Below are positions 1 through 64,000 of a stretch of 64,000 nt of DNA, piece by piece (the first letter of the stretch is position 1; every line of letters starts with the position of its first letter). The DNA is from Rhizobium sp. NLR16a (GTDB lineage Bacteria; Pseudomonadota; Alphaproteobacteria; Rhizobiales; Rhizobiaceae): positions 248,001 to 312,000 of the forward strand of contig NZ_CP072868.1 of assembly GCF_017948245.1 (NCBI RefSeq). The letters are read 5' to 3'. The notes below the pieces were generated by a model that was not told the origin of the DNA, did not search any database, and was given only the letters and a program-made list of their open reading frames with translations. The position numbers were made by a program, and so were the translations under genes.

Positions 1-827
1 CGCGGGCGGAAAATCGCGAAGCAGAACAGCGGGCTCATCCCTATCTCGCCTATGCCATGCAGCTCTCCGACAAGGGCAGCTTCATTCACGGGGCGCAGGG
101 GCCGCTCAGCGCCTGGAGCGGCGAGGACTTGGCGGCGATCCGGGCGATTTATTACGGGATGATCTCAGAGGTCGATGCGCAGCTCGGCAGGGTCTGGCAA
201 GCGCTGAAGGATGCAGGCGCCTGGGACGATACACTGATCATCTTCACCTCGGACCATGCGGAGATGGCGGGAGATCATTGGACGCTCGGCAAGGGCGGCT
301 TCTTCGATGGCAGCTATCATATCCCGCTGATAATCCGCGATCCCGCAAACGTTGCGGCCGGCAGGATCGTTGACGATTTCACCGGCGCTGCGGATATTTT
401 TCCCACGCTTTGCGAAAGGCTCGGCATCGAGGCAAAGAACGGGCTCGACGGCCGGTCGCTGATGCCGTTCATCATGGGCGGGCGCTCGGAAGGCTGGCGC
501 GATGCGATATTCTGGGAATTCGATTTCCGCGACATTGCCAAAGGTGAGGCAGAACGGCATTTCGGGCTGAGGCCGAACCAATGCAATCTCGCCGTGATCC
601 GCGACGATCGGTTCAAATATGTGCATTTTGCCGCACTGCCGCCGCTGCTCTTCAATCTCAGCGATGATCCGATGGAACTCGACGACGTCGCGGCGGATCC
701 GGCCTATGCGGCGATCCGGCTTCAATATGCCGAGAAGTTGCTCTCGCTGAGAGCGCGGCATCTCGACCAGACGCTTGCCTATACCGAGCTGACGGAAAAG
801 GGGCCGGTGACGCATCGACCCCGGTAG
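1..827 (+). CDS. Sulfatase-family hydrolase (phosphonate monoester hydrolase/arylsulfatase type), 5' end outside window
   Basis: The reading frame is already open at base 3, so this is the C-terminal half of a longer protein (family members are about 500 residues). What is visible is typical of the alkaline phosphatase-like sulfatase/phosphonate monoester hydrolase superfamily: TSDHAEMAGDH supplies the second Asp-His metal-ligand pair, and LGKGGFFDGSYHIPLI supplies the active-site Lys and a His-Ile-Pro segment. The formylglycine-forming Cys motif lies upstream of the window, so sulfatase cannot be separated from phosphonate or phosphodiesterase activity here. No signal for export can be judged. 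Stop is TAG at 825-827. Confidence 0.85.
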   Translation, partial: RAENREAEQRAHPYLAYAMQLSDKGSFIHGAQGPLSAWSGEDLAAIRAIYYGMISEVDAQLGRVWQALKDAGAWDDTLIIFTSDHAEMAGDHWTLGKGGFFDGSYHIPLIIRDPANVAAGRIVDDFTGAADIFPTLCERLGIEAKNGLDGRSLMPFIMGGRSEGWRDAIFWEFDFRDIAKGEAERHFGLRPNQCNLAVIRDDRFKYVHFAALPPLLFNLSDDPMELDDVAADPAYAAIRLQYAEKLLSLRARHLDQTLAYTELTEKGPVTHRPR

Positions 828-923
828 GGCATTTCCGTCTTCTTCGAATGACCGCAACGCCCGCTTATTTTTACGCAATCCCAGCAAGATCCGCTGTGCG
901 CCTTTGCTGGAATTTGCCTTGAA

Positions 924-1421
924 TCAACCGAGATAGTCGCGCTTGCCGATCGGTGCGCCCTGGTTGCGCAGGATGGCGTGGGCGGTGGCGACGTGAAAGT
1001 AGAAGTTCGGCAGGGCGAAGGTGGTGATATATTCGTCACCCGGCAGCACGATGCCGCTCTTGCCCGGCAGCGTGATCTGGCGGCTTTCCGCGCCCTCCAG
1101 CGCTTGCGCCGAAAAGGTGGCGAGATAGGTCTCGGTCTTTGCCAGGCGCTCGCGCAACTGCTCGATCGTCGTCTCGTTATCTTCGAACTTCGGCGCTTCG
1201 GTTGCGGTCAGGCGAGCGAGCGTGAACTTGGCGCTGTCGCTGGCCCGCTGATATTGGCCGGCGAGCGACAGCATGTCGGGCGCAAGCCGAGCGGAGACGA
1301 GTATGGCGGGATCGATATTCTTTTCCTTCGCATAGGCTTCAGCCTTGTCGAGATAGGTCTTCAGGCTGGCGAGGCCGCGCCGGAACATCGGAACGGTAAG
1401 GCGATAGATCGAAATGGACAT
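924..1421 (-). CDS. DUF1993 family protein
   Basis: A 165-residue protein when started at the ATG at 1421 (MSISIYRLTVP); an upstream in-frame start would add 46 low-quality Arg-rich residues. It resembles the DUF1993 family, small helical DinB-like proteins with no known reaction: the N-terminus reads YRLTVPMFRRGL, a central segment reads LAPDMLSLAGQYQ, and the C-terminus has FYFHVATAHAILRNQG, whose His residues may bind metal. It is transcribed towards the sulfatase gene and stands alone. Function unknown. Confidence 0.75.
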   Translation of the reverse strand: MSISIYRLTVPMFRRGLASLKTYLDKAEAYAKEKNIDPAILVSARLAPDMLSLAGQYQRASDSAKFTLARLTATEAPKFEDNETTIEQLRERLAKTETYLATFSAQALEGAESRQITLPGKSGIVLPGDEYITTFALPNFYFHVATAHAILRNQGAPIGKRDYLG

Positions 1422-1786
1422 CAGTCCTGTCTCCAAAATCTTCAATGGGCGGCCGCGGCGGATGTCGAAGGGCCTGCAGCTGTGAGCCTGTCTTCGACTT
1501 CCCATAGATGGAGGCTGCCCACTTCGTGCGCAATGCCGCCGAACGCGTGTGCCGCGCAATTCCCATGCATTGCCCCATCAATATCCCGAGTGCCGCTAAA
1601 GAGAGGCTTGACGTGGTTCCCAGAAAATGGAATGAATATTCCGCATAACAAATTTTACGGTTTGTTTGTTCCGTTTTCGGAACGCCGCGGGAGAGGCGGC
1701 GCAGCAAATTGCGGCTTCAGGGCAGATGCCCGGAGCTCCGGCGTGAGGAGGGTGTAGCCGGGCACCGCTTTGTGGAGGAAGTAAAA
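1422..1786 (+). promoter_or_regulatory. Upstream region of the sugar ABC operon with two perfect inverted repeats
   Basis: This gap of about 365 bp separates the DUF1993 gene from the ABC operon. It holds GGAATgaatATTCC at 1629-1642, which fits GGAA-N6-TTCC, the form I recall for the S. meliloti inositol regulator IolR. It also holds GTTCCG-TTTT-CGGAAC at 1668-1683. Between them lies an A/T-rich ACAAA/TTTGT pair around 1648-1667. A TTGACG at 1608-1613 could be a -35 box but no good -10 follows. The sites are seen; operator function and regulator identity are inferred. Confidence 0.45.
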
Positions 1787-2716
1787 ATGAAAAAGTTTAT
1801 CCTGGGCACTGCGATGGCGCTCGTCATGTCGACGGCCGCCCACGCGGAGACGGTTGGCGTGTCGATGGCGAAGTTCGACGACAACTTCCTGACCGTTCTG
1901 CGCAACGGTATGACCGATTATGCCAAAACGCTTGATGGCGTCACGCTGCAGGTCGAAGACGCGCAGAACGACGTTTCCAAGCAGCAGAGCCAGATCCAGA
2001 ATTTCATCGCCTCCAAGGTCGATGCAATCATCGTCAACCCTGTCGATACCGATGCGACGACGGCGATGTCGAAGCTTGCGGCTGATGCCGGCATTCCACT
2101 GGTTTACGTCAACCGCCAGCCGGTCAACGTCGACACGCTTCCGGAAAAGCAGGCCTTCGTCGCTTCCAACGAGCAGGAATCCGGCACGCTGGAAACCAAG
2201 GAAATCTGCCGCATTCTCGGTGGTAAGGGCAAGGCCGTCGTCATCATGGGCGAGCTTTCCAACCAAGCTGCCCGCATGCGCACCCAGGATGTCCACGACG
2301 TCATCAAGACCGATGAATGCAAGGGCCTTGAGATCGTCGAAGAGCAGACGGCCAACTGGGACCGTACCCAGGGCGCCGACCTGATGACCAACTGGCTCTC
2401 GAGCGGCATCGAGTTCGACGCGGTGATCTCCAACAACGACGAAATGGCGATCGGCGCCATCCAGGCGCTGAAGGCAGCCGGCAAGGACATGAGCAAGGTC
2501 GTTATCGGCGGTGTCGACGCCACGCAGGACGCGCTTGCCGCCATGCAGGCAGGTGACCTCGATGTGACCGTGTTCCAGGACGCGGCCGGCCAGGGCAAGG
2601 GCGCGCTCGATACGGCGCTCAAGATTGCCAAGGGCGAAAAGACCGAGAAGAAGGTCTACATTCCCTTCCAACTCGTCACGCCCGAAAACGTCAAGGACTT
2701 CGTCACCAAGAACTGA
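1787..2716 (+). CDS. Sugar/inositol-type ABC transporter periplasmic binding protein
   Basis: A 309-residue periplasmic binding protein of the ribose/galactose class (Peripla_BP_4). The chosen ATG (1787) has a good GGAGG at 1773-1777 and gives a clean signal peptide (MKKFILGTAMALVMSTAAHA) cut after AHA. SKQQSQIQNFIASKVDAIIVNPVDT and VISNNDEMAIGAIQALKAAGK are typical of this fold. It resembles the rhizopine/inositol binders MocB and IbpA. It is first in a binding protein-ATPase-permease operon, and the gap to the ATPase is 69 bp. Inositol or a derivative is the best guess, supported by the GGAA-N6-TTCC element upstream, but the ligand is not proven by sequence. Confidence 0.85.
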   Translation: MKKFILGTAMALVMSTAAHAETVGVSMAKFDDNFLTVLRNGMTDYAKTLDGVTLQVEDAQNDVSKQQSQIQNFIASKVDAIIVNPVDTDATTAMSKLAADAGIPLVYVNRQPVNVDTLPEKQAFVASNEQESGTLETKEICRILGGKGKAVVIMGELSNQAARMRTQDVHDVIKTDECKGLEIVEEQTANWDRTQGADLMTNWLSSGIEFDAVISNNDEMAIGAIQALKAAGKDMSKVVIGGVDATQDALAAMQAGDLDVTVFQDAAGQGKGALDTALKIAKGEKTEKKVYIPFQLVTPENVKDFVTKN

Positions 2717-2785
2717 GGTAAGTGCCAAGCGGGATGCGGGCTCTGCCCGCATCCTTTCAGCCTGTCCGTATCCGGAGGAGATGAT

Positions 2786-4327
2786 ATGGCCGTCAGTCCG
2801 ACAACCATGGCAGCCGTGCGTGCGAGCGGCGCCGTTCCGAATGCGGAGTTTCTCTTGAGCGCCGAGGGCGTTCGCAAGGAGTTTCCCGGCGTCGTCGCAC
2901 TCGATGACGTGCAGTTCCGGCTAAAGCGCGCCTCCGTGCATGCGCTGATGGGCGAAAACGGCGCCGGCAAATCGACATTGATGAAGATTCTCGCCGGCAT
3001 CTATACGCCCGATAAAGGCGATATTCGCCTCAAAGGGGTCGAGATCCAGCTGAAATCTCCGCTCGATGCGCTGGAGAACGGTATCGCCATGATCCATCAG
3101 GAGCTGAACCTGATGCCGTTCATGACCGTCGCTGAAAATATCTGGATCCGCCGCGAACCGAAGAACCGCTTCGGTTTCATTGACCATGGCGTGATGCACA
3201 GCATGACCGAGGAACTGTTTGCCCGGCTCAATATTGATATCGATCCCGATATCGAAGTCCGCCATCTCTCGGTCGCCAACCGGCAGATGGTCGAGATCGC
3301 CAAGGCGGTCTCCTATAATTCCGACGTCCTCATCATGGACGAGCCCACTTCGGCGCTGACCGAGCGTGAGGTCGAGCATCTTTTCCGCATCATCCGCGAT
3401 CTCAGGTCCCAGGGCATCGGCATCGTCTACATCACCCACAAGATGAACGAGCTTTTCGAGATCGCCGACGAGTTTTCCGTCTTCCGCGATGGCCGATATA
3501 TCGGCACGCATGCCTCGACCGACGTCACCCGCGACGACATCATCCGCATGATGGTCGGGCGCGAGATCACTCAGATGTTTCCGAAGGAAGAGGTGCCGAT
3601 CGGCGAGGTCGTGCTCTCCGTCAAGGACCTCTGTCTCAAGGGCGTCTTCCGCAATGTTTCCTTCGAGGTCAGGGCCGGCGAGATTCTCGGTGTGGCCGGC
3701 CTCGTCGGCTCCGGACGGTCGAATGTCGCCGAAACGCTGTTCGGCGTGACGCCGGCAAGCTCCGGCACGATCGAACTGTTCGGCAAGCCGGTGACGATTT
3801 CCTCACCGACCGAGGCCATCCGTCACCAGATGGCATTCCTGACGGAGGATCGCAAAGACACCGGCTGCCTGTTGATCCTGGATATTCTGGAAAACATGCA
3901 GATCGCCGTCCTGCAGGACAAATTTGTCAAGGGTGGTTTCGTGCAGCAGGGAGCACTCGAGGCGACCTGCGAAGACATGGCGAAAAGGCTGCGCGTGAAA
4001 ACCCCCAATCTTTACGAGCGGGTGGAAAACCTTTCGGGCGGCAATCAGCAGAAAGTGCTGATCGGGCGCTGGCTGCTCACCCATCCGAAGATCCTGATTC
4101 TCGATGAGCCGACGCGCGGCATCGATGTCGGCGCCAAGGCGGAAATTCATCGGCTGGTCACGGAAATGGCGCGAAACGGCGTGGCGGTTATCATGATCTC
4201 ATCCGAAATGCCCGAGGTTCTCGGCATGAGCGACCGCATCATGGTCATGCATGAGGGCCTGGTGACCGGTTTCCTCAATCGCGATGAAGCAACGCAGATC
4301 AAGGTGATGGAGCTGGCTGCGCGGTAA
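2786..4327 (+). CDS. Sugar ABC transporter ATP-binding protein (tandem ATPase domains)
   Basis: A 513-residue MglA/RbsA-type ATPase with two nucleotide-binding domains. The first has Walker [10 protein letters not shown] near residue 53 and Walker [10 protein letters not shown]. The second has the usual degenerate P-loop GLVGSGRSN, a strong LSGGNQQK signature and [11 protein letters not shown]. It energises uptake with the binding protein and permease on either side. The start at 2786 follows CCGGAGGAG by five bases; an ATG at 2781 is out of frame. The first domain's signature is weak ([10 protein letters not shown]), as is normal for this class. Confidence 0.92.
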
Positions 4328-4361
4328 TGCGCAGCTTGAGATCGCCTAAGGGAGGTTTGAT

Positions 4362-5387
4362 ATGAGTACCAAGGCAGCAGAGGGTACGGCCCCGCTCGCA
4401 ACCCGGCAGAGACGGCGGCGTATGCCGCCGGAACTCAGCATCTTCCTGGTGCTTGTCGGCATCGCGCTGATCTATGAAGCGCTCGGCTGGATGTTCATCG
4501 GCCAAAGCTTCCTGATGAATTCGCAGCGCCTGACAATCATGATCCTGCAGGTCTCCGTCATCGGCATTATCGCCGTCGGCGTCACGCAGGTCATCATAAC
4601 AGGCGGTATCGATCTGTCATCGGGCTCCGTCGTCGGCATGACGGCGATGATCGCAACCAGTTTCGCCCAGTCCTCCACCTGGGGGCGGGCCGTCTTCCCT
4701 TCGCTGACCGATCTTCCGGCGCTCGTGCCCATCATGATCGGCCTGCTGATCGGAGCGGCGGCGGGTCTGGCGAACGGCGCGCTCATCGCCTATACGAAGA
4801 TCCCGCCGTTCATTGCAACGCTTGGCATGTTCGTTTCCGCCAGAGGTGTTGCCAAGTGGTATACGAAGGGGCAGCCGGTTTCCGGTATCACCGAGCAGTT
4901 TCATTTTATTGGAACGAAGGCGTGGCCGGTTGTCGTCTTCCTCGTCGTTGCACTGATCTTCCATATCGCGCTGCGCTACACCCGCTATGGAAAGTTCACC
5001 TACGCCATCGGCGCGAACCCTCAGGCGGCCCGCGTTTCCGGTATCAACATCGAAGCGCACCTCGTCAAAGTCTATGTGATCGCTGGATTGCTCGCTGGTC
5101 TCGCCGGCATCGTCACGGCGGCACGCGCGGAAACCGCGCAGGCAAGCATGGGCGTCGGATATGAGTTGGACGCGATCGCTGCGACCGTCATCGGCGGCAC
5201 ATCGCTCACCGGCGGCGTCGGGCGCATCACCGGCACCGTCATCGGAACCATTATTCTCGGCGTCATGACCTCGGGCTTCACCTTCCTCAGGATCGACGCT
5301 TATTATCAGGAGATCGTCAAGGGCTTCATCATCGTCGCGGCCGTCGTCATCGACGTCTACAGGCAGAAGAAGCGCCGCAAGCATTGA
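4362..5387 (+). CDS. Sugar ABC transporter permease (RbsC-like)
   Basis: A 341-residue inner-membrane permease with many hydrophobic helices, beginning with a short Arg-rich cytosolic tail. GGIDLSSGSVVGMTA and ATVIGGTSLTGGVG are the two conserved blocks of the ribose-type permease family (BPD_transp_2), the second carrying the ATPase-contact loop. A very strong AGGGAGG precedes the ATG by six bases, and the gene lies 34 bp after the ATPase. It completes a three-gene importer whose substrate is probably inositol or another polyol/sugar. A perfect hairpin terminator follows at 5414. Confidence 0.92.
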   Translation: MSTKAAEGTAPLATRQRRRRMPPELSIFLVLVGIALIYEALGWMFIGQSFLMNSQRLTIMILQVSVIGIIAVGVTQVIITGGIDLSSGSVVGMTAMIATSFAQSSTWGRAVFPSLTDLPALVPIMIGLLIGAAAGLANGALIAYTKIPPFIATLGMFVSARGVAKWYTKGQPVSGITEQFHFIGTKAWPVVVFLVVALIFHIALRYTRYGKFTYAIGANPQAARVSGINIEAHLVKVYVIAGLLAGLAGIVTAARAETAQASMGVGYELDAIAATVIGGTSLTGGVGRITGTVIGTIILGVMTSGFTFLRIDAYYQEIVKGFIIVAAVVIDVYRQKKRRKH

Positions 5388-5413
5388 GCTCCGCCAGTAC
5401 GATCCGAGTTTTG

Positions 5414-5437
5414 ACGGGGGCTTCGGCCCCCGTTTCG
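5414..5437 (+). terminator. Intrinsic terminator of the sugar ABC operon
   Basis: Perfect 8-bp stem ACGGGGGC/GCCCCCGT (5414-5421 with 5426-5433) closed by a TTCG tetraloop, followed by a short T-rich tail. It lies 27 bp after the permease stop and separates the sugar importer from the dipeptidase gene. Confidence 0.85.
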
Positions 5438-5547
5438 TTCTGGTGATGCTCCACGATGCCGATGACCAAAAAAAAGAGGTGGCGAATCCCGCCAGCTTTT
5501 CTATTCTGCCACGTCATACGCCCGCCTCGGGCAGCGCAGGAAGACAG

Positions 5548-6606
5548 ATGCAATTCGTATTTGACGGCCACAACGACGTTCTCCTTCGACTCTGGACACA
5601 TTCAAAAGACGGCAGTGACCCGATCGCGGAGTTCGCAGATGGCACGACGACCGGCCATATCGATGCGCGCCGGGCGAAAGAGGGCGGTCTTTCCGGCGGC
5701 CTCTGCGCCATCTACATTCCTTCGGGCGATCTTGTGTTCGCCGATCCGGATGCCGATGGCCGCTACATCACGCCGATGGCGGCCCCTCTCGATCCGCTGC
5801 CGTCCCTCGCCATCGCCACCGAAATGGCGGCGATTGCGCTGCGGCTCGATCAGGCAGGCGCCTGGCGGCTCTGCCGGACGGTGAAGGACATCCGCAGCGC
5901 CATGGAGGACGGTATCTTTGCCGCCGTCATGCATATGGAGGGCTGCGAGGCGATCGGCGCCGATCTTTCGGCGCTCGAAGTGTTCTATGCGGCGGGTCTG
6001 CGGTCGCTCGGGCCGGTCTGGAGCCGGCACAATGTCTTCGGCTACGGCGTGCCCTTCGCCTTCCCGATGTCGCCGGACACAGCCCCCGGCCTGACCGATG
6101 CCGGCTTCGCGCTGGTCCGGGAATGCAATCGCCTCGGCATCCTGATCGACCTTGCCCATATCACCGAGAAGGGTTTCTGGGACGTGGCCAAAACGACGGA
6201 ACAGCCGCTGGTCGCCAGCCATTCCAACGCCCATGCACTGACGCCGGTCGCGCGCAACCTGACGGATAGGCAGCTCGATGCGATCCGCGAAAGCCGCGGG
6301 CTCGTCGGCATCAACTATGCCACCGCCATGCTGCGTCCCGACGGCCGCTCGGACAGCGACACACCGCTTGCCGATATGATCCGCCACATCGACTATCTGG
6401 TGAACCGCATCGGCATCGATTGCGTTGGCCTCGGATCGGACTTCGACGGCGCAACCATTCCGGAAGAAATCGGCGACGCGGCCGGCAATCAGAAGCTGAT
6501 TGCCGCTCTCCGGGAGGTTGGATATGGTGAGGCCGATCTGACGAAACTTGCCCGTGAAAATTGGCTTCGTATTCTGGCGCAAGCTTGGCGGGAGGACGAC
6601 GCCTAA
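5548..6606 (+). CDS. Membrane-dipeptidase-type peptidase (family M19)
   Basis: A 352-residue zinc dipeptidase of family M19. Metal-site residues are visible in order: FDGHNDVL (His-x-Asp), the bridging Glu in MHMEGCEAIG, LVASHSNAHAL (His), and GSDFDGA (Asp). The ATG at 5548 is preferred because the family starts just before the DGHND motif and an AGGAAG precedes it; an in-frame start at 5443 would add 35 residues overlapping the downstream side of the terminator. No signal peptide is seen, so it is probably cytosolic. It lies 100 bp before a peptide ABC importer, suggesting it hydrolyses imported dipeptides, possibly with D-residues. Confidence 0.88.
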   Translation: MQFVFDGHNDVLLRLWTHSKDGSDPIAEFADGTTTGHIDARRAKEGGLSGGLCAIYIPSGDLVFADPDADGRYITPMAAPLDPLPSLAIATEMAAIALRLDQAGAWRLCRTVKDIRSAMEDGIFAAVMHMEGCEAIGADLSALEVFYAAGLRSLGPVWSRHNVFGYGVPFAFPMSPDTAPGLTDAGFALVRECNRLGILIDLAHITEKGFWDVAKTTEQPLVASHSNAHALTPVARNLTDRQLDAIRESRGLVGINYATAMLRPDGRSDSDTPLADMIRHIDYLVNRIGIDCVGLGSDFDGATIPEEIGDAAGNQKLIAALREVGYGEADLTKLARENWLRILAQAWREDDA

Positions 6607-6706
6607 AGCGCTGCGCGGCTCTGGACGCACTGAAAACGGACAATAGTTTTAATGGGATATGACCGACAAAACGCTTCGTAGTCAATCAAGAACAGGGGAA
6701 CAGACC

Positions 6707-8350
6707 ATGATGATCACCAAGCTCAGCCGCAATTTTCGCCTGCTTTCCGCAGGAGCCGCCCTTTCGCTTCTAATGATGACGGCACCCGTCGCCTTTGCCG
6801 AAACGCCCAAGGACACGCTGGTCGAGGGTTTTGCCATCGACGACATCATCACCATGGATCCCGGCGAAGCTTTCGAGCTTTCGACGGCGGAGATCACCAG
6901 CAACAGCTACAGCCTGCTCGTCCGCCTCGATCTCGCCGACACCTCCAAGGTGAAGGGTGATCTTGCCGAGAGCTGGAGCGTCTCGGATGACGGCCTCACC
7001 TATACGTTCAAGCTGAAGCCAGGTCTCAAATTCGCCTCCGGAAATCCGATTACCGCCGAAGACGTCGCCTGGTCGTTCGAGCGCGCCGTCAAGCTCGACA
7101 AGAGCCCGGCCTTCATCCTCACCCAGTTCGGCCTGACTGGCGACAATGTCACCGAAAAGGCCAAGGCCGCTGACACCAATACCTTCGTCTTCACGGTCGA
7201 CAAGGCCTATGCGCCGAGCTTCGTGCTCAACTGCCTGACGGCGACGGTCGCCTCCGTCGTCGACAAGAAGCTGGTGCTGGAACATGTGAAGGCGGTGACG
7301 CCGGATGCCGAGCACAAATACGACAACGATTTCGGCAATGAATGGTTGAAGACCGGCTATGCCGGCTCCGGCGCCTTCAAGCTGCGCGAATGGCGCGCCA
7401 ATGAAGTCGTCGTGCTGGAGCGCAACGACAACTATTACGGCGATAAGCCGAAGCTCAACCGCGTCATCTACCGCTATATGAAGGAAAGTTCGGCCCAGCG
7501 GCTGGCACTCGAAGCCGGTGATATCGATATCGCCCGCAATCTCGAGCCGGGCGACATCGACGCCGTTTCCAAGAATGCCGATCTCGCAACGACCAGTGCA
7601 CCGAAAGGCACAATCTACTACGTCAGCCTGAACAACAAGAACGAGAATCTGAAGAAACCCGAGGTTCAGGAGGCTTTTAAGTATCTGGTCGACTATGATG
7701 CAATCGGCGCAACCCTGATCAAGGGGATCGGCGAAATCCATCAGACCTTCCTGCCGAAAGGCCAACTCGGCGCGCTCGACGAGAACCCCTACAAGCTTGA
7801 CGTCGCCAAGGCCAAGGAGCTGCTTGCCAAGGCTGGCGTTCCGGACGGCTTCTCGGTGACGATGGACGTGCGCAATACGCAGCCGGTGACAGGTATTGCC
7901 GAATCCATGCAGCAGACTCTGGCGCAGGCCGGCGTCAAGCTGGAAATCATCCCCGGCGACGGCAAGCAGACGCTGACCAAATATCGCGCCCGCACCCATG
8001 ACATCTATATCGGCAACTGGGGCTCGGATTACTTCGATCCGAACTCCAATGCCGACACCTTCACCAGCAATCCGGACAACTCCGATGCCGGCACAGTCAA
8101 GACGCTCGCCTGGCGCAACACCTGGGAGGCGCCGGAACTCGACAAGCAGACAAAGGCAGCTCTCCTTGAACGCGACGGCGCCAAGCGCGCGGCAATGTAT
8201 CAGGACGTCCAGAAGAAGTTCCTTGCCAACAGCCCCTTCGTCATCATTTTCCAGCAGACCGAGGTCGCCGGCTACCGGAAGAATCTGAAGGACTTCAAGT
8301 TGGGTCCGAGCTTCGACACCAACTTCGTCGGTCCGATCGCCAAGGAATAA
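6707..8350 (+). CDS. Peptide ABC transporter substrate-binding protein (SBP_bac_5)
   Basis: A 547-residue extracellular binding protein of the oligopeptide/dipeptide class. The ATG at 6707, after AGGGGAA, gives a signal peptide whose h-region reads LSAGAALSLLMMTAPVAFA. The family block for cluster 5 binding proteins is present: LAESWSVSDDGLTYTFKLKPGLKFASGNPITAEDVAWSFERAV spans the start of the mature protein. No lipobox, so it is probably a free periplasmic protein. It heads a five-gene importer operon and follows the M19 dipeptidase, which supports peptides as the substrate. Confidence 0.9.
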   Translation: MMITKLSRNFRLLSAGAALSLLMMTAPVAFAETPKDTLVEGFAIDDIITMDPGEAFELSTAEITSNSYSLLVRLDLADTSKVKGDLAESWSVSDDGLTYTFKLKPGLKFASGNPITAEDVAWSFERAVKLDKSPAFILTQFGLTGDNVTEKAKAADTNTFVFTVDKAYAPSFVLNCLTATVASVVDKKLVLEHVKAVTPDAEHKYDNDFGNEWLKTGYAGSGAFKLREWRANEVVVLERNDNYYGDKPKLNRVIYRYMKESSAQRLALEAGDIDIARNLEPGDIDAVSKNADLATTSAPKGTIYYVSLNNKNENLKKPEVQEAFKYLVDYDAIGATLIKGIGEIHQTFLPKGQLGALDENPYKLDVAKAKELLAKAGVPDGFSVTMDVRNTQPVTGIAESMQQTLAQAGVKLEIIPGDGKQTLTKYRARTHDIYIGNWGSDYFDPNSNADTFTSNPDNSDAGTVKTLAWRNTWEAPELDKQTKAALLERDGAKRAAMYQDVQKKFLANSPFVIIFQQTEVAGYRKNLKDFKLGPSFDTNFVGPIAKE

Positions 8351-8368
8351 TCCGGCGGGATTAGCGGC

Positions 8369-9436
8369 GTGAGCACCATCGAAACCACACGAGAGGCGCG
8401 GCCCCGAAAGGGCCGTGCCGGGGCCTTCGCCAAGGCTTTGGGACGGTTCCTGTTCGCCGCCGTCACCACCTATCTCGGCCTACTGGCCGTCACCTTCTTC
8501 ATCGGCCGCGTCGTGCCGATCGATCCCGTGCTCGCCATCCTCGGCGACCGCGCTCCCACCCATGTCGTCGAGCGGGTGCGCCAGGAGATGGGTTTCAACC
8601 TGCCGCTCTATCAGCAGTTCTACATCTACATCAAAGGCATCCTGTCCGGCGATTTCGGCAATTCGGTGCTGACGACCAATCCTGTCATGGTCGACATCCG
8701 CCGCGTCATGCCGGCGACGATCGAGCTCGCGACGTTGGGAACGCTGATCGGCGCCTGCGTCGGCGTGCCGCTCGGTGTTCTCGCTGCCGTGCGCCGCGGC
8801 AGCATCGCCGACCAGGTCGTGCGCGTCATCGGCCTCGTCGGCTACTCCGTGCCGATTTTCTGGCTGGCGCTGATCTCGCTCGTCATCTTCTATGCCCAGC
8901 TGCGTTGGGTGGCCTTCCCCGGCCGCATCGACATCGTCTTCGAATATACGTTCGCGCCGATCACCGGCTTCTATCTTCTGGACAGCGCCTGGCAGGGGCA
9001 ATGGGACGTCTTCTATGACGTCTTCCGCCACATCATCCTGCCCGCTTCGCTGCTCGGCTATTTCTCGCTCGCCTATATCAGCCGCATGACCCGCAGCTTC
9101 ATGCTGAACGAGCTTTCGCAGGAATATATCGTTGCTGCGCGCGCAAAGGGGCTTTCCGAACCACGGGTGATCTGGGGCCATGCGCTGCGCAACGCCGCCG
9201 TGCCGCTCGTCACCGTCATCGCGCTTTCCTATGCCGGCCTGCTCGAAGGATCGGTGCTGACCGAGACCGTCTTTTCCTGGCCGGGCATCGGGCTCTACAT
9301 CACCAATTCGCTGCAGAACGCCGATATGAACGCCGTCCTTGGCGGCACGATCGTCATCGGGACGATCTTCATCGGCATCAATCTTCTGTCCGATCTTCTC
9401 TACCGGACACTCGATCCGAGGACGCGAAACCGATGA
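8369..9436 (+). CDS. Peptide ABC transporter permease 1 (DppB-like)
   Basis: A 355-residue permease of the DppB/OppB class beginning with GTG, 18 bp after the binding protein stop. The first transmembrane helix is followed by the periplasmic LGDRAPTHVVERVRQEMGFNLPL segment usual for DppB. The inner-membrane ATPase contact loop is EYIVAARAKGLSEPRVIWGHALRNAAVPL. It overlaps the next permease by ATGA at 9433-9436, so translation is probably coupled. Confidence 0.92.
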   Translation: MSTIETTREARPRKGRAGAFAKALGRFLFAAVTTYLGLLAVTFFIGRVVPIDPVLAILGDRAPTHVVERVRQEMGFNLPLYQQFYIYIKGILSGDFGNSVLTTNPVMVDIRRVMPATIELATLGTLIGACVGVPLGVLAAVRRGSIADQVVRVIGLVGYSVPIFWLALISLVIFYAQLRWVAFPGRIDIVFEYTFAPITGFYLLDSAWQGQWDVFYDVFRHIILPASLLGYFSLAYISRMTRSFMLNELSQEYIVAARAKGLSEPRVIWGHALRNAAVPLVTVIALSYAGLLEGSVLTETVFSWPGIGLYITNSLQNADMNAVLGGTIVIGTIFIGINLLSDLLYRTLDPRTRNR

Positions 9437-10368
9437 CGGCTCCTGCCAGCCCCTCTCCTGCGATGAGCCGCCGCGAATGGTTGCTTTCCGACCGGCCGCA
9501 ATCGCGCAGGCAGGCCCGTCTCGGCCGCGCTTACGTCACCTGGCGGCAGTTCACGGCCAACAGGCTCGCCGTCGTCGGCCTGCTGATCATCATCGCCCTG
9601 CTCCTCGTCGCCGCTTTCGCGGATTTGCTCGCCACACACAACCCCGTCGTCGGCGATCTCCGCAATGCCCGCCTGCTGCCGCCGGGAACGGCCGGCTATC
9701 TGCTCGGCACAGACGATCAGGGCCGCGACATCTATTCACGGCTGATCTATGGATCGCGATTGACTTTGTTCGTCGTCGCGCTCGTCGCGATCATCTCCGC
9801 GCCGATCGGGCTGATCGTCGGCACGGTCTCGGGCTATGCCGGCGGCTGGGTGGATGCGACGCTGATGCGCATCACCGATATCTTTCTTGCCTTTCCGAAA
9901 CTGGTATTGGCGCTCGCCTTCGTCGCCGCTCTCGGCCCGGGCATCCAGAACGCGGTCATCGCCATCGCCATCACCTCCTGGCCCCCTTATGCTCGCATCG
10001 CTCGGGCCGAGACGCTGACGGTCCGGCGTTCCGACTATATCTCGGCAGTGAAGCTGATGGGCGCCTCGCCGTTCCGCATCATCGTGCGTCATGTCATGCC
10101 GCTCTGCATTTCCTCGCTGATCGTGCGCGTGACCCTCGATATGGCCGGCATCATTCTGACGGCGGCCGGTCTTGGTTTTCTGGGTCTCGGCGCACAGCCG
10201 CCGCTGCCGGAATGGGGCGCGATGATCGCCTCTGGCCGGCGCTTCATTCTGGATCAGTGGTGGGTCGCGGCCATGCCCGGCATCGCCATCCTCATCGTCA
10301 GCCTCGGCTTCAACCTCTTGGGCGACGGCCTGCGCGACGCGCTCGATCCGAAGGAGAGCGGCCAATGA
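9433..10368 (+). CDS. Peptide ABC transporter permease 2 (DppC-like)
   Basis: A 311-residue permease of the DppC/OppC class: a cytosolic N-terminus, one helix (VVGLLIIIALLLVAAFADLLA), then the extracytoplasmic LLGTDDQGRDIYSRLIYGSR block that marks this family, five more helices, and the loop SAVKLMGASPFRIIVRHVMP that docks to the ATPases. Both ends overlap the neighbouring genes by ATGA (9433 and 10365). It should form the membrane channel together with the DppB-like protein. Confidence 0.92.
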   Translation: MTAPASPSPAMSRREWLLSDRPQSRRQARLGRAYVTWRQFTANRLAVVGLLIIIALLLVAAFADLLATHNPVVGDLRNARLLPPGTAGYLLGTDDQGRDIYSRLIYGSRLTLFVVALVAIISAPIGLIVGTVSGYAGGWVDATLMRITDIFLAFPKLVLALAFVAALGPGIQNAVIAIAITSWPPYARIARAETLTVRRSDYISAVKLMGASPFRIIVRHVMPLCISSLIVRVTLDMAGIILTAAGLGFLGLGAQPPLPEWGAMIASGRRFILDQWWVAAMPGIAILIVSLGFNLLGDGLRDALDPKESGQ

Positions 10369-11198
10369 CGACGCTTCTGACGGTCGACAGGCTCAAGGTC
10401 AGTTATCCCACCCGCACCAGCCTGATCGAAGCGGTGCGCGGCGTCTCCTTCACGCTCGGCAGGGAAAGGCTCGGCATCGTCGGCGAATCCGGCTCCGGCA
10501 AGTCGCAGACCGGCCGGGCGATCATGGGGCTGACGCCGAAACACGGCATCGTCACAGCCGACAGGCTCGATTTCAGCGGCATCGATCTCCTCAAGGCATC
10601 CGCCAGCGAAAGGCGCAGGTTGCGCGGCAAGCGCATCGCCATGATCCTGCAGGATCCGAAATATTCGCTCGACCCTGTCATGACGATCGGACGGCAGATC
10701 TGCGAAACGCTCCGCACTCATGAGAAGATCGGCAAGGCGGAGGCGCGCGAACGGGCGCTCGCCATGCTTGAAGCGGTGCAGATCCGCGATCCTCAACGCG
10801 TCTTCGACCTGCACCCACACGAGGTTTCGGGCGGCATGGGACAGCGCGCCATGATCGCCATGATGCTGATCGCCGGACCCGAACTGCTGATTGCCGATGA
10901 GCCGACTTCGGCGCTCGACGTGACGGTGCAGCTCGATGTGCTCCGGATCATGGACAGACTGGTCTCCGAGCGCGGCATGGGGCTGATCTTCGTCTCCCAT
11001 GATCTGAGACTGGTGTCTTCCTTCTGCGACCGGGTCATCGTCATGTATGCCGGCAAGATCGTCGAAGAGCTCGCGGCCGCCGATCTCAAACATGCGCAGC
11101 ATCCCTATACCAGGGGGCTGCTGAACTGCATGCCGGAGATCGGCGCGAACCGCCATCCGCTGCCGGTGCTCGACCGCAAGCCGGAGTGGGCGGTATGA
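10365..11198 (+). CDS. Peptide ABC transporter ATPase 1 (DppD-like)
   Basis: A 277-residue ATPase beginning MTTLLTVDRLKVSYPT at the ATGA overlap. Walker A is GESGSGKSQ, with Gln in the usual Ser/Thr position after KS; the Q-loop reads ILQDPKYSLDPVMTIGRQI; the signature is VSGGMGQRAMIA; Walker B is LLIADEPTSALD; the switch His follows in VSHDLRLV. The C-terminus (HPYTRGLLNCMP) is the standard oligopeptide-ATPase tail, though shorter than in DppD, and the Cys cluster region is reduced. An open frame upstream in the permease gene makes a longer reading, but that is an artefact. Confidence 0.9.
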   Translation: MTTLLTVDRLKVSYPTRTSLIEAVRGVSFTLGRERLGIVGESGSGKSQTGRAIMGLTPKHGIVTADRLDFSGIDLLKASASERRRLRGKRIAMILQDPKYSLDPVMTIGRQICETLRTHEKIGKAEARERALAMLEAVQIRDPQRVFDLHPHEVSGGMGQRAMIAMMLIAGPELLIADEPTSALDVTVQLDVLRIMDRLVSERGMGLIFVSHDLRLVSSFCDRVIVMYAGKIVEELAAADLKHAQHPYTRGLLNCMPEIGANRHPLPVLDRKPEWAV

Positions 11199-11944
11199 GC
11201 GCAGCCCTCCATGTCGACAATCTCAGTGTCGTCTACGACGATTTTCATGCGCTGAAGGATGTCAGCATCAGCGTCGAACGCGGTGAATCCTTCGGCCTCG
11301 TCGGTGAATCCGGGTCGGGAAAATCGACCTTACTGCGCGCCGTTGCCGGACTCGCGCCGATCAGCGGCGGCGCGATCCACATCGACGGCGAAGAGCTGAA
11401 AGGTTCAAAGCGCAGCAAGGCCTTCTATCGGCGCGTGCAGATGGTCTTTCAGGATCCCTACGGCTCGCTGCATCCGCGCCAGACGATCGACCGGCTGCTG
11501 CTCGAACCGCTTGCGATCCACGCCGTTACCGACAGCGACAAGCGCATTGCCCGCGCGCTCGACGAAGTCGGCCTCGGCAATGGTTTCCGATTCCGCTATC
11601 CGCATCAGCTTTCCGGCGGTCAGCGACAGCGTGTGGCGATCGCCAGAGCGCTGATCGTGCAACCGTCGATCCTGCTGCTCGACGAGCCGACGTCGGCGCT
11701 CGACGCCTCGGTGCAGGCGGAGGTACTGAACCTGCTCGAACAGATCCGCCGCGACCGCAAGCTCACCTTCGTCATGGTGAGCCATGACCTCGGCGTCATC
11801 ACCCATATGTGCGAAAGGCTCGCGGTGATGCGCAACGGCGCCGTCGTCGAACGATTGAGCTCGGAAGAGCTGGCGCGGGGCTCGGTCCAGGAGGATTACA
11901 CGAAAAATTTGATGATCGCGAGCAGGGGCTTCGTCAAAGCCTGA
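11195..11944 (+). CDS. Peptide ABC transporter ATPase 2 (DppF-like)
   Basis: A 249-residue ATPase starting at the ATGA overlap (MSAALHVDNLSVVYDDF). Motifs in order: Walker A GESGSGKST, Q-loop MVFQDPYGSLHPRQTI, signature LSGGQRQRVAIARAL, Walker B LLLDEPTSALD and the switch VSHDLGVI. It is the second nucleotide-binding subunit of the dipeptide/oligopeptide importer. A GTG three codons upstream (11186) is possible but would lengthen the overlap. No obvious terminator follows. Confidence 0.92.
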   Translation: MSAALHVDNLSVVYDDFHALKDVSISVERGESFGLVGESGSGKSTLLRAVAGLAPISGGAIHIDGEELKGSKRSKAFYRRVQMVFQDPYGSLHPRQTIDRLLLEPLAIHAVTDSDKRIARALDEVGLGNGFRFRYPHQLSGGQRQRVAIARALIVQPSILLLDEPTSALDASVQAEVLNLLEQIRRDRKLTFVMVSHDLGVITHMCERLAVMRNGAVVERLSSEELARGSVQEDYTKNLMIASRGFVKA

Positions 11945-12034
11945 AGGGCAATCATTTCAAGCCATTGAAAAGAAAAGGCTGGTGGCGGCGTTAAGGATAA
12001 GGTTCCCTTAAAAGACGACCATTCGACTAGACTA

Positions 12035-12062
12035 TTGACAGCAGCCCGGCTTCTGTCATGAT
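12035..12062 (+). promoter_or_regulatory. Possible sigma-70 promoter before the 63-residue ORF
   Basis: A perfect TTGACA at 12035-12040 is followed after 16 bases by CATGAT (four of six matches to TATAAT). It lies about 45 bp before the ORF at 12106. This is a motif match only; no other promoter-like pair was seen between the peptide ABC operon and this ORF. Confidence 0.4.
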
Positions 12063-12105
12063 CCTGTTAACGATTGTTAGCTTTCGTGATCATGGAGGTC
12101 GAAGC

Positions 12106-12297
12106 ATGTTCTTTCTCGGTGGGATGACCATGGGCTACCTCGATCCTCCGGTGAGAGCCGATCGCAAGGAACAGACCACGGTCTCCATGCCGGCGGAACA
12201 GGACCGGCGCCTGATCGGGACAGAGACCTCCGATCTGCAGCAGAACGAGAACGCCATCGAGCGCTCCTTGATCTGGGCATGGCGCACGCTCTGCTGA
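12106..12297 (+). CDS. Small hypothetical protein (63 residues)
   Basis: ATG at 12106 follows a near-perfect Shine-Dalgarno (GGAGG at 12094-12098, seven bases away). The product begins MFFLGGMTMGYLDPPVRAD and ends ERSLIWAWRTLC; no transmembrane helix or known domain is evident. It is preceded by a TTGACA-type promoter match. I do not recognise it. The strong ribosome site is the main support; a longer upstream in-frame start (12058) lacks one. Confidence 0.5.
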   Translation: MFFLGGMTMGYLDPPVRADRKEQTTVSMPAEQDRRLIGTETSDLQQNENAIERSLIWAWRTLC

Positions 12298-12421
12298 AGA
12301 GCGGTTGAATTTTCTCTTCCGCTCGCTCTGGACGGAAATTTATCTCTACCTACCTGATAGGGAATAAGAAATATAACAGCGAGCCGCACAACCGGCCGCA
12401 CGAGAACAACGGAGGCGACAC

Positions 12422-12586
12422 ATGGCAGAGCTGGGTATTTCGCATACTCACGTAAACCACTATGGTTCGGTAGCCACCAAGAAGCCGCACGCGACGCGCC
12501 ACAGGCTTCAGACGGTGCTCCATGGGACGATCTTCACCGCGGCATTCCTGTTCGTGGTGGCAATGGTCTGCGGCGTCCTCGGATAG
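12422..12586 (+). CDS. Small single-helix membrane protein (54 residues)
   Basis: A 54-codon ORF starting MAELGISHTHVNHYGS at 12422 with GGAGG at 12411-12415, six bases before the ATG. The N-terminal 30 residues are His- and Lys-rich; residues about 36-54 (IFTAAFLFVVAMVCGVLG) form one hydrophobic helix that ends the protein. That is the layout of a small tail-anchored membrane protein. It lies about 450 bp before ndvB in the same direction. Function unknown. Confidence 0.6.
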   Translation: MAELGISHTHVNHYGSVATKKPHATRHRLQTVLHGTIFTAAFLFVVAMVCGVLG

Positions 12587-13039
12587 TCGGCGGATGATAG
12601 GCCTCGGCACGATGCCGGGGCTGCGTGCGCCCATCCATGCGGCGCGTTCCGCGCTCGCGGCAAGCCCGAACAAAGCGCGGCCAGACGATGATCTGGCGAA
12701 CCTTCCTCTTATCGAAAAGCTCCTGCCAGTCCTCAAGGTGGCGACATGCTCGGCGCTCAGCCTTGCGCCGCAAGCCCGCGGGCTCGTTCGGCTCACGATT
12801 CTTGACTTGAATTATCGCGAGAATGTCCAACTTTTCGCCATGGTTTTGCGGAGAGGGTATTGATCGACCTTCGCGCTGGACCAAGGCTACGCCCGGTTAC
12901 ATCGCTTGGCCCAGACGTCATTCACCCCGGCTTCATCGATCTTCGAAGAATCGGGCCCCGTTCATGTAGCAGTCATGATAAGCAGTGCAAAAGGCTGAGC
13001 AAAACAGCCATAACTTTGTTTGGATCCAGAACCGAACCC
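12587..13039 (+). other. Gap before ndvB
   Basis: About 450 bp without a convincing gene. An open frame in the ndvB register extends back to a TTG/ATG region at 12860 but is Arg/Pro-rich and lacks a ribosome site. A short GGCTG...CAGCC hairpin sits at 12993-13009. I see no clear promoter; the ndvB promoter should be somewhere here. Confidence 0.4.
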
Positions 13040-16000
13040 ATGTCTATTGCCAATCTTTCTCCGAGCCTTCCACGCGACTCCGATACGAAGCAGATCGATC
13101 ACAATGATTCGATCCGCTCGACCTATCTATCCATCGAGGACATCAAGGCGATGGGCGAAGCGGTCGCCGTCAACGGCGTCGACAAGCTGCCGGCTTTCGC
13201 CGCCTTTGATTTCTTCGCGCGCCACAAGGAAAACGAGAAGGAAATCCTGCGCGTCTACCGCACCACGGCAACCGACGTCGAGGCCGGAGAGACGATCACG
13301 CCGGCGGCGGAATGGCTGCTGGACAATCACTACATCGTCGAAGAGGCGATCCAGGAGGTACGGCGCGACTTTCCCCGCCGCTTCTACCGCGAACTGCCGA
13401 CCATGCGTGTCGGCGGCGTCGACATTCCGCGCACGCTGGTGCTTGCCTGGCTCTACGTCGCCCATACCCACAGCACGATCTCGCAGGAAAGCCTGACGGC
13501 GCTGGTCGACGGCTTCCAGACCAGCGAGACGCTGAGGATCGGTGAACTCTGGGCCCTGCCCTCGCTGGTGCGCTATGTGCTGGTGGAAAACCTTCGACGC
13601 ATTTCGAGCCGTGTCGAAGCGAGCCGCCGCCTGCGCCGCCGCGCCAACGAGGCGGCCGACGAATTGGTGCGCCTGACCGATCCGGTCAAGGCTGCCGCCT
13701 ATCTGAAAACGCTGGAACCGCTTGCCGAAGACAATACCTTCTCGACGCAGTTCCTCTATCGCCTGCGTGACGGCTCGCAAACGTCGAGCCTGGCAATCAC
13801 CTGGCTCGATGAACGCCTGGAAGAGCTCGGTCGCAATACCGAAGAGGCGACGACCGCCGAACACAGCCGTCTGTCTTCCGGCAACGTGACGATGGGCAAC
13901 ATCATCCGCAGCCTGCGCGAGATCGACGATACCGAATGGTCGGTCTGGGTCGAGCAGGTCAGCCATGTCGACAAGCTGCTCTGGGAGCATTCGGATTACG
14001 GCATCCTCGATTCCGGCTCGCGCAACAAATACCGCAAGCAGATCGAGAAACTGGCCAAGCGCTCGCCGCTGACCGAAATGCAAATCGCCCAGCTGGCGCT
14101 CGACATGACCGAGGCCGCCAAGGCCTCCGACGAGCCGCGGCCGCATGAGCCGAATGTCGGCGGCTTCCTGTCAGGGGCGCAACGGCCGAAGCTCGAGGCG
14201 CGGGCGAATTATCGCCCGACGATCACCCAGCACTTCGTGCGCGCCGTGCGCCGGTTCAACTGGCTGTCGATCGCGCTGCCCGTCATGCTGCTGACGATCA
14301 TCGCCATGGCGATCGTCGGCAGGTTCATGGCAAGTGCCGGGATGGGCGCAATCGAGATCGCAATCCTGCTGATCATGTTCTCATTGCCGGCCTCGGAGGG
14401 CGCAACCGGTCTCTTTAATACCCTGCTGTCCTTCTTCGTGACGCCTGCCCGCCTCGTCGGCTACGAGTTCAAGGAAGGCATTCCGGAGGATGCGCGCACG
14501 CTGCTCGTCGTGCCCTGCCTGATCTCGAACCGCGACAGCGTCGACGATCAGGTGCGCAATCTCGAGGTTCATTATCTCGCCAATCCGCGTGGAGAGATCT
14601 ATTTCGCGATGCTCAGCGATTGGCCCGACAGCGATGTCGAGGAGACGCCTGCCGATCTTGAGGTTCTCGATTACGCAAGACGCGAGATCGCCAATCTTTC
14701 CGCCCGCTATGCCTACGACGGCAAAACCCGTTTCTACCTGCTGCATCGCCGTCGCCTCTACAATCCCTCGGAAGGCGTATGGATGGGCTGGGAGCGCAAG
14801 CGCGGCAAGCTGCACGAGCTGAACATGCTGCTGCGCGGCGACCGGGACACGACCTATCTGCCCGGCGCCAACGCCGTGCCGGCCAATGTGCAATATGTCA
14901 TGACGCTCGATGCCGACACGCGCCTGATGCGCGATGCCGTCACCAAGCTCGTCGGCAAGCTCTATCACCCGATCAACCGCCCGGTCATCAATCCGAAGAC
15001 CGGCCGCGTCGAGAGCGGCTACGGCGTGCTGCAGCCGCGTGTCACGCCGTCGCTGACGACGGGCAAGGATGCCTCGGTCTTCCAGCGTGTCTTCTCGATC
15101 AATCGCGGTCTCGACCCCTATGTCTTCACCGTGTCGGACGTCTATCAGGATCTTGCCGGCGAAGGCACGTTCACCGGCAAGGGTCTCTATCATGTCGATG
15201 CTTTCGAAGCCTCGCTGAAGGGCCGGATCGAGGAGAACTCGGTGCTCAGCCACGACCTTCTCGAAGGCTCGATGGCGCGCTGTGCGCTCGTCACCGATCT
15301 TGAATTGGTCGAGGATTTCCCGATCCGCTACGAGGTGGAGACCTCGCGCCAGCATCGCTGGGCGCGCGGCGACTGGCAGCTCCTGCCCTATATGTTCAAT
15401 CCGAAATACGGCGTTACGGCCCTCGGCCGCTGGAAGATGTTCGACAATCTGCGCCGTTCGCTGACGCCGATCGCCTGGTTCTTCGCCTCCGTTCTCGGTT
15501 GGTATTTCATGGGTCCGCTCGGCGCGCTCGTCTGGCAGATTCTCTTGATCTTCTGCCTGTTCGTGGCGCCGACGCTTTCGCTCATCAACGGCATCATCCC
15601 GCGCACCAGCGATATCGTCGCACGCGCCCATCTCTATACGGTCTGGTCGGATATCACCGCCGCCAATGCGCAGGTCGCATTGCGGATCGTCTTCATCGCC
15701 GATTCGGCGGCGATGATGGCGGATGCGATCGGCCGTTCGCTCTACCGGCTGCTCGTCAGCCGCAAGCTGATGCTGCAGTGGCGGACCGCCGCCAGCGTCC
15801 AGGCCGGCGGGCAGGGCACCCTCGCCTCTTATTACAAGCAAATGTGGCATGCGCCGGTACTGGCGCTGCTGGCGCTCGGATTTGCGGCGCTCCCCGGCGA
15901 CAACGCCTTCCTCGTCGGGATCCCCTTCGCGCTCTTATGGATCCTTTCGCCTGTCGTCGCCTGGTATGTCAGCCAGTCGGCCGAGACCGAGGATCGGCTC

Positions 16001-19000
16001 GAGGTCGCCGATTCCGTGTCGAGCGAACTGCGCAAGATCGCCAGGCGCACCTGGCGTTATTTCGAGACCTTCACCACCCCCGAGCAGAATTATCTGCCGC
16101 CGGACAATATCCAGGAAACGCCGCACGTCATCGTCGCGGCGCGCACCTCGCCAACCAATATTGGCGTCTACCTGCTCTCCGTCGTTTCCGGCCGGCATTT
16201 CGGCTGGTTCTCTTTCGAGGAGACGCTCGAACGGCTGGAGCAGACGATCGCTACGATCGACAAAATGGAGAAATTCCGCGGCCATCTGTTCAACTGGTAT
16301 CACACCGATACGCTGCAGACGCTCGGGCCGCGTTACGTCTCTGCCGTCGACAGCGGCAATCTCGCCGGCCATCTGATCGCCATTTCTTCGGCCTGCCGCA
16401 ACTGGGCCGAGGCGCCATCGGCCCACATGCAGGGCAATCTCGACGGCGTCGGCGACACGGCCGGCATCCTCGGCGAAGTGCTGGCGGACCTGCCGGACGA
16501 CCGCAAGACCGTGCGCCCGCTGCGCCGACGCCTGGAAGAACGCATCGTCGGCTTCCAGAATGCGCTTGCCGCCGTCAAGCGCGAGCACGAATTCGCCTCG
16601 ATCCGCATCATCAACCTTGCCGTTCTCGCACGCGACATAGAGAAGCTCGCCGCCAATCTCGATCATGAGGTCAAGTCGAAGCAGAGCGAGGAAGTCACCC
16701 AATGGGCGGCATCGCTGGTGAAGGTCTGCGAGGCGCATATATCGGACAGCACCTTCGACCTTTCCAAAGTCGATGCGCTCAGGCCGCGCCTGGTGGCGCT
16801 ACGCGACAAGGCCCGCGATCTCGCCTTTTCAATGGATTTCGGCTTCCTGTTCCGGCCGGAGCGACGCCTGCTGTCGATCGGCTATCGCGTCGAAAGCGGC
16901 GAGCTCGACCAGGCCTGCTATGACCTTCTCGCCTCGGAATGCCGCCTGACCAGCCTCTTCGGCATCGCCAAGGGCGATCTGCCGACGGAACACTGGTACC
17001 GTCTCGGCCGCCAGGTCGTGCCTGTGGGATCACGCGGCGCGCTGGTCTCCTGGTCCGGATCGATGTTCGAATATCTGATGCCGCCGCTCGTCATGCAGGA
17101 GCGTGGCGGGGGTATTCTCAACCAGACGAACAATCTGGTTGTCGTCGAGCAGATGAATTATGCCCGCAAGCTCGGCATCCCGTGGGGCATTTCGGAAGCG
17201 GCCTTCAATGCCCGCGACCATAACCTCAATTACCAGTACACGAATTTCGGCGTGCCGACGCTCGGCCTCAAGCGAGGCCTCGGCCACAATGCCGTCATCG
17301 CCCCCTATGCTTCGCTGCTGGCCAGCCAGTACGACCCGCCCGGCGCACTCGAAAACCTGCAGAGACTGCGCAAGGTCGGCGCGCTCGGCAAGTTCGGCTT
17401 CCACGACGCGGTCGATTTCACGCCGACGCGCGTGCCGGAAGGCAAGAAATGCGCGGTGGTCTACAATTATTATGCCCACCATCACGGCATGTCGATCGCG
17501 GCCGTCGCCAACGTCGCCTTCAACGGCCATCTGCGCGAACTCTTCCACTCCGATCCAGTGATCGAGGCGGCGGAGCTTCTGCTGCAGGAAAAGGCGCCGC
17601 GCGACATTCCCGTCATGAGCGGCAAGCATGAATCCGATACGCCGGCCAGCATCCAGGACGATCTCATGCGGCCGGAAATCAGGAAGATCAGCGATCCCCT
17701 TTCGCGCGACCGCGAACTCGTGTTTCTGTCGAACGGCCATTATTCCATGATGCTGACGGCGACGGGCGCCGGTTATTCCCGCTGGAATGGTCTTTCCGTT
17801 TCCCGCTGGAAGGCCGATCCCACCGAAGACCGCTGGGGCACCTTCATCTTCCTGCGCGACACCGCCACCAACGAATGGTGGTCGGCGACAGCGGAGCCGA
17901 AGGGTGTCGAGGGCGAAAAGATCAAGGTCGAATTCGCCGACGAGAAGGCACAGTTCACCAAGACGGTCGGCGATCTGACGAGCGAGGTGGAGTGCATCAT
18001 CGCGACCGAGCACGATGCCGAAGCCCGTCGCGTCACCCTGCTCAACATGGGTGGGGAAGATCGTTTCATCGAAGTCACGTCCTATCTCGAACCGGTGATC
18101 ACCTCTGATGATACCGACAACGCACATCCGGCATTCGCCCGCATGTTCGTCAAGACCGAGATCGGCAAGCGCGGCGACGTCATCCGCGCCGAACGCAACA
18201 AGCGTGATCCGAACGAGCCGAATATCAGCCTCGCACATCTGATCGTCGACAATGCCGGCGACACCCGTCACACCGAATTCGAAACCGACCGGCGCAAGTT
18301 CATCGGTCGCGGCCGCAGCCTCGCCGATGCGGCGGCCTTCGATCCGGGCGCCACACTTTCCGGCAGCGACGGTTTCACGCTCGATGCGGTGATGTCGCTG
18401 CGCCGCACCGTGCGGGTGCCGGCCGGCAAGAAGGTCAGCGTCTTCTTCTGGACGATCGCCGCGCCAAGCCGCGACGAGGTCGACAAGGCGGTCAATCGCT
18501 ACCGTCATCCCGACGCCTTCAACCACGAGCTCGTCCAGGCCTGGACGCGCACGCAAGTGCAGATGCGCCATGTCGGCGTCACCTCGCAGCAGGCGGCCGC
18601 CTTCCAACATCTCGGGCGCTACCTCGTCTATCCCGACATGCAGCTGCGCAAGGATGAGGCGACGGTCGAGGCCGGCCTGCAATCGCAATCGGCGCTCTGG
18701 CCGCTGGCGATCTCCGGCGACTTTCCGATCTTCACGCTGCGCGTCAACGACGACATGGATCTCGATATCGCCCGCGAGGCACTGCTGGCGCAGGAATATC
18801 TGCGCTCGCGCGGCGTCACCGCCGATCTCGTCATCATGAACGAACGCGCCTCTTCCTATGCGCAGGACATGCAACACGCGCTCGACGCCATGTGCGAGAA
18901 CGTACGCCGCATGGGCCAGGCCGACGGCTTGCGCCAGCATATTTTCGCGGTTCGCAAGGACCTGATGGAGGAGAACACTTACAAGGCATTGATCGCCGCT

Positions 19001-21559
19001 TCCCGCGTCACCCTGCATGCGAAGAACGGCAAGGTAGTCGACCAGATCAACCGCGCCGTCGCCCTGTTTGCACCGTCGAAGGACGAACTGCAGGAGATGG
19101 AGCGCGCCGAGCGCAACAGGGCGCCGGTCAAGCGCATCGCACCGGTGTCGCCGCCCGTGGTGCCGGCCGTTGCCATCGAGGAGGAAGGCGACCTCGACTT
19201 CTGGAACGGATTTGGCGGCTTTGCCCGCGATGGCCGCGAATATGTCGTTCGCTTGCCCGGAGGTCATGCGACGCCCCAGCCCTGGATCAACGTCATCTCC
19301 AACGACAGGTTCGGTTTCCACGTGTCGGCCGAAGGCGCAGGTTTCACCTGGAGCGTCAATTCGCGCGATTATCAGCTGACGTCCTGGTCGAACGATGCGG
19401 TGGTCAACCGATCGGGCGAGGCCTTCTATCTCGCCGATCTCGAAAGCGGCGCCGTCATGACTCCGTTCGCAGCGCTTTCGCGCCGGCCGGATATCCGCTT
19501 CGAAGCCCGCCACGGGCTCGGCTATTCGGTCTTCTCCACCGTTCAGCACGAGATCGCGCTCGAGCTGACACAGACGATCGACCGCGAGAAGCCGGTGAAA
19601 CTGCAGCGCCTGCGCCTGCGCAACACCGGTTCGACCGGCCGTAAGCTGCGTCTCTATGGCTACGTCGAATGGGTTCTCGGCAGCAATCCCGGACGCACCG
19701 CACCCTTCATCCTGTCGAAGCATGACGAGGAGACGGGGGCGCTGTTTGCCACCAATCCCTACAGCATCGATTTTTCCAACCGAACCGCCTTCTTCGCGGC
19801 GAGCGAGACGCTTTCAAGCTTCTCGGCAAGCCGGCGCGAATTTATCGGCAAGGCTGGCACGATCCAGATGCCTCAGGCCGTCACCTCCGCAGCCCCGCTT
19901 TCGGGCGTCACCGAACTGGATGGCGATCCGGCTGCGGCTCTGGCGATCGATATCGAACTCGGGGCCGGCGAGGAGCGCGACGTCACCTTCTTCCTCGGCG
20001 ATACGCCGACGGAAGAAGAAGCGCGCGCCCTGATCGCCGATATAAGCAAGTCTTCGTTCGACGATGCGGTCGAGGCAAACCGCGCCTTCTGGCGAGATTT
20101 CACCGGCAGGCTGCAGATCTCGACGCCGGATCGCGGGATGAACAATCTCGTCAACACCTGGCTGCCGTATCAGAGCCTCGGCTGCCGCATCATGGCCCGC
20201 ACCGCCTTCTACCAGGCAAGCGGCGCCTTCGGTTTCCGCGACCAGTTGCAAGATACGCTGGCCTTCCTGATGCACGAACCCTCGATCGCCCGGCGTCAGA
20301 TTCTGAATGCCGCCTCACGGCAGTTCCGCGAAGGTGATGTTCAGCATTGGTGGCTGCCGGGAACGGGTGCGGGCGTTCGCACCTTGATTTCGGACGACGT
20401 CGTCTGGCTGAGCTACGCGATCCACCATTATTGCACCGTCACCGGCGACAAGACCGTGCTCGACGAGGAGCTTGCCTTTCTGGAAGGACCCGCTCTTCTC
20501 GAAGGTCAGCACGACTCCTTCTACAAGCCGGAAATTTCCGAGGACAAGGCGAGCGTCTACGAACATGCGGCCCTGGCGCTCGATCTCGCCATCGCCCGCA
20601 AGGGCGCGAACGGTCTGCCGCTGTTCCTCGGCGGCGACTGGAACGACGGCATGAATCGCGTCGGCATCGGCGGGCGCGGCACCAGCGTCTGGCTCGGCTG
20701 GTTCCTGGCCGGTGCACTGCGCGCCTTCATTCCCTATGCCGAGGAGCGCGGCGATACGGCCCGGGTGGAGCGCTGGTCGGCCCATCTCGCCGAATTGAAG
20801 AAGGCGCTCGAAACTGCGGCCTGGGACGGCAGCTACTATCGCCGCGGCACATTCGACGACGGTGCGCTGCTCGGCTCCAAGGAGAGCCCGGAATGCCGGA
20901 TCGACTCGATCGCCCAATCCTGGAGCGTCCTGTCCGGCGAAGGCGACCTGGCCCGTGCCGGAAAGGCGATGGATGCCGTGCTCGACCAACTGGTCGATGA
21001 GGAGGCGCGCATCATCCGGCTGTTCACGCCGCCTTTCGTCAATTCCGCCAGGGATCCCGGTTACATCAAGGCCTATCCGCCGGGCGTGCGCGAAAACGGC
21101 GGGCAATATACCCATGCCGCGACCTGGGTGGTGATGGCGCTCGCGGAGCTGAAGCGGGGCGACGACGCGCTGCGCTGCTTCCAGATCCTCAATCCGATCA
21201 CGCATGCGCTCGACAAGGCTTCGGCCGAACAATACCGGGTCGAACCCTATGTCGTGGCAGCCGACGTCTATGGGCATGAGCCTTATACGTCGCGCGGCGG
21301 CTGGACCTGGTATACCGGATCGGCCGGCTGGCTCTACCGCGCCGCCGTTGAGGGCATTCTCGGTATCCGGTTGAAGGACGGCCGGCTCCATGTGCGTCCG
21401 TCGCTCCCGTCGGAATGGGACGGTTTTGCGGCGGAGGTGGAGCGGGGCGGCGTCAAATACCGCATTTCGGTCTCAAAAGTGTCCAATGCCAGCGGCTACA
21501 CTCTGTCGATCAACGGCAGCGAAGTCACCGATCCCGAAGAGGGATATCCGCTCGGATAA
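13040..21559 (+). CDS. ndvB: Cyclic beta-1,2-glucan synthase NdvB/ChvB
   Basis: An inner-membrane giant of 2839 residues from the ATG at 13040 (MSIANLSPSLP), matching the roughly 2800 residues of NdvB/ChvB. It initiates, elongates and cyclises beta-1,2-glucan from UDP-glucose. Visible parts: an N-terminal region, membrane helices near residues 415-465, the glycosyltransferase (GT84) core with DADTRL at 624-629 and QHRWARGDW at 771-779, further helices around 810-1000, then long carbohydrate-binding and GH94-phosphorylase-like modules, with the acid DWNDGMN beginning at D2533 and QYTHAATW nearby. The phosphorylase domain controls ring size in known homologues. An upstream start at 12860 (60 more residues) is less likely. 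The opgC-like gene follows in the same direction. Confidence 0.95.
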   Translation: MSIANLSPSLPRDSDTKQIDHNDSIRSTYLSIEDIKAMGEAVAVNGVDKLPAFAAFDFFARHKENEKEILRVYRTTATDVEAGETITPAAEWLLDNHYIVEEAIQEVRRDFPRRFYRELPTMRVGGVDIPRTLVLAWLYVAHTHSTISQESLTALVDGFQTSETLRIGELWALPSLVRYVLVENLRRISSRVEASRRLRRRANEAADELVRLTDPVKAAAYLKTLEPLAEDNTFSTQFLYRLRDGSQTSSLAITWLDERLEELGRNTEEATTAEHSRLSSGNVTMGNIIRSLREIDDTEWSVWVEQVSHVDKLLWEHSDYGILDSGSRNKYRKQIEKLAKRSPLTEMQIAQLALDMTEAAKASDEPRPHEPNVGGFLSGAQRPKLEARANYRPTITQHFVRAVRRFNWLSIALPVMLLTIIAMAIVGRFMASAGMGAIEIAILLIMFSLPASEGATGLFNTLLSFFVTPARLVGYEFKEGIPEDARTLLVVPCLISNRDSVDDQVRNLEVHYLANPRGEIYFAMLSDWPDSDVEETPADLEVLDYARREIANLSARYAYDGKTRFYLLHRRRLYNPSEGVWMGWERKRGKLHELNMLLRGDRDTTYLPGANAVPANVQYVMTLDADTRLMRDAVTKLVGKLYHPINRPVINPKTGRVESGYGVLQPRVTPSLTTGKDASVFQRVFSINRGLDPYVFTVSDVYQDLAGEGTFTGKGLYHVDAFEASLKGRIEENSVLSHDLLEGSMARCALVTDLELVEDFPIRYEVETSRQHRWARGDWQLLPYMFNPKYGVTALGRWKMFDNLRRSLTPIAWFFASVLGWYFMGPLGALVWQILLIFCLFVAPTLSLINGIIPRTSDIVARAHLYTVWSDITAANAQVALRIVFIADSAAMMADAIGRSLYRLLVSRKLMLQWRTAASVQAGGQGTLASYYKQMWHAPVLALLALGFAALPGDNAFLVGIPFALLWILSPVVAWYVSQSAETEDRLEVADSVSSELRKIARRTWRYFETFTTPEQNYLPPDNIQETPHVIVAARTSPTNIGVYLLSVVSGRHFGWFSFEETLERLEQTIATIDKMEKFRGHLFNWYHTDTLQTLGPRYVSAVDSGNLAGHLIAISSACRNWAEAPSAHMQGNLDGVGDTAGILGEVLADLPDDRKTVRPLRRRLEERIVGFQNALAAVKREHEFASIRIINLAVLARDIEKLAANLDHEVKSKQSEEVTQWAASLVKVCEAHISDSTFDLSKVDALRPRLVALRDKARDLAFSMDFGFLFRPERRLLSIGYRVESGELDQACYDLLASECRLTSLFGIAKGDLPTEHWYRLGRQVVPVGSRGALVSWSGSMFEYLMPPLVMQERGGGILNQTNNLVVVEQMNYARKLGIPWGISEAAFNARDHNLNYQYTNFGVPTLGLKRGLGHNAVIAPYASLLASQYDPPGALENLQRLRKVGALGKFGFHDAVDFTPTRVPEGKKCAVVYNYYAHHHGMSIAAVANVAFNGHLRELFHSDPVIEAAELLLQEKAPRDIPVMSGKHESDTPASIQDDLMRPEIRKISDPLSRDRELVFLSNGHYSMMLTATGAGYSRWNGLSVSRWKADPTEDRWGTFIFLRDTATNEWWSATAEPKGVEGEKIKVEFADEKAQFTKTVGDLTSEVECIIATEHDAEARRVTLLNMGGEDRFIEVTSYLEPVITSDDTDNAHPAFARMFVKTEIGKRGDVIRAERNKRDPNEPNISLAHLIVDNAGDTRHTEFETDRRKFIGRGRSLADAAAFDPGATLSGSDGFTLDAVMSLRRTVRVPAGKKVSVFFWTIAAPSRDEVDKAVNRYRHPDAFNHELVQAWTRTQVQMRHVGVTSQQAAAFQHLGRYLVYPDMQLRKDEATVEAGLQSQSALWPLAISGDFPIFTLRVNDDMDLDIAREALLAQEYLRSRGVTADLVIMNERASSYAQDMQHALDAMCENVRRMGQADGLRQHIFAVRKDLMEENTYKALIAASRVTLHAKNGKVVDQINRAVALFAPSKDELQEMERAERNRAPVKRIAPVSPPVVPAVAIEEEGDLDFWNGFGGFARDGREYVVRLPGGHATPQPWINVISNDRFGFHVSAEGAGFTWSVNSRDYQLTSWSNDAVVNRSGEAFYLADLESGAVMTPFAALSRRPDIRFEARHGLGYSVFSTVQHEIALELTQTIDREKPVKLQRLRLRNTGSTGRKLRLYGYVEWVLGSNPGRTAPFILSKHDEETGALFATNPYSIDFSNRTAFFAASETLSSFSASRREFIGKAGTIQMPQAVTSAAPLSGVTELDGDPAAALAIDIELGAGEERDVTFFLGDTPTEEEARALIADISKSSFDDAVEANRAFWRDFTGRLQISTPDRGMNNLVNTWLPYQSLGCRIMARTAFYQASGAFGFRDQLQDTLAFLMHEPSIARRQILNAASRQFREGDVQHWWLPGTGAGVRTLISDDVVWLSYAIHHYCTVTGDKTVLDEELAFLEGPALLEGQHDSFYKPEISEDKASVYEHAALALDLAIARKGANGLPLFLGGDWNDGMNRVGIGGRGTSVWLGWFLAGALRAFIPYAEERGDTARVERWSAHLAELKKALETAAWDGSYYRRGTFDDGALLGSKESPECRIDSIAQSWSVLSGEGDLARAGKAMDAVLDQLVDEEARIIRLFTPPFVNSARDPGYIKAYPPGVRENGGQYTHAATWVVMALAELKRGDDALRCFQILNPITHALDKASAEQYRVEPYVVAADVYGHEPYTSRGGWTWYTGSAGWLYRAAVEGILGIRLKDGRLHVRPSLPSEWDGFAAEVERGGVKYRISVSKVSNASGYTLSINGSEVTDPEEGYPLG

Positions 21560-21661
21560 CAGCGTTCTCCACGCTGAGGAACACGGCGATTCGCGGCGGC
21601 CAAAAGGGAACCCTTTTGGCCGCCGTCGCGTTTGCAAAATCGGATAACAGGAGAAACCCAT

Positions 21662-22918
21662 ATGGCAAGCACGCCGACCGAAGCCATCGGCACCGAGCGC
21701 AGTTCCTCATCCGCAGCTGCGACGACGCGCGATACAAGGCTTGACGTGCTGCGTGGCCTGGCCCTGATCATGATTTTCATCAATCATGTTCCCGGACAGA
21801 TCTTCGAATATGTGACGACGAAGAATTTCGGTTTCTCCGATGCCGCCGAGGCCTTCGTCCTGATCTCCGGCATCGCCGTCGGCCTCGCCTATGGTTCCCG
21901 CTTCAAGCCGGGCGACCGCATCAAGACGACGATCAAGGCGGCGCGGCGCGCCTTCACGCTCTACCTCGCGCATATGATCACCACCTTCATGACGCTGGCG
22001 CTCTTCATCTGTGGTGCCTGGCTGTTCCACCGGCCGGGGCTGCTGGTCGAGATCAACATCCTGGCGGTTCTGATGAACCTGAAGGAAGGCATCCCGGCGC
22101 TTCTGCTGCTCGGTCACCAAATCGGCTACAACAATATCCTGCCGATGTATGGCGCATTGTTGCTGATGGTGCCGATCATCCTGCTCCTCAACGAGCGAAG
22201 CCCGCTTCTGGCGCTCGCCGTTTCCGGCACGGTCTGGCTGCTGGCCGGCATTTACGAGGTGGCGCCGCATAATTTGCTGATAGAGGGCTACTGGTTCCTC
22301 AATCCGCTCTCCTGGCAGTTCCTGTTTTCGATTGGAATTGTTTCGATCCTGCATATCAAGCGCGGCGGCACGATCCCGCGGCATCCGCTGCTGCTTGCGG
22401 CTGCCGCCGGCTATGTCCTGCTGTCCTTCATCTGGGTAACCGGCCATCTGTGGATTTTCGGCAATTCGCTGGCGGCGCTCGGCCTGCCCACCGTCGTCAC
22501 CGGTTTCGACAAGACCTTCCTGTCGCTGCCGCGGCTGCTGCATGTGCTGGCGCTGACCTATCTCATCATCAGCATCCCGGCGTTCTCGCGCATCCTGCGG
22601 CGCCCAGCCGAACACCCGCTGACGATCCTCGGCCGGCATTCGCTGAACATCTTCGTCGCCGGCACGATCCTCGCCATGATCGGCCAGGTCGTGCTCTATA
22701 TCACCAACAAGGATCCGCTGGTCGGCCCGCTCTTCGTGATCGTGGGCATCGCGACGCAATTCGCCTATGCCCACTACCTCGAGCACAAGCGCCAGCTGGG
22801 CAAGATCAAGGGCAAGCTCGTGACGGAGATTGCCGCGGTCCCTGTGCCTGTGCGAGTTGGCGGAGCGGCGAATACCTATCACCGGACCAATCGGAAATGG
22901 GAATCCCCATCTGATTGA
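21662..22918 (+). CDS. opgC: OpgC-like membrane acyltransferase (glucan substituent transferase)
   Basis: A 418-residue polytopic protein with about ten hydrophobic helices, of the OpgC family. TRLDVLRGLALIMIFINHVPG is the conserved first-helix block with Arg and His expected for membrane acyltransferases; GFSDAAEAFVLISGIAVGLAYG follows. AGGAG at 21649-21653 precedes the ATG. OpgC proteins add succinyl groups to periplasmic glucans; its position about 100 bp after ndvB and before ndvA makes cyclic beta-1,2-glucan the likely acceptor. The donor and substituent are inferred from the family. Confidence 0.85.
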   Translation: MASTPTEAIGTERSSSSAAATTRDTRLDVLRGLALIMIFINHVPGQIFEYVTTKNFGFSDAAEAFVLISGIAVGLAYGSRFKPGDRIKTTIKAARRAFTLYLAHMITTFMTLALFICGAWLFHRPGLLVEINILAVLMNLKEGIPALLLLGHQIGYNNILPMYGALLLMVPIILLLNERSPLLALAVSGTVWLLAGIYEVAPHNLLIEGYWFLNPLSWQFLFSIGIVSILHIKRGGTIPRHPLLLAAAAGYVLLSFIWVTGHLWIFGNSLAALGLPTVVTGFDKTFLSLPRLLHVLALTYLIISIPAFSRILRRPAEHPLTILGRHSLNIFVAGTILAMIGQVVLYITNKDPLVGPLFVIVGIATQFAYAHYLEHKRQLGKIKGKLVTEIAAVPVPVRVGGAANTYHRTNRKWESPSD

Positions 22919-23024
22919 AGAGCGGCGGGCTTAGCGGGGGCCCAAAATCGGCATCGAAAAGCACCACGGCATTGCAGCGCCTTTCGCGCGTTGAAAAGAC
23001 GCGCGGCGCTGTAATGCCGCCGGC

Positions 23025-23378
23025 TCAACTTTTGTGAACTAGAATATTCACCAGCCGGTCGAAAGGATCGCGCACGTAGAAGCGCCTGACGCCCCAGGGC
23101 TCGTCGGCCGGACCGTATTCGATCGGAACGCCGGCGGCAGACATCGCCTCGAAAGCAGCATCGAGATCATCCACCTCGATGGAGAGGTCGGGCACCGGAG
23201 TCCCGGAGCCGCCTTGGCTGGCGACACTGAGCTGAACTTTCATGGAAGTATTCGCGCCGAACGTGACGATCCAGCCGAGATCCATCATCAGATCAAGGCC
23301 GAGAATATCCTGATAGAAGCGTTTGGCGGCCATGATGTCGGGCGCCTGGATATTGGCAACGATGCGCAGGACTTTCAT
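23025..23378 (-). CDS. Glyoxalase/VOC-fold protein
   Basis: A 117-residue single-module vicinal oxygen chelate protein started at the ATG at 23378 (MKVLRIVANIQAPD), which follows a GGAG on the minus strand. The pattern is one full VOC domain: APDIMAAKRFYQDILGLDLMMDLGW, a central strand LSIEVDDLDAAFEAMSAAG, and the closing GVRRFYVRDPFDRLVNIL. Metal ligands usual for glyoxalase I are not all obvious, so resistance or unassigned roles are possible. It converges on opgC. Confidence 0.8.
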   Translation of the reverse strand: MKVLRIVANIQAPDIMAAKRFYQDILGLDLMMDLGWIVTFGANTSMKVQLSVASQGGSGTPVPDLSIEVDDLDAAFEAMSAAGVPIEYGPADEPWGVRRFYVRDPFDRLVNILVHKS

Positions 23379-23581
23379 GCCGCTCTCCTGAGTATCGGCT
23401 AGCGACAACAGCTTAGAGGGGATCGGCGATGCGATCAATCAGCCCGGCCGCCAGACATGTCGTGCCTTGTGACGACCTCCTCTGCACGGCCGAGACCTCC
23501 GTCTCGATCTCGCTTGGCAGGGAGATGGCCGCCGGGACAAAGGGGGCCACGCGGGTGTCTGCTATCCCAGAAAGCTACCCA

Positions 23582-23623
23582 AGAAAAACAAAAGGCCGGA
23601 AGAGCGTCTGCCCTTCCGGCCTT
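23582..23623 (-). terminator. Intrinsic terminator of ndvA
   Basis: Perfect 11-bp inverted repeat AAGGCCGGAAG/CTTCCGGCCTT (23592-23602 with 23613-23623). Read on the minus strand it is followed by CCTTTTGTTTTTCTTGG-type T-rich sequence, as expected 20 bp past the ndvA stop. Confidence 0.85.
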
Positions 23624-23642
23624 ATCCTTTAACTCGAAGCGC

Positions 23643-25406
23643 TCAGGCGGCTTCTGTGGTGTGCGCCTTGCGGACTTCTTCGTCCGTCAGGATGCCGCTG
23701 GCGCGCAGCAGGGCGGCGAAGCGGCCGTTGCTGTGGCTGAGCTCGTCGAAGCTGCCCTGTTCGGCGACGCGGCCATCGTCAAGGAAGAGCACCATATCCG
23801 CTTCGCGGACCGTCGAGAGGCGGTGGGCGATGATGAAGGTGGTGCGGTTCTGCCGCAGATTGTCGATCGCGGCCTTGACGCGGGCTTCGGTCTCGACGTC
23901 GAGCGCCGAGGTCGCCTCATCGAGCACCAGGATCGGCGCATCCTTGAGGATGGCGCGGGCAATCGCGATGCGCTGACGTTCACCACCGGAAAGCTTGTTG
24001 CCACGCTCGCCGACATGGGTGTCGTAACGATCCTCACGGGTCTCGATGAAATCGGCGGCGGCGGCGGCTTCGGCCGCACGGCGCATGTCCTCCTCGCTCG
24101 CACCTTCGCGGCCGAGGCGGATATTGTCGCTGATCGAACGATTCAGCAGGCCCGCATCCTGGAAGACGGTAGCGATATGGCGACGCAGTGACTTCCGGGT
24201 CACCTTGGTGATATCGGTGCCGTCGACGAGAATCTGGCCGCCCTGCGGGTCGTAGACGCGCTGCAGCAGGTTGACCAGCGTCGTCTTGCCGGCGCCGGTC
24301 GGGCCGACGATGGCGACCGTCTGGCCTGCCTTTACCGAGAAGGAGACGTTGTGCAGGCCCTGCGAGCTGTTGCCGAAGCCGAAGGAGACGTCGCGGAATT
24401 CGACCGCACCCTTGACGTTCTTGATCTCGCTATTGCCGGCCGGCTCTTCACGGTCGCGCACCGAGTCTTCGAGCGTGTAGAAGTCCTCGAGCTTGGAGCG
24501 GGCCTCGAAGATCTGCGTCGCGAATTGGCGCATCAGGTCGAGACGGGCGATCAGCAGGTTGGCAAAGCCGATGAAGGCAATGACATCACCGATGCGCAAC
24601 TCGCCGGACTGGACGAGCATCGTGCCGATGATCAGAACCACCATCATCGCGATGGTCGAAGCCATGCGGTTCAGCGCGCTGGCGAGCGCCCACCAGTCGA
24701 GCACCGGATACTGCGCTTCGAGCAGCCGGTCGGCGAAGGATTTCAACGCCTTGGTTTCCGCTTCGATACGGTTGTAGCTATGCAGAACGGAGACGTTGCT
24801 GATCGAATCGCTGACATGCGAGAAGACGGTATGGTAGTGGTTTTCGACCGAAGCCTGGCCATCCTTGGTGCGGCTCATGACCACGCGGCCGATCAGCCAA
24901 TAGGCGATGCCAAGCACGATCAGCACGGCGGAAAGGCGCAAATCCATCGACATTGCCGTCGGCACCAGCAGGGACAGCGCAATGACCGTCGATAGGTGGT
25001 TGCGCATGAATTCCAGCCAGAGGCCAAACAGCGTCTCGCAGGCACGCAGCAGTGTATGCAGCGCGTTGGAGGTGCCGCGCTGATGGTGCCAGGCAAGCGG
25101 CATGGAAATAATGCGGCCGAAGGCTTCCGTCAGCAGCGTCGCCCGCCGGCCATGGGCAAGCCGGTCGGCCTCGCGGGAGACTAGAACGAAGGCGACGGTA
25201 TTGAACACGGCGAAACCAGCCCACATGAAGAGGATGGGTTTGACTTCGCCCTTCCCCGATATCGCATCGATGATGCGACCGAACAGGATCGGTTCCGCAA
25301 TGGTGATGGTCGCCAGAACAATGTTGGCAATAACGACCAGGGATACGCGGAGCTTGTAGGCGCCAAGATAGCGCAGAGCTCTTGCATAGACCTTGAATAG
25401 CGACAC
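23643..25406 (-). CDS. ndvA: Cyclic beta-1,2-glucan ABC exporter NdvA/ChvA
   Basis: A half-size ABC exporter of 587 residues: six membrane helices in the first 300 residues, then an ATPase with Walker A GPTGAGKTT, signature LSGGERQRIAIARAI, Walker B LVLDEATSALD and the switch His in IIAHRLSTV. The protein resembles NdvA/ChvA throughout (about 588 residues in the family) and should export the NdvB product to the periplasm as a homodimer. The start chosen is GTG at 25406 (MSLFKVYARAL) after AAGAGG; an ATG six codons upstream (25424) is the alternative. It faces ndvB-opgC, with the VOC gene between. Confidence 0.93.
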   Translation of the reverse strand: MSLFKVYARALRYLGAYKLRVSLVVIANIVLATITIAEPILFGRIIDAISGKGEVKPILFMWAGFAVFNTVAFVLVSREADRLAHGRRATLLTEAFGRIISMPLAWHHQRGTSNALHTLLRACETLFGLWLEFMRNHLSTVIALSLLVPTAMSMDLRLSAVLIVLGIAYWLIGRVVMSRTKDGQASVENHYHTVFSHVSDSISNVSVLHSYNRIEAETKALKSFADRLLEAQYPVLDWWALASALNRMASTIAMMVVLIIGTMLVQSGELRIGDVIAFIGFANLLIARLDLMRQFATQIFEARSKLEDFYTLEDSVRDREEPAGNSEIKNVKGAVEFRDVSFGFGNSSQGLHNVSFSVKAGQTVAIVGPTGAGKTTLVNLLQRVYDPQGGQILVDGTDITKVTRKSLRRHIATVFQDAGLLNRSISDNIRLGREGASEEDMRRAAEAAAAADFIETREDRYDTHVGERGNKLSGGERQRIAIARAILKDAPILVLDEATSALDVETEARVKAAIDNLRQNRTTFIIAHRLSTVREADMVLFLDDGRVAEQGSFDELSHSNGRFAALLRASGILTDEEVRKAHTTEAA

Positions 25407-25791
25407 GTCTAACCTCTTGTGCATCTGCGAAAACGGGAATGATGGGATGCTACAAAAGGCTACCTGAACCGGCGATTAACGGAGTATTCGGGATTCAGCC
25501 CGCCGGGTGGTTAACTTGATCACACGATCGAAGCTGCGACGAATTTGAAGCTGCCTCAATAGGACAGAACAGAGGGGTATTCCGGGCTCCTCAGATTTTT
25601 CGGCAGCGGGGTCTGGCGCCGGAATTCCACCATGATTATATCTCCCGACAATTTGCGCTTGCATTTTAATCAATGTTTAGCGCAGCATTAAATTAGAGAC
25701 TGCATTTTTTTGAAGAAGACCGTTACGCGACCAATCTGAACAGCCGCCAACGGCCTCGATGCGGTTCAGGTCCGGGCAAAGGGCGCTATTT
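25407..25791. promoter_or_regulatory. Divergent intergenic region between ndvA and the LuxR gene
   Basis: About 385 bp that must carry the promoters of ndvA (minus) and the LuxR regulator (plus). The half near the LuxR gene (about 25660-25730) is clearly A/T-rich for this genome, with runs such as TTTTAATCAATGTTTAG. I could not fix a -10/-35 pair, a lux-box-like dyad or a small ORF in it. Confidence 0.35.
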
Positions 25792-26547
25792 GTGAATATT
25801 AATTCTTTAATTCAATTGCTTGTCATTCTGGAAGAGTGCCCAAATCAGGACGCCGTCGTCACCGAACTCGAGCAGGTCCTCCACGGTTGCGGTTTCGAGT
25901 ATTACGGTCTGCTGCGACATTTGCAGCAAAACCCGGCGCAGCGGAATATCGAACTGCGCGCCGCGCCGCTTGCCGGCCGCTGGCCGGAACAATGGCTACA
26001 GATATATGCCGCAAAAAAATATGTCCGGATCGATCCGATGGTGCGTTATCTCGTGCATGCGCAACGGCCTTTCCGCTGGCGGGAGAGCGTGGCCGCCTTC
26101 GACGGTGATGCGCATCAGCGCCGCATGGAGCAGATGATGGTCGATGCCTTCGGTCACGGATTGGAGGACGGCTATCTCTTTCCGATTCATGGGCGCAACG
26201 GCATTCTCGGCAGCCTCAGCCTCGGCGGCAAGCCGATCGACTTGTCGCCGGTGGAAATCGCGCTGCTCGAGGCCGTGGCGCGCAAGAGCTTCTGGCGATT
26301 GCTCGACCTCTCAGGCGAGGCCGCGGCGCTGGAAACGGTGCTGCCGACCGAGACGCCGCTGACGCGCCGCGAGATGGAAATCCTCCACTATCTTGCCGAA
26401 GGCATGACCTCGATGGAGATCAGCAAAATGCTGAAGATCTCAAACCATACGGTCGACTGGTACATGAACGGTCTGCAGGATAAGCTGAAGGCAAAGAACA
26501 GGCAGCAGGCAGTGGCGCTCGCCTTCCGTCACGGTCTGATAAGCTAG
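25792..26547 (+). CDS. expR: LuxR-family quorum-sensing regulator, ExpR-like
   Basis: A 251-residue regulator (GTG start at 25792 after AAAGGG; an ATG at 25759 would add 11 residues). The N-terminal autoinducer-binding domain keeps the family Trp/Tyr/Asp pattern (AGRWPEQWLQIYAAKKYVRIDPMVRYL, then PFRW). The C-terminal GerE helix-turn-helix is TPLTRREMEILHYLAEGMTSMEISKMLKISNHTVDWYMNGLQDKL. No luxI gene lies nearby, so it is an orphan receptor. I recall S. meliloti expR lying between ndvA and pyc, the same order as here, which with the sequence supports ExpR. It probably senses long-chain acyl-homoserine lactones and controls exopolysaccharide. Confidence 0.8.
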   Translation: MNINSLIQLLVILEECPNQDAVVTELEQVLHGCGFEYYGLLRHLQQNPAQRNIELRAAPLAGRWPEQWLQIYAAKKYVRIDPMVRYLVHAQRPFRWRESVAAFDGDAHQRRMEQMMVDAFGHGLEDGYLFPIHGRNGILGSLSLGGKPIDLSPVEIALLEAVARKSFWRLLDLSGEAAALETVLPTETPLTRREMEILHYLAEGMTSMEISKMLKISNHTVDWYMNGLQDKLKAKNRQQAVALAFRHGLIS

Positions 26548-26719
26548 GCTTTTTCCATCCATCTCGCTGAAATCGCCGCCTACTGCGGGCCGACAGCTCT
26601 GGCATGGCGAGAAAGTGCGTTTCGCAGTCGCAAGAGAAATTGAACTTCCCGTGACAAGAAGTTAAGAATTTTCTTCGCGGGTGCAGCATGCCCGTGTCTG
26701 AACGACGGAGGAGACCGTT

Positions 26720-29700
26720 TTGCTCATATCCAAGATACTCGTTGCCAACCGCTCCGAAATAGCCATTCGCGTGTTCCGCGCGGCCAACGAGCTTGGAATA
26801 AAAACGGTGGCGATCTGGGCGGAGGAGGACAAGCTGGCACTGCACCGCTTCAAGGCGGACGAGAGCTATCAGGTCGGCCGCGGTCCGCATCTGGCCCGCG
26901 ATCTCGGACCGATCGAAAGTTATCTGTCGATCGACGAGGTGATCCGCGTCGCCAAGCTTTCGGGCGCCGATGCTATCCATCCGGGCTACGGCCTCTTGTC
27001 GGAAAGCCCGGAATTCGTCGATGCCTGCAACAAGGCCGGCATCATCTTCATCGGCCCGAAGGCCGATACGATGCGCCAGCTCGGCAACAAGGTCGCAGCG
27101 CGCAACCTGGCGATCTCCGTCGGCGTGCCGGTCGTGCCGGCGACCGCACCGCTGCCGGACGATATGAAGGAAGTCGCCAGGATGGCGGCCGAGATCGGTT
27201 ATCCCGTCATGCTGAAGGCCTCCTGGGGCGGCGGCGGTCGCGGCATGCGCGTCATCCGTTCCGAGGCCGATCTTGCCAAGGAAGTGACGGAAGCCAAGCG
27301 CGAAGCGATGGCCGCCTTCGGCAAGGATGAGGTCTATCTGGAAAAGCTCGTCGAGCGCGCCCGCCACGTCGAAAGCCAGATCCTCGGCGACACCCACGGC
27401 AATGTCGTGCATCTCTTCGAGCGCGACTGTTCCGTTCAGCGCCGCAATCAGAAGGTCGTCGAGCGCGCGCCCGCACCCTATCTCACCGAAGCGCAGCGCC
27501 AGGAACTCGCCGCCTATTCGCTGAAGATCGCAGAGGCGACGAACTATATCGGCGCCGGCACCGTCGAATATCTGATGGACGCCGATACCGGCAAATTCTA
27601 CTTCATCGAAGTCAATCCGCGCATCCAGGTCGAGCATACAGTGACCGAAGTCGTCACCGGCATCGATATCGTCAAGGCGCAGATCCACATCCTCGACGGC
27701 TTTGCGATCGGCACGCCGCAATCCGGCGTGCCGAAGCAGGAAGACATCCGTCTCAACGGTCACGCCCTGCAGTGCCGCGTGACGACGGAAGATCCGGAAC
27801 ATAACTTCATTCCGGATTACGGCCGCATCACCGCCTATCGCTCGGCCTCCGGCTTCGGCATTCGCCTCGACGGCGGCACCTCCTATTCCGGCGCCATCAT
27901 CACCCGCTATTACGATCCGCTGCTCGTCAAGGTCACGGCCTGGGCGCCGAACCCGCTGGAAGCCATTTCCCGCATGGATCGGGCGCTGCGCGAATTCCGC
28001 ATCCGAGGCGTGGCCACCAACCTGACCTTCCTCGAAGCGATCATCGGCCACCCGAAATTCCGCGACAACAGCTACACCACCCGCTTCATCGACACGACGC
28101 CGGAGCTCTTCCAGCAGGTCAAGCGCCAGGACCGCGCAACGAAACTCCTGACCTATCTCGCCGACGTGACCGTCAACGGCCATCCCGAGGCCAAGGACAG
28201 GCCGAAGCCGCTGGAAAATGCCGCCCGGCCGGTGGTGCCCTATGCCAATGGCAACGGCGTGAAGGACGGCACGAAGCAGCTTCTCGACACGCTTGGTCCG
28301 AAGAAATTCGGCGAGTGGATGCGCAACGAGAAGCGGGTGCTTCTGACCGACACGACGATGCGCGACGGCCACCAGTCGCTGCTTGCCACGCGCATGCGCA
28401 CCTATGACATCGCCCGCATCGCCGGCACTTATGCACATGCGCTGCCGAACCTGCTCTCGCTCGAATGCTGGGGCGGCGCCACCTTCGACGTCTCGATGCG
28501 ATTCCTCACGGAAGATCCGTGGGAGCGCCTGGCGCTGATCCGCGAAGGCGCCCCCAACCTGCTCCTGCAGATGCTGCTGCGCGGCGCCAATGGTGTCGGC
28601 TACACCAACTATCCCGACAATGTCGTCAAATACTTCGTCCGCCAGGCTGCCAAGGGCGGCATCGATCTCTTCCGCGTCTTCGACTGCCTGAATTGGGTCG
28701 AGAATATGCGGGTATCGATGGATGCGGTTGCCGAAGAGAACAAGCTCTGCGAGGCGGCGATCTGCTATACCGGCGACATCCTGAACTCGGCGCGGCCGAA
28801 GTACGACTTGAAGTACTATACCGATCTTGCCGTCGAGCTCGAAAAGGCCGGGGCTCACATCATCGCGCTCAAGGACATGGCGGGCCTGTTGAAGCCTGCG
28901 GCGGCGAAGGTTCTGTTCAAGGCGCTGCGCGAGGCGACCGGTCTGCCGATCCACTTCCACACGCATGACACTTCGGGCATTGCGGCGGCGACCGTCCTTG
29001 CCGCGGTCGAAGCCGGGGTCGATGCCGTCGATGCGGCAATGGATGCGCTCTCCGGCAATACCTCGCAGCCCTGTCTCGGCTCGATCGTCGAGGCGCTCTC
29101 CGGCTCCGAGCGCGATCCCGGCCTCGATCCGGAATGGATCCGCCGCATCTCCTTCTATTGGGAAGCGGTGCGCAACCAGTATGCCGCCTTCGAAAGCGAT
29201 CTCAAGGGGCCGGCATCGGAGGTCTATCTCCATGAAATGCCGGGTGGCCAGTTCACCAACCTCAAGGAGCAGGCCCGCTCGCTGGGGCTGGAAACCCGCT
29301 GGCATCAGGTGGCGCAGGCCTATGCCGACGCCAACCAGATGTTCGGCGACATCGTCAAGGTGACGCCGTCCTCCAAGGTCGTTGGCGACATGGCGCTGAT
29401 GATGGTCTCCCAGGACCTGACCGTCGCCGATGTCGTCAGCCCCGACCGCGAAGTCTCGTTCCCCGAATCGGTGGTGTCGATGCTGAAGGGTGATCTCGGC
29501 CAGCCGCCGTCGGGATGGCCGGAAGCGCTGCAGAAGAAGGCATTGAAGGGCGAAAAACCCTATACGGTGCGGCCGGGCTCACTGCTCAAGGAAGCCGATC
29601 TCGATGCGGAACGCAAGGTCATCGAAAAGAAGCTGGAGCGCGAGGTCAGCGACTTCGAATTCGCTTCCTATCTGATGTATCCGAAGGTCTTCACCGATTT

Positions 29701-30184
29701 TGCGCTTGCCTCGGATACCTACGGTCCGGTCTCCGTGCTGCCGACGCCAGCCTATTTCTACGGGTTGGCGGACGGCGAGGAGCTGTTCGCCGACATCGAG
29801 AAGGGCAAGACGCTCGTCATCGTCAACCAGGCGATGAGCGCAACCGACAGCCAGGGCATGGTCACCGTCTTCTTCGAGCTCAACGGCCAGCCGCGCCGCA
29901 TCAAGGTGCCCGACCGGGCCCATGGGGCGACCGGGGCGGCCGTGCGCCGCAAGGCCGAGATCGGCAACGCCGCCCATGTCGGCGCACCGATGCCTGGCGT
30001 CATCAGCCGCGTCTTCGCCTCGCCGGGCCAGGCCGTCAGTGCCGGCGACGTGCTCGTCTCCATCGAAGCGATGAAGATGGAAACCGCGATCCACGCGGAA
30101 AAGGACGGCACCATTGCCGAAGTGCTGGTCAAGGCCGGCGACCAGATCGATGCGAAGGATCTGCTGGTGGTTTACGGCGGATGA
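26720..30184 (+). CDS. pyc: Pyruvate carboxylase
   Basis: A 1154-residue biotin enzyme that makes oxaloacetate from pyruvate, bicarbonate and ATP. Order: biotin carboxylase (residues 1 to about 460, with KASWGGGGRGMR as ATP loop and EVNPRIQVEHTVTE), carboxyltransferase (TDTTMRDGHQSLLATRMRT near 545, metal His pair in HFHTHDTSG near 750), and biotin carrier at the end with EAMKMET, the modified Lys being residue 1119. It begins with TTG, seven bases after GGAGGAG at 26707-26712. Length and sequence agree with my memory of the R. etli enzyme, with scattered substitutions. It is a single-gene unit with its own terminator. Confidence 0.97.
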   Translation: MLISKILVANRSEIAIRVFRAANELGIKTVAIWAEEDKLALHRFKADESYQVGRGPHLARDLGPIESYLSIDEVIRVAKLSGADAIHPGYGLLSESPEFVDACNKAGIIFIGPKADTMRQLGNKVAARNLAISVGVPVVPATAPLPDDMKEVARMAAEIGYPVMLKASWGGGGRGMRVIRSEADLAKEVTEAKREAMAAFGKDEVYLEKLVERARHVESQILGDTHGNVVHLFERDCSVQRRNQKVVERAPAPYLTEAQRQELAAYSLKIAEATNYIGAGTVEYLMDADTGKFYFIEVNPRIQVEHTVTEVVTGIDIVKAQIHILDGFAIGTPQSGVPKQEDIRLNGHALQCRVTTEDPEHNFIPDYGRITAYRSASGFGIRLDGGTSYSGAIITRYYDPLLVKVTAWAPNPLEAISRMDRALREFRIRGVATNLTFLEAIIGHPKFRDNSYTTRFIDTTPELFQQVKRQDRATKLLTYLADVTVNGHPEAKDRPKPLENAARPVVPYANGNGVKDGTKQLLDTLGPKKFGEWMRNEKRVLLTDTTMRDGHQSLLATRMRTYDIARIAGTYAHALPNLLSLECWGGATFDVSMRFLTEDPWERLALIREGAPNLLLQMLLRGANGVGYTNYPDNVVKYFVRQAAKGGIDLFRVFDCLNWVENMRVSMDAVAEENKLCEAAICYTGDILNSARPKYDLKYYTDLAVELEKAGAHIIALKDMAGLLKPAAAKVLFKALREATGLPIHFHTHDTSGIAAATVLAAVEAGVDAVDAAMDALSGNTSQPCLGSIVEALSGSERDPGLDPEWIRRISFYWEAVRNQYAAFESDLKGPASEVYLHEMPGGQFTNLKEQARSLGLETRWHQVAQAYADANQMFGDIVKVTPSSKVVGDMALMMVSQDLTVADVVSPDREVSFPESVVSMLKGDLGQPPSGWPEALQKKALKGEKPYTVRPGSLLKEADLDAERKVIEKKLEREVSDFEFASYLMYPKVFTDFALASDTYGPVSVLPTPAYFYGLADGEELFADIEKGKTLVIVNQAMSATDSQGMVTVFFELNGQPRRIKVPDRAHGATGAAVRRKAEIGNAAHVGAPMPGVISRVFASPGQAVSAGDVLVSIEAMKMETAIHAEKDGTIAEVLVKAGDQIDAKDLLVVYGG

Positions 30185-30290
30185 GCGACCGACACGAAAG
30201 TTTCGTCCGCCAATCCCTGCCAGGCAGAGCTGATCACCCGATTGTGTAGAGCTAGTCTGTTAAAAGGTCGATCTTTTTGAAAGGCTAGCG

Positions 30291-30323
30291 GCCTCCTCGC
30301 CTTGCCCGGCCGGGAGGCTTTTT
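30291..30323 (+). terminator. Intrinsic terminator after pyc
   Basis: GCCTCC at 30291-30296 pairs with GGGAGGC at 30312-30318, with additional pairing possible inside, followed by TTTTT. It sits about 110 bp after the pyc stop and before the FMN reductase gene. Confidence 0.75.
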
Positions 30324-30372
30324 CGTAGACTTGCGTGCCTGCCCCTCCCAAAATCAATCAGGAAACAATTTC

Positions 30373-30945
30373 ATGAGCAAATTGAAGATCGCCGTCATCG
30401 TCGGCAGCACTCGTATTGGCCGTTTCGCCGAACATCCGGCAAAATGGATCGCCGAGCTCGTCGGCCAACGCTCCGATCTCGAAGTCGAGGTTCTCGATCT
30501 TCTCGACTATCCCATGCATTTCTTTGGCGAAGAGCGCGCCACCACGGTGGAAAGCGACACCGCCGAGCGCTGGAAGAAGAAGCTGCGCGAATTCGACGGC
30601 TACATATTCACCGTCGCCGAGTACAATCATGCACCGACGGCGGTTCTGAAGAACGCTATCGATCTCGGCGAGTTCCTCCAGAAGCCGGTCGCCTTCGTCG
30701 GCTACGGCGGCGTCGGCGGTGCGCGGGCCGTCGAGCATCTGAGGCTGATCTTCGTGGAAATGGGCGCTGCCTCGGTGAAAACGGGCGTGCACATCGCTTT
30801 CAGCGAATATCTGAGCGTGCTCAAGGAAGGCAAGAGCCTTGGCGATTACCCGCACCTCAACGAGGCGGCGAAGAACCAGCTCGATCAGCTCATCTGGTGG
30901 GGCAATGCGTTGAAGGCGGCGCGTTCGGTCGTCACCTCAGCCTGA
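30373..30945 (+). CDS. NAD(P)H-dependent FMN reductase (flavodoxin-like)
   Basis: A 190-residue protein of the NADPH-dependent FMN reductase family. The phosphate-binding loop is IVGSTRIGRFAEHPAKW at the N-terminus, and the flavin-contacting block is VAEYNHAPTAVLKNAIDLG; GYGGVGGARAVEHL follows. The ATG at 30373 follows AGGAAA; an in-frame start at 30331 lies inside the terminator region and is unlikely. The physiological acceptor (quinone, azo, metal) cannot be told. Monocistronic by context. Confidence 0.85.
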   Translation: MSKLKIAVIVGSTRIGRFAEHPAKWIAELVGQRSDLEVEVLDLLDYPMHFFGEERATTVESDTAERWKKKLREFDGYIFTVAEYNHAPTAVLKNAIDLGEFLQKPVAFVGYGGVGGARAVEHLRLIFVEMGAASVKTGVHIAFSEYLSVLKEGKSLGDYPHLNEAAKNQLDQLIWWGNALKAARSVVTSA

Positions 30946-30968
30946 GGCAGGTGGCTTAAAATCAAAGC

Positions 30969-30998
30969 GTCTCACGTGAATCACGATTCACGTGAGAC
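30969..30998. repeat. Near-perfect 30-bp palindrome with two TCACGTGA units
   Basis: Arms of 14 bp (30969-30982 and 30985-30998) are perfectly complementary around a 2-bp centre. Each arm contains the 8-bp palindrome TCACGTGA (30972-30979, 30988-30995), so the units are also direct repeats. It lies 24 bp after the FMN reductase stop. It may end transcription as a hairpin or bind a protein dimer; no T-run follows directly. Confidence 0.7.
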
Positions 30999-31000
30999 AA

Positions 31001-31100
31001 GAGCAATTCCAGCAAAAGTGTGCAGCGGTTTTGCATTCGGAATTGCGTGAAAACATAGAGATAGAACAATTCCTTGATTCGAAGAGAAACGGAATTGCAC
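31001..31100. repeat. Nested-palindrome intergenic repeat of the rhizobial type
   Basis: Two consecutive palindromic blocks. In the first, GCAATTCC (31003-31010) pairs with GGAATTGC (31039-31046) and, inside it, GCAAAA (31012-31017) with TTTTGC (31029-31034). In the second, CAATTCC (31067-31073) pairs with GGAATTG (31091-31097). The pattern agrees with dispersed elements I remember from rhizobial intergenic DNA, but copy number cannot be judged from this window, where I saw only one. It abuts the stop codon of the amino-acid ABC ATPase gene at 31100-31102. Confidence 0.6.
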
Positions 31101-31861
31101 TAGATGTCATATGTGTGGGCAGCGTTGATCGTCGATATGAAGCGCTTGGTGCGTTCGCGCTTGGGCGCGCTGAAAATGGCTTTCGCGCTGCCCGTTTCCA
31201 CCACGCTCCCGGCCTCCAGGAAGACGACGTCATTCGCGATTTTCGAGGCGAGCCGGAGATCGTGGGTGGCCATGACCATCGTCGTGCCTTCGCGGGCAAG
31301 CTGGCCCAGCACATCGACCACTTCCGCCGAGAGTTCCGGATCGAGCGCCGAGGTCGGCTCGTCGCAGAGAAGCACCCGTGGCGACGGCGCAAGGGCCCGG
31401 GCGATTGCCACGCGTTGCTGCTGACCACCCGATAAGGTCGAAGGCCAGGCATCGGTCTTGTGCGCCATGCCGACCTTGGTCAGCAGTTCCATGGCGTGTT
31501 CGCGCGCTTTCTCCTTCGGCCACTTCAGCACCGTGACCAGACCTTCCATAACGTTTTCGATCGCGGTCTGATGCGGAAAGAGCTGGAAATTCTGGAAGAC
31601 CATGCCGGTCTGACGGCGGATTTTCTGGATCGCCTGCCAGCCCAAGCGTTTGCCGGGCGCGAAGGAAAGCTCTTCCTCGCCGAGGCGGATCGCGCCTGAT
31701 GTCGGGATCTCGAGCAGGTTGATGCAGCGCAGTAGCGTGCTCTTGCCACCGCCGGACGGCCCGACGAGCGCGGTGACGCTGCCCTCGGGAATGCGGACGC
31801 TGATATCCTTCAGAATGACGGCATCACCGAAGCGCTTCTCGATGTTGGAAAGCTCGATCAT
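31100..31861 (-). CDS. Cystine-type polar amino-acid ABC transporter ATPase
   Basis: A 253-residue ATPase of the HisP/GlnQ/TcyC class: Walker A GPSGGGKST, Q-loop MVFQNFQLFPHQTAIENV, signature LSGGQQQRVAIARAL, Walker B LLCDEPTSALDPE and switch ATHDLRLA. The start at 31861 overlaps the permease stop as ATGA. An open frame extends upstream through the permease and beyond, but that reading is not coding. Third gene of a binding protein-permease-ATPase operon on the minus strand. Confidence 0.92.
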   Translation of the reverse strand: MIELSNIEKRFGDAVILKDISVRIPEGSVTALVGPSGGGKSTLLRCINLLEIPTSGAIRLGEEELSFAPGKRLGWQAIQKIRRQTGMVFQNFQLFPHQTAIENVMEGLVTVLKWPKEKAREHAMELLTKVGMAHKTDAWPSTLSGGQQQRVAIARALAPSPRVLLCDEPTSALDPELSAEVVDVLGQLAREGTTMVMATHDLRLASKIANDVVFLEAGSVVETGSAKAIFSAPKRERTKRFISTINAAHTYDI

Positions 31862-32538
31862 GCGTTTGCCTCCAGCATGCCGCCATAACGTGCGAAACGA
31901 CGTTCCAGCCGCACCTGCAGCTGCGAGAGGACGGAGCTCAGGGCGAGATAGATCAGCGCCGCCTCGATATAGAGGATCAGCGGCTCGTAGGTGGTGGCGA
32001 CGATGCGTTGTGCCGCCTGGAAGAGCTCCGGCACGGTGATGGCGGCCGCAAGCGAGGTATCCTTGACCAGCGAGATGAAGGTGTTCGACAGAGGCGGCAC
32101 GGCGACGCGGCCGGCCTGTGGCAGGATCGTCCGGCTCATCGCCTGGCGCCAGCTCATACCGATCGAATAGGCCGCTTCCCACTGGCCCTTCGGCACGGAG
32201 GAGATGACCGCGCGGATGATCTCTGAGCTGTAGGCGCCGATATTCAGGGTGAAGCCGATCAGCGCGGCAGGAAAGGCGTCGAGCAGGATGCCGATGCTCG
32301 GCAGCCCATAAAAGATCACGAAGAGCTGGACGAGCAGCGGCGTGCCGCGAATGACCCAGACATAGAAACGGGCAATCGCCGCGACGGGCGTCGGGCCGAA
32401 AAGGCGGGCGATCGCCGTGATCAGGCCGAGGATCAGACCAAAGACGAAGGAGAGCAGCGTCAGCGGAATGGTGAAGATCAATCCCGCCCAGAGGAGCGAG
32501 GGAAGCGATTCCGCCATCAGTTCGAGCCAGTGCGGCAA
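31858..32538 (-). CDS. Cystine-type amino-acid ABC transporter permease
   Basis: A 226-residue permease of the His/Glu/Gln/Arg/cystine family, with a first helix LLWAGLIFTIPLTLLSFVFGLILGL and the conserved EAA-like loop SSVPKGQWEAAYSIGMSWRQAMSRTILPQA. The start chosen is TTG at 32538 (reading MPHWLELMAESL) because GAGGG lies eight bases upstream; the ATG at 32517 has no ribosome site, and the longer reading from 32592 runs into the intergenic repeat. The stop overlaps the ATPase start. Confidence 0.88.
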   Translation of the reverse strand: MPHWLELMAESLPSLLWAGLIFTIPLTLLSFVFGLILGLITAIARLFGPTPVAAIARFYVWVIRGTPLLVQLFVIFYGLPSIGILLDAFPAALIGFTLNIGAYSSEIIRAVISSVPKGQWEAAYSIGMSWRQAMSRTILPQAGRVAVPPLSNTFISLVKDTSLAAAITVPELFQAAQRIVATTYEPLILYIEAALIYLALSSVLSQLQVRLERRFARYGGMLEANA

Positions 32539-32581
32539 GGGATATTCCCTCTCGTCGGTTGAGCAGTGATACTTCGAAATA

Positions 32582-32730
32582 CCCCTCCCCAACCCCTTCC
32601 CACAAGGGGCAGGGACTTAATCTGCCTCCCGCGCTGCATGAAATGACCACCGTGCTGCAAGTCGGGACCTCTATTTTGAGGTGAGGCGGTCCCACGGCCA
32701 AAGCCCCTCCCCCTTGTGGGGAGGGAGGGG
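32582..32730. repeat. MITE-like inverted repeat between binding-protein and permease genes
   Basis: A 149-bp element whose ends are C/G-rich inverted arms: left 32582-32614, right 32704-32730. The arms share a perfect 11-bp core, CCCACAAGGGG (32599-32609) and CCCCTTGTGGG (32710-32720). The centre has no ORF. It fills the gap between the binding-protein stop (32748) and the permease start (32538) on the minus strand, so transcription of the operon must pass through a long potential hairpin. It resembles non-autonomous intergenic elements; the family is not identified. Confidence 0.6.
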
Positions 32731-32747
32731 AGTTTTTTAGACGAAGC

Positions 32748-33521
32748 TTACTTCGAGACGTCCTGGCCGAAATATTTGTCGGCGATCTTCTTGTAAGTGC
32801 CGTCGGCCTTGATATCGGCGAGCGCCTTATTAATCGCTTCCAGCAGTTCCGGCTCGTTCTTGCGGATGATGACGCCGGAGTAATCGGCATTTTCCTGCTG
32901 GGCGGCGATCTTTACCGGCGCGTCCGGCTTGTGCTTCTTGAAGTCGAGGAAGGAGAGGCTGTCGTTGATCGTCGCATCGGCGCGTTTGGTCAGCACAAGC
33001 TGGATCGACTGGTCGAAACCGTCCGTGCCCACGAGCTCGGCCCCGGATTCGGTGGCGATCTTGCCGAAGTTGCTGGTCAGCGACTGGGCTGATTTCTTGC
33101 CCTTCAGGTCGGCGAAGGTCTTGATGCTGTCATCGCCGTCGCGGACGATCAGCACGGCCTTGGAAGCGATATAGGGCTCGGAGAAATCGTATTTCTGCTT
33201 GCGGGCTTCGGTGATGCCGACCTGATTGATGACAGTGTCGTAACGCTTGGCGTCGAGGCCGGCGATCAGGCCGTCCCATTTGCCTTCGACGAACTCGGCC
33301 TTGACACCGAGCTTGGCGGCGATGGCTTCGCCGATCTCGACGTCGAAGCCGACCAGCTTGCCGCTTTCGTCATGATAGGTGAAGGGCGCATAGGTGCCCT
33401 CGGTGCCGATCTTGAAGACGCCGGCCGATTTGATGGCGGCGAGGTTTTCGCCGGCATGGGCGGGCAGGAGGGCCGCGACGTGAATAAGGGTAGCGGCGGC
33501 GACGGTTTTCAACCAGTTCAT
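32748..33521 (-). CDS. Cystine-type amino-acid ABC transporter binding protein (FliY/TcyA-like)
   Basis: A 257-residue periplasmic binding protein (SBP_bac_3). The ATG at 33521 gives a signal peptide MNWLKTVAAATLIHVAALLPAHA cut after AHA; an ATG four codons upstream is also possible. GVFKIGTEGTYAPFTYHDESG, FVEGKWDGLIAGLDAKRYD and DFSEPYI are the family blocks, and the closest match I recognise is the FliY cystine binder. First gene of the minus-strand importer operon; cystine is the best guess for the ligand. Confidence 0.9.
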   Translation of the reverse strand: MNWLKTVAAATLIHVAALLPAHAGENLAAIKSAGVFKIGTEGTYAPFTYHDESGKLVGFDVEIGEAIAAKLGVKAEFVEGKWDGLIAGLDAKRYDTVINQVGITEARKQKYDFSEPYIASKAVLIVRDGDDSIKTFADLKGKKSAQSLTSNFGKIATESGAELVGTDGFDQSIQLVLTKRADATINDSLSFLDFKKHKPDAPVKIAAQQENADYSGVIIRKNEPELLEAINKALADIKADGTYKKIADKYFGQDVSK

Positions 33522-33842
33522 TGTTCTGTCCATCCTTGGGAGGTTGCGATCGGATGAGCGATACTTTGCAGAAAACTAGGGCGCCGGAAGCGTAGAAAAC
33601 TGCGAATAAAAGCAGCAACTGCAAATATTTTTCTCAAGAGTCGCCCTCCACGCACGAATTCCATGAAAGTGGCGTCGCCGCGGTCACGCTCCAACCTTTC
33701 TCTCAGCGACCAATCGAAGACGCGCTTTGATGATTCAATTTTGTTTCACTGCGTCAGGAAACGTGTAACCGCGCATATTGCCTGCACGATCATAAGCGTT
33801 TATGCACGTTTATGTCAGTTCAGCGATTGATCCGGTAGGAAC
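33522..33842. promoter_or_regulatory. Divergent region before the cystine-type operon and the DeoR gene
   Basis: About 320 bp between two divergent genes. Near the DeoR gene, CGTTTATG is repeated at 33797-33804 and 33807-33814 with a 10-bp period, and CATAA at 33791-33795 makes an inverted pair with the first TTATG. This is a plausible DeoR-family autoregulatory operator. No confident -10/-35 pair was assigned. Confidence 0.4.
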
Positions 33843-34619
33843 ATGCAGGATTTTTTATTGCGAGAGCGCCAAGGCGTCATTTCCGAGCGGCTGCGGCTGA
33901 ATGGCCGCGTGCTGGCGGCGGAACTTGCGCTCGAATTCGGCGTCTCCGAGGATACGGTGCGGCGCGACCTGCGTGAGATGGCGGCGGCGGGCCTCTGCGA
34001 GCGGGTCTATGGCGGCGCCTTGCCCGTGTCGCCGGCGCATGGAAGCCTGACGCAGCGCACGGGATTTGCTGCCGACCGCAAGCAGGCCTTGGCGCGGGCT
34101 GCGGCAATGCAGATCGCTGCCGGTTCCTGCGTGTTTTTCGATGCCGGGAGCACCAATCTGGCGATTGCCAATGCTCTACCTGCCGAACTCGAACTGACGG
34201 CTGCGACGAATGCGCCGGTGATCGCCGCGGCGCTCATCGACAAGCCTGCGGTCAACGTCATCGTGATCGGCGGCATGGTGGACCGGCAGACGGGTGGAGC
34301 GCTCGGCGCCAAGGCCTTGCGGGATATGGAGCAGATTTCGCCCGATCTCTGCATTCTCGGCGCCTGCGGCATCGATCTCGAGGCCGGCATCACGACCTTC
34401 GGTTTCGAGGATGCGGAGTTCAAGCGGTTTGCGGCATCGAGAAGCAAAAAGGTGATGGCGGCAGTAACCTCGGAGAAATTCGGCACGGCTGCGCCCCACA
34501 GCATCCTTCCGGTTGCGCATTGCGAATGCCTGGTCGTCGAGCACGATGCCGATCCCGGCGTTCTTGCGGGTTATCGCGAGCGCGGCTGCCGGACCGTTAT
34601 CGCCGAAAAAACGAACTGA
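33843..34619 (+). CDS. DeoR-family transcriptional regulator
   Basis: A 258-residue regulator with an N-terminal winged helix-turn-helix (VLAAELALEFGVSEDTVRRDLREMAAAGLCERVYGGAL), the classic DeoR signature, followed by the sugar-phosphate-binding DeoRC domain (FFDAGSTNLAIANALP, LGACGIDLEAGITTFGFEDAEFKR). It probably represses a sugar or polyol catabolic gene set; the effector is unknown. The MFS permease gene 63 bp downstream is the obvious candidate target. Confidence 0.9.
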   Translation: MQDFLLRERQGVISERLRLNGRVLAAELALEFGVSEDTVRRDLREMAAAGLCERVYGGALPVSPAHGSLTQRTGFAADRKQALARAAAMQIAAGSCVFFDAGSTNLAIANALPAELELTAATNAPVIAAALIDKPAVNVIVIGGMVDRQTGGALGAKALRDMEQISPDLCILGACGIDLEAGITTFGFEDAEFKRFAASRSKKVMAAVTSEKFGTAAPHSILPVAHCECLVVEHDADPGVLAGYRERGCRTVIAEKTN

Positions 34620-34682
34620 GCCGTCGTCACGGAGTTTAGAAAAACGGGGGCTCCCAAGCCCGATAGCGAGGAAAGACCGAAA

Positions 34683-35876
34683 ATGGACAGTCATGTGAAT
34701 GCGCCGTCGGGGGTCCGCAGCGGCTTCATCACCAGAAGCAGGGCAGCGGTTTCCCTGCTCTTTCTCATGAACGGCTTTGTCGTCGGCTGCTGGGCGCCGA
34801 AGATCCCGGATTTTGCCGAGCGTCTCGGGCTGAGCAAGTTCGAGCTCGGGCTGATGATCATCGTCTTCGGCGTTGGCTCGCTGGTCATGATGCCGATCGC
34901 CGGCGCGCAGATCGCCAGGCATGGCTCGCGGATCGTTGTTCGGGCAACCGCCGTCTGCGTGCTGCCGCTGCTCCTGGCTCTGACGCTCGCGCCAAACGTG
35001 ATTACCGCGGCAATCTCGCTCTTCCTGTTCGGCGGCTTCATCGGCGCCATGGATGTGGCGATGAACGCCAATGCGGTGTCCGTCGAAAAATCCATGCGCC
35101 GCGCCATCATGTCGTCCTGCCATGCTTTCTGGAGCCTTGGCGGCCTCATCGGTTCGGGACTCGGCGGCATCGTGATCACCAAGCTCGGCATTCTCGGCCA
35201 TGCGCAGCTGGCGACGGTGTTGGCGGCGATCTTCCTTGCTCTGGCATGGCCGATGATCCTTGCGGATCCGCCGCATCCGGATGCCAAGAAAGAAAAGACG
35301 AAGCTGCCGATGGTGCCGCTGCCGTGGCTCCTTGGATTGATGGCGCTGTTCTCGATGGTGCCGGAAGGTGCCGTCCTGGATTGGGGCGCGCTCTATCTCC
35401 GGCAGGACATGGGGGCGTCGGTCGCGCTTTCAGGACTTGGTTTCGCAGCCTTTTCGGCGACCATGGCGACCATGCGCTTTGCCGGCGATCTCGTGCGCGA
35501 CCGCCTCGGGAGCGTCAAGACCCTGCGCATCTGCACGCTCTTTGCCATCGCCGGCATGCTGCTTGCCGGCCTGGCGCCCAATGCCGAGCTTGCCATTTTG
35601 GGCTTTGCCTTTTGCGGCATCGGCATATCAAACATGGTGCCGATCGCCTTCTCGGCCGCAGGCAACATTCCCGGCCTCAAGCCCGGCATCGGCATCTCCG
35701 TGGTGACGACCATGGGTTATTCCGGCATGCTGGTAGCGCCGTCGTTGATCGGCTTCGTCGCCGAGCATATCGGTTTTGCCGTTGTCTTCATGGCGCTGCC
35801 GGTGCTGCTGTTGTTCGTTCTCCTATTCTCCAAACTGGCCCATTATGCCGATGGGGTCTCTGGAGGCGGCCACTGA
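34683..35876 (+). CDS. MFS transporter
   Basis: A 397-residue, roughly 12-helix major facilitator. The first helix region reads LLFLMNGFVVGCWAPKIPDFAERLGLS, as in the YbjJ/fucose-permease-like group. A central loop (DPPHPDAKKEKTKLP) separates the two six-helix halves. GAGGAAAG precedes the ATG. Being directly behind a DeoR gene, it may carry a sugar or sugar-like compound, but members of this group are mostly uncharacterised and direction of transport is uncertain. Confidence 0.85.
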   Translation: MDSHVNAPSGVRSGFITRSRAAVSLLFLMNGFVVGCWAPKIPDFAERLGLSKFELGLMIIVFGVGSLVMMPIAGAQIARHGSRIVVRATAVCVLPLLLALTLAPNVITAAISLFLFGGFIGAMDVAMNANAVSVEKSMRRAIMSSCHAFWSLGGLIGSGLGGIVITKLGILGHAQLATVLAAIFLALAWPMILADPPHPDAKKEKTKLPMVPLPWLLGLMALFSMVPEGAVLDWGALYLRQDMGASVALSGLGFAAFSATMATMRFAGDLVRDRLGSVKTLRICTLFAIAGMLLAGLAPNAELAILGFAFCGIGISNMVPIAFSAAGNIPGLKPGIGISVVTTMGYSGMLVAPSLIGFVAEHIGFAVVFMALPVLLLFVLLFSKLAHYADGVSGGGH

Positions 35877-35972
35877 GCCACCTCCAGACAAAAGTGATAT
35901 AGTGGGCGGTTGACAATAAAGCGGTCATGATCCACCTGAAAGGCACTGTTTTTAGGGGTGCAAGAACTCTTC

Positions 35973-37223
35973 ATGTCCTCAGCCGCCGATTTTGATCCAA
36001 AACCGCGCCGCGCTTCCGTCGCCGTCGATGTCGGCGGCGTCATCGTTGGTGGCGGCGCGCCGATCGTCGTGCAATCGATGACGAATACGGATACCGCCGA
36101 TATCGATTCGACCGTTGCGCAGGTCGCCGCCCTGCACCGGGCGGGCTCCGAACTGGTGCGCATCACCGTCGATCGCGACGAAAGTGCGGCTGCCGTGCCG
36201 AAAATCCGCGAAAGGCTGCTGCGGCTCGGCATGGACGTGCCGCTGATCGGCGACTTCCACTATATTGGCCACAAGCTGCTTGCCGATCATCCAGCCTGCG
36301 CCGAGGCGCTGGCGAAATACCGCATCAATCCCGGTAATGTCGGCTTCAAGGACAAGAAGGACAAGCAGTTCGCCGAGATCATCGAGATGGCGATCCGCTA
36401 CGACAAGCCGGTGCGCATCGGCGTCAACTGGGGCTCGCTCGATCAGGATCTCCTGACGGCGCTGATGGATCGAAATGCCGAGGCCGGGTCGCCGCTGTCG
36501 GCACGGCAGGTGACGCGCGAGGCGATCGTACAGTCGGCGTTGCTTTCGGCCGCCCTTGCCGAGGAAATCGGCCTGCCACGCAACCGCATCATCCTGTCGG
36601 CCAAGGTCAGCCAGGTGCAGGACCTGATCGCGGTCAATTCCATGCTCGCCGAACGTTCCGATCACGCGCTGCATCTCGGGCTGACCGAGGCCGGCATGGG
36701 CAGCAAGGGCATCGTCGCTTCGTCGGCTGCCATGGGCTTCGTGCTGCAGCACGGCATCGGCGATACGATCCGCGTCTCACTGACACCCGAGCCGAACGGC
36801 GACCGCACCCGCGAAGTCCAGGTGGCGCAGGAAATCCTGCAGGTCATGGGTTTCCGGCAGTTCGTGCCCGTCGTGGCCGCCTGTCCCGGCTGCGGACGCA
36901 CGACCTCGACCGTCTTCCAGGAACTCGCCCAGAACATTCAGAACGACATCCGCAAGAACATGCCAGTCTGGCGCGAGAAATATCCAGGCGTCGAGGCGCT
37001 GAACGTCGCCGTGATGGGCTGCATCGTCAACGGACCGGGCGAAAGCAAACATGCCGATATCGGCATCTCGCTGCCCGGTACCGGCGAGACGCCGGCCGCT
37101 CCCGTTTTTATCGACGGCAAGAAGGCGCTGACACTGCGCGGTCCCAATATCGCCTCCGACTTCGAGGCGCTTGTCGTCGATTATATCGAAAAGCGTTTCG
37201 GCCAGCGGACGGCAGCGGAATGA
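35973..37223 (+). CDS. ispG: 4-hydroxy-3-methylbut-2-en-1-yl diphosphate synthase (flavodoxin), IspG/GcpE
   Basis: A 416-residue iron-sulfur enzyme of the MEP isoprenoid pathway, converting MEcPP to HMBPP. TIM-barrel blocks at the N-terminus ([32 protein letters not shown]) and the [4Fe-4S] ligands CPGCGRT (C304, C307) and [10 protein letters not shown] (C350) are all present. ATG at 35973 is chosen; a GTG at 35958 would add five residues and neither has a strong ribosome site. hisC starts 17 bp downstream, so the two may be co-transcribed. Confidence 0.96.
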
Positions 37224-37239
37224 AGGTCCGCGCGTTCGA

Positions 37240-38301
37240 ATGAGCCGGTATTGGTCTGATATCGTCAGCAAGCTCCGGCCGTATGTCGCGGGCGAGCAGC
37301 CGCGTATTCCCGGCCTGGTCAAGCTCAATACCAATGAGAATCCCTACGGACCGTCCCCAAAGGCGATCGAAGCGATCAGGCAGGCGGCGGACGATCGTCT
37401 GCGGCTCTATCCCGATCCCTCCGCCACGGAATTGCGCGAAGCGATCGCCGCCCGTTTCAACCTGACAGCGGAAGAAGTATTCGTCGGCAACGGCTCCGAT
37501 GAGGTTCTCGCCCATACGTTTCAGGCGCTGCTGAAACACGAGTTGCCGCTTCTCTATCCCGACATAACCTATAGCTTCTATCCAACCTATAGCCTGCTAT
37601 ATGGTGTGGAGGCGATCGAGATGCCGCTCGACGATCAGTTCCGGATTCGGCTTGCTGATTACGACAGACCGTGCGGCGCAATCATCATTCCCAATCCGAA
37701 TGCGCCGACTGGTATCGGCCTGCCGCTGGCCGGGATCGAGGCGCTTCTTACTGCTCATCCGGATGCGGTCGTCGTGATAGACGAGGCCTATGTCGATTTC
37801 GGCGGCGAGAGCGCCGTGCCGCTCATTTCTTGTTATCCCAACCTTCTGATCATCCAGACCTTGTCGAAATCTCGTTCGTTCGCAGGTCTGCGCGTCGGCT
37901 TCGCGCTGGGGCACCGGGACCTGATCGAGGCGCTGGTGCGCGTCAAGGACAGCTTCAATTCCTATCCGCTCGACCGCCTGGCCCAGGTCGCGGCGACGGC
38001 GGCGATCAAGGACGAGGCGTGGTTCGAAACAAGCCGGCGGAAAATCATCGCCAGCCGGGAAACCCTTGTCCGGCAACTGGAAGCGTTGAGTTTCCAGGTG
38101 CTGCCATCCCAGGCGAATTTCCTCTTCGCGATGCACGAGAGCCGATCGGGCGGTGCACTTCTGGCCGAACTGCGGGAGCGTGGCGTGCTCGTCCGGCGTT
38201 TCGCCGAGCCGCGCATTTCGGAGTTCCTGCGCATCAGCATCGGCACCGACGAGGAATGCGCGCGGCTGGTTGCCGCTCTCAAGGAGATATTGGCCGCCTG
38301 A
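37240..38301 (+). CDS. hisC: Histidinol-phosphate aminotransferase (HisC-type)
   Basis: A 353-residue PLP-dependent fold-type I aminotransferase. [18 protein letters not shown] at the N-terminus and [17 protein letters not shown] with the PLP Lys at residue 210 identify HisC; the C-terminal FLRISIGT holds the carboxylate-binding Arg. The ATG at 37240 gives the expected length; longer readings run into ispG. It lies outside any his operon, so it may be a paralogue with broader specificity (aromatic amino acids), a common situation in rhizobia. Confidence 0.9.
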
Positions 38302-38309
38302 CCTTCGGC

Positions 38310-39227
38310 TCAGCTCTTACGGTCGGCGATGAAATGCGCAGCGGCGGTGAGGATCGAGGCGCGTGCCCCATAGGGGGCGAGCAGGTCTTCGGCATCGCTG
38401 ACGTGCTGGCGGAGCTCGGTCTCGGCCCATTCCATGCCATGAAGCCCCACGAGCGTTCCCTTGCCGCGGGCCGCATCCTTGCCGGTCGCCTTGCCCATGG
38501 TCTCAGCATCAGAGGTCAGGTCGAGAATGTCGTCGGCGAGCTGGAAGGCAAGGCCGATCTTTTCGCCGAAGGCGCGCAGGCGGCGGCGATCTTCGGGCGG
38601 GCTTCCTGCGATGATGGCGCCCGCCTCGCAGGCGAAGCGGATCAGCGCCCCTGTTTTCATCGCCTGCAGGCGTATGATGCCGGCCTCGTCGGGGGCCTGT
38701 TTCTCGGCCGCGAGGTCGAGCGCCTGGCCGCCGGCCATGCCGCCGAGACCGGCTGCGCGGGCAAGGGCCAGCACCAGCGCTGCTTTGCTCGTATCGGGAA
38801 GGGCGGTCTCCGGCGCTGCGACGATGTCGAAGGCGTAGGTCAGCAGGCTGTCGCCGGCAAGGATCGCGGTGGCTTCATCGAACTTGATATGGACTGTCGG
38901 CTTGCCGCGGCGCAGGTCGTCGTCGTCCATGGCCGGCAGATCGTCATGCACGAGGGAATAGCAGTGAATGCATTCGAGCGCCGCGCCGACACGAAGTGCG
39001 GCCTTCCCATTGCCGCCGAGCAGGGCGGCACTTTCGGCAACGAGGAATGGGCGCAGCCGCTTGCCGCCGTTCAGCACGGCATAATGCATGGCGCTGCGCA
39101 GGGTCTCGGGCCTGGCGATTTCATCGGAAAGAGGGACCGGTGACGACAGCAATGCGTCGAGCAGCGCCTCGATTTCGCGGGCGTTGTTCCTAAGCCTCGT
39201 CTCGAAAGTGTCCCGGTTCGCGTCCAT
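38310..39227 (-). CDS. ispA: Polyprenyl synthase (farnesyl diphosphate synthase type)
   Basis: A 305-residue all-helical trans-prenyltransferase. First aspartate-rich motif in LVHDDLPAMDDDDLRRG, second in QLADDILDLTSD, with GGKRLRPFLV upstream. The insertion between the Asp residues of the first motif and the overall length match IspA (GPP/FPP synthase). ATG at 39227 is preferred; upstream extension to 39362 overlaps the divergent mtgA leader. It converges on hisC with an 8-bp gap. Chain length of the product is inferred. Confidence 0.88.
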   Translation of the reverse strand: MDANRDTFETRLRNNAREIEALLDALLSSPVPLSDEIARPETLRSAMHYAVLNGGKRLRPFLVAESAALLGGNGKAALRVGAALECIHCYSLVHDDLPAMDDDDLRRGKPTVHIKFDEATAILAGDSLLTYAFDIVAAPETALPDTSKAALVLALARAAGLGGMAGGQALDLAAEKQAPDEAGIIRLQAMKTGALIRFACEAGAIIAGSPPEDRRRLRAFGEKIGLAFQLADDILDLTSDAETMGKATGKDAARGKGTLVGLHGMEWAETELRQHVSDAEDLLAPYGARASILTAAAHFIADRKS

Positions 39228-39397
39228 GGGCGCTGTTTGGCATGGGGCACCGGGGCTTGCAACGGAATTGTCGATGACTGCAGCAAGATTTCCCATGTGC
39301 TCTGGCATAAGCGCCTCACAGGCGTTATGAGAACGAGAGGGAGCGAAATGGGCTTGGGACATTGGATATAGCGCCGGAGAGAGAGGATATTGCCGAC

Positions 39398-40099
39398 ATG
39401 CCGGCCCGTCGGCGATGGTTCGAAGATCGGCCCGTGCTGAGACGCGTCGGTCTTGCCGTTCTGGCCATAGTGATCCTTCCTTACGCCCTGATCTTCCTCT
39501 ACCTGCTGCCCTTCATCCATCCCGTCTCGACGCTGATGCTGCGCGATCTGGTGCTGCTGCGCGGCTATGACCGCAGATGGGTATCGTTGGACGAGGTCGC
39601 TCCGGTCCTGGTGCAATCGGTGATGATGTCCGAAGACGGTCAATATTGTTTCCACGGCGGCGTCGACTGGGCGGAGATGCGCATGCTGGTCGAGGATACG
39701 CTGAAGGGCCAGGCAACGCGCGGCGGCAGCACCATCCCGATGCAGACCGCCAAGAACCTCTTTCTCTGGAACAGCCGCTCCTTCGTGCGCAAGGCGATGG
39801 AGCTTCCGCTCGCCGTCTCCACCGATTTCGTCCTGTCGAAGCGGCGGCTGATGGAAATCTATCTCAACATCGCCGAATGGGGTCCCGGCATCTACGGCGT
39901 CGAGGCGGCGGCCCAGCATCATTTCAAGGTTCCGGCCTCGAAGCTGACGCGGCGGCAGGCGTCGCTGCTGGCTGTCTCGCTCCCGAACCCGATCGACCGC
40001 AAAGCAGGCAAGCCCGGACGAGGCCTTCGCCGGCTTGCCGGCGTCATCGAGAGGCGTGCGCAGGGCTCAGGCGACTACATCAAGTGCATCTATGAATAA
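39398..40099 (+). CDS. mtgA: Monofunctional peptidoglycan glycosyltransferase
   Basis: A 233-residue GT51 enzyme that polymerises lipid II at the inner membrane. One N-terminal helix ([23 protein letters not shown]), then the family motifs: [14 protein letters not shown] (catalytic Glu), [16 protein letters not shown] and [19 protein letters not shown]. No transpeptidase domain follows, so it is MtgA. The ATG at 39398 follows AGAGGA by ten bases; an in-frame TTG at 39362 would add 12 residues. Confidence 0.93.
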
Positions 40100-40195
40100 G
40101 ATCAGAACTTGTCATTAGAAGCAGTGAACGTCATCTGACATTCTTGGTTCTGCCATATGGGCGAATGCAGTCCAATCAGAGCCCCCGAGTCGCCC

Positions 40196-40918
40196 ATGAC
40201 CGCCCCAACCTTTTCTCCCGAACTTCTCTTTTACTCGAAGTCGCACAATCAAAGCCCGCCCGCCCATCTCGGCAGCCGCTATGGCAAGATCGGCGGTTTC
40301 CTGCCGGAAGCCGGCAACACCATCGTCTGCCACATCGAGAAGGGGTCAAGGACCCGGGCGGTACTGATAGAGGCGCGCGAGAAATATCTAACGATGCCCG
40401 AGGCGCCGCAATTTCTCTTCACGCCGATCTCGAGCCTTCACATGACGCTTTTCGAAGGCGTCATCGAGACTAGGCGCCTGCAGGACTGCTGGCCTGCAGA
40501 CCTCCCTCTCGAGACGCCGATCGACGATATGACCGATCTCATGGCGGCGCGGCTCGAATGTTTCTCGATGGCGGAGCCTTTCAAAGTCGCCGTCGTCGAA
40601 GCTCGGCCGTCGGGCCTGCTCGTCGACGGAGCGACGGAGAAGGACCGCAAGGTCATGCGCGCCTGGCGTAACGCGCTTGCCGATCTTCTCGGCTATCGCC
40701 AGCCCAACCATATGGATTACAAATTCCATGTGACCTTCGCCTATGTGATCGAGCGGCTGGAGGATGAAGCCTTGCCGCGCTGGCAGGCAATGCTCGACGA
40801 GGTGGCCGAGGATATCCGCCGCAAGGCCCCTGTTTTCGAGCTTGCGCCGCCGGCGTTCTGCGTGTTCGAGGACATGAACCATTTCCACGAACTGCTGATC
40901 TTCGATTTCGATGCCTGA
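40196..40918 (+). CDS. DUF1868 protein of the 2H phosphoesterase superfamily
   Basis: A 240-residue protein with two HxT motifs, LHMTLF (H82, T84) and FHVTFAY (H178, T180), which together define the 2H (LigT/2'-5' RNA ligase-like) phosphoesterase fold. The N-terminus GSRYGKIGGFLPEAGNTIVCHI is typical of DUF1868. The substrate is unknown; nucleotide 2',3'-cyclic phosphodiesters are usual for the fold. Start at 40196 is chosen over 40157, neither having a strong ribosome site. The glutathione transferase gene starts 13 bp later. Confidence 0.8.
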   Translation: MTAPTFSPELLFYSKSHNQSPPAHLGSRYGKIGGFLPEAGNTIVCHIEKGSRTRAVLIEAREKYLTMPEAPQFLFTPISSLHMTLFEGVIETRRLQDCWPADLPLETPIDDMTDLMAARLECFSMAEPFKVAVVEARPSGLLVDGATEKDRKVMRAWRNALADLLGYRQPNHMDYKFHVTFAYVIERLEDEALPRWQAMLDEVAEDIRRKAPVFELAPPAFCVFEDMNHFHELLIFDFDA

Positions 40919-40931
40919 ATGGGAGAGGCCT

Positions 40932-41579
40932 ATGGACAGACCGACGCTCTACATCGCCAACAAGAATTATTCTTCCTGGTCGTTCCGGCCGTGGATGGCG
41001 CTGACGAGCGCCGGCGTCGACTTCGAAGAAATCCTGATCCCTTTCGACGATGCGGGCGGCAATCCCAATATCAAGGCGATATCGCCGAGCGGCCGGGTGC
41101 CAGTCCTGCAGCACGGCGGTTTGAAGATCTGGGAATCGCTGGCGATCATCGAATATGCCGCCGAGCTTTATCCGGACGCCGGCCTCTGGCCGCGCGACCG
41201 TGCCGAACGGGCGCTCGCCCGCTCTGTTTCGATGGAAATGCTTTCAGGCTTCCGAGCCCTGCGCAATGCCTGCCCGATGAATATTCGCCGACCGAGGGGC
41301 GGGATCACATTGCCTGACGGCGTCGACGCCGACGTCAGCCGTATCGAGACGATCTGGCGAAACCTTCTGCAGAAATCCGGCGGCCCGTTTCTCTTTGGTG
41401 CGTTCAGCGGCGTGGATGCGATGTTTGCGCCCGTCGTCAACCGGTTCGACATCTATGACCTCGTCAGCCGGGAGGAGACGCTCGCCTATATGGAGACGAT
41501 GAAGGCGCATCCGGCCTGGCGGAAATGGGAAGAGGCGGCCCGCGCCGAGCCCTGGATCGTGCCGGAAGACGAGGTCTGA
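40932..41579 (+). CDS. Glutathione S-transferase family protein
   Basis: A 215-residue protein with an N-terminal thioredoxin-like domain (LYIANKNYSSWSFRPWMAL, a Ser-rich catalytic region in place of Tyr; SPSGRVPVLQHGGLKIWESLAIIEYAAELYP as the glutathione site) and an all-helical C-terminal domain. It resembles the GstB-like 'NKNYSSWS' group. GGGAGAGG precedes the ATG at 40932, and it is probably co-transcribed with the 2H gene. Substrate unknown. Confidence 0.87.
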   Translation: MDRPTLYIANKNYSSWSFRPWMALTSAGVDFEEILIPFDDAGGNPNIKAISPSGRVPVLQHGGLKIWESLAIIEYAAELYPDAGLWPRDRAERALARSVSMEMLSGFRALRNACPMNIRRPRGGITLPDGVDADVSRIETIWRNLLQKSGGPFLFGAFSGVDAMFAPVVNRFDIYDLVSREETLAYMETMKAHPAWRKWEEAARAEPWIVPEDEV

Positions 41580-41735
41580 GGCGCGAATCATCGGCTTCGC
41601 AAAAAATATGCATGGGGACTGGTCAAGGCCGCCCCTTGCATGTATAAGCGCGCAAAATTTCCGAAATCGCGACATGTCCGTTTCGGCCGCCAGTCTGGCC
41701 GTGGGAATGTTTTGCCCGCAAGTGGAGTAAGAAAA

Positions 41736-41921
41736 ATGGCTGTACCGAAGAGAAAAACGAGCCCGTCCAAGCGCGGCATGCGCCGTTCGGCTGACGCGCT
41801 GAAGGCCCCGACCTACGTCGAAGACAAGAATTCCGGCGAACTGCGCCGCCCGCATCATATCGACCTGAAGACCGGTATGTATCGCGGCCGCCAGGTTCTG
41901 ACTCCGAAGGAAAGCGCATAA
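41736..41921 (+). CDS. rpmF: 50S ribosomal protein L32
   Basis: A 61-residue basic protein beginning [20 protein letters not shown], the invariant L32 N-terminus; the C-terminal half reads [20 protein letters not shown]. The Cys4 zinc motif is absent (Cys-minus form). GGAG precedes the ATG by nine bases. A strong terminator follows at 41954, so it is probably transcribed alone. Confidence 0.97.
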
Positions 41922-41953
41922 TTTCCGATCCGGCTCGTCCGATCGCGAGTCTC

Positions 41954-41978
41954 AAGGCCGGCTTCACGCCGGCCTTTT
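41954..41978 (+). terminator. Intrinsic terminator of rpmF
   Basis: Perfect 9-bp stem AAGGCCGGC/GCCGGCCTT (41954-41962 with 41968-41976), five-base loop, then TTTT. It lies 32 bp after the rpmF stop. Confidence 0.88.
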
Positions 41979-42062
41979 GCACTTCGGCAAGATAATATTT
42001 GCAATCACTTGCGGTGAGACAACGGTTTGCGGCAGTATTCTTTCTCCGCTGGGAGATTGCCG

Positions 42063-42470
42063 ATGGTAGCCGCAATGCCGCTGATGATTATTCCGTTTAT
42101 TCTTTACAATCTGGCGATGCTCGGCTTGATGGGCGACGGCGGCATCGCAGCCTTGCAGCATAACATCATCGTGCTGTCGATGCTCTCGGGTGCGACCTGG
42201 AGCATGGCGCTCGGCGATCTCTTCATCGTCGTTGCGCTCATCGTGCTGTTCTTCGAAATCCTGAAAGCAACGCGAACCGGGCCCGGCAACCTCTTGAACC
42301 ATATCTTGTCGATGCTGGTCTTCATCGCCTTCCTGGTCGAGTTTCTTCTCGTCCAGGGCGCCGCGACACAGGTGTTCTTCATTTTGATGACGATCGCTCT
42401 GATCGATGTGATCGGGGGTTTTGCCGTTTCGATCCGAAGCGCCGGGCGGGATGTCTCTATCGGACTATAG
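42063..42470 (+). CDS. Conserved four-helix membrane protein
   Basis: A 135-residue very hydrophobic protein with four predicted helices (IPFILYNLAML; ATWSMALGDLFIVVALIVLFFEIL; ILSMLVFIAFLVEFLLV; VFFILMTIALIDVIGGFAV). GGGAG lies seven bases before the ATG at 42063. I do not recognise a function; similar small membrane proteins are common in Rhizobiaceae. It overlaps the end of phaR by six bases tail to tail. Confidence 0.75.
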   Translation: MVAAMPLMIIPFILYNLAMLGLMGDGGIAALQHNIIVLSMLSGATWSMALGDLFIVVALIVLFFEILKATRTGPGNLLNHILSMLVFIAFLVEFLLVQGAATQVFFILMTIALIDVIGGFAVSIRSAGRDVSIGL

Positions 42471-43040
42471 GTTGTCGAGCTTGTTCTGAAGGGCGCGGAG
42501 CTGTTCCTTCAGTTCGTCGATATCCTTGGCTTCGGCTTTGCGGCTTTCCTTGGCCGCCGGCGGTGTCATGAAAGGCGAGAACATCTGCATTGCCTGCTGA
42601 AACAGCTCGGTATTGCGGCGAACCTGGTCCTCGACCATCTGCATCGGCAATTGCAGGTTCTTGCCGAGCGGCGTCTCGCCGAAGGCACGGTTTACCTGTT
42701 CGCGCATCTGTGCCTGCTGTTCGCTGAAGGCGCGCATCGAATGTTCGAGGAAGCTCGGCACGACCATCTGCATCTGGTCACCATAATAGGTGATCAGCTG
42801 GCGCAGGAAGGAGATCGGGAGCAGCGTGTTGCCGGTTTTCGATTCCTGCTCGAAGATGATCTGCGTCAGCACCGAATGGGTGATATCGTCCCCGCTTTTT
42901 GCGTCCTGGACGGTAAAGTCTTCGCCCCTCTTTACCATCTCCGCCAGATCTTCCAGCGTCACATAGGTGCTGGTGCCTGTATTGTACAGGCGGCGATTGG
43001 CGTATTTCTTGATGACAATCTGACCCTCATGCTTCGCCAT
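42465..43040 (-). CDS. phaR: PHB synthesis regulator PhaR
   Basis: A 191-residue regulator with the PHB/PHA accumulation DNA-binding domain at the N-terminus (IVIKKYANRRLYNTGTSTYVTLEDLAEMVKRGEDFTVQDAKSGDDIT) and a Gln/Met-rich C-terminal half ending in a short coiled coil (KDIDELKEQLRALQNKLDNL). In relatives it represses phasin and PHB genes and is released by binding nascent PHB. It is transcribed away from phaA, which lies 237 bp to its right, a layout that suggests shared control. Confidence 0.93.
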   Translation of the reverse strand: MAKHEGQIVIKKYANRRLYNTGTSTYVTLEDLAEMVKRGEDFTVQDAKSGDDITHSVLTQIIFEQESKTGNTLLPISFLRQLITYYGDQMQMVVPSFLEHSMRAFSEQQAQMREQVNRAFGETPLGKNLQLPMQMVEDQVRRNTELFQQAMQMFSPFMTPPAAKESRKAEAKDIDELKEQLRALQNKLDNL

Positions 43041-44459
<1,419 letters not shown>

Positions 44460-44528
44460 ATAGCATGCAATCCGTCATTGATTGAAATGCCGCCACGAGC
44501 GGGCGAAAACACAGAGGGGGAGCGGAAC

Positions 44529-45254
44529 ATGAGCAGAGTGGCTCTGGTCACCGGAGGTACACGCGGCATCGGCGCAGCGATATCCATGGCGCTGAAAAAT
44601 GCCGGCTACAGGGTTGCGGCCACTTACGCCGGCAATGACGAGAAGGCTCATGCCTTCCACGACGTCACCGGTGTTGCGGTATTCAAATGGGATGTTTCGG
44701 ACTACGCTGCCTGCGGTGAAGGGATCACCAAGGTCGAACGCGAGATCGGGCCGGTCGAGATCCTCGTCAACAATGCCGGCATTACCCGCGACGCAATGTT
44801 CCACAAGATGACGCCGCAGCAGTGGCACGAGGTGATCAACACCAACCTGACCGGTCTGTTCAACATGACGCATCAGGTCTGGAGCGGCATGCGCGACCGC
44901 GGCTTCGGCCGCATCGTCAATATCTCGTCGATCAACGGCCAGAAGGGCCAGATGGGCCAGGCGAACTATTCGGCGGCCAAGGCCGGCGATCTCGGCTTTA
45001 CCAAGGCGCTTGCCCAGGAAGGGGCTGCGAAAAACATCACCGTCAATGCCATCTGCCCCGGTTATATCGGAACGGAAATGGTGCTTGCCGTGCCGGAGAA
45101 GGTACTGAATGAACGCATCATTCCGCAGATCCCGGTCGGCCGTCTCGGCGAGCCCGAAGAGATTGCCCGCTGCGTTACCTTCCTCGTCTCCGACGATGCT
45201 GGTTTCATCACCGGTTCGACGCTGACGGCCAATGGCGGGCAATTCTTCGTTTAA
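44529..45254 (+). CDS. phaB: Acetoacetyl-CoA reductase
   Basis: A 241-residue short-chain dehydrogenase that reduces acetoacetyl-CoA to (R)-3-hydroxybutyryl-CoA with NADPH. Cofactor loop TGGTRGIG (residues 8-15), NNAG at 81-84, catalytic Ser in NISSINGQKGQMGQANYSAAKAG with Y147 and K151. Length and motifs match PhaB rather than FabG. GGGAGCGGAAC precedes the ATG. A perfect terminator hairpin follows at 45281. Confidence 0.95.
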   Translation: MSRVALVTGGTRGIGAAISMALKNAGYRVAATYAGNDEKAHAFHDVTGVAVFKWDVSDYAACGEGITKVEREIGPVEILVNNAGITRDAMFHKMTPQQWHEVINTNLTGLFNMTHQVWSGMRDRGFGRIVNISSINGQKGQMGQANYSAAKAGDLGFTKALAQEGAAKNITVNAICPGYIGTEMVLAVPEKVLNERIIPQIPVGRLGEPEEIARCVTFLVSDDAGFITGSTLTANGGQFFV

Positions 45255-45280
45255 GATAGGACGAACGTGTGTCGATTTGC

Positions 45281-45312
45281 AAAGGCGCGTTGCAGAACGC
45301 GCCTTTGCTTTT
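45281..45312 (+). terminator. Intrinsic terminator of phaAB
   Basis: Perfect 11-bp stem AAAGGCGCGTT/AACGCGCCTTT (45281-45291 with 45296-45306) with a GCAG loop and a following TTTTG run, 26 bp past the phaB stop. Confidence 0.88.
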
Positions 45313-45582
45313 GTTCGGGAGGGCAGAAGCGGTTGCCGGTGTTCCGGTCTCGATCAACCCGAATCATGGCCGGCATTCGCTGCCGCGAGCGATCTCCGCT
45401 ACCAAGACAAGAGATGAGACCGCGGTTGTCAGGAAAGCCGCGGCGACGAGAATGACGACGGTGGAATTGTCGGGCGATGGCGCCTGCCCTGCGCGTACGA
45501 GGTAAATATGCGGCTAGCTAATGGGCGTTGGTGGATTTGACTTTCATGACCGATCAACGTCACGTTGACGGACGTGTCGGCA
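45313..45582. other. Gap between phaB and the lipoprotein gene
   Basis: About 270 bp after the phaAB terminator with several short open frames and no ribosome site or homology that I recognise. Nothing assigned. Confidence 0.4.
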
Positions 45583-45610
45583 AAGAAAAACGGGCGCAGA
45601 AGCGCCCGTT
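45583..45610 (-). terminator. Intrinsic terminator of the glycine-zipper lipoprotein gene
   Basis: Perfect 9-bp stem AACGGGCGC/GCGCCCGTT (45589-45597 with 45602-45610). On the minus strand it is followed by TTTCTTTG, 23 bp after the stop at 45633. Confidence 0.82.
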
Positions 45611-45632
45611 GGGAGTCCGATATGTGATGCGA

Positions 45633-45893
45633 TCAGTAACGGCAACGCGCCTCGTAGCGGCGGCCGTAGCGATCGCGATAGATGCAGTAGCCGCGGCGTT
45701 CGACCGACTGGCCGATGAGAGCGCCGGTCAGGCCGCCGGCAACGGCGCCGACTGCGGCACCGCCCCAGCTGTTGGTGACGGCACCGCCGATGACTGCACC
45801 GGTGCCGGCGCCGATCGCCGTGCCCTGCTCGGTCGCGGTGCAGGATGCGAGAGCGCCCACGAGCGCGCCGATAAGAACAATCTTCTTCATCAT
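45633..45893 (-). CDS. Glycine-zipper small lipoprotein
   Basis: An 86-residue protein with a type II signal (MKKIVLIGALVGALASC, lipobox LASC) and a glycine-zipper region (TAIGAGTGAVIGGAVTNSWGGAAVGAVAGGLTGALIGQ), then a short basic Tyr/Arg-rich tail. It is probably lipid-anchored with a membrane-embedded zipper (YMGG/SlyB-like). It may start at 45893 or 45890 (MM). Role in envelope stress is a family-level inference. Confidence 0.85.
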   Translation of the reverse strand: MMKKIVLIGALVGALASCTATEQGTAIGAGTGAVIGGAVTNSWGGAAVGAVAGGLTGALIGQSVERRGYCIYRDRYGRRYEARCRY

Positions 45894-45920
45894 GTCGTAA
45901 CTCCCCAGGTTAGTCGGGCT

Positions 45921-46076
45921 TTAGATGCGGCCCATTAGTACAAGGATAATGATAATGACCAGAACTAGCCCCAAACCGCCGGAAGGTCCATAGCCCCAGC
46001 CACGGCTATAACCCCAGTTCGGCAGGGCTCCGATCAGGAGCAGAATGAGGATAACGAGAAGTATCGTGCCAAGCAT
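45921..46076 (-). CDS. DUF3309 small membrane protein (51 residues)
   Basis: A 51-codon ORF on the minus strand starting MLGTILLVILILLLIGALPNW, followed by a Gly/Trp/Tyr linker (YSRGWGYGPSGG) and a second hydrophobic segment ending LVLMGRI. This is the DUF3309 pattern: two helices joined by a Gly-rich loop. AAGGA precedes the ATG at 46076. It lies 27 bp upstream of the lipoprotein gene in the same direction. Function unknown; relatives are often stress-linked. Confidence 0.8.
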   Translation of the reverse strand: MLGTILLVILILLLIGALPNWGYSRGWGYGPSGGLGLVLVIIIILVLMGRI

Positions 46077-46173
46077 GGTGTTTTTCCTTCATTTCATCTG
46101 CAATCTGAATGGACAAGAAACACGCATTGGCGATTTTTGTTCCCGGTTGGGCGCGCGAATTAGGATGCGACGC

Positions 46174-46715
46174 GATTCATGGTTTGTGATCCGTCACCCC
46201 TGACAAATCGCCCGTATGGTTAAAAAGACATTGAAATACAACATGTTGCGGCGAACAAAGCAGGAAGATCACGATGTCTCCGATTCGTCGGTGATTCGTT
46301 CCGTTTTTGATCGGTCCGACGGGCAAGCGGGTCAGGCTTAAGGCTGTGTGAATTTGCTCGCCGGAAGATTAACACCGACGTGACGAGATCTTGCCGCCTG
46401 CCCCGCATCTAGCGGGCGGAACATGACGACGCCACCAGATATGGCCGTGAACGAAAGGGGAAAGCAGAGCAGTCGGCGATTCGTCGCCGATTCGTTCCGG
46501 ATTTGATCGAGACGTTAATTTCGGCGGATTTTTCCCTTGGCAAAAAGCGAATGACAGACCTCCGGCAGGGTCACAAAATGCGAACCGGAGAGAGTCCCGC
46601 GATTCAGCATTTAGTAGGAAAAAGTGATTCAAAATCAATACTTAGCCGTGAACAAAAGCTGAATCAGCAGGAGTCAGCGATTCGTCTCTGATTCGTTCTC
46701 ACGCTGTTCCGAATC
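46174..46715. other. Dense cluster of GANTC (CcrM methylation) sites
   Basis: Thirteen GANTC sites were counted by eye, starting at 46174, 46282, 46293, 46478, 46489, 46592, 46601, 46626, 46661, 46671, 46679, 46690 and 46711. Eight fall in the last 124 bp. Random expectation is about one per 256 bp. GANTC is the target of the cell-cycle methyltransferase CcrM in alphaproteobacteria. Two more sites lie at 46876 and 46897, at the start of the helicase gene. Confidence 0.85.
46251..46708. repeat. Three-copy degenerate repeat, about 200-bp spacing
   Basis: Copies run roughly 46251-46317, 46443-46510 and 46645-46708. Each centres on GATTCGTC-N3-GATTCGTTC (cores at 46282, 46478, 46679). The first two copies also share a downstream TTTGATCG, and the last two share upstream GCCGTGAAC and AGTC(A/G)GCGATTCGTC. 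Spacing is 196 and 201 bp. The copies contribute six of the GANTC sites. Confidence 0.7.
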
Positions 46716-46873
46716 GGAAATGCGGACCGTCCGGACGACTCGCAAAAGTCGCAATCCCCGACGCATTTTGAAATCTGCCCTTGCGTTTGCGGCAGTAGCT
46801 GTCCATGTGTTCTGTGCCTCCATCGAGATGGCAAAACTTTTCCCGGGGCGCGCCTGCCTCACTTGCATGGACC

Positions 46874-49800
46874 ATGACTCTGACTTCGCAGCCGATGATT
46901 CTCAGCGGGCGCGGTGTGACCGCGGTGCTTGGACCAACCAATACCGGCAAGACCCATTATGCCATCGAGCGCATGGTCGCACATGGGACCGGCGTGATTG
47001 GCCTGCCACTCAGGCTTTTGGCCCGCGAGGTCTATACGCGGGTGGTGGAGAAGGTCGGCTTGCAGAACGTGGCTCTGGTCACGGGCGAAGAAAAGATTTC
47101 GCCGCCCAATGCGCGTTTTTCCGTTTGCACGGTCGAGGCGATGCCGCGGGAGACCAAAGCCGCCTTTGTCGCGATCGACGAGGTCCAGCTCGCCGGCGAT
47201 CTCGAGCGTGGCCATATCTTCACCGACCGTATCCTGCACCTTCGCGGCCGGGATGAGACGCTGCTTCTGGGCGCGGGGACAATGCGGCCGATCCTGCAGC
47301 AGATCCTGCCCGGCGTCACGATCGTCGAGCGGCCACGGCTTTCGCATCTCCTTTACGCCGGGCAGAAGAAGATCACCCGGCTGCCGCAGCGCTCGGCCAT
47401 CGTCGCCTTTTCCGCCGATGAGGTCTATGCCATCGCCGAGCTCATCCGCCGGCAGCGCGGCGGCGCGGCGGTCGTGCTGGGGGCGCTGAGCCCGCGCACC
47501 CGCAATGCGCAGGTCGCGCTCTATCAGGCGGGCGACGTCGAATATCTGGTGGCGACCGATGCGATCGGCATGGGCCTCAACCTCGACGTCGATCACGTCG
47601 CCTTCGCCCAGGACCGGAAATTCGACGGCTACCAGTTCCGCAACCTCAATCCGGCCGAGCTCGGCCAGATCGCCGGCCGCGCCGGGCGGCACGTGCGGGA
47701 CGGCACCTTCGGTGTCACCGGCCAAGTCTCGCCCTTCGACGAGGAAGTGGTGCAGCGCATCGAGGGACATGAATTCGACAACGTCAAGGTTCTGCAGTGG
47801 CGCACGACGGAGATGGATTTCTCCTCAATTCAGTCGCTGCGCGCCAGCCTGGAGGCCGGGCCGCGCGTGCCCGGGCTGACGCGGGCGCTGCCGGCGGTCG
47901 ATCAGCAGGCGCTCGAGCAGCTTTCGCGCTATCCCGAAGTGATCGACCTCGCCGACAGGCCGGCCCGCGTCGAAAAACTCTGGGAGGCTTGCGCGCTGCC
48001 CGACTACCGGCGTATCACTCCGGCCCAACATGCCGATCTTATTTCGACCCTCTTTTCCGATCTCGTGCGCTATGGCACGGTGAACGAGCAGTTTCTTGCG
48101 GAGCAGGTTCATCGCTCGGATCGAACTGATGGGGAAATTGACACGCTTTCGGCGCGAATCGCGCAGATAAGGACCTGGACCTACGTTTCGAATCGGCCCG
48201 GCTGGCTTGCCGATCCGACACATTGGCAGGAAAAGACGCGGGAAATCGAAGATCGATTGTCCGATGCGTTACATGAAAGGTTGACGAAACGCTTTGTTGA
48301 TCGCAGGACATCTGTGCTCATGAAGCGCCTGAGAGAGAATGCGATGCTGGAAGCTGAAATCAGTGTGAATGGCGATGTCTTCGTTGAAGGACATCATGTA
48401 GGGCAGTTGAGCGGATTCCGTTTCACCCCGGTGGGGGGAACGGATGGACCGGATGCCAAGGCGGTTCAGGCTGCGTCGCAGAAGGCGCTCGCGCTCGAGT
48501 TCGAGGCCCGTGCGGCCCGGCTGCATGCCGCGGGCAATAGCGATCTGGCGATCGGTTCGGATGGCTTGATCCGTTGGCTCGGCGATCCCGTGGCGCGGCT
48601 TTCCGGCAGCGATCACGTCATGCGGCCGCGCGTGATCCTGCTCGCCGACGAGCAGTTGACGGGCAATGCCCGCGATCACGTCGCCGCCCGTATCGAACGT
48701 TTCGTCAATCATCACATCAGCACGGTATTGAAACCGCTCGATGATCTGTCGCGCGCCGAGGATCTGCAGGGCCTCGCCAAGGGACTTGCCTTCCAGCTGG
48801 TCGAAAATCTCGGCGTGCTCTTCCGCCGCGACGTCACCGAAGAGGTGAAGTCGCTGGATCAGGAGGCTCGCGCCTCCATGCGCCGCTACGGCGTGCGTTT
48901 CGGTGCCTATCATATCTTTGTTCCGGCCCTTCTGAAGCCGGCACCTGCCGAACTGATCACGCTGCTCTGGGCGTTGAAGAACGACGGTCTCGACAAGCCG
49001 GGCTACGGCGATCTCATCCCCGTGCTTGCCGCCGGCCGCACCTCGGTCGTCACCGATCCGAGCTTCGAGCGGATGTTCTACAAGCTCGCCGGCTTCCGCT
49101 TCCTCGGCAAGCGCGCCGTGCGCATCGACATTCTGGAGCGGCTTGCCGATATCATCCGTCCGCTGCTGCAATGGAAGCCCGGTCAGAGCAATCGTCCGGA
49201 GGGCGCCTATGACGGTCGCCGTTTCACGACGACGACGGCGATGCTGTCGATTCTCGGGGCGACGCTCGAGGACATGGAAGAGATCCTCAAGGGCCTCGGC
49301 TATCGCGCCGATGCCGTGAAGGCGGAAGAGGCGTCGGCCCATCTTGCGGCGCAGGACGCGGCTTCAGCCCCTGCCGCCTCCGCGGAAACATCCGCGGAAG
49401 AAGCGGCAGAAAAAGCCGATCACGATGATGCCGACGGAGCGACGGAAGAGGCTGTTTCCGAGCCGACCCAAGCCGAGCCGGCTTCGACGGCGGCCGACGT
49501 CCCCGCCACAGAAGCGAACGACAGCAACGCTGCGGCCGAAGTGACCGAGGCAACCGCTTCGGCAGAGACTGCCGCCTCCGGGGAAGCTGGCGAGCCGGCG
49601 GAACCGAAGCCGGTTCTTTTGTGGCGTCTCGGCGGCCGCAATGACAACCATCGCCAAGCACGCGGCGGCCATGGCGAACGCCGGGGCGGCCAGAACCATG
49701 AGCGCGGCGAACGCAATCGCCGTCCGAACGGCGGTGAAGGCGGCGAAGGCAATCGCGGCGGCGACGGGCGCGACAACCGCCACGGCCGCGGCAAGGACGG

Positions 49801-50056
49801 TGGCGGCCGTGACGGTGGCAGACCGCAGCAAGCAAGGGGCGAGCGCAAGGACCAGCCGCGCGGTGATCGTCAGGACCGTGGCGATCGGAAGGACCGCGGC
49901 GAGCGGAACGATCGCAATGACCGTAACGACCGCAACAACAATCGCGGCGCCCAGCCGCTGCGCTTCGAGGCCAAGCCGCCGCGCAAGGAGAAGCCGATCG
50001 ATCCGGATTCTCCCTTCGCCAAGCTCGCAGCTCTCAAGGAACAGATGAAGAAGTAA
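46874..50056 (+). CDS. SUV3-like ATP-dependent RNA helicase with low-complexity tail
   Basis: A 1060-residue superfamily 2 helicase related to mitochondrial SUV3. Walker A GPTNTGKT at 20-27, DEVQ at 102-105 (in place of DEAD/DEAH), and motif VI QIAGRAGR at 265-272; a long alpha-helical region follows to about residue 815. The tail from about 816 is Ala/Glu-rich, then from about 925 Gly/Arg/Asp/Asn-rich with DRND-like repeats, ending in a conserved basic segment (PIDPDSPFAKLAALKEQMKK). It should unwind RNA, probably in decay or ribosome work. ATG at 46874 is chosen; ribosome site is weak. The S4 gene starts two bases after the stop. Confidence 0.9.
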   Translation: MTLTSQPMILSGRGVTAVLGPTNTGKTHYAIERMVAHGTGVIGLPLRLLAREVYTRVVEKVGLQNVALVTGEEKISPPNARFSVCTVEAMPRETKAAFVAIDEVQLAGDLERGHIFTDRILHLRGRDETLLLGAGTMRPILQQILPGVTIVERPRLSHLLYAGQKKITRLPQRSAIVAFSADEVYAIAELIRRQRGGAAVVLGALSPRTRNAQVALYQAGDVEYLVATDAIGMGLNLDVDHVAFAQDRKFDGYQFRNLNPAELGQIAGRAGRHVRDGTFGVTGQVSPFDEEVVQRIEGHEFDNVKVLQWRTTEMDFSSIQSLRASLEAGPRVPGLTRALPAVDQQALEQLSRYPEVIDLADRPARVEKLWEACALPDYRRITPAQHADLISTLFSDLVRYGTVNEQFLAEQVHRSDRTDGEIDTLSARIAQIRTWTYVSNRPGWLADPTHWQEKTREIEDRLSDALHERLTKRFVDRRTSVLMKRLRENAMLEAEISVNGDVFVEGHHVGQLSGFRFTPVGGTDGPDAKAVQAASQKALALEFEARAARLHAAGNSDLAIGSDGLIRWLGDPVARLSGSDHVMRPRVILLADEQLTGNARDHVAARIERFVNHHISTVLKPLDDLSRAEDLQGLAKGLAFQLVENLGVLFRRDVTEEVKSLDQEARASMRRYGVRFGAYHIFVPALLKPAPAELITLLWALKNDGLDKPGYGDLIPVLAAGRTSVVTDPSFERMFYKLAGFRFLGKRAVRIDILERLADIIRPLLQWKPGQSNRPEGAYDGRRFTTTTAMLSILGATLEDMEEILKGLGYRADAVKAEEASAHLAAQDAASAPAASAETSAEEAAEKADHDDADGATEEAVSEPTQAEPASTAADVPATEANDSNAAAEVTEATASAETAASGEAGEPAEPKPVLLWRLGGRNDNHRQARGGHGERRGGQNHERGERNRRPNGGEGGEGNRGGDGRDNRHGRGKDGGGRDGGRPQQARGERKDQPRGDRQDRGDRKDRGERNDRNDRNDRNNNRGAQPLRFEAKPPRKEKPIDPDSPFAKLAALKEQMKK

Positions 50057-50058
50057 TC

Positions 50059-50463
50059 ATGGGCGGGGAGACACAGCCGGCAAGCGGTTCGCGCCAGCGC
50101 ATCGACAAGTGGCTGTTTTTCACGCGCATGGTGAAGTCGCGCTCGCTGGCCCAGAGTCACGTCCAGTCGGGGCACGTGCGCATCAACGGCGAGCGCTGCA
50201 GTCACCCGAGCCAGATGGTCAAGCCGGGCGACCGCGTCGAACTGACGCTGGAGCGGCGCGATGTCATTCTCATCGTGCGTCTCGCCGGGGAGCGGCGGGG
50301 TCCCTACGAGAAGGCCCGCCTGCTCTACGACGACCAATCCCCGCCGCCGGATGAGACAAAACGTCTCACGCCGTATGAGCAAGCGACCCGGGGGGCGGGT
50401 ACCGGCCGTCCGACCAAAAAGGAAAGACGTGCAATCGACAGGCTGATGTCGGACGAGGATTAG
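50059..50463 (+). CDS. S4-domain RNA-binding protein (Hsp15/HslR-like)
   Basis: A 134-residue protein with an S4 domain (RIDKWLFFTRMVKSRSLAQSHVQSGHVRINGERCSHPSQMVKPGDRVEL) and a basic C-terminal tail. In the Hsp15 family the S4 domain binds stalled 50S subunits carrying tRNA. It starts two bases after the helicase stop, so the two are co-translated; that supports a shared RNA function. Confidence 0.88.
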   Translation: MGGETQPASGSRQRIDKWLFFTRMVKSRSLAQSHVQSGHVRINGERCSHPSQMVKPGDRVELTLERRDVILIVRLAGERRGPYEKARLLYDDQSPPPDETKRLTPYEQATRGAGTGRPTKKERRAIDRLMSDED

Positions 50464-50653
50464 AAAACTCTGTCTGTGGCGGCGGCTTTGCAGATCGTTT
50501 ACCCTTGAAATCCGGCGCTAAAGCCGATAGGTCACTGACAACCTGCCGGAAGCGTGCTTGCCTGCCAAGCCTGTCCACGCTTCGCCCGGCACGGGGATAG
50601 GCGCGACGTTCCAGGTTGCCCGGCCCCATCCGCTTGAAATCCTGGAGTTCTTC

Positions 50654-50992
50654 ATGACCTATGTCGTGACCGACAATTGCATCAAGTGCAAATATACCGA
50701 TTGCGTGGAAGTCTGCCCTGTCGACTGCTTTTATGAAGGCGAGAATTTTCTCGTCATCCATCCGGACGAATGCATCGATTGCGGCGTCTGCGAACCGGAA
50801 TGTCCCGCCGAGGCGATCAAGCCGGATACCGAGCCGGGCCTCGACAAGTGGCTGAAGATCAATACCGAATATGCCAGCATTTGGCCGAATATCACGGTCA
50901 AGAAGGATCCGTTGCCGGAGGCCAAGGAAATGGACGGCCAGACCGGAAAATTCGAGAAATATTTCTCCCAAAAGCCGGGTTCCGGCGATTAA
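50654..50992 (+). CDS. fdxA: Seven-iron ferredoxin FdxA
   Basis: A 112-residue ferredoxin. The N-terminal half carries the Cys pattern [19 protein letters not shown] and [18 protein letters not shown], giving one [3Fe-4S] and one [4Fe-4S] cluster; the C-terminal extension ([19 protein letters not shown]) is standard for the FdxA group. GGAG lies six bases before the ATG at 50654; longer upstream readings are not supported. Electron partner unknown. Confidence 0.95.
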
Positions 50993-51385
50993 GACGGCTG
51001 TCCGATTTCGTCGCCGGATGCGGGCCGTTGAGCGGTGAAACGTTTTAAATCCTGCGTCTGGCATATGGGTGATCTGTGTTGCCCGCATGACTCAGACGAA
51101 GCAAATTATTGATTTCCTCATATTTTTGTGATAGGTTTCGCCTACTGTTCCATTTGTGGCATGACGCATGCCCAAAACCATCACGAAAGCAAAACCAATC
51201 CGTACGCGGTTTCCGTGACATATCAACGCTTTGAGCGCCGGGTCCCCAGATCGCGCGCAAGAAGTCCTTGCTTTTGCCTGATGGGACCAGAGTGAAGTCA
51301 CCCGACGGATGCAACCGTCTCAACCGGGCCTGACTGACCCGGCTCCGGCCGCCGCCGGAAGCGTAACAGGGAGTTTTTGAATAGA
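50993..51385. other. Gap between fdxA and the CarD gene
   Basis: About 390 bp. The middle (about 51090-51150) is A/T-rich and may hold the carD promoter, but no -10/-35 pair is convincing. A minus-strand open frame of 92 codons across it has no ribosome site or homology that I recognise. Nothing else assigned. Confidence 0.4.
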
Positions 51386-51958
51386 ATGACGACTCAGCAG
51401 AAAAAGCCTTCTACAGCACGTCACGGCTTCAAGACCGGTGAATCGATCGTCTACCCCGCTCATGGCGTCGGTACCATCACCGCTATCGAAGAGCAAGAAG
51501 TTGCCGGCATGAAGCTCGAACTTTTCGTTATCGATTTCGAAAAGGACAAGATGCGCCTTAAAGTTCCGGTCGCGAAGGCGATGAGCATCGGAATGCGCAA
51601 GCTTTCGGAAACGGATTTCGTCGATCGTGCGTTGAAGGTTGTGCAGGGCAAGGCGCGCGTCAAGCGCACCATGTGGTCCCGCCGCGCCCAGGAATATGAT
51701 GCCAAGATCAATTCCGGTGATCTGATTTCCATCGCTGAAGTCGTGCGTGATCTCTATCGTGCAGAGAACCAGCCCGAGCAGTCCTATTCCGAGCGCCAGC
51801 TCTACGAAGCAGCGCTCGATCGCATGGCGCGCGAAATCGCCGCTGTCAACAAGATGTCGGAAACCGAAGCCGTCCGCCTCGTCGAGACCAATCTCAACAA
51901 GGGTCCGAAGCGCGGCAAGGCGATTGAAGAAGACGATTCGCAGGACGAAGCCGCTTAA
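51386..51958 (+). CDS. CarD/CdnL-family transcription regulator
   Basis: A 190-residue protein with an N-terminal RNA-polymerase-interacting domain (FKTGESIVYPAHGVGTITAIEEQEVAGMKLELFVIDFEKDKMRLKVP) and a helical C-terminal domain with the conserved Trp in RTMWSRRAQEYDAKINSGD. CarD/CdnL proteins bind the beta subunit and stabilise open complexes, notably at rRNA promoters, and are essential or growth-linked. ATG at 51386 is chosen; a TTG at 51377 is too close to AGGGAG. It has its own terminator. Confidence 0.93.
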   Translation: MTTQQKKPSTARHGFKTGESIVYPAHGVGTITAIEEQEVAGMKLELFVIDFEKDKMRLKVPVAKAMSIGMRKLSETDFVDRALKVVQGKARVKRTMWSRRAQEYDAKINSGDLISIAEVVRDLYRAENQPEQSYSERQLYEAALDRMAREIAAVNKMSETEAVRLVETNLNKGPKRGKAIEEDDSQDEAA

Positions 51959-51976
51959 GGCAAGCCTGTCTCTCCC

Positions 51977-52008
51977 AAAAAAACCCGGCCGTCGCGCCGG
52001 GTTTTTTA
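51977..52008 (+). terminator. Intrinsic terminator of the CarD gene
   Basis: ACCCGGC (51983-51989) pairs with GCCGGGT (51996-52002), flanked by an A-run upstream and a T-run downstream, so it could also act on the other strand. It is 25 bp past the stop. Confidence 0.88.
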
Positions 52009-52120
52009 TTGGAACTTTTTCCCGACTGACGCGTTTACCACACGTAATTGCGGACTGCTCGTCGGGCGCAAACTCGTCGGGCGAACTGCTATTCCGTCAA
52101 TATTCGGTGAGGAGCGGATC

Positions 52121-52192
52121 ATGCCTTTTCAATATTGCCCGTTCGGCAACGTGAAGAAACAAGTCCGACCCAGCCGTCTTAGCGGCACGTGA
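52121..52192 (+). CDS. Possible 23-residue ORF before rpoH2
   Basis: A 23-codon ORF (MPFQYCPFGNVKKQVRPSRL...) with GGAG seven bases upstream and a terminator hairpin starting nine bases after its stop. It could be a small protein gene, a leader, or chance inside a small RNA. No homologue is known to me. Its position, between the CarD terminator and rpoH2, suggests a separate short transcript. Confidence 0.35.
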   Translation: MPFQYCPFGNVKKQVRPSRLSGT

Positions 52193-52200
52193 TGAGAGAT

Positions 52201-52239
52201 AGGGCCTCTCCCTGAAAAGTCCAGGGGTGAGGCCCTTTT
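52201..52239 (+). terminator. Intrinsic terminator in the rpoH2 upstream region
   Basis: AGGGCCTC (52201-52208) pairs with GAGGCCCT (52229-52236), with more pairing inside between CCCTG and CAGGGG, and a TTTT run at 52236-52239. It lies about 90 bp before the rpoH2 start, so it must end a short upstream transcript (or attenuate rpoH2). Confidence 0.75.
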
Positions 52240-52331
52240 GCATTCGGAACCCCATTCAGTCCGGACAGCGATGTTCCGGAATGTGAGTTTTATTGTCCAT
52301 TTTGAGGGCGAAGGCCTTTCGGGAGATCGAA

Positions 52332-53195
52332 ATGAAGAACATGTCTGCAGATCGGCGCATGATCAAAATCGCGATGGCCGCCCCCTATCTCGCCCGTCAG
52401 GAAGAGCATGATCTCGCCACCCGCTGGAAAGATCACGATGATCGCGGTGCACGCAACCAAATCGCCATGGCGCATATGCGGCTGGTTATCTCCATGGCTG
52501 GCAAGTTCCGCAATTTCGGTCTGCCGATGAGCGACCTCGTGCAAGAGGGCTATGTGGGCCTGCTGGAAGCCGCCGCGCGTTTCGAACCGGAACGTGACGT
52601 GCGCTTTTCGACCTATGCCAGCTGGTGGATCAGGGCGTCGATCCAGGACTATATCCTGCGCAACTGGTCGATCGTGCGCGGCGGCACCAGTTCGGCGCAG
52701 AAGGCGCTGTTCTTCAATCTGCGCCGTCTGCGCGCCAAGCTCGCGAGAGGCGATACGCAACTGACTCTGCAATCCATTCATCAGGAAATCGCCGCTGCCC
52801 TCGGCGTCAGCCTCGCCGATGTCCAGACCATGGATGCCAGGCTTTCCGGCAACGACGCTTCGCTGCAGGCGCCTTCCGTCTCCGGCGATGCCGAGAGCGC
52901 GGAAAAGATGGATTTCCTCGTCAGCGACGATCCGCTGCCGGACGAGCAAGTTTCCAATATGATCGACGGCGAGCGCCGCCGCGTCTGGCTCGCTTCGGCG
53001 CTGAAACATCTCAACGAACGTGAGATGAAGATCATCAGCGCCCGGCGCCTGGCGGAAGACGGCGCCACGCTCGAAGAACTGGGCGCCGATCTCGGCATTT
53101 CCAAGGAGCGCGTGCGCCAGATCGAAAGCCGGGCGATGGAAAAGCTTCGTAGCGCGCTGGTCAGCGCCGACCCGCATATGGCGGCCTACGCCTGA
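52332..53195 (+). CDS. rpoH2: RNA polymerase sigma-32-type factor RpoH2
   Basis: A 287-residue sigma-70 family factor. Region 2 reads LVQEGYVGLLEAAARFEPERDVRFSTYASWWIRASIQDYILRNWSIVR, and the RpoH box is present as QKALFFNLRRLRAKL. Region 4 helix-turn-helix is LEELGADLGISKERVRQIESRAMEKLR. Among rhizobial paralogues it fits RpoH2, used in oxidative and stationary stress rather than classic heat shock; that assignment is from memory of the family. GGGAG precedes the ATG at 52332 by seven bases. Confidence 0.9.
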   Translation: MKNMSADRRMIKIAMAAPYLARQEEHDLATRWKDHDDRGARNQIAMAHMRLVISMAGKFRNFGLPMSDLVQEGYVGLLEAAARFEPERDVRFSTYASWWIRASIQDYILRNWSIVRGGTSSAQKALFFNLRRLRAKLARGDTQLTLQSIHQEIAAALGVSLADVQTMDARLSGNDASLQAPSVSGDAESAEKMDFLVSDDPLPDEQVSNMIDGERRRVWLASALKHLNEREMKIISARRLAEDGATLEELGADLGISKERVRQIESRAMEKLRSALVSADPHMAAYA

Positions 53196-53224
53196 ACTTC
53201 TTTACCCTCCAGCAGCACTGCCTG

Positions 53225-53248
53225 GCCCGGCGCAAGCCGGGCTTTTTT
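53225..53248 (+). terminator. Intrinsic terminator of rpoH2
   Basis: GCCCGGC/GCCGGGC stem (53225-53231 with 53236-53242), GCAA tetraloop and six T residues ending at the stop codon of the convergent M48 gene. Confidence 0.88.
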
Positions 53249-54792
53249 CATTCGGCGATGATTTTGACGCGATCGCCAGGGGAAACGGCCGCACCCGTCG
53301 GCAGGGCATTGATGAGCTTGAAGAGATCAAGCTTGCGATCGGTGCCCATCATGCGCGCGGCAAGCGTCGAGATGTTCTCGCCTGGCCGGACCGTGACGAC
53401 ACGAATGCGCAGCGGCTTCAGCGAGGCTGCCTCCGCCGGTGTCATGCGCCGGAAACTGGCGCGCAGAACATTGGCCGTCGGTTCGAGGGCGTCGCTGCCC
53501 TTCGGTACGGCGGTCAGGAAACGGAAGATCTGCGCATTGTTGCGGATGACGGTGACATCGAAATCCCAGCGGTCGGCACTTGCGCGAGCGGTGGCTGCTT
53601 CCATGCCATTGACGGTGATCTGTTGAATGGTCGATGGGTCGAGACCGGTCACCCAGCCGCTGGAGATATAGTTTGTGAGGCTCTGGTTCTGGTTGTCGGC
53701 AACGCCATCGAAGCGGACGGCGATGTCGTTGGGGCCGGTGGCCATCACGGCTTCGACCTTATTGTCGATCTTGAAGTCCTCCGGTACGTCGAAGCGGATG
53801 CCGAGGCCGCCATGCAGGAAAGTCTGGCCGCGTACGTAGCCTTCTTCCGGACTGTCGCCATAGAGCAGGCCGTCAATGCCATCGAGATAATAGTCGCGAC
53901 CCTTGTCGCCGACCCTCCCTTCCTGGCCGAAGGCGCGCGCATGGGTGCGGGCAAGCTCGATGCGCTGGGCGGAGTTCGGATGGCTCGAGAGGAAGTCGAG
54001 GCTCTGGTCGGCTTCCGGGTCGACCGACATGAAGCGGCTGTAGGCCGCCATCGAATCGAGGAAACGGGCGGCGGCATAGGGGTCGTAACCGGCTTCGCCG
54101 AGCATGCGCACGCCGATGACATCGGCCTGCAGCTCCTGCTGGCGGGAGAAAGCGGCAAGCCTGAGCTTGCCCCGGGCAAGCGCCTGCTTGCCGGCGATGT
54201 CGCTCGATAGGACCTCGGCGACGACGCGGCTGGCAATGACTTCGGCTTCTTCGCGCTTCTGCCGCTCGATACCGTGATTCGCTGTCACGTGGCCCATTTC
54301 GTGCGACAGCACAGCGGCGACTTCCGAGGCGTCGTTGGCAAGGGCAAGCAGACCGCGGGTGACGTAGAGGTAACCGCCCGGCAGCGCGAAGGCGTTGATC
54401 GCAGGCGAGTTCAGGATGGTGATACGGTAGGACTGGCTCGGATTTTCCGACACCGCCGTCAGCGCGCCGGCAATGCGGGCGACGAGGCGCTCGGTCTTGG
54501 CATCCTTGTATTCGCCGCCGTAGCTTGCCACGATGCGCGGATGCTCGCGGGCACCCATCGCCGCGCGCGGATCGTTCTTCTGCACCTCGTCGACGATCTG
54601 CGGATTGGAGGAAGGCGAGATGCTCGGCTGGTAGGATTGTTCGATCAGCGACTGACACCCGTTCAGCGCCATTCCGACGGTTGAAAGCAGCATCAGGCGG
54701 CGGGCGAAGCGCCGCGTCGCAGAGATGACATCACTGGAAAGCGCGGGCGATTTCCACGTCGTCAAGCTGTCCAGTCTGGTTCTCTGCATCAT
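53248..54792 (-). CDS. M48-family metalloprotease lipoprotein with C-terminal LysM-like domain
   Basis: A 514-residue zinc protease started at 54792 (MMQRTRLDSL). A hydrophobic segment ending LNGC (near residues 30-45) is a probable lipobox, which would anchor it at the envelope. The zinc site is HEMGH at 164-168 with the third ligand in ELQADVIG. The C-terminus, RIRVVTVRPGENISTLAARMMG...VSPGDRVKIIAE, resembles a LysM-like module. Relatives (BepA, LoiP, YggG) degrade misassembled outer-membrane proteins. An upstream start at 54894 is unlikely. It faces rpoH2 tail to tail. Confidence 0.88.
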   Translation of the reverse strand: MMQRTRLDSLTTWKSPALSSDVISATRRFARRLMLLSTVGMALNGCQSLIEQSYQPSISPSSNPQIVDEVQKNDPRAAMGAREHPRIVASYGGEYKDAKTERLVARIAGALTAVSENPSQSYRITILNSPAINAFALPGGYLYVTRGLLALANDASEVAAVLSHEMGHVTANHGIERQKREEAEVIASRVVAEVLSSDIAGKQALARGKLRLAAFSRQQELQADVIGVRMLGEAGYDPYAAARFLDSMAAYSRFMSVDPEADQSLDFLSSHPNSAQRIELARTHARAFGQEGRVGDKGRDYYLDGIDGLLYGDSPEEGYVRGQTFLHGGLGIRFDVPEDFKIDNKVEAVMATGPNDIAVRFDGVADNQNQSLTNYISSGWVTGLDPSTIQQITVNGMEAATARASADRWDFDVTVIRNNAQIFRFLTAVPKGSDALEPTANVLRASFRRMTPAEAASLKPLRIRVVTVRPGENISTLAARMMGTDRKLDLFKLINALPTGAAVSPGDRVKIIAE

Positions 54793-55175
54793 GTCGCTGT
54801 TTTGCCGGTTTGCCGCAGATGGAGACCGGCCTTGGCAAGGGGAACTCAACAGGTGCGCACCCCTGATCTCGCGCCGCATGCTAGGCCGATACACGTCGTT
54901 GCTGTAACTGATTTACGCATCGGTTGCATAGCGAGACTCTGTTTAATTGTGGCGCCGTTGCATTTTAGCAAGCCTCAGGCATCGAGGTCTCCCTTCGCTC
55001 GGATGAAATTATGGCGAAAGTTCCGTCACCAGTCATAGATTTGTCAGAGGCGCGGAAAAAGAACGGCATGATTGAAGCAACAGGTGGGATAACGGCAGCC
55101 CTGCGAGAAAATCGCAACTTTTGATCTATCTATGCGATAGAGAACGTCTGCTGGTGCATATTCCCATTATGTAGT

Positions 55176-56714
55176 CTATTCCGCCGCTTCCGCCGCCGCC
55201 GATTGCGGTCGCTTCGTTTCGCCGGTGCGCGGCAGTTGCACGGGCTTCAGCGTCATTGCGGCAGCAAGGCCGATCAGGGCAATGGCGCAGGAAGTCATGA
55301 AAAGGGGCGAGAAGGCGGCGGCATAGACATCTGCGACGGCCTGGCGGCTCGCTGCGGGAAGGGCGGCCATCATCTTCGGCGTCAGCTGTTCGATATCGGC
55401 AACATCGGCAATGGGAGCGCCGACCTTGCCGAGCCCGGAGGCGATGATCGCGCCATAGATTGATATGGCGATCGAGGCCCCGCCCATGCGCGAGAGTGTC
55501 ACCGAGCCGGTGGCGGCGCCGACGTCGCGGGCGGGGGCGGCATTCTGCACGCCGATGACGGGGACCTGCTGCGCAAGGCCGATGCCGATGCCATGCAGCA
55601 TCATGATCGCGCCGATGAAGGCGATCGGCGTTCCCGCATGGACCTGCGACATCAGCGCGAAGGCAATGGCGCTGCAGGTGAGGCTTGCGATGGCGAAGGG
55701 TTTGTAGCGACCGGTCATCGAGATGATACGCCCGGCCGACAGCGACCCGCAGACGAGACCCCCGGTCAGCAGAATGAAGAGAAGGCCGGCGGCCGATGGC
55801 GAAAGGCCGGTCGTCGTCTGCAGGAAGAGAGCGAGATAGTTGACCATGCCGATGGCGATGGCGCCGCCCATCACCGATATTACCAGCAGCAGGCTGAAGG
55901 TTGAATTGCGGAAGAGCTGCAGCGGAACGATCGGCTCCGGCGCGCGGCGCTCGACGAACACCCAGGTGACGGCGCAGACGGCGCCGAAGGCGACGATCCC
56001 GATACTCTGTGGTGAGATCATCGAGCCGAACAATTCGCTGCTGTCTGTGGCAAGCACGATGCTCGTCGTCGTCAGCGCGATCAGCAGCGCGCCGGCATAA
56101 TCGATCTTCGGGCGCCGATGCGGCTTGCGGTAGGGCAGCATGAAGGCAAGCCCGGTGAGCACGACGAAACCGATCGGCACGTTGACGAGGAAGATCGAGC
56201 GCCAGCCGAAGAGATCGCTCATCGTCCCCCCGAGCACCGGGCCGATCGCGCCTGAAGCCATCAGCACGAGGCTGGAATAGCTTTGATAGCGCGCCCGCTC
56301 GCGCGGCTCGAACAGATCGGCGTTGACGGCAAAGATCGACACCATGATGCCGCCACCGCCGAGGCCCTGCAGCACACGAGCGGCGATCAGCGTATTCATC
56401 GAGACAGCCAGGCCGCAGACTGCGGAGCCGACGGTGAAGATTCCGATCGCCGTCATCATCACATATTTGCGGCCGAAGAGATCGCCGAGCTTGCCGTAGA
56501 GCGGCATGACGGCGCTGAGCGCCAACAGGTAGGCCGAGCCGATCCAGCCGAAACGCTCGAGATGGCCGAACTCGCCGACAATTGTCGGCAACGCCGTGGA
56601 GACGATCTGATTATCAAGCGTCGCCATGAACAAGGCGGTCATCAGAAAGAAGAAGAGGATAAGCCGGCGACGAGGGTCCGTCACGAGCGGCGCAGGCGCG
56701 GGTTGCATGTCCAT
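55176..56714 (-). CDS. DHA2-family MFS efflux transporter (EmrB/QacA-like)
   Basis: A 512-residue 14-helix drug:proton antiporter. Motif A is present as GKLGDLFGRK and motif D1 as MATLDNQIVSTALPTIVGEF at the N-terminus. A DHA2 pump usually exports lipophilic compounds. It is divergent from a MarR regulator 114 bp away, a standard pump-regulator pair. It may start at 56714 or 56708 (two Met). Confidence 0.9.
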   Translation of the reverse strand: MDMQPAPAPLVTDPRRRLILFFFLMTALFMATLDNQIVSTALPTIVGEFGHLERFGWIGSAYLLALSAVMPLYGKLGDLFGRKYVMMTAIGIFTVGSAVCGLAVSMNTLIAARVLQGLGGGGIMVSIFAVNADLFEPRERARYQSYSSLVLMASGAIGPVLGGTMSDLFGWRSIFLVNVPIGFVVLTGLAFMLPYRKPHRRPKIDYAGALLIALTTTSIVLATDSSELFGSMISPQSIGIVAFGAVCAVTWVFVERRAPEPIVPLQLFRNSTFSLLLVISVMGGAIAIGMVNYLALFLQTTTGLSPSAAGLLFILLTGGLVCGSLSAGRIISMTGRYKPFAIASLTCSAIAFALMSQVHAGTPIAFIGAIMMLHGIGIGLAQQVPVIGVQNAAPARDVGAATGSVTLSRMGGASIAISIYGAIIASGLGKVGAPIADVADIEQLTPKMMAALPAASRQAVADVYAAAFSPLFMTSCAIALIGLAAAMTLKPVQLPRTGETKRPQSAAAEAAE

Positions 56715-56738
56715 GAGGCATATTTCCGGGTTCGAACT

Positions 56739-56769
56739 ATTTTATGTGCTATCAGCATGTATTTGTCAA
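56739..56769 (-). promoter_or_regulatory. Promoter of the DHA2 pump with probable MarR operator
   Basis: On the minus strand, a perfect TTGACA (56764-56769) is followed after 17 or 19 bases by CATAAA or TAAAAT, which share the region 56739-56746. An imperfect dyad, ATGTGCT-atc-AGCATGT (56744-56760), sits between the two boxes, where a bound MarR dimer would block polymerase. Confidence 0.6.
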
Positions 56770-56828
56770 CGGCATATGAGTGACCCCGGCATATTCAATT
56801 TTGACCTCCGCTCTGCTATGGTTCGGTC

Positions 56829-57356
56829 ATGAATGAGACGCTGACGAAGATCCTGTCCAACAGTCGGGCCGAGCCGGACGATGAGAACCTGCCTCGCATC
56901 GGCAGGAGCATGGCGCGCATGCGCCTGATGACCGGCCGACGGCTGATCGGCAGGCTGGCGATCCAGAGCGCCGCACCGGGCCTTGAGCTCTCCCACCTCG
57001 ACGTGCTCGACGCCGTGCGCCGGGCTGGGTCGCCCGGCGAGGTCACCGTCGGCTTGATCGCGGAGATGCTGCGCATCGACCCGTCGCGCGCGAGCCGGGT
57101 GGTGGCCGAGATGGTCGGACGCAACGTCTTGCGGCGCGAAGCCTCCCAGGCCGACGCGCGGCGGATCGTCGTCGTCATCACCGACGCTGGCCAGGCGCTG
57201 CTTGCCGAGATCCATGCGCAGAAAATGGCCATTATCTCCGAGATCGTCTCCGATTGGCCACGCGAGGATATAGAGCGTTTCGCGACGCTGTTCGAACGTT
57301 TCATCGGTGGCTACGAGGCAATCTTTCTCTCGCGCGACAAGGACACGCCCGGTTGA
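56829..57356 (+). CDS. MarR-family transcriptional regulator
   Basis: A 175-residue regulator with a winged helix-turn-helix: LELSHLDVLDAVRRAG, TVGLIAEMLRIDPSRASRVVAEMVGRNVLRREASQADARRIVVVITDAG. It is divergent from the DHA2 pump gene and probably represses it until a ligand binds. The ligand is unknown. Confidence 0.9.
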   Translation: MNETLTKILSNSRAEPDDENLPRIGRSMARMRLMTGRRLIGRLAIQSAAPGLELSHLDVLDAVRRAGSPGEVTVGLIAEMLRIDPSRASRVVAEMVGRNVLRREASQADARRIVVVITDAGQALLAEIHAQKMAIISEIVSDWPREDIERFATLFERFIGGYEAIFLSRDKDTPG

Positions 57357-57422
57357 GGCGAAAGCCGTCCGTCGGTGGTGCCCCTTCCCCTCGCCCCCCC
57401 GTTTGCGCTAAGGGCAGTGCCC

Positions 57423-58073
57423 ATGAGCCAATCCACCTTCACCATTCTGCTCGGCGGCGAACTCAGCCTGACGGAACGCCTGCGCCACGCGATCGGCGGC
57501 AGCCGCTTCATCGCGGCCGATGGCGGCATGCGGCATGCGATGGCGCTTGGTGTCATGCCTGAGCTCTGGGTCGGCGATTTCGATTCGACGCCCCCCGAGC
57601 TCGAAGCGGGTTTTCTCGATGTGCCGAAACAGCCCTATCCCGCAGCGAAGGCGGCAACGGACGGCGAAATCGCCGTATCGGAAGCGATCGCACGTGGCGC
57701 GCGGCGGCTGATCCTCGCCGGCGCGCTCGCCGGCGAACGCTCCGATCATGCGCTTCAGCATCTGCTGTCGGCTGTCGGCTTGGCGGAAAAGGGTTTCGAC
57801 GTACTGCTGACCTCGGGCAAGGAAGAGGCAGTGCCGCTGGTTCCCGGCACGATCGAGCTCGATCTTCCCAAAGGCAGCCTGTTTTCCGTGCCCGGATTTG
57901 GGCCGCTGACCGGACTTTCTATCGAGAATGCGCGTTATCCGCTCACCGATTTCCATCTGCCTTTCGGCTCGTCGCGCACCATTTCAAATGTCGCGGAAGG
58001 CAAGGTTCGCCTTTCGCTCGAGAGCGGCCGGGCGATCGTGCTTGCCCGCCCCTATGATCTTTCCGGAGTCTGA
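57423..58073 (+). CDS. Thiamine pyrophosphokinase
   Basis: A 216-residue thiamine pyrophosphokinase (ATP + thiamine to TPP + AMP). Catalytic-domain motifs: FIAADGGMRHAM, ELWVGDFDSTP and AATDGEIAVSEA, followed by the thiamine-binding region (GPLTGLSIENARYPL, FGSSRTISN). ATG at 57423 follows AAGGG; the longer reading (57375) is Pro-rich and unlikely. The ABC-F gene begins three bases after its stop. Confidence 0.88.
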   Translation: MSQSTFTILLGGELSLTERLRHAIGGSRFIAADGGMRHAMALGVMPELWVGDFDSTPPELEAGFLDVPKQPYPAAKAATDGEIAVSEAIARGARRLILAGALAGERSDHALQHLLSAVGLAEKGFDVLLTSGKEEAVPLVPGTIELDLPKGSLFSVPGFGPLTGLSIENARYPLTDFHLPFGSSRTISNVAEGKVRLSLESGRAIVLARPYDLSGV

Positions 58074-58076
58074 TTT

Positions 58077-59897
58077 TTGGCCCCTCCCATTCTGAAACTC
58101 GACGATATCTTCCTGAGCTTCGGCGGCGCACCGCTGCTGGCGGGCGCTTCCCTGCAGGTCGAGCCCGGCGACAAGATCTGTCTCGTCGGCCGTAACGGCT
58201 CGGGAAAATCGACGCTGCTGAAGATCGCCGCCGGCCTGGTCGAGGCGCAGTCCGGCGAAGTTTTCCGTCATCCGTCCTCGACGGTGCGCTATCTCGAACA
58301 GGCGCCGGACTTTGCCAGTTTCAGCACCGTTCAGGCCTATGCCGAGGCTGGTCTGGGACCCGGCGACGATCCCTATCGCGTCACCTATCTTCTGTCCCAC
58401 CTCGGCCTCACCGGTGAGGAGGATCCAAATACCCTTTCCGGCGGTGAATCGCGACGGGCCGCCCTTGCCCGCGTGCTGGCGCCGGAGCCCGACATTCTCC
58501 TGCTCGACGAGCCGACCAACCATCTCGACCTGCCGACCATCGAATGGCTGGAAGGCGAGTTGCAAAAGACGCGCAGCGCCCTGGTGCTGATCTCGCACGA
58601 CCGGCGGTTCCTCGAAAAAGTTTCGACGGCAACCGTCTGGCTCGATCGCGGCGCCTCGCGCCGGCTCGACAGGGGCTTTGCGCATTTCGAAGCCTGGCGC
58701 GACCAGGTGCTGGAGGCCGAGGAGCTCGAGCAGCACAAGCTCGGCAAGGCAATCGAGCGCGAGGAGCACTGGCTGCGCTACGGCGTCACGGCCCGGCGCA
58801 AGCGCAATATGCGCCGTCTCGGCGAGCTGCAGACGATGCGTTCGCAATATCGTGGCCACAAGGGCCCGCAGGGCACGGTGCAGGCGACGATTTCGGATGC
58901 GCAGGAATCCGGCAAGCTGGTGATCGAGGCCGAGAAGATCACCAAGAGCTTCGGCGACCGGGCAATCGTCACACCGTTCTCGATCCGCGTCCATCGCGGC
59001 GATTGCATCGGTCTCGTCGGGCCGAACGGCGCCGGCAAGACGACGCTCTTGAAAATGCTGACCGGCCAGCTTTCGCCGGACGGCGGCACGGTGAAGCTGG
59101 GCACCAACCTGGAGATCGCCACCCTCGACCAGAAGCGCGAGGACCTCAAGCCCGAGGAGACGCTTGCAAACTACCTGACCGACGGGCGCGGCGAAAACCT
59201 GCTCGTCAATGGCGAGCAGCGCCACGTCACCGGCTACATGAAAGAATTCCTGTTCCAGCCGGAGCAGGCGCGAACACCGATCAAGAGCCTCTCCGGCGGC
59301 GAGCGCGCCCGGCTGATGCTGGCGCGCATCCTGGCGCGCCCGGCAAACCTCCTGATCCTTGACGAACCGACCAACGATCTCGACATCGAGACGCTCGACC
59401 TCCTGCAGGAAATCGTCGCCGGCTTTCCCGGCACCGTCATCCTCGTCAGCCACGATCGTGACTTTCTCGACCGCACCGTAACCTCGACGATCGCGCCCGC
59501 CGTGCCGGATGCGCCCGACGGCCGATGGATCGAATATGCCGGCGGCTATACGGACATGTTGGCGCAGCGCAAGGGCGTACTCGACGAGCGCAGGAAAGCC
59601 GAGAAAGCGGCGGAGAAACCGAAGACCCAGGAGACAACAGCTTCCGGCGCAGCCTCGAAGGGCAAGCTTTCCTTCAAGCAGAAATTCGCGCTGGACAATC
59701 TGCCGAAGGAAATGGCCAAGGCCGAGGCCGAGATCGCCAAGCGCGAACTTGTCATGGCCGATCCCAATCTCTTCACGCGCGACCCCGTTGCCTTCAACCG
59801 CCTTGCAGGCGAGATGGAGAAGCTGCGAGTCAGCCTGACCAAGATGGAAGAGGAATGGCTGGAGCTCGAAATGCTGCGGGAAGAACTGGAGGGCTGA
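58077..59897 (+). CDS. ABC-F family ATPase (Uup-like)
   Basis: A 606-residue soluble protein with two ABC domains and no membrane part. Walker A: GRNGSGKST at 38-46 and GPNGAGKTT at 315-323. Signatures: LSGGESRRAALARVL and LSGGERARLMLARIL; Walker B: LLLDEPTNHLDLP and LILDEPTNDLDIE. A C-terminal coiled-coil tail (about 505-606, Lys/Glu-rich) fits Uup, which works on ribosomes or DNA branch structures. Start is TTG at 58077, eight bases after GGAG inside the preceding gene, so it is probably coupled to it. Confidence 0.92.
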   Translation: MAPPILKLDDIFLSFGGAPLLAGASLQVEPGDKICLVGRNGSGKSTLLKIAAGLVEAQSGEVFRHPSSTVRYLEQAPDFASFSTVQAYAEAGLGPGDDPYRVTYLLSHLGLTGEEDPNTLSGGESRRAALARVLAPEPDILLLDEPTNHLDLPTIEWLEGELQKTRSALVLISHDRRFLEKVSTATVWLDRGASRRLDRGFAHFEAWRDQVLEAEELEQHKLGKAIEREEHWLRYGVTARRKRNMRRLGELQTMRSQYRGHKGPQGTVQATISDAQESGKLVIEAEKITKSFGDRAIVTPFSIRVHRGDCIGLVGPNGAGKTTLLKMLTGQLSPDGGTVKLGTNLEIATLDQKREDLKPEETLANYLTDGRGENLLVNGEQRHVTGYMKEFLFQPEQARTPIKSLSGGERARLMLARILARPANLLILDEPTNDLDIETLDLLQEIVAGFPGTVILVSHDRDFLDRTVTSTIAPAVPDAPDGRWIEYAGGYTDMLAQRKGVLDERRKAEKAAEKPKTQETTASGAASKGKLSFKQKFALDNLPKEMAKAEAEIAKRELVMADPNLFTRDPVAFNRLAGEMEKLRVSLTKMEEEWLELEMLREELEG

Positions 59898-59960
59898 GAC
59901 TCTCGCACTCAGCCGCTTGCGTCACGTTGTAGGCAGGGGTCCTGCCGATAAGGGGGCGTC

Positions 59961-61820
59961 CTAAAGCGCCGGCGCGGGGACGGCGGCTGCGCCGGCACTG
60001 GCGCTGGCGCCGGTGGTCTGGGCGACCTGCTGCTGCGGCTCTTCGGATCTCGAGGGCAGAGCCTGCAGATGCAGCACCCGGGGCTGCAACGCCTCCAGAT
60101 AAGTTTCAGAGCGGCCGATATAGATCATGCCGATTTCGGGCATCGAAGTCAGCACGCTGCACATCGTTTCCTGCCATTCCGGCTCCATGCCCTCGAGCAC
60201 TTCGTCGAAGATGATCCAGCGCGGGCGCACCAGCAGCAGGCGCGCGAAGCCGATCGCCTTCTGTTCATCGCCGTCGAGCAGCTTGTCCCAGCGGGCGCGG
60301 GTATCGAGCCTTGCGATCAGAGAGTGCAGGCCGGCCTTTTCAAGGGCCGCCTCGACCGCAGCTTGCTCGTAGGCATCGGCGCTTTCGGGGAAGGCCAACG
60401 CCTCGCGCAACGTGCCGCCCGGAATATAGGCGATTTGCGGAACGAACAGCATGTCGTCGATCGGCGGCAGACCCATCGTGCCGCTGCCGCACGGCCAGAG
60501 CCCGGCCAAGGCCTGGAACAGCAGCTTGCGGTTGACGCTATGATCGCCGTTGATCATGATTTTTTCGCCGGCCTTGATCACGATATCGGTTTCTCGCAGG
60601 CGAAAACCGCCGCATTCCTCGATGTCTTCGCCGATCTTGGCATTGATCACCACATCCTTCAGCGTCAGCCTGTCGGCGGCGGTGTCTTCATAGGCGATGC
60701 TTCCCTTCACGCCAAAGCCCTCGTCCATGTCGAGCAACGCCTGGCGGAAGTCGGTGACGCGCATCAGCGTGGCACGCCATTCGGCGATCGGGCCGAAATT
60801 GGCGACATACCAGCGCAACGCCGTATTGACCTGGTTGAAGGCGCCGACCGACATCATCAGCTGGCCGAGGGTGAGGCCGCCGGAAAAATAGGCGGGTGCG
60901 GCAACGATGATCGGAATGACGATCACCAGCCAGCCGTAGCCGGCCGAAACCCAGGTGAGATTGGTATTGGCCATGGCGAGCCGCTTGACGACCCTCAGTA
61001 CCGAACTGATGTCGGTATTGATACGCCGGCGTTCGTTCTCCTCGCCGCGGGCGACGGTGATCGCCGGCATGTTCTCGTTGGCATGCATCAGCGTGAAACG
61101 AAGCTCGGCCTCCTTCGAGAAGCGGTCGGCATTGAGCTTGACCAGCTTGCGGCCGACGACCTGGCTCAACACCGAGGCGGAAGCTGCATAGAAAATCGCC
61201 GCCCAGACCATATAGCCCGGTATGGAGAAGCTGTGGCCGCTGATGTGGAAGATGAAGCCGCTCGAAAGCTCCCAGAGCACGCCGATGAAGCTCACCAGAA
61301 GAATGGTCGATTGCAGCAGCCCGAGGACGAGCCCGGTCGTGCTTTCGGCAAGGTTGCGGGAATCCTCGTGCAGGCGCTGATCCGGATTGACGCCGATCAG
61401 GCCGCTGGAGGCGAGCCGCAGCGCCCGCTTACGCTTCAGCCACTGGTCGACGAGATCGCGTGACAGGCCTTCGCGCATATAAAGCGCGGTCATCTGGTTC
61501 AGCCAAGCCTGCAACACGTTGAGCAGCAGCAGCGTGCCGGCGATCATCGCGAAGATTTCGAGCTGGTGGAAGAATTCGCCGAGGTCGCGGCGCTCGAGCG
61601 AATCGTAGAAAGGGGCGTTCCACTCATTGAGAATGACCTGGCCATAGGCCGTCGCCAGGATGACGAGGATCAGCACGGTCGCCAGAAACAGCACCTTGCC
61701 GCGAACTTGCGAATTCCAGAATGCTGAGAACATCACACCGAGGCGATATGTCAGGCTGAAATCATACCCTACCCTATCCTGCTTCCGGATGCCCGGCCTC
61801 CCTTCGATCTTGTCTGCCAT
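59961..61820 (-). CDS. SbmA/BacA-like ABC membrane protein with degenerate ATPase domain
   Basis: A 619-residue protein: an SbmA/BacA-like membrane domain (six helices, about 30-330; NEWNAPFYDSLERRDLGEFF is the family block) fused to an ABC domain (about 385-590), as in YddA and Rv1819c. The ATPase looks decayed: the P-loop is GDHSVNRKL (425-433) instead of GxxGxGKST, the signature is LDGDEQ (515-520), and the switch His is replaced (GRS at 569-571). Walker B (IIFDE, 536-540) and the Q-loop (PQIAYIPGGTLREAL) survive. ATG at 61820 chosen; GTG 61823 is adjacent. Likely imports peptides or B12-like compounds, probably without using ATP. Confidence 0.85.
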   Translation of the reverse strand: MADKIEGRPGIRKQDRVGYDFSLTYRLGVMFSAFWNSQVRGKVLFLATVLILVILATAYGQVILNEWNAPFYDSLERRDLGEFFHQLEIFAMIAGTLLLLNVLQAWLNQMTALYMREGLSRDLVDQWLKRKRALRLASSGLIGVNPDQRLHEDSRNLAESTTGLVLGLLQSTILLVSFIGVLWELSSGFIFHISGHSFSIPGYMVWAAIFYAASASVLSQVVGRKLVKLNADRFSKEAELRFTLMHANENMPAITVARGEENERRRINTDISSVLRVVKRLAMANTNLTWVSAGYGWLVIVIPIIVAAPAYFSGGLTLGQLMMSVGAFNQVNTALRWYVANFGPIAEWRATLMRVTDFRQALLDMDEGFGVKGSIAYEDTAADRLTLKDVVINAKIGEDIEECGGFRLRETDIVIKAGEKIMINGDHSVNRKLLFQALAGLWPCGSGTMGLPPIDDMLFVPQIAYIPGGTLREALAFPESADAYEQAAVEAALEKAGLHSLIARLDTRARWDKLLDGDEQKAIGFARLLLVRPRWIIFDEVLEGMEPEWQETMCSVLTSMPEIGMIYIGRSETYLEALQPRVLHLQALPSRSEEPQQQVAQTTGASASAGAAAVPAPAL

Positions 61821-61982
61821 CACGCTTTTCCAACACCGCCCATACTGTCATTATTAACATGGTGGCGTTACCGGTCTATCAACAGATTCTATCAGTCATT
61901 AAAGTGTGATGATTCTTGACGGGCCACTCCCGCATGCATTCGGAGTTGATTCGCGGCTCAACTGGGACTAATTAAGGCACTC

Positions 61983-62035
61983 CGTGGTGATTTGGCCGGC
62001 CGGCTTGCAGCCACGTTAAAAAAGTCGCTAAAGGG
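61983..62035 (+). ncRNA. SAM-II riboswitch (metA motif)
   Basis: P1 CGTGG (61983-61987) pairs with CCACG (62011-62015). The conserved pieces, TGATTT after P1, GGCTTGCAGCC before its 3' strand, then TTAAAAAAG and GCTAAAGGG at 62027-62035, match the alphaproteobacterial SAM-II consensus. SAM binding folds an H-type pseudoknot that lowers metA expression. It sits 65 bp before the metA start. Confidence 0.9.
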
Positions 62036-62045
62036 CCGCGTGCGG

Positions 62046-62084
62046 ACCGGTAGCGATTTTTTCGCCGCCGGTTTTTTATTTTTG
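62046..62084 (+). terminator. Putative riboswitch-linked terminator before metA
   Basis: ACCGG (62046-62050) pairs with CCGGT (62068-62072), with GCG/CGC pairing inside, followed by TTTTTTATTTTT. It begins 11 bases after the SAM-II core, so it may act as the transcription-level expression platform. Confidence 0.65.
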
Positions 62085-62099
62085 ATCGAGTTGACCGCA

Positions 62100-63023
62100 A
62101 TGCCCATCAAGATCCCCGATACGCTGCCCGCCTTCGAAACCCTGGTTCAGGAAGGCGTGCGGGTGCTGACCGAGACGATGGCGATCCGTCAGGATATAAG
62201 ACCGTTGCAGATCGGCCTGCTCAACCTGATGCCGAACAAGATCAAGACCGAACTGCAGATGGCCCGTCTCGTCGGCGCTTCGCCGCTGCAGGTGGAGCTG
62301 TCACTCATCCGCATCGGCGGCCACAAGGCAAAGAACACATCCGAAGATCACCTGCTCGCCTTCTACCAGACCTGGGAAGAGGTGAAGCAGCGCAAGTTCG
62401 ACGGCTTCATCATCACCGGAGCCCCGATCGAGCTCCTCCCCTATGAGGACGTTACCTATTGGGCAGAAATGCAGGAGATCTTCAATTGGACGGAGACCAA
62501 CGTCCATTCGACGATGAACGTCTGCTGGGGCGCGATGGCGGCGATCTATCACTTCCACGGCGTTCCGAAATACGAGCTGAAGGAAAAGGCCTTCGGCGTC
62601 TACCGGCACCGGAACCTGAAGCCTTCCTCCATCTATCTGAACGGCTTTTCCGACAACTTCGAGGTGCCGGTGTCGCGCTGGACCGAGGTGCGCCGCGCCG
62701 ACATCGAGAAATGCGAAAGCCTGGAAATTCTGATGGAATCGAGCGAGATGGGCGTCTGCCTCGTGCATGAGAAAAGGGGCCGGCGGCTCTACATGTTCAA
62801 TCATGTCGAATATGATTCCACCTCACTTTCGGACGAGTATTTCCGCGATGTGGATGCCGGCGTGCCGATCAAGATGCCGCACAATTACTTCCCGCATAAT
62901 GATCCGGCACTTGCGCCTCAGAACCGCTGGCGCAGCCACGCGCACCTCTTGTTCGGCAACTGGATCAACGAGATTTACCAGACGACGCCCTATGACGTCG
63001 AAGAGATCGGCATGGATCTTTAA
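62100..63023 (+). CDS. metA: Homoserine O-acyltransferase MetA (probably acetyl-CoA using)
   Basis: A 307-residue MetA starting [11 protein letters not shown] at 62100. The catalytic triad is visible: C142 in [10 protein letters not shown]235 and E237 in NHVEYDS. Residue 111 is Glu ([10 protein letters not shown]); in studied enzymes Glu here favours acetyl-CoA and Gly favours succinyl-CoA, so homoserine O-acetyltransferase activity is the better prediction. It is preceded by a SAM-II riboswitch and a terminator, and a longer in-frame reading from 61992 would overlap these and is rejected. The ribosome site is weak (GAG at 62088). Confidence 0.95.
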
Positions 63024-63141
63024 TGGAATTTCTTTCTGACCTGCCTGGTTGCGGTTTGGAACAAATGCGGGCAGGTTCCGGTCCGGAACCCTATAGCGCT
63101 GCGCGTTTTTATCGGACGCGCAAAGGAACGGACAGTCGATC

Positions 63142-64000
63142 ATGTCGGATAAGTTGGAGCGGGAAGTTTTTGGGCAGACGAAGGCGGGCGAGACCGTCTA
63201 TCGCGTCGTCATCAGGGGCGGCGGCCTAACGGCCAAGATCATCACCTGGGGTGCGGTCATCCAGGATCTGCGCCTTGAGGGTCATGAGGCGCCGCTGCAA
63301 CTCGGCTTCGAGGATTTCGACAGCTATCCTCTCTACTCGGCCTATTTCGGCGCGACGCCCGGCCGCTGCGCCAACCGTGTCGGCGGCGGCGCCTTTACGC
63401 TCGACGGCAAGGACTATCAGCTCGAGCCGAATGAAAACGGCGTCACACATCTGCACGGCGGCAGCGACAATATCGGCAAGCGCAACTGGACGATCGTCGA
63501 GCATGCGGTCGACCGCCTGGTGATGAAGATCGTCGATCCGGACGGCCGTGCCGGTTATCCCGGCAACTGCACCATTCAGGCGACGTTCCGGGTGCACGGC
63601 AATGGTGAACTGTCGATCACCTATGAATCGACCAGCGATCAGCCGACGCTCGCCAATGTCTGCCAGCACGCCTATTTCAATCTCGACGGCCGCGATGATG
63701 CACTGGGCCACGACATCATGATCGCCGCCGATCACTATCTGCCGACCGACGAGAAGCAGGTGCCGACCGGCGAAATCCGGCCCGTTGCCGGAACCGAATT
63801 CGATTTCCGCGAGATGGCCCCGATGAAGCGTTTCGTCGGCAGTGAACAGGTATTGTACGACCACAATTTCTGCCTGTCCCGCGAACGCACCGCCAAGCGG
63901 ACCGTGGCACTCGCCCGCAGCCTCTATTCCGGCGTGTCGCTGGAAGTGCGCAGCACCGAGCCGGGCGTACAGTTCTATGCCGGCTTCAAGCTCAACACTG
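63142..64000 (+). CDS. galM: Aldose 1-epimerase (mutarotase), 3' end outside window
   Basis: The first 286 residues of a GalM-family enzyme that interconverts alpha and beta aldose anomers. Conserved blocks: IITWGAVIQDLRLEG, GATPGRCANRVGGGAF, THLHGGSDNIGKRNW and the catalytic His in NVCQHAYFNLDGRDDALGHDI. The catalytic Glu lies near the C-terminus; NT follows the last visible residues FYAGFKL, so only a short end is missing. ATG at 63142 follows AAGGA at some distance. Confidence 0.9.
   Translation, partial: MSDKLEREVFGQTKAGETVYRVVIRGGGLTAKIITWGAVIQDLRLEGHEAPLQLGFEDFDSYPLYSAYFGATPGRCANRVGGGAFTLDGKDYQLEPNENGVTHLHGGSDNIGKRNWTIVEHAVDRLVMKIVDPDGRAGYPGNCTIQATFRVHGNGELSITYESTSDQPTLANVCQHAYFNLDGRDDALGHDIMIAADHYLPTDEKQVPTGEIRPVAGTEFDFREMAPMKRFVGSEQVLYDHNFCLSRERTAKRTVALARSLYSGVSLEVRSTEPGVQFYAGFKLNT

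Follow-up and report, generated by a model that had tools for sequence, protein, structure and literature searches.

Among the closest described counterparts of the element reported here are the promoters regulated by GcrA and CcrM. According to the excerpted passages of PMC7987155, GcrA acts at CcrM-methylated GANTC sites, and in Caulobacter an extended motif, TGATTCG or more broadly YGAKTCK, has been proposed for GcrA activation. The same passages report for Brevundimonas no extended-motif preference except a slight one for C before GANTC, describe the GcrA target sets as strongly rewired even between related species, and mention possible overlap of GANTC with the LexA motif GTTC-N7-GTTC (PMC7987155). 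For NrdR, the excerpts of PMC12051234 give a box-pair expression of C.[AT].A[AT].[AT].G with a spacing of 20–23 letters. Among the matches listed from the open-licence literature the element is undescribed, and it does not appear in the passages seen of PMC11514494, PMC8725594, PMC4409342, PMC3973325, PMC5324124, PMC7403470, PMC3667746, PMC3616915 and PMC11711589; the supplements of the GcrA studies, which were outside this scope, could list the gene.

A three-copy array upstream of a helicase gene

The window, that is, the whole stretch of 64,000 nt of Rhizobium sp. NLR16a DNA that was analysed, holds 108 GANTC sites, and 13 of these fall at 46174–46715 (542 bp), eight of them within 124 bp (46592–46715). 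The base composition predicts 1.9 and 0.44 sites, respectively, and elsewhere in the window no 542 bp hold more than 4 sites and no 124 bp more than 3. The counts given by the earlier, sequence-only reading of this DNA were exact on recount. The comparison within the genome covered 864 kb, made up of the window and 40 further 20-kb stretches, or 13.1% of 6.58 Mb, with 1.56 sites per kb overall. There the region ranks first on both scales, with 13 sites per 542 bp against 8 for the runner-up and 8 per 124 bp against 5, so that no equally dense place exists in this sample. The cluster is not a product of chance.

The gap holding the cluster is flanked by a divergent DUF3309 gene (start at 46076, minus strand) and by the start of a Suv3-like helicase gene at 46874. 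Ten of the 13 sites fall in three diverged units of about 120 bp spaced 196 and 201 bp apart, and the features are as follows.

46204–46325, plus strand: copy 1 (distal) of the unit, YGATTCG words at 46281 and 46292
46239–46248, strand-neutral: palindrome C.A.AT.T.G of copy 1, matching the published NrdR-box expression
46400–46521, plus strand: copy 2 (middle) of the unit, YGATTCG words at 46477 and 46488
46435–46444, strand-neutral: palindrome C.A.AT.T.G of copy 2, matching the published NrdR-box expression
46601–46722, plus strand: copy 3 (helicase-proximal) of the unit, YGATTCG words at 46678 and 46689
46636–46645, strand-neutral: counterpart of the palindrome in copy 3, one letter short of the NrdR-box expression
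46601, 46626, 46661, 46671 and 46711: extra GANTC sites of copy 3
46695–46709, plus strand: perfect LexA-type pair GTTC-N7-GTTC of copy 3; the window holds one more such pair
46780–46808, plus strand: promoter-like CTTGCG-N17-CCATGT between array and helicase, judged by eye
46874–50056, plus strand: Suv3-like helicase (PF22527 DEXQc_Suv3, PF00271 Helicase_C), start codon set by comparison of loci
50059–51958, plus strand: genes following the helicase on the same strand, namely an S4-domain protein (50059), a ferredoxin (50651) and a CarD-like protein (51386)

A sigma factor gene also lies downstream of the helicase, past the CarD-like gene; the passages seen of PMC5324124 describe the Caulobacter CarD homologue cdnL as transcribed from a promoter of its own. 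Two further observations concern the surroundings. On the minus strand, 5' of the DUF3309 gene, positions 46086–46160 read GGGAACAAAAATCGCCAATGCGTGTT, which we take to resemble an EcfG general-stress promoter, and a SAM_alpha riboswitch (RF00521) at 61974–62051 on the plus strand (81.6 bits) is the window's only Rfam match at gathering score.

Composition and spread of the unit

All three copies share a 54-mer (starts 46248, 46444 and 46645) and a core, GATTCGTC-NNN-GATTCGTTC, at 46282, 46478 and 46679, and each carries two YGATTCG words 11 bp apart, giving six plus-strand words in the array. In the Rhizobium sp. NLR16a genome the unit is restricted to this single locus: the core search with up to two mismatches returned the three array copies and one two-mismatch place, and the search with model R1, a sequence-only model built from 81 copies, returned the same three copies and one match at E 0.42.

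The consensus was derived from 181 copies, 129 of the genus and 52 of other genera. Counted from the first G of the core, its 5' part consists of C.A.AT.T.G (−43), GTGAACAAA (−31), GAA (−18) and GTCA (−6), and its 3' part of YGATTCG (−1), YGATTCG (10), GTTC (16), G.TC (27) and a weaker GTTAA (36), all at nearly fixed spacing over about 115 bp. The self-similarity of the consensus is maximal at a lag of 11 bp (35.8, against at most 18.8 at the other lags from 3 to 39), a period of about one turn of DNA. On the strength of these patterns each unit is best read as two putative GcrA-type YGATTCG sites fused to 11-bp-phased GTTC/GAAC half-sites and a C.A.AT.T.G palindrome. The copies are arranged head-to-tail, most commonly at about 200 or 270–290 bp, with one to five units per locus. 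In the distal copies of Rhizobium loci ATGGTTAAA is conserved 5' of the palindrome (for example at 46216–46224 in the window), presumably a likeness of a reversed CtrA half-site, and Brevundimonas loci have GGTTAA at nearly the same place.

Selection of the copies limits what may be read from them. GATTCG(T) at the first site was required for the copies of the consensus, of model R1 and of the proximal/distal, LexA-pair and one-step-change comparisons, and its constancy there is no evidence because selection demanded it; the last three sets also required a downstream helicase P-loop motif. Left out were L001–L003, which duplicate the own locus, L004 and L118 (weak matches in the own genome), L212 and above (not element loci), and L078/L113 (one chance match carrying a mismatch, its flanks not conserved).

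No loss of the cluster in close relatives was observed: of 148 sampled genomes of the genus, 145 have the core when up to two mismatches are allowed, and a control with the reversed core pattern gave 0 or 1 match per genome. In the family, a search allowing one mismatch found the core in 127 of 199 genomes (74 of 109 genera). At E <= 0.01 model R1 finds matches in 186/249 genomes (83/111 genera) of the order and 34/289 genomes (26/224 genera) of the class, the weakest class matches (26–44 bases, E near 0.01) being possibly due to chance. The exact pattern of the variant seen outside the family is present in 53 stretches, including those of Brevundimonas, Phenylobacterium, Caulobacter ginsengisoli, Parvibaculum and Cohaesibacter. 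The best reading of this distribution is that the unit would be an ancient alphaproteobacterial element, present in several orders.

The best-kept word of the unit, YGATTCG, fits YGAKTCK, so that the array holds GANTC in the context proposed for GcrA. All 81 aligned copies have Y before GATTCG (GATTCGT was itself a selection rule), and YGATTCG is present in all 25 model matches at 22 loci outside the family, where the word was not required and the model had been built from copies having it. The two words stand together at 11 bp in 75/81 aligned copies and 10/25 of these outside-family matches; such pairs are absent from an 800-kb sample of the genome and number three in the window, all in the array. 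Other families have often lost the second GANTC and yet kept much of TTCGTTC; therefore, GANTC is not the whole constraint, and a reading based on CcrM only leaves the retention of TTCGTTC unexplained.

GcrA is encoded in the genome (PF07750 match, E 3.5e-59). Matches to it occur in 179 of 289 class genomes. By hand count about 100 have an unbroken GcrA match at E <= 1e-27, and these include all 27 genomes with the element at E <= 1e-4, a co-occurrence in which related genomes are not independent. Most of these strong-GcrA genomes have no match to the element.

The proximal copy and its gene

Outside the core, 77 non-redundant helicase-proximal copies hold 2.44 GANTC per copy, whereas 200 shuffles gave a mean of 0.51 (sd 0.09, largest 0.75); the 70 distal copies hold 0.47, against 0.48 in shuffles. 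The extra proximal sites lie mainly at −78, −18, −8, +22 and +32, and proximal GANTC amount to 5.65 per 150 bp in the own family (37 copies) and 2.67 in the 40 others. At these five sites 17 of 37 one-step changes hit the middle base, where neutrality predicts 1 in 5 (p 3e-4, only indicative since the copies are related). All nine such changes at −78 and +22 are of this kind; at −18, 3 of 14 hit the middle base and 11 of 14 the fixed letters of GANTC.

The GTTC-N7-GTTC pair at +16/+27 is perfect in 34/37 own-family proximal copies, 13/40 other proximal copies and 4/70 distal copies. In the window the LexA-operator form is found at 46695–46709, and GAACACATATGGAAC, of the same form, lies just 5' of the genome's best LexA-family match. 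Judged by these sequence features, the helicase-proximal copy is best read as a putative specialised operator.

The palindrome brings NrdR into consideration. It fits the published box expression in 53/77 proximal and 51/70 distal copies, and a second box stands exactly 31 bp upstream in 10/77 and 3/70 copies, respectively; none of the other distances between 20 and 45 has more than 2. In the window two of the three main boxes fit the expression and none of the three partner boxes does; a looser count yields one near-pair, with 11 of 12 letters and 32 bp apart, at 46403. One of the genome's two reductase loci has a 31-bp near-pair of 11 of 12 letters, and at the other reductase locus a near-pair of 11/12 letters is absent. 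The window copies are not called NrdR sites because they have no full partner box, and NrdR control was rejected since they do not satisfy the published pair expression. NrdR is present in 27/27 class genomes with a strong element match, which says little because it is present in 249/289 genomes anyway.

Between array and helicase, CTTGCG-N17-CCATGT lies about 90 bp 3' of the proximal core; it is retained in 9 of 12 aligned Rhizobium loci and differs in the other three. The distance from the core to the helicase P-loop motif ranges from 141 to 604 bp. By eye, promoter-like sequences stand between the element and the helicase start in other genera too (L095–L112, order and class loci), and in Brevundimonas and Parvibaculum so close to it that the message may begin near the first codon.

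Among the rows listed, the helicase lies 3' of the element in 17 of 18 longer family loci, the exception, L113, being a chance match, and a helicase ORF adjoins the element in 28 of the 30 loci L119–L148 (8 of the family, 22 outside), the two without one being L139 and L142. Five stretches with the element have no helicase match (L149, L150, L151, L156 and L157), L156 and L157 being wider stretches around two of the other three. The link between element and helicase is strong and not absolute, because some element loci lack the helicase. In L149 and L150, from two genomes of one genus (G531 and G509), the element lies near a small predicted protein (132 and 153 aa) with a signal-like start, and each genome has a second element match elsewhere; L151 (G368) has three tandem element copies without a helicase match, and the other match of that genome is on another contig.

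Competing readings and comparison with known systems

The unit is a conserved composite module, probably read by GcrA and a LexA-type factor. The fuller proposal, that the cluster is a tandem cis-regulatory element serving the Suv3-like helicase and read by GcrA/CcrM together with a LexA-type regulator, we consider to have about an even chance of being right. It builds on the observed sequence, its conservation, its fit to published motifs and the specialisation of the proximal copy. CcrM would methylate the GANTC sites of the array, and passage of the replication fork would leave them half-methylated; GcrA, recruited to methylated YGATTCG, would aid sigma70 RNA polymerase at the helicase promoter, and a LexA-type repressor would compete for the overlapping GTTC half-sites and leave after DNA damage. 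From the sequence we infer binding at the array, its methylation state, the direction of the effect and the damage response.

The sequence-only reading had proposed methylation-dependent, cell-cycle-tied control of the helicase operon. The conserved cluster, the GcrA-type word, the extra GANTC confined to proximal copies and the usual adjacency of the helicase speak for such control, which, to judge from these motifs, would be the most economical reading and now has a specific motif behind it; against it stand the constraint beyond GANTC and, in the excerpts of PMC7987155, the lack of an extended-motif preference in Brevundimonas. The main weak points are that the array lies at least about 90 bp 5' of the promoter-like sequence, that the distance to the gene varies and that some loci have no helicase; the loss of the second-site GANTC and the imperfect LexA-type pair outside the family, together with the Brevundimonas data, also count against it, as do the lack of the element in most GcrA-bearing class genomes and the one-step changes at −18, which mostly fall on fixed letters. 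The earlier statement that nothing else in the region explains the sites did not survive, as the tandem composite units also hold the LexA-type pair, the 11-bp repeats and the NrdR-box-like palindrome.

The strongest competitor is a dedicated protein reading the 11-bp direct repeats, such as an OmpR-type regulator, with the core GANTC a by-product of its recognition sequence. The self-similarity peak at 11 bp, the spacing fixed over about 115 bp, the survival of much of TTCGTTC after loss of the second GANTC and the confinement of the unit to a single locus in this genome would all suit such a protein, which, however, leaves unexplained both the extra GANTC with a free middle base found only in proximal copies and the fit to YGAKTCK; we regard it as possible and clearly less probable than control by GcrA/CcrM and a LexA-type regulator.

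A chromosomal site independent of the gene, acting in the timing of half-methylation, sequestration or nucleoid organisation and kept beside the helicase by chance, appears improbable. The parS centromere word is TGTTTCACGTGAAACA-like. In 30 related genomes the best element match and the parS words are separated by 34 to 608 kb (distances by hand), hence by at least 34 kb, and in Rhizobium chromosomes by about 115–130 kb (by hand). This mapping is only suggestive of an origin-linked site: origin-near housekeeping genes show the same pattern, about a third of the genome lies between element and parS in G639, and the second match of G531 lies about 1.5 Mb from parS. Tandem copies, a distance to the gene that varies and element loci lacking the helicase would agree with such a site; the link to one gene over several orders (28/30 loci) argues against it, and the sequestration or segregation site offered by the sequence-only reading found no direct support.

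Tandem small-RNA genes or a structured leader RNA, to which the head-to-tail copies at about 200 or 270–290 bp might point, are very improbable and a structured small RNA was rejected, given that the array has no Rfam match at gathering score (weak matches are at chance level) and no conserved fold (consensus −2.27 kcal/mol, 0 pairs changed on both sides), that it contains no terminator-like site, and that the palindrome and the 11-bp phasing suit DNA recognition. Two smaller candidates were also rejected: pairs on either side of the first GATTCGTC resemble a hairpin in some copies, but RNAalifold gave no pairs with both sides changed, and a sigma70 promoter inside the unit would have a −10-like C.A.AT, but the conservation is palindromic and by eye no fitting −35 is present. 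A general scan, in which 0.6 promoter-like and 1.0 terminator-like sites were expected, found one weak site of the first kind and two of the second, the latter outside the array.

Beyond the proposed control of the helicase by GcrA/CcrM and a LexA-type regulator, a broader and speculative scheme, which we think unlikely to hold in full, may be drawn from the motifs: a single nucleoprotein platform of about 115 bp would read the replication state (CcrM/GcrA), DNA damage (a LexA-type factor) and perhaps nucleotide supply (an NrdR-like factor), tandem copies tuning the dose, and its position beside a Suv3-like RNA helicase would couple RNA turnover to chromosome replication over much of the class. 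If methylation-linked control is true, the locus, with its GcrA-type word retained at a single gene across several orders, would be a candidate core target and suited to asking how one site is shared by LexA, GcrA and the methylation state, and an RNA helicase without a known cell-cycle role would be tied to the replication cycle.

Compared with the NrdR box pairs of ribonucleotide reductase promoters, as described in the excerpts of PMC12051234, the element shares the palindrome C.A.AT.T.G and, in copies where a second box fits, almost always the 31-bp distance; it is not at a reductase gene, and the partner box is rare and fits in none of the window's copies. With alphaproteobacterial LexA (SOS) operators it shares GTTC-N7-GTTC at 46695–46709; unlike them, this pair is part of a larger conserved unit that also carries GcrA-type words, and it lies about 70 bp 5' of the promoter-like sequence. 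Distal copies and many other families have a degenerate form of the pair. Unlike GcrA or LexA sites overlapping a promoter, the array lies 5' of the promoter-like sequence. In contrast to GcrA/CcrM-regulated promoters, the words of the array stand in tandem at 11 bp and in one to five units; with those promoters of Caulobacter and Brevundimonas, as far as the excerpts of PMC7987155 describe them, the array has in common the YGAKTCK context and a GcrA gene in the genome.
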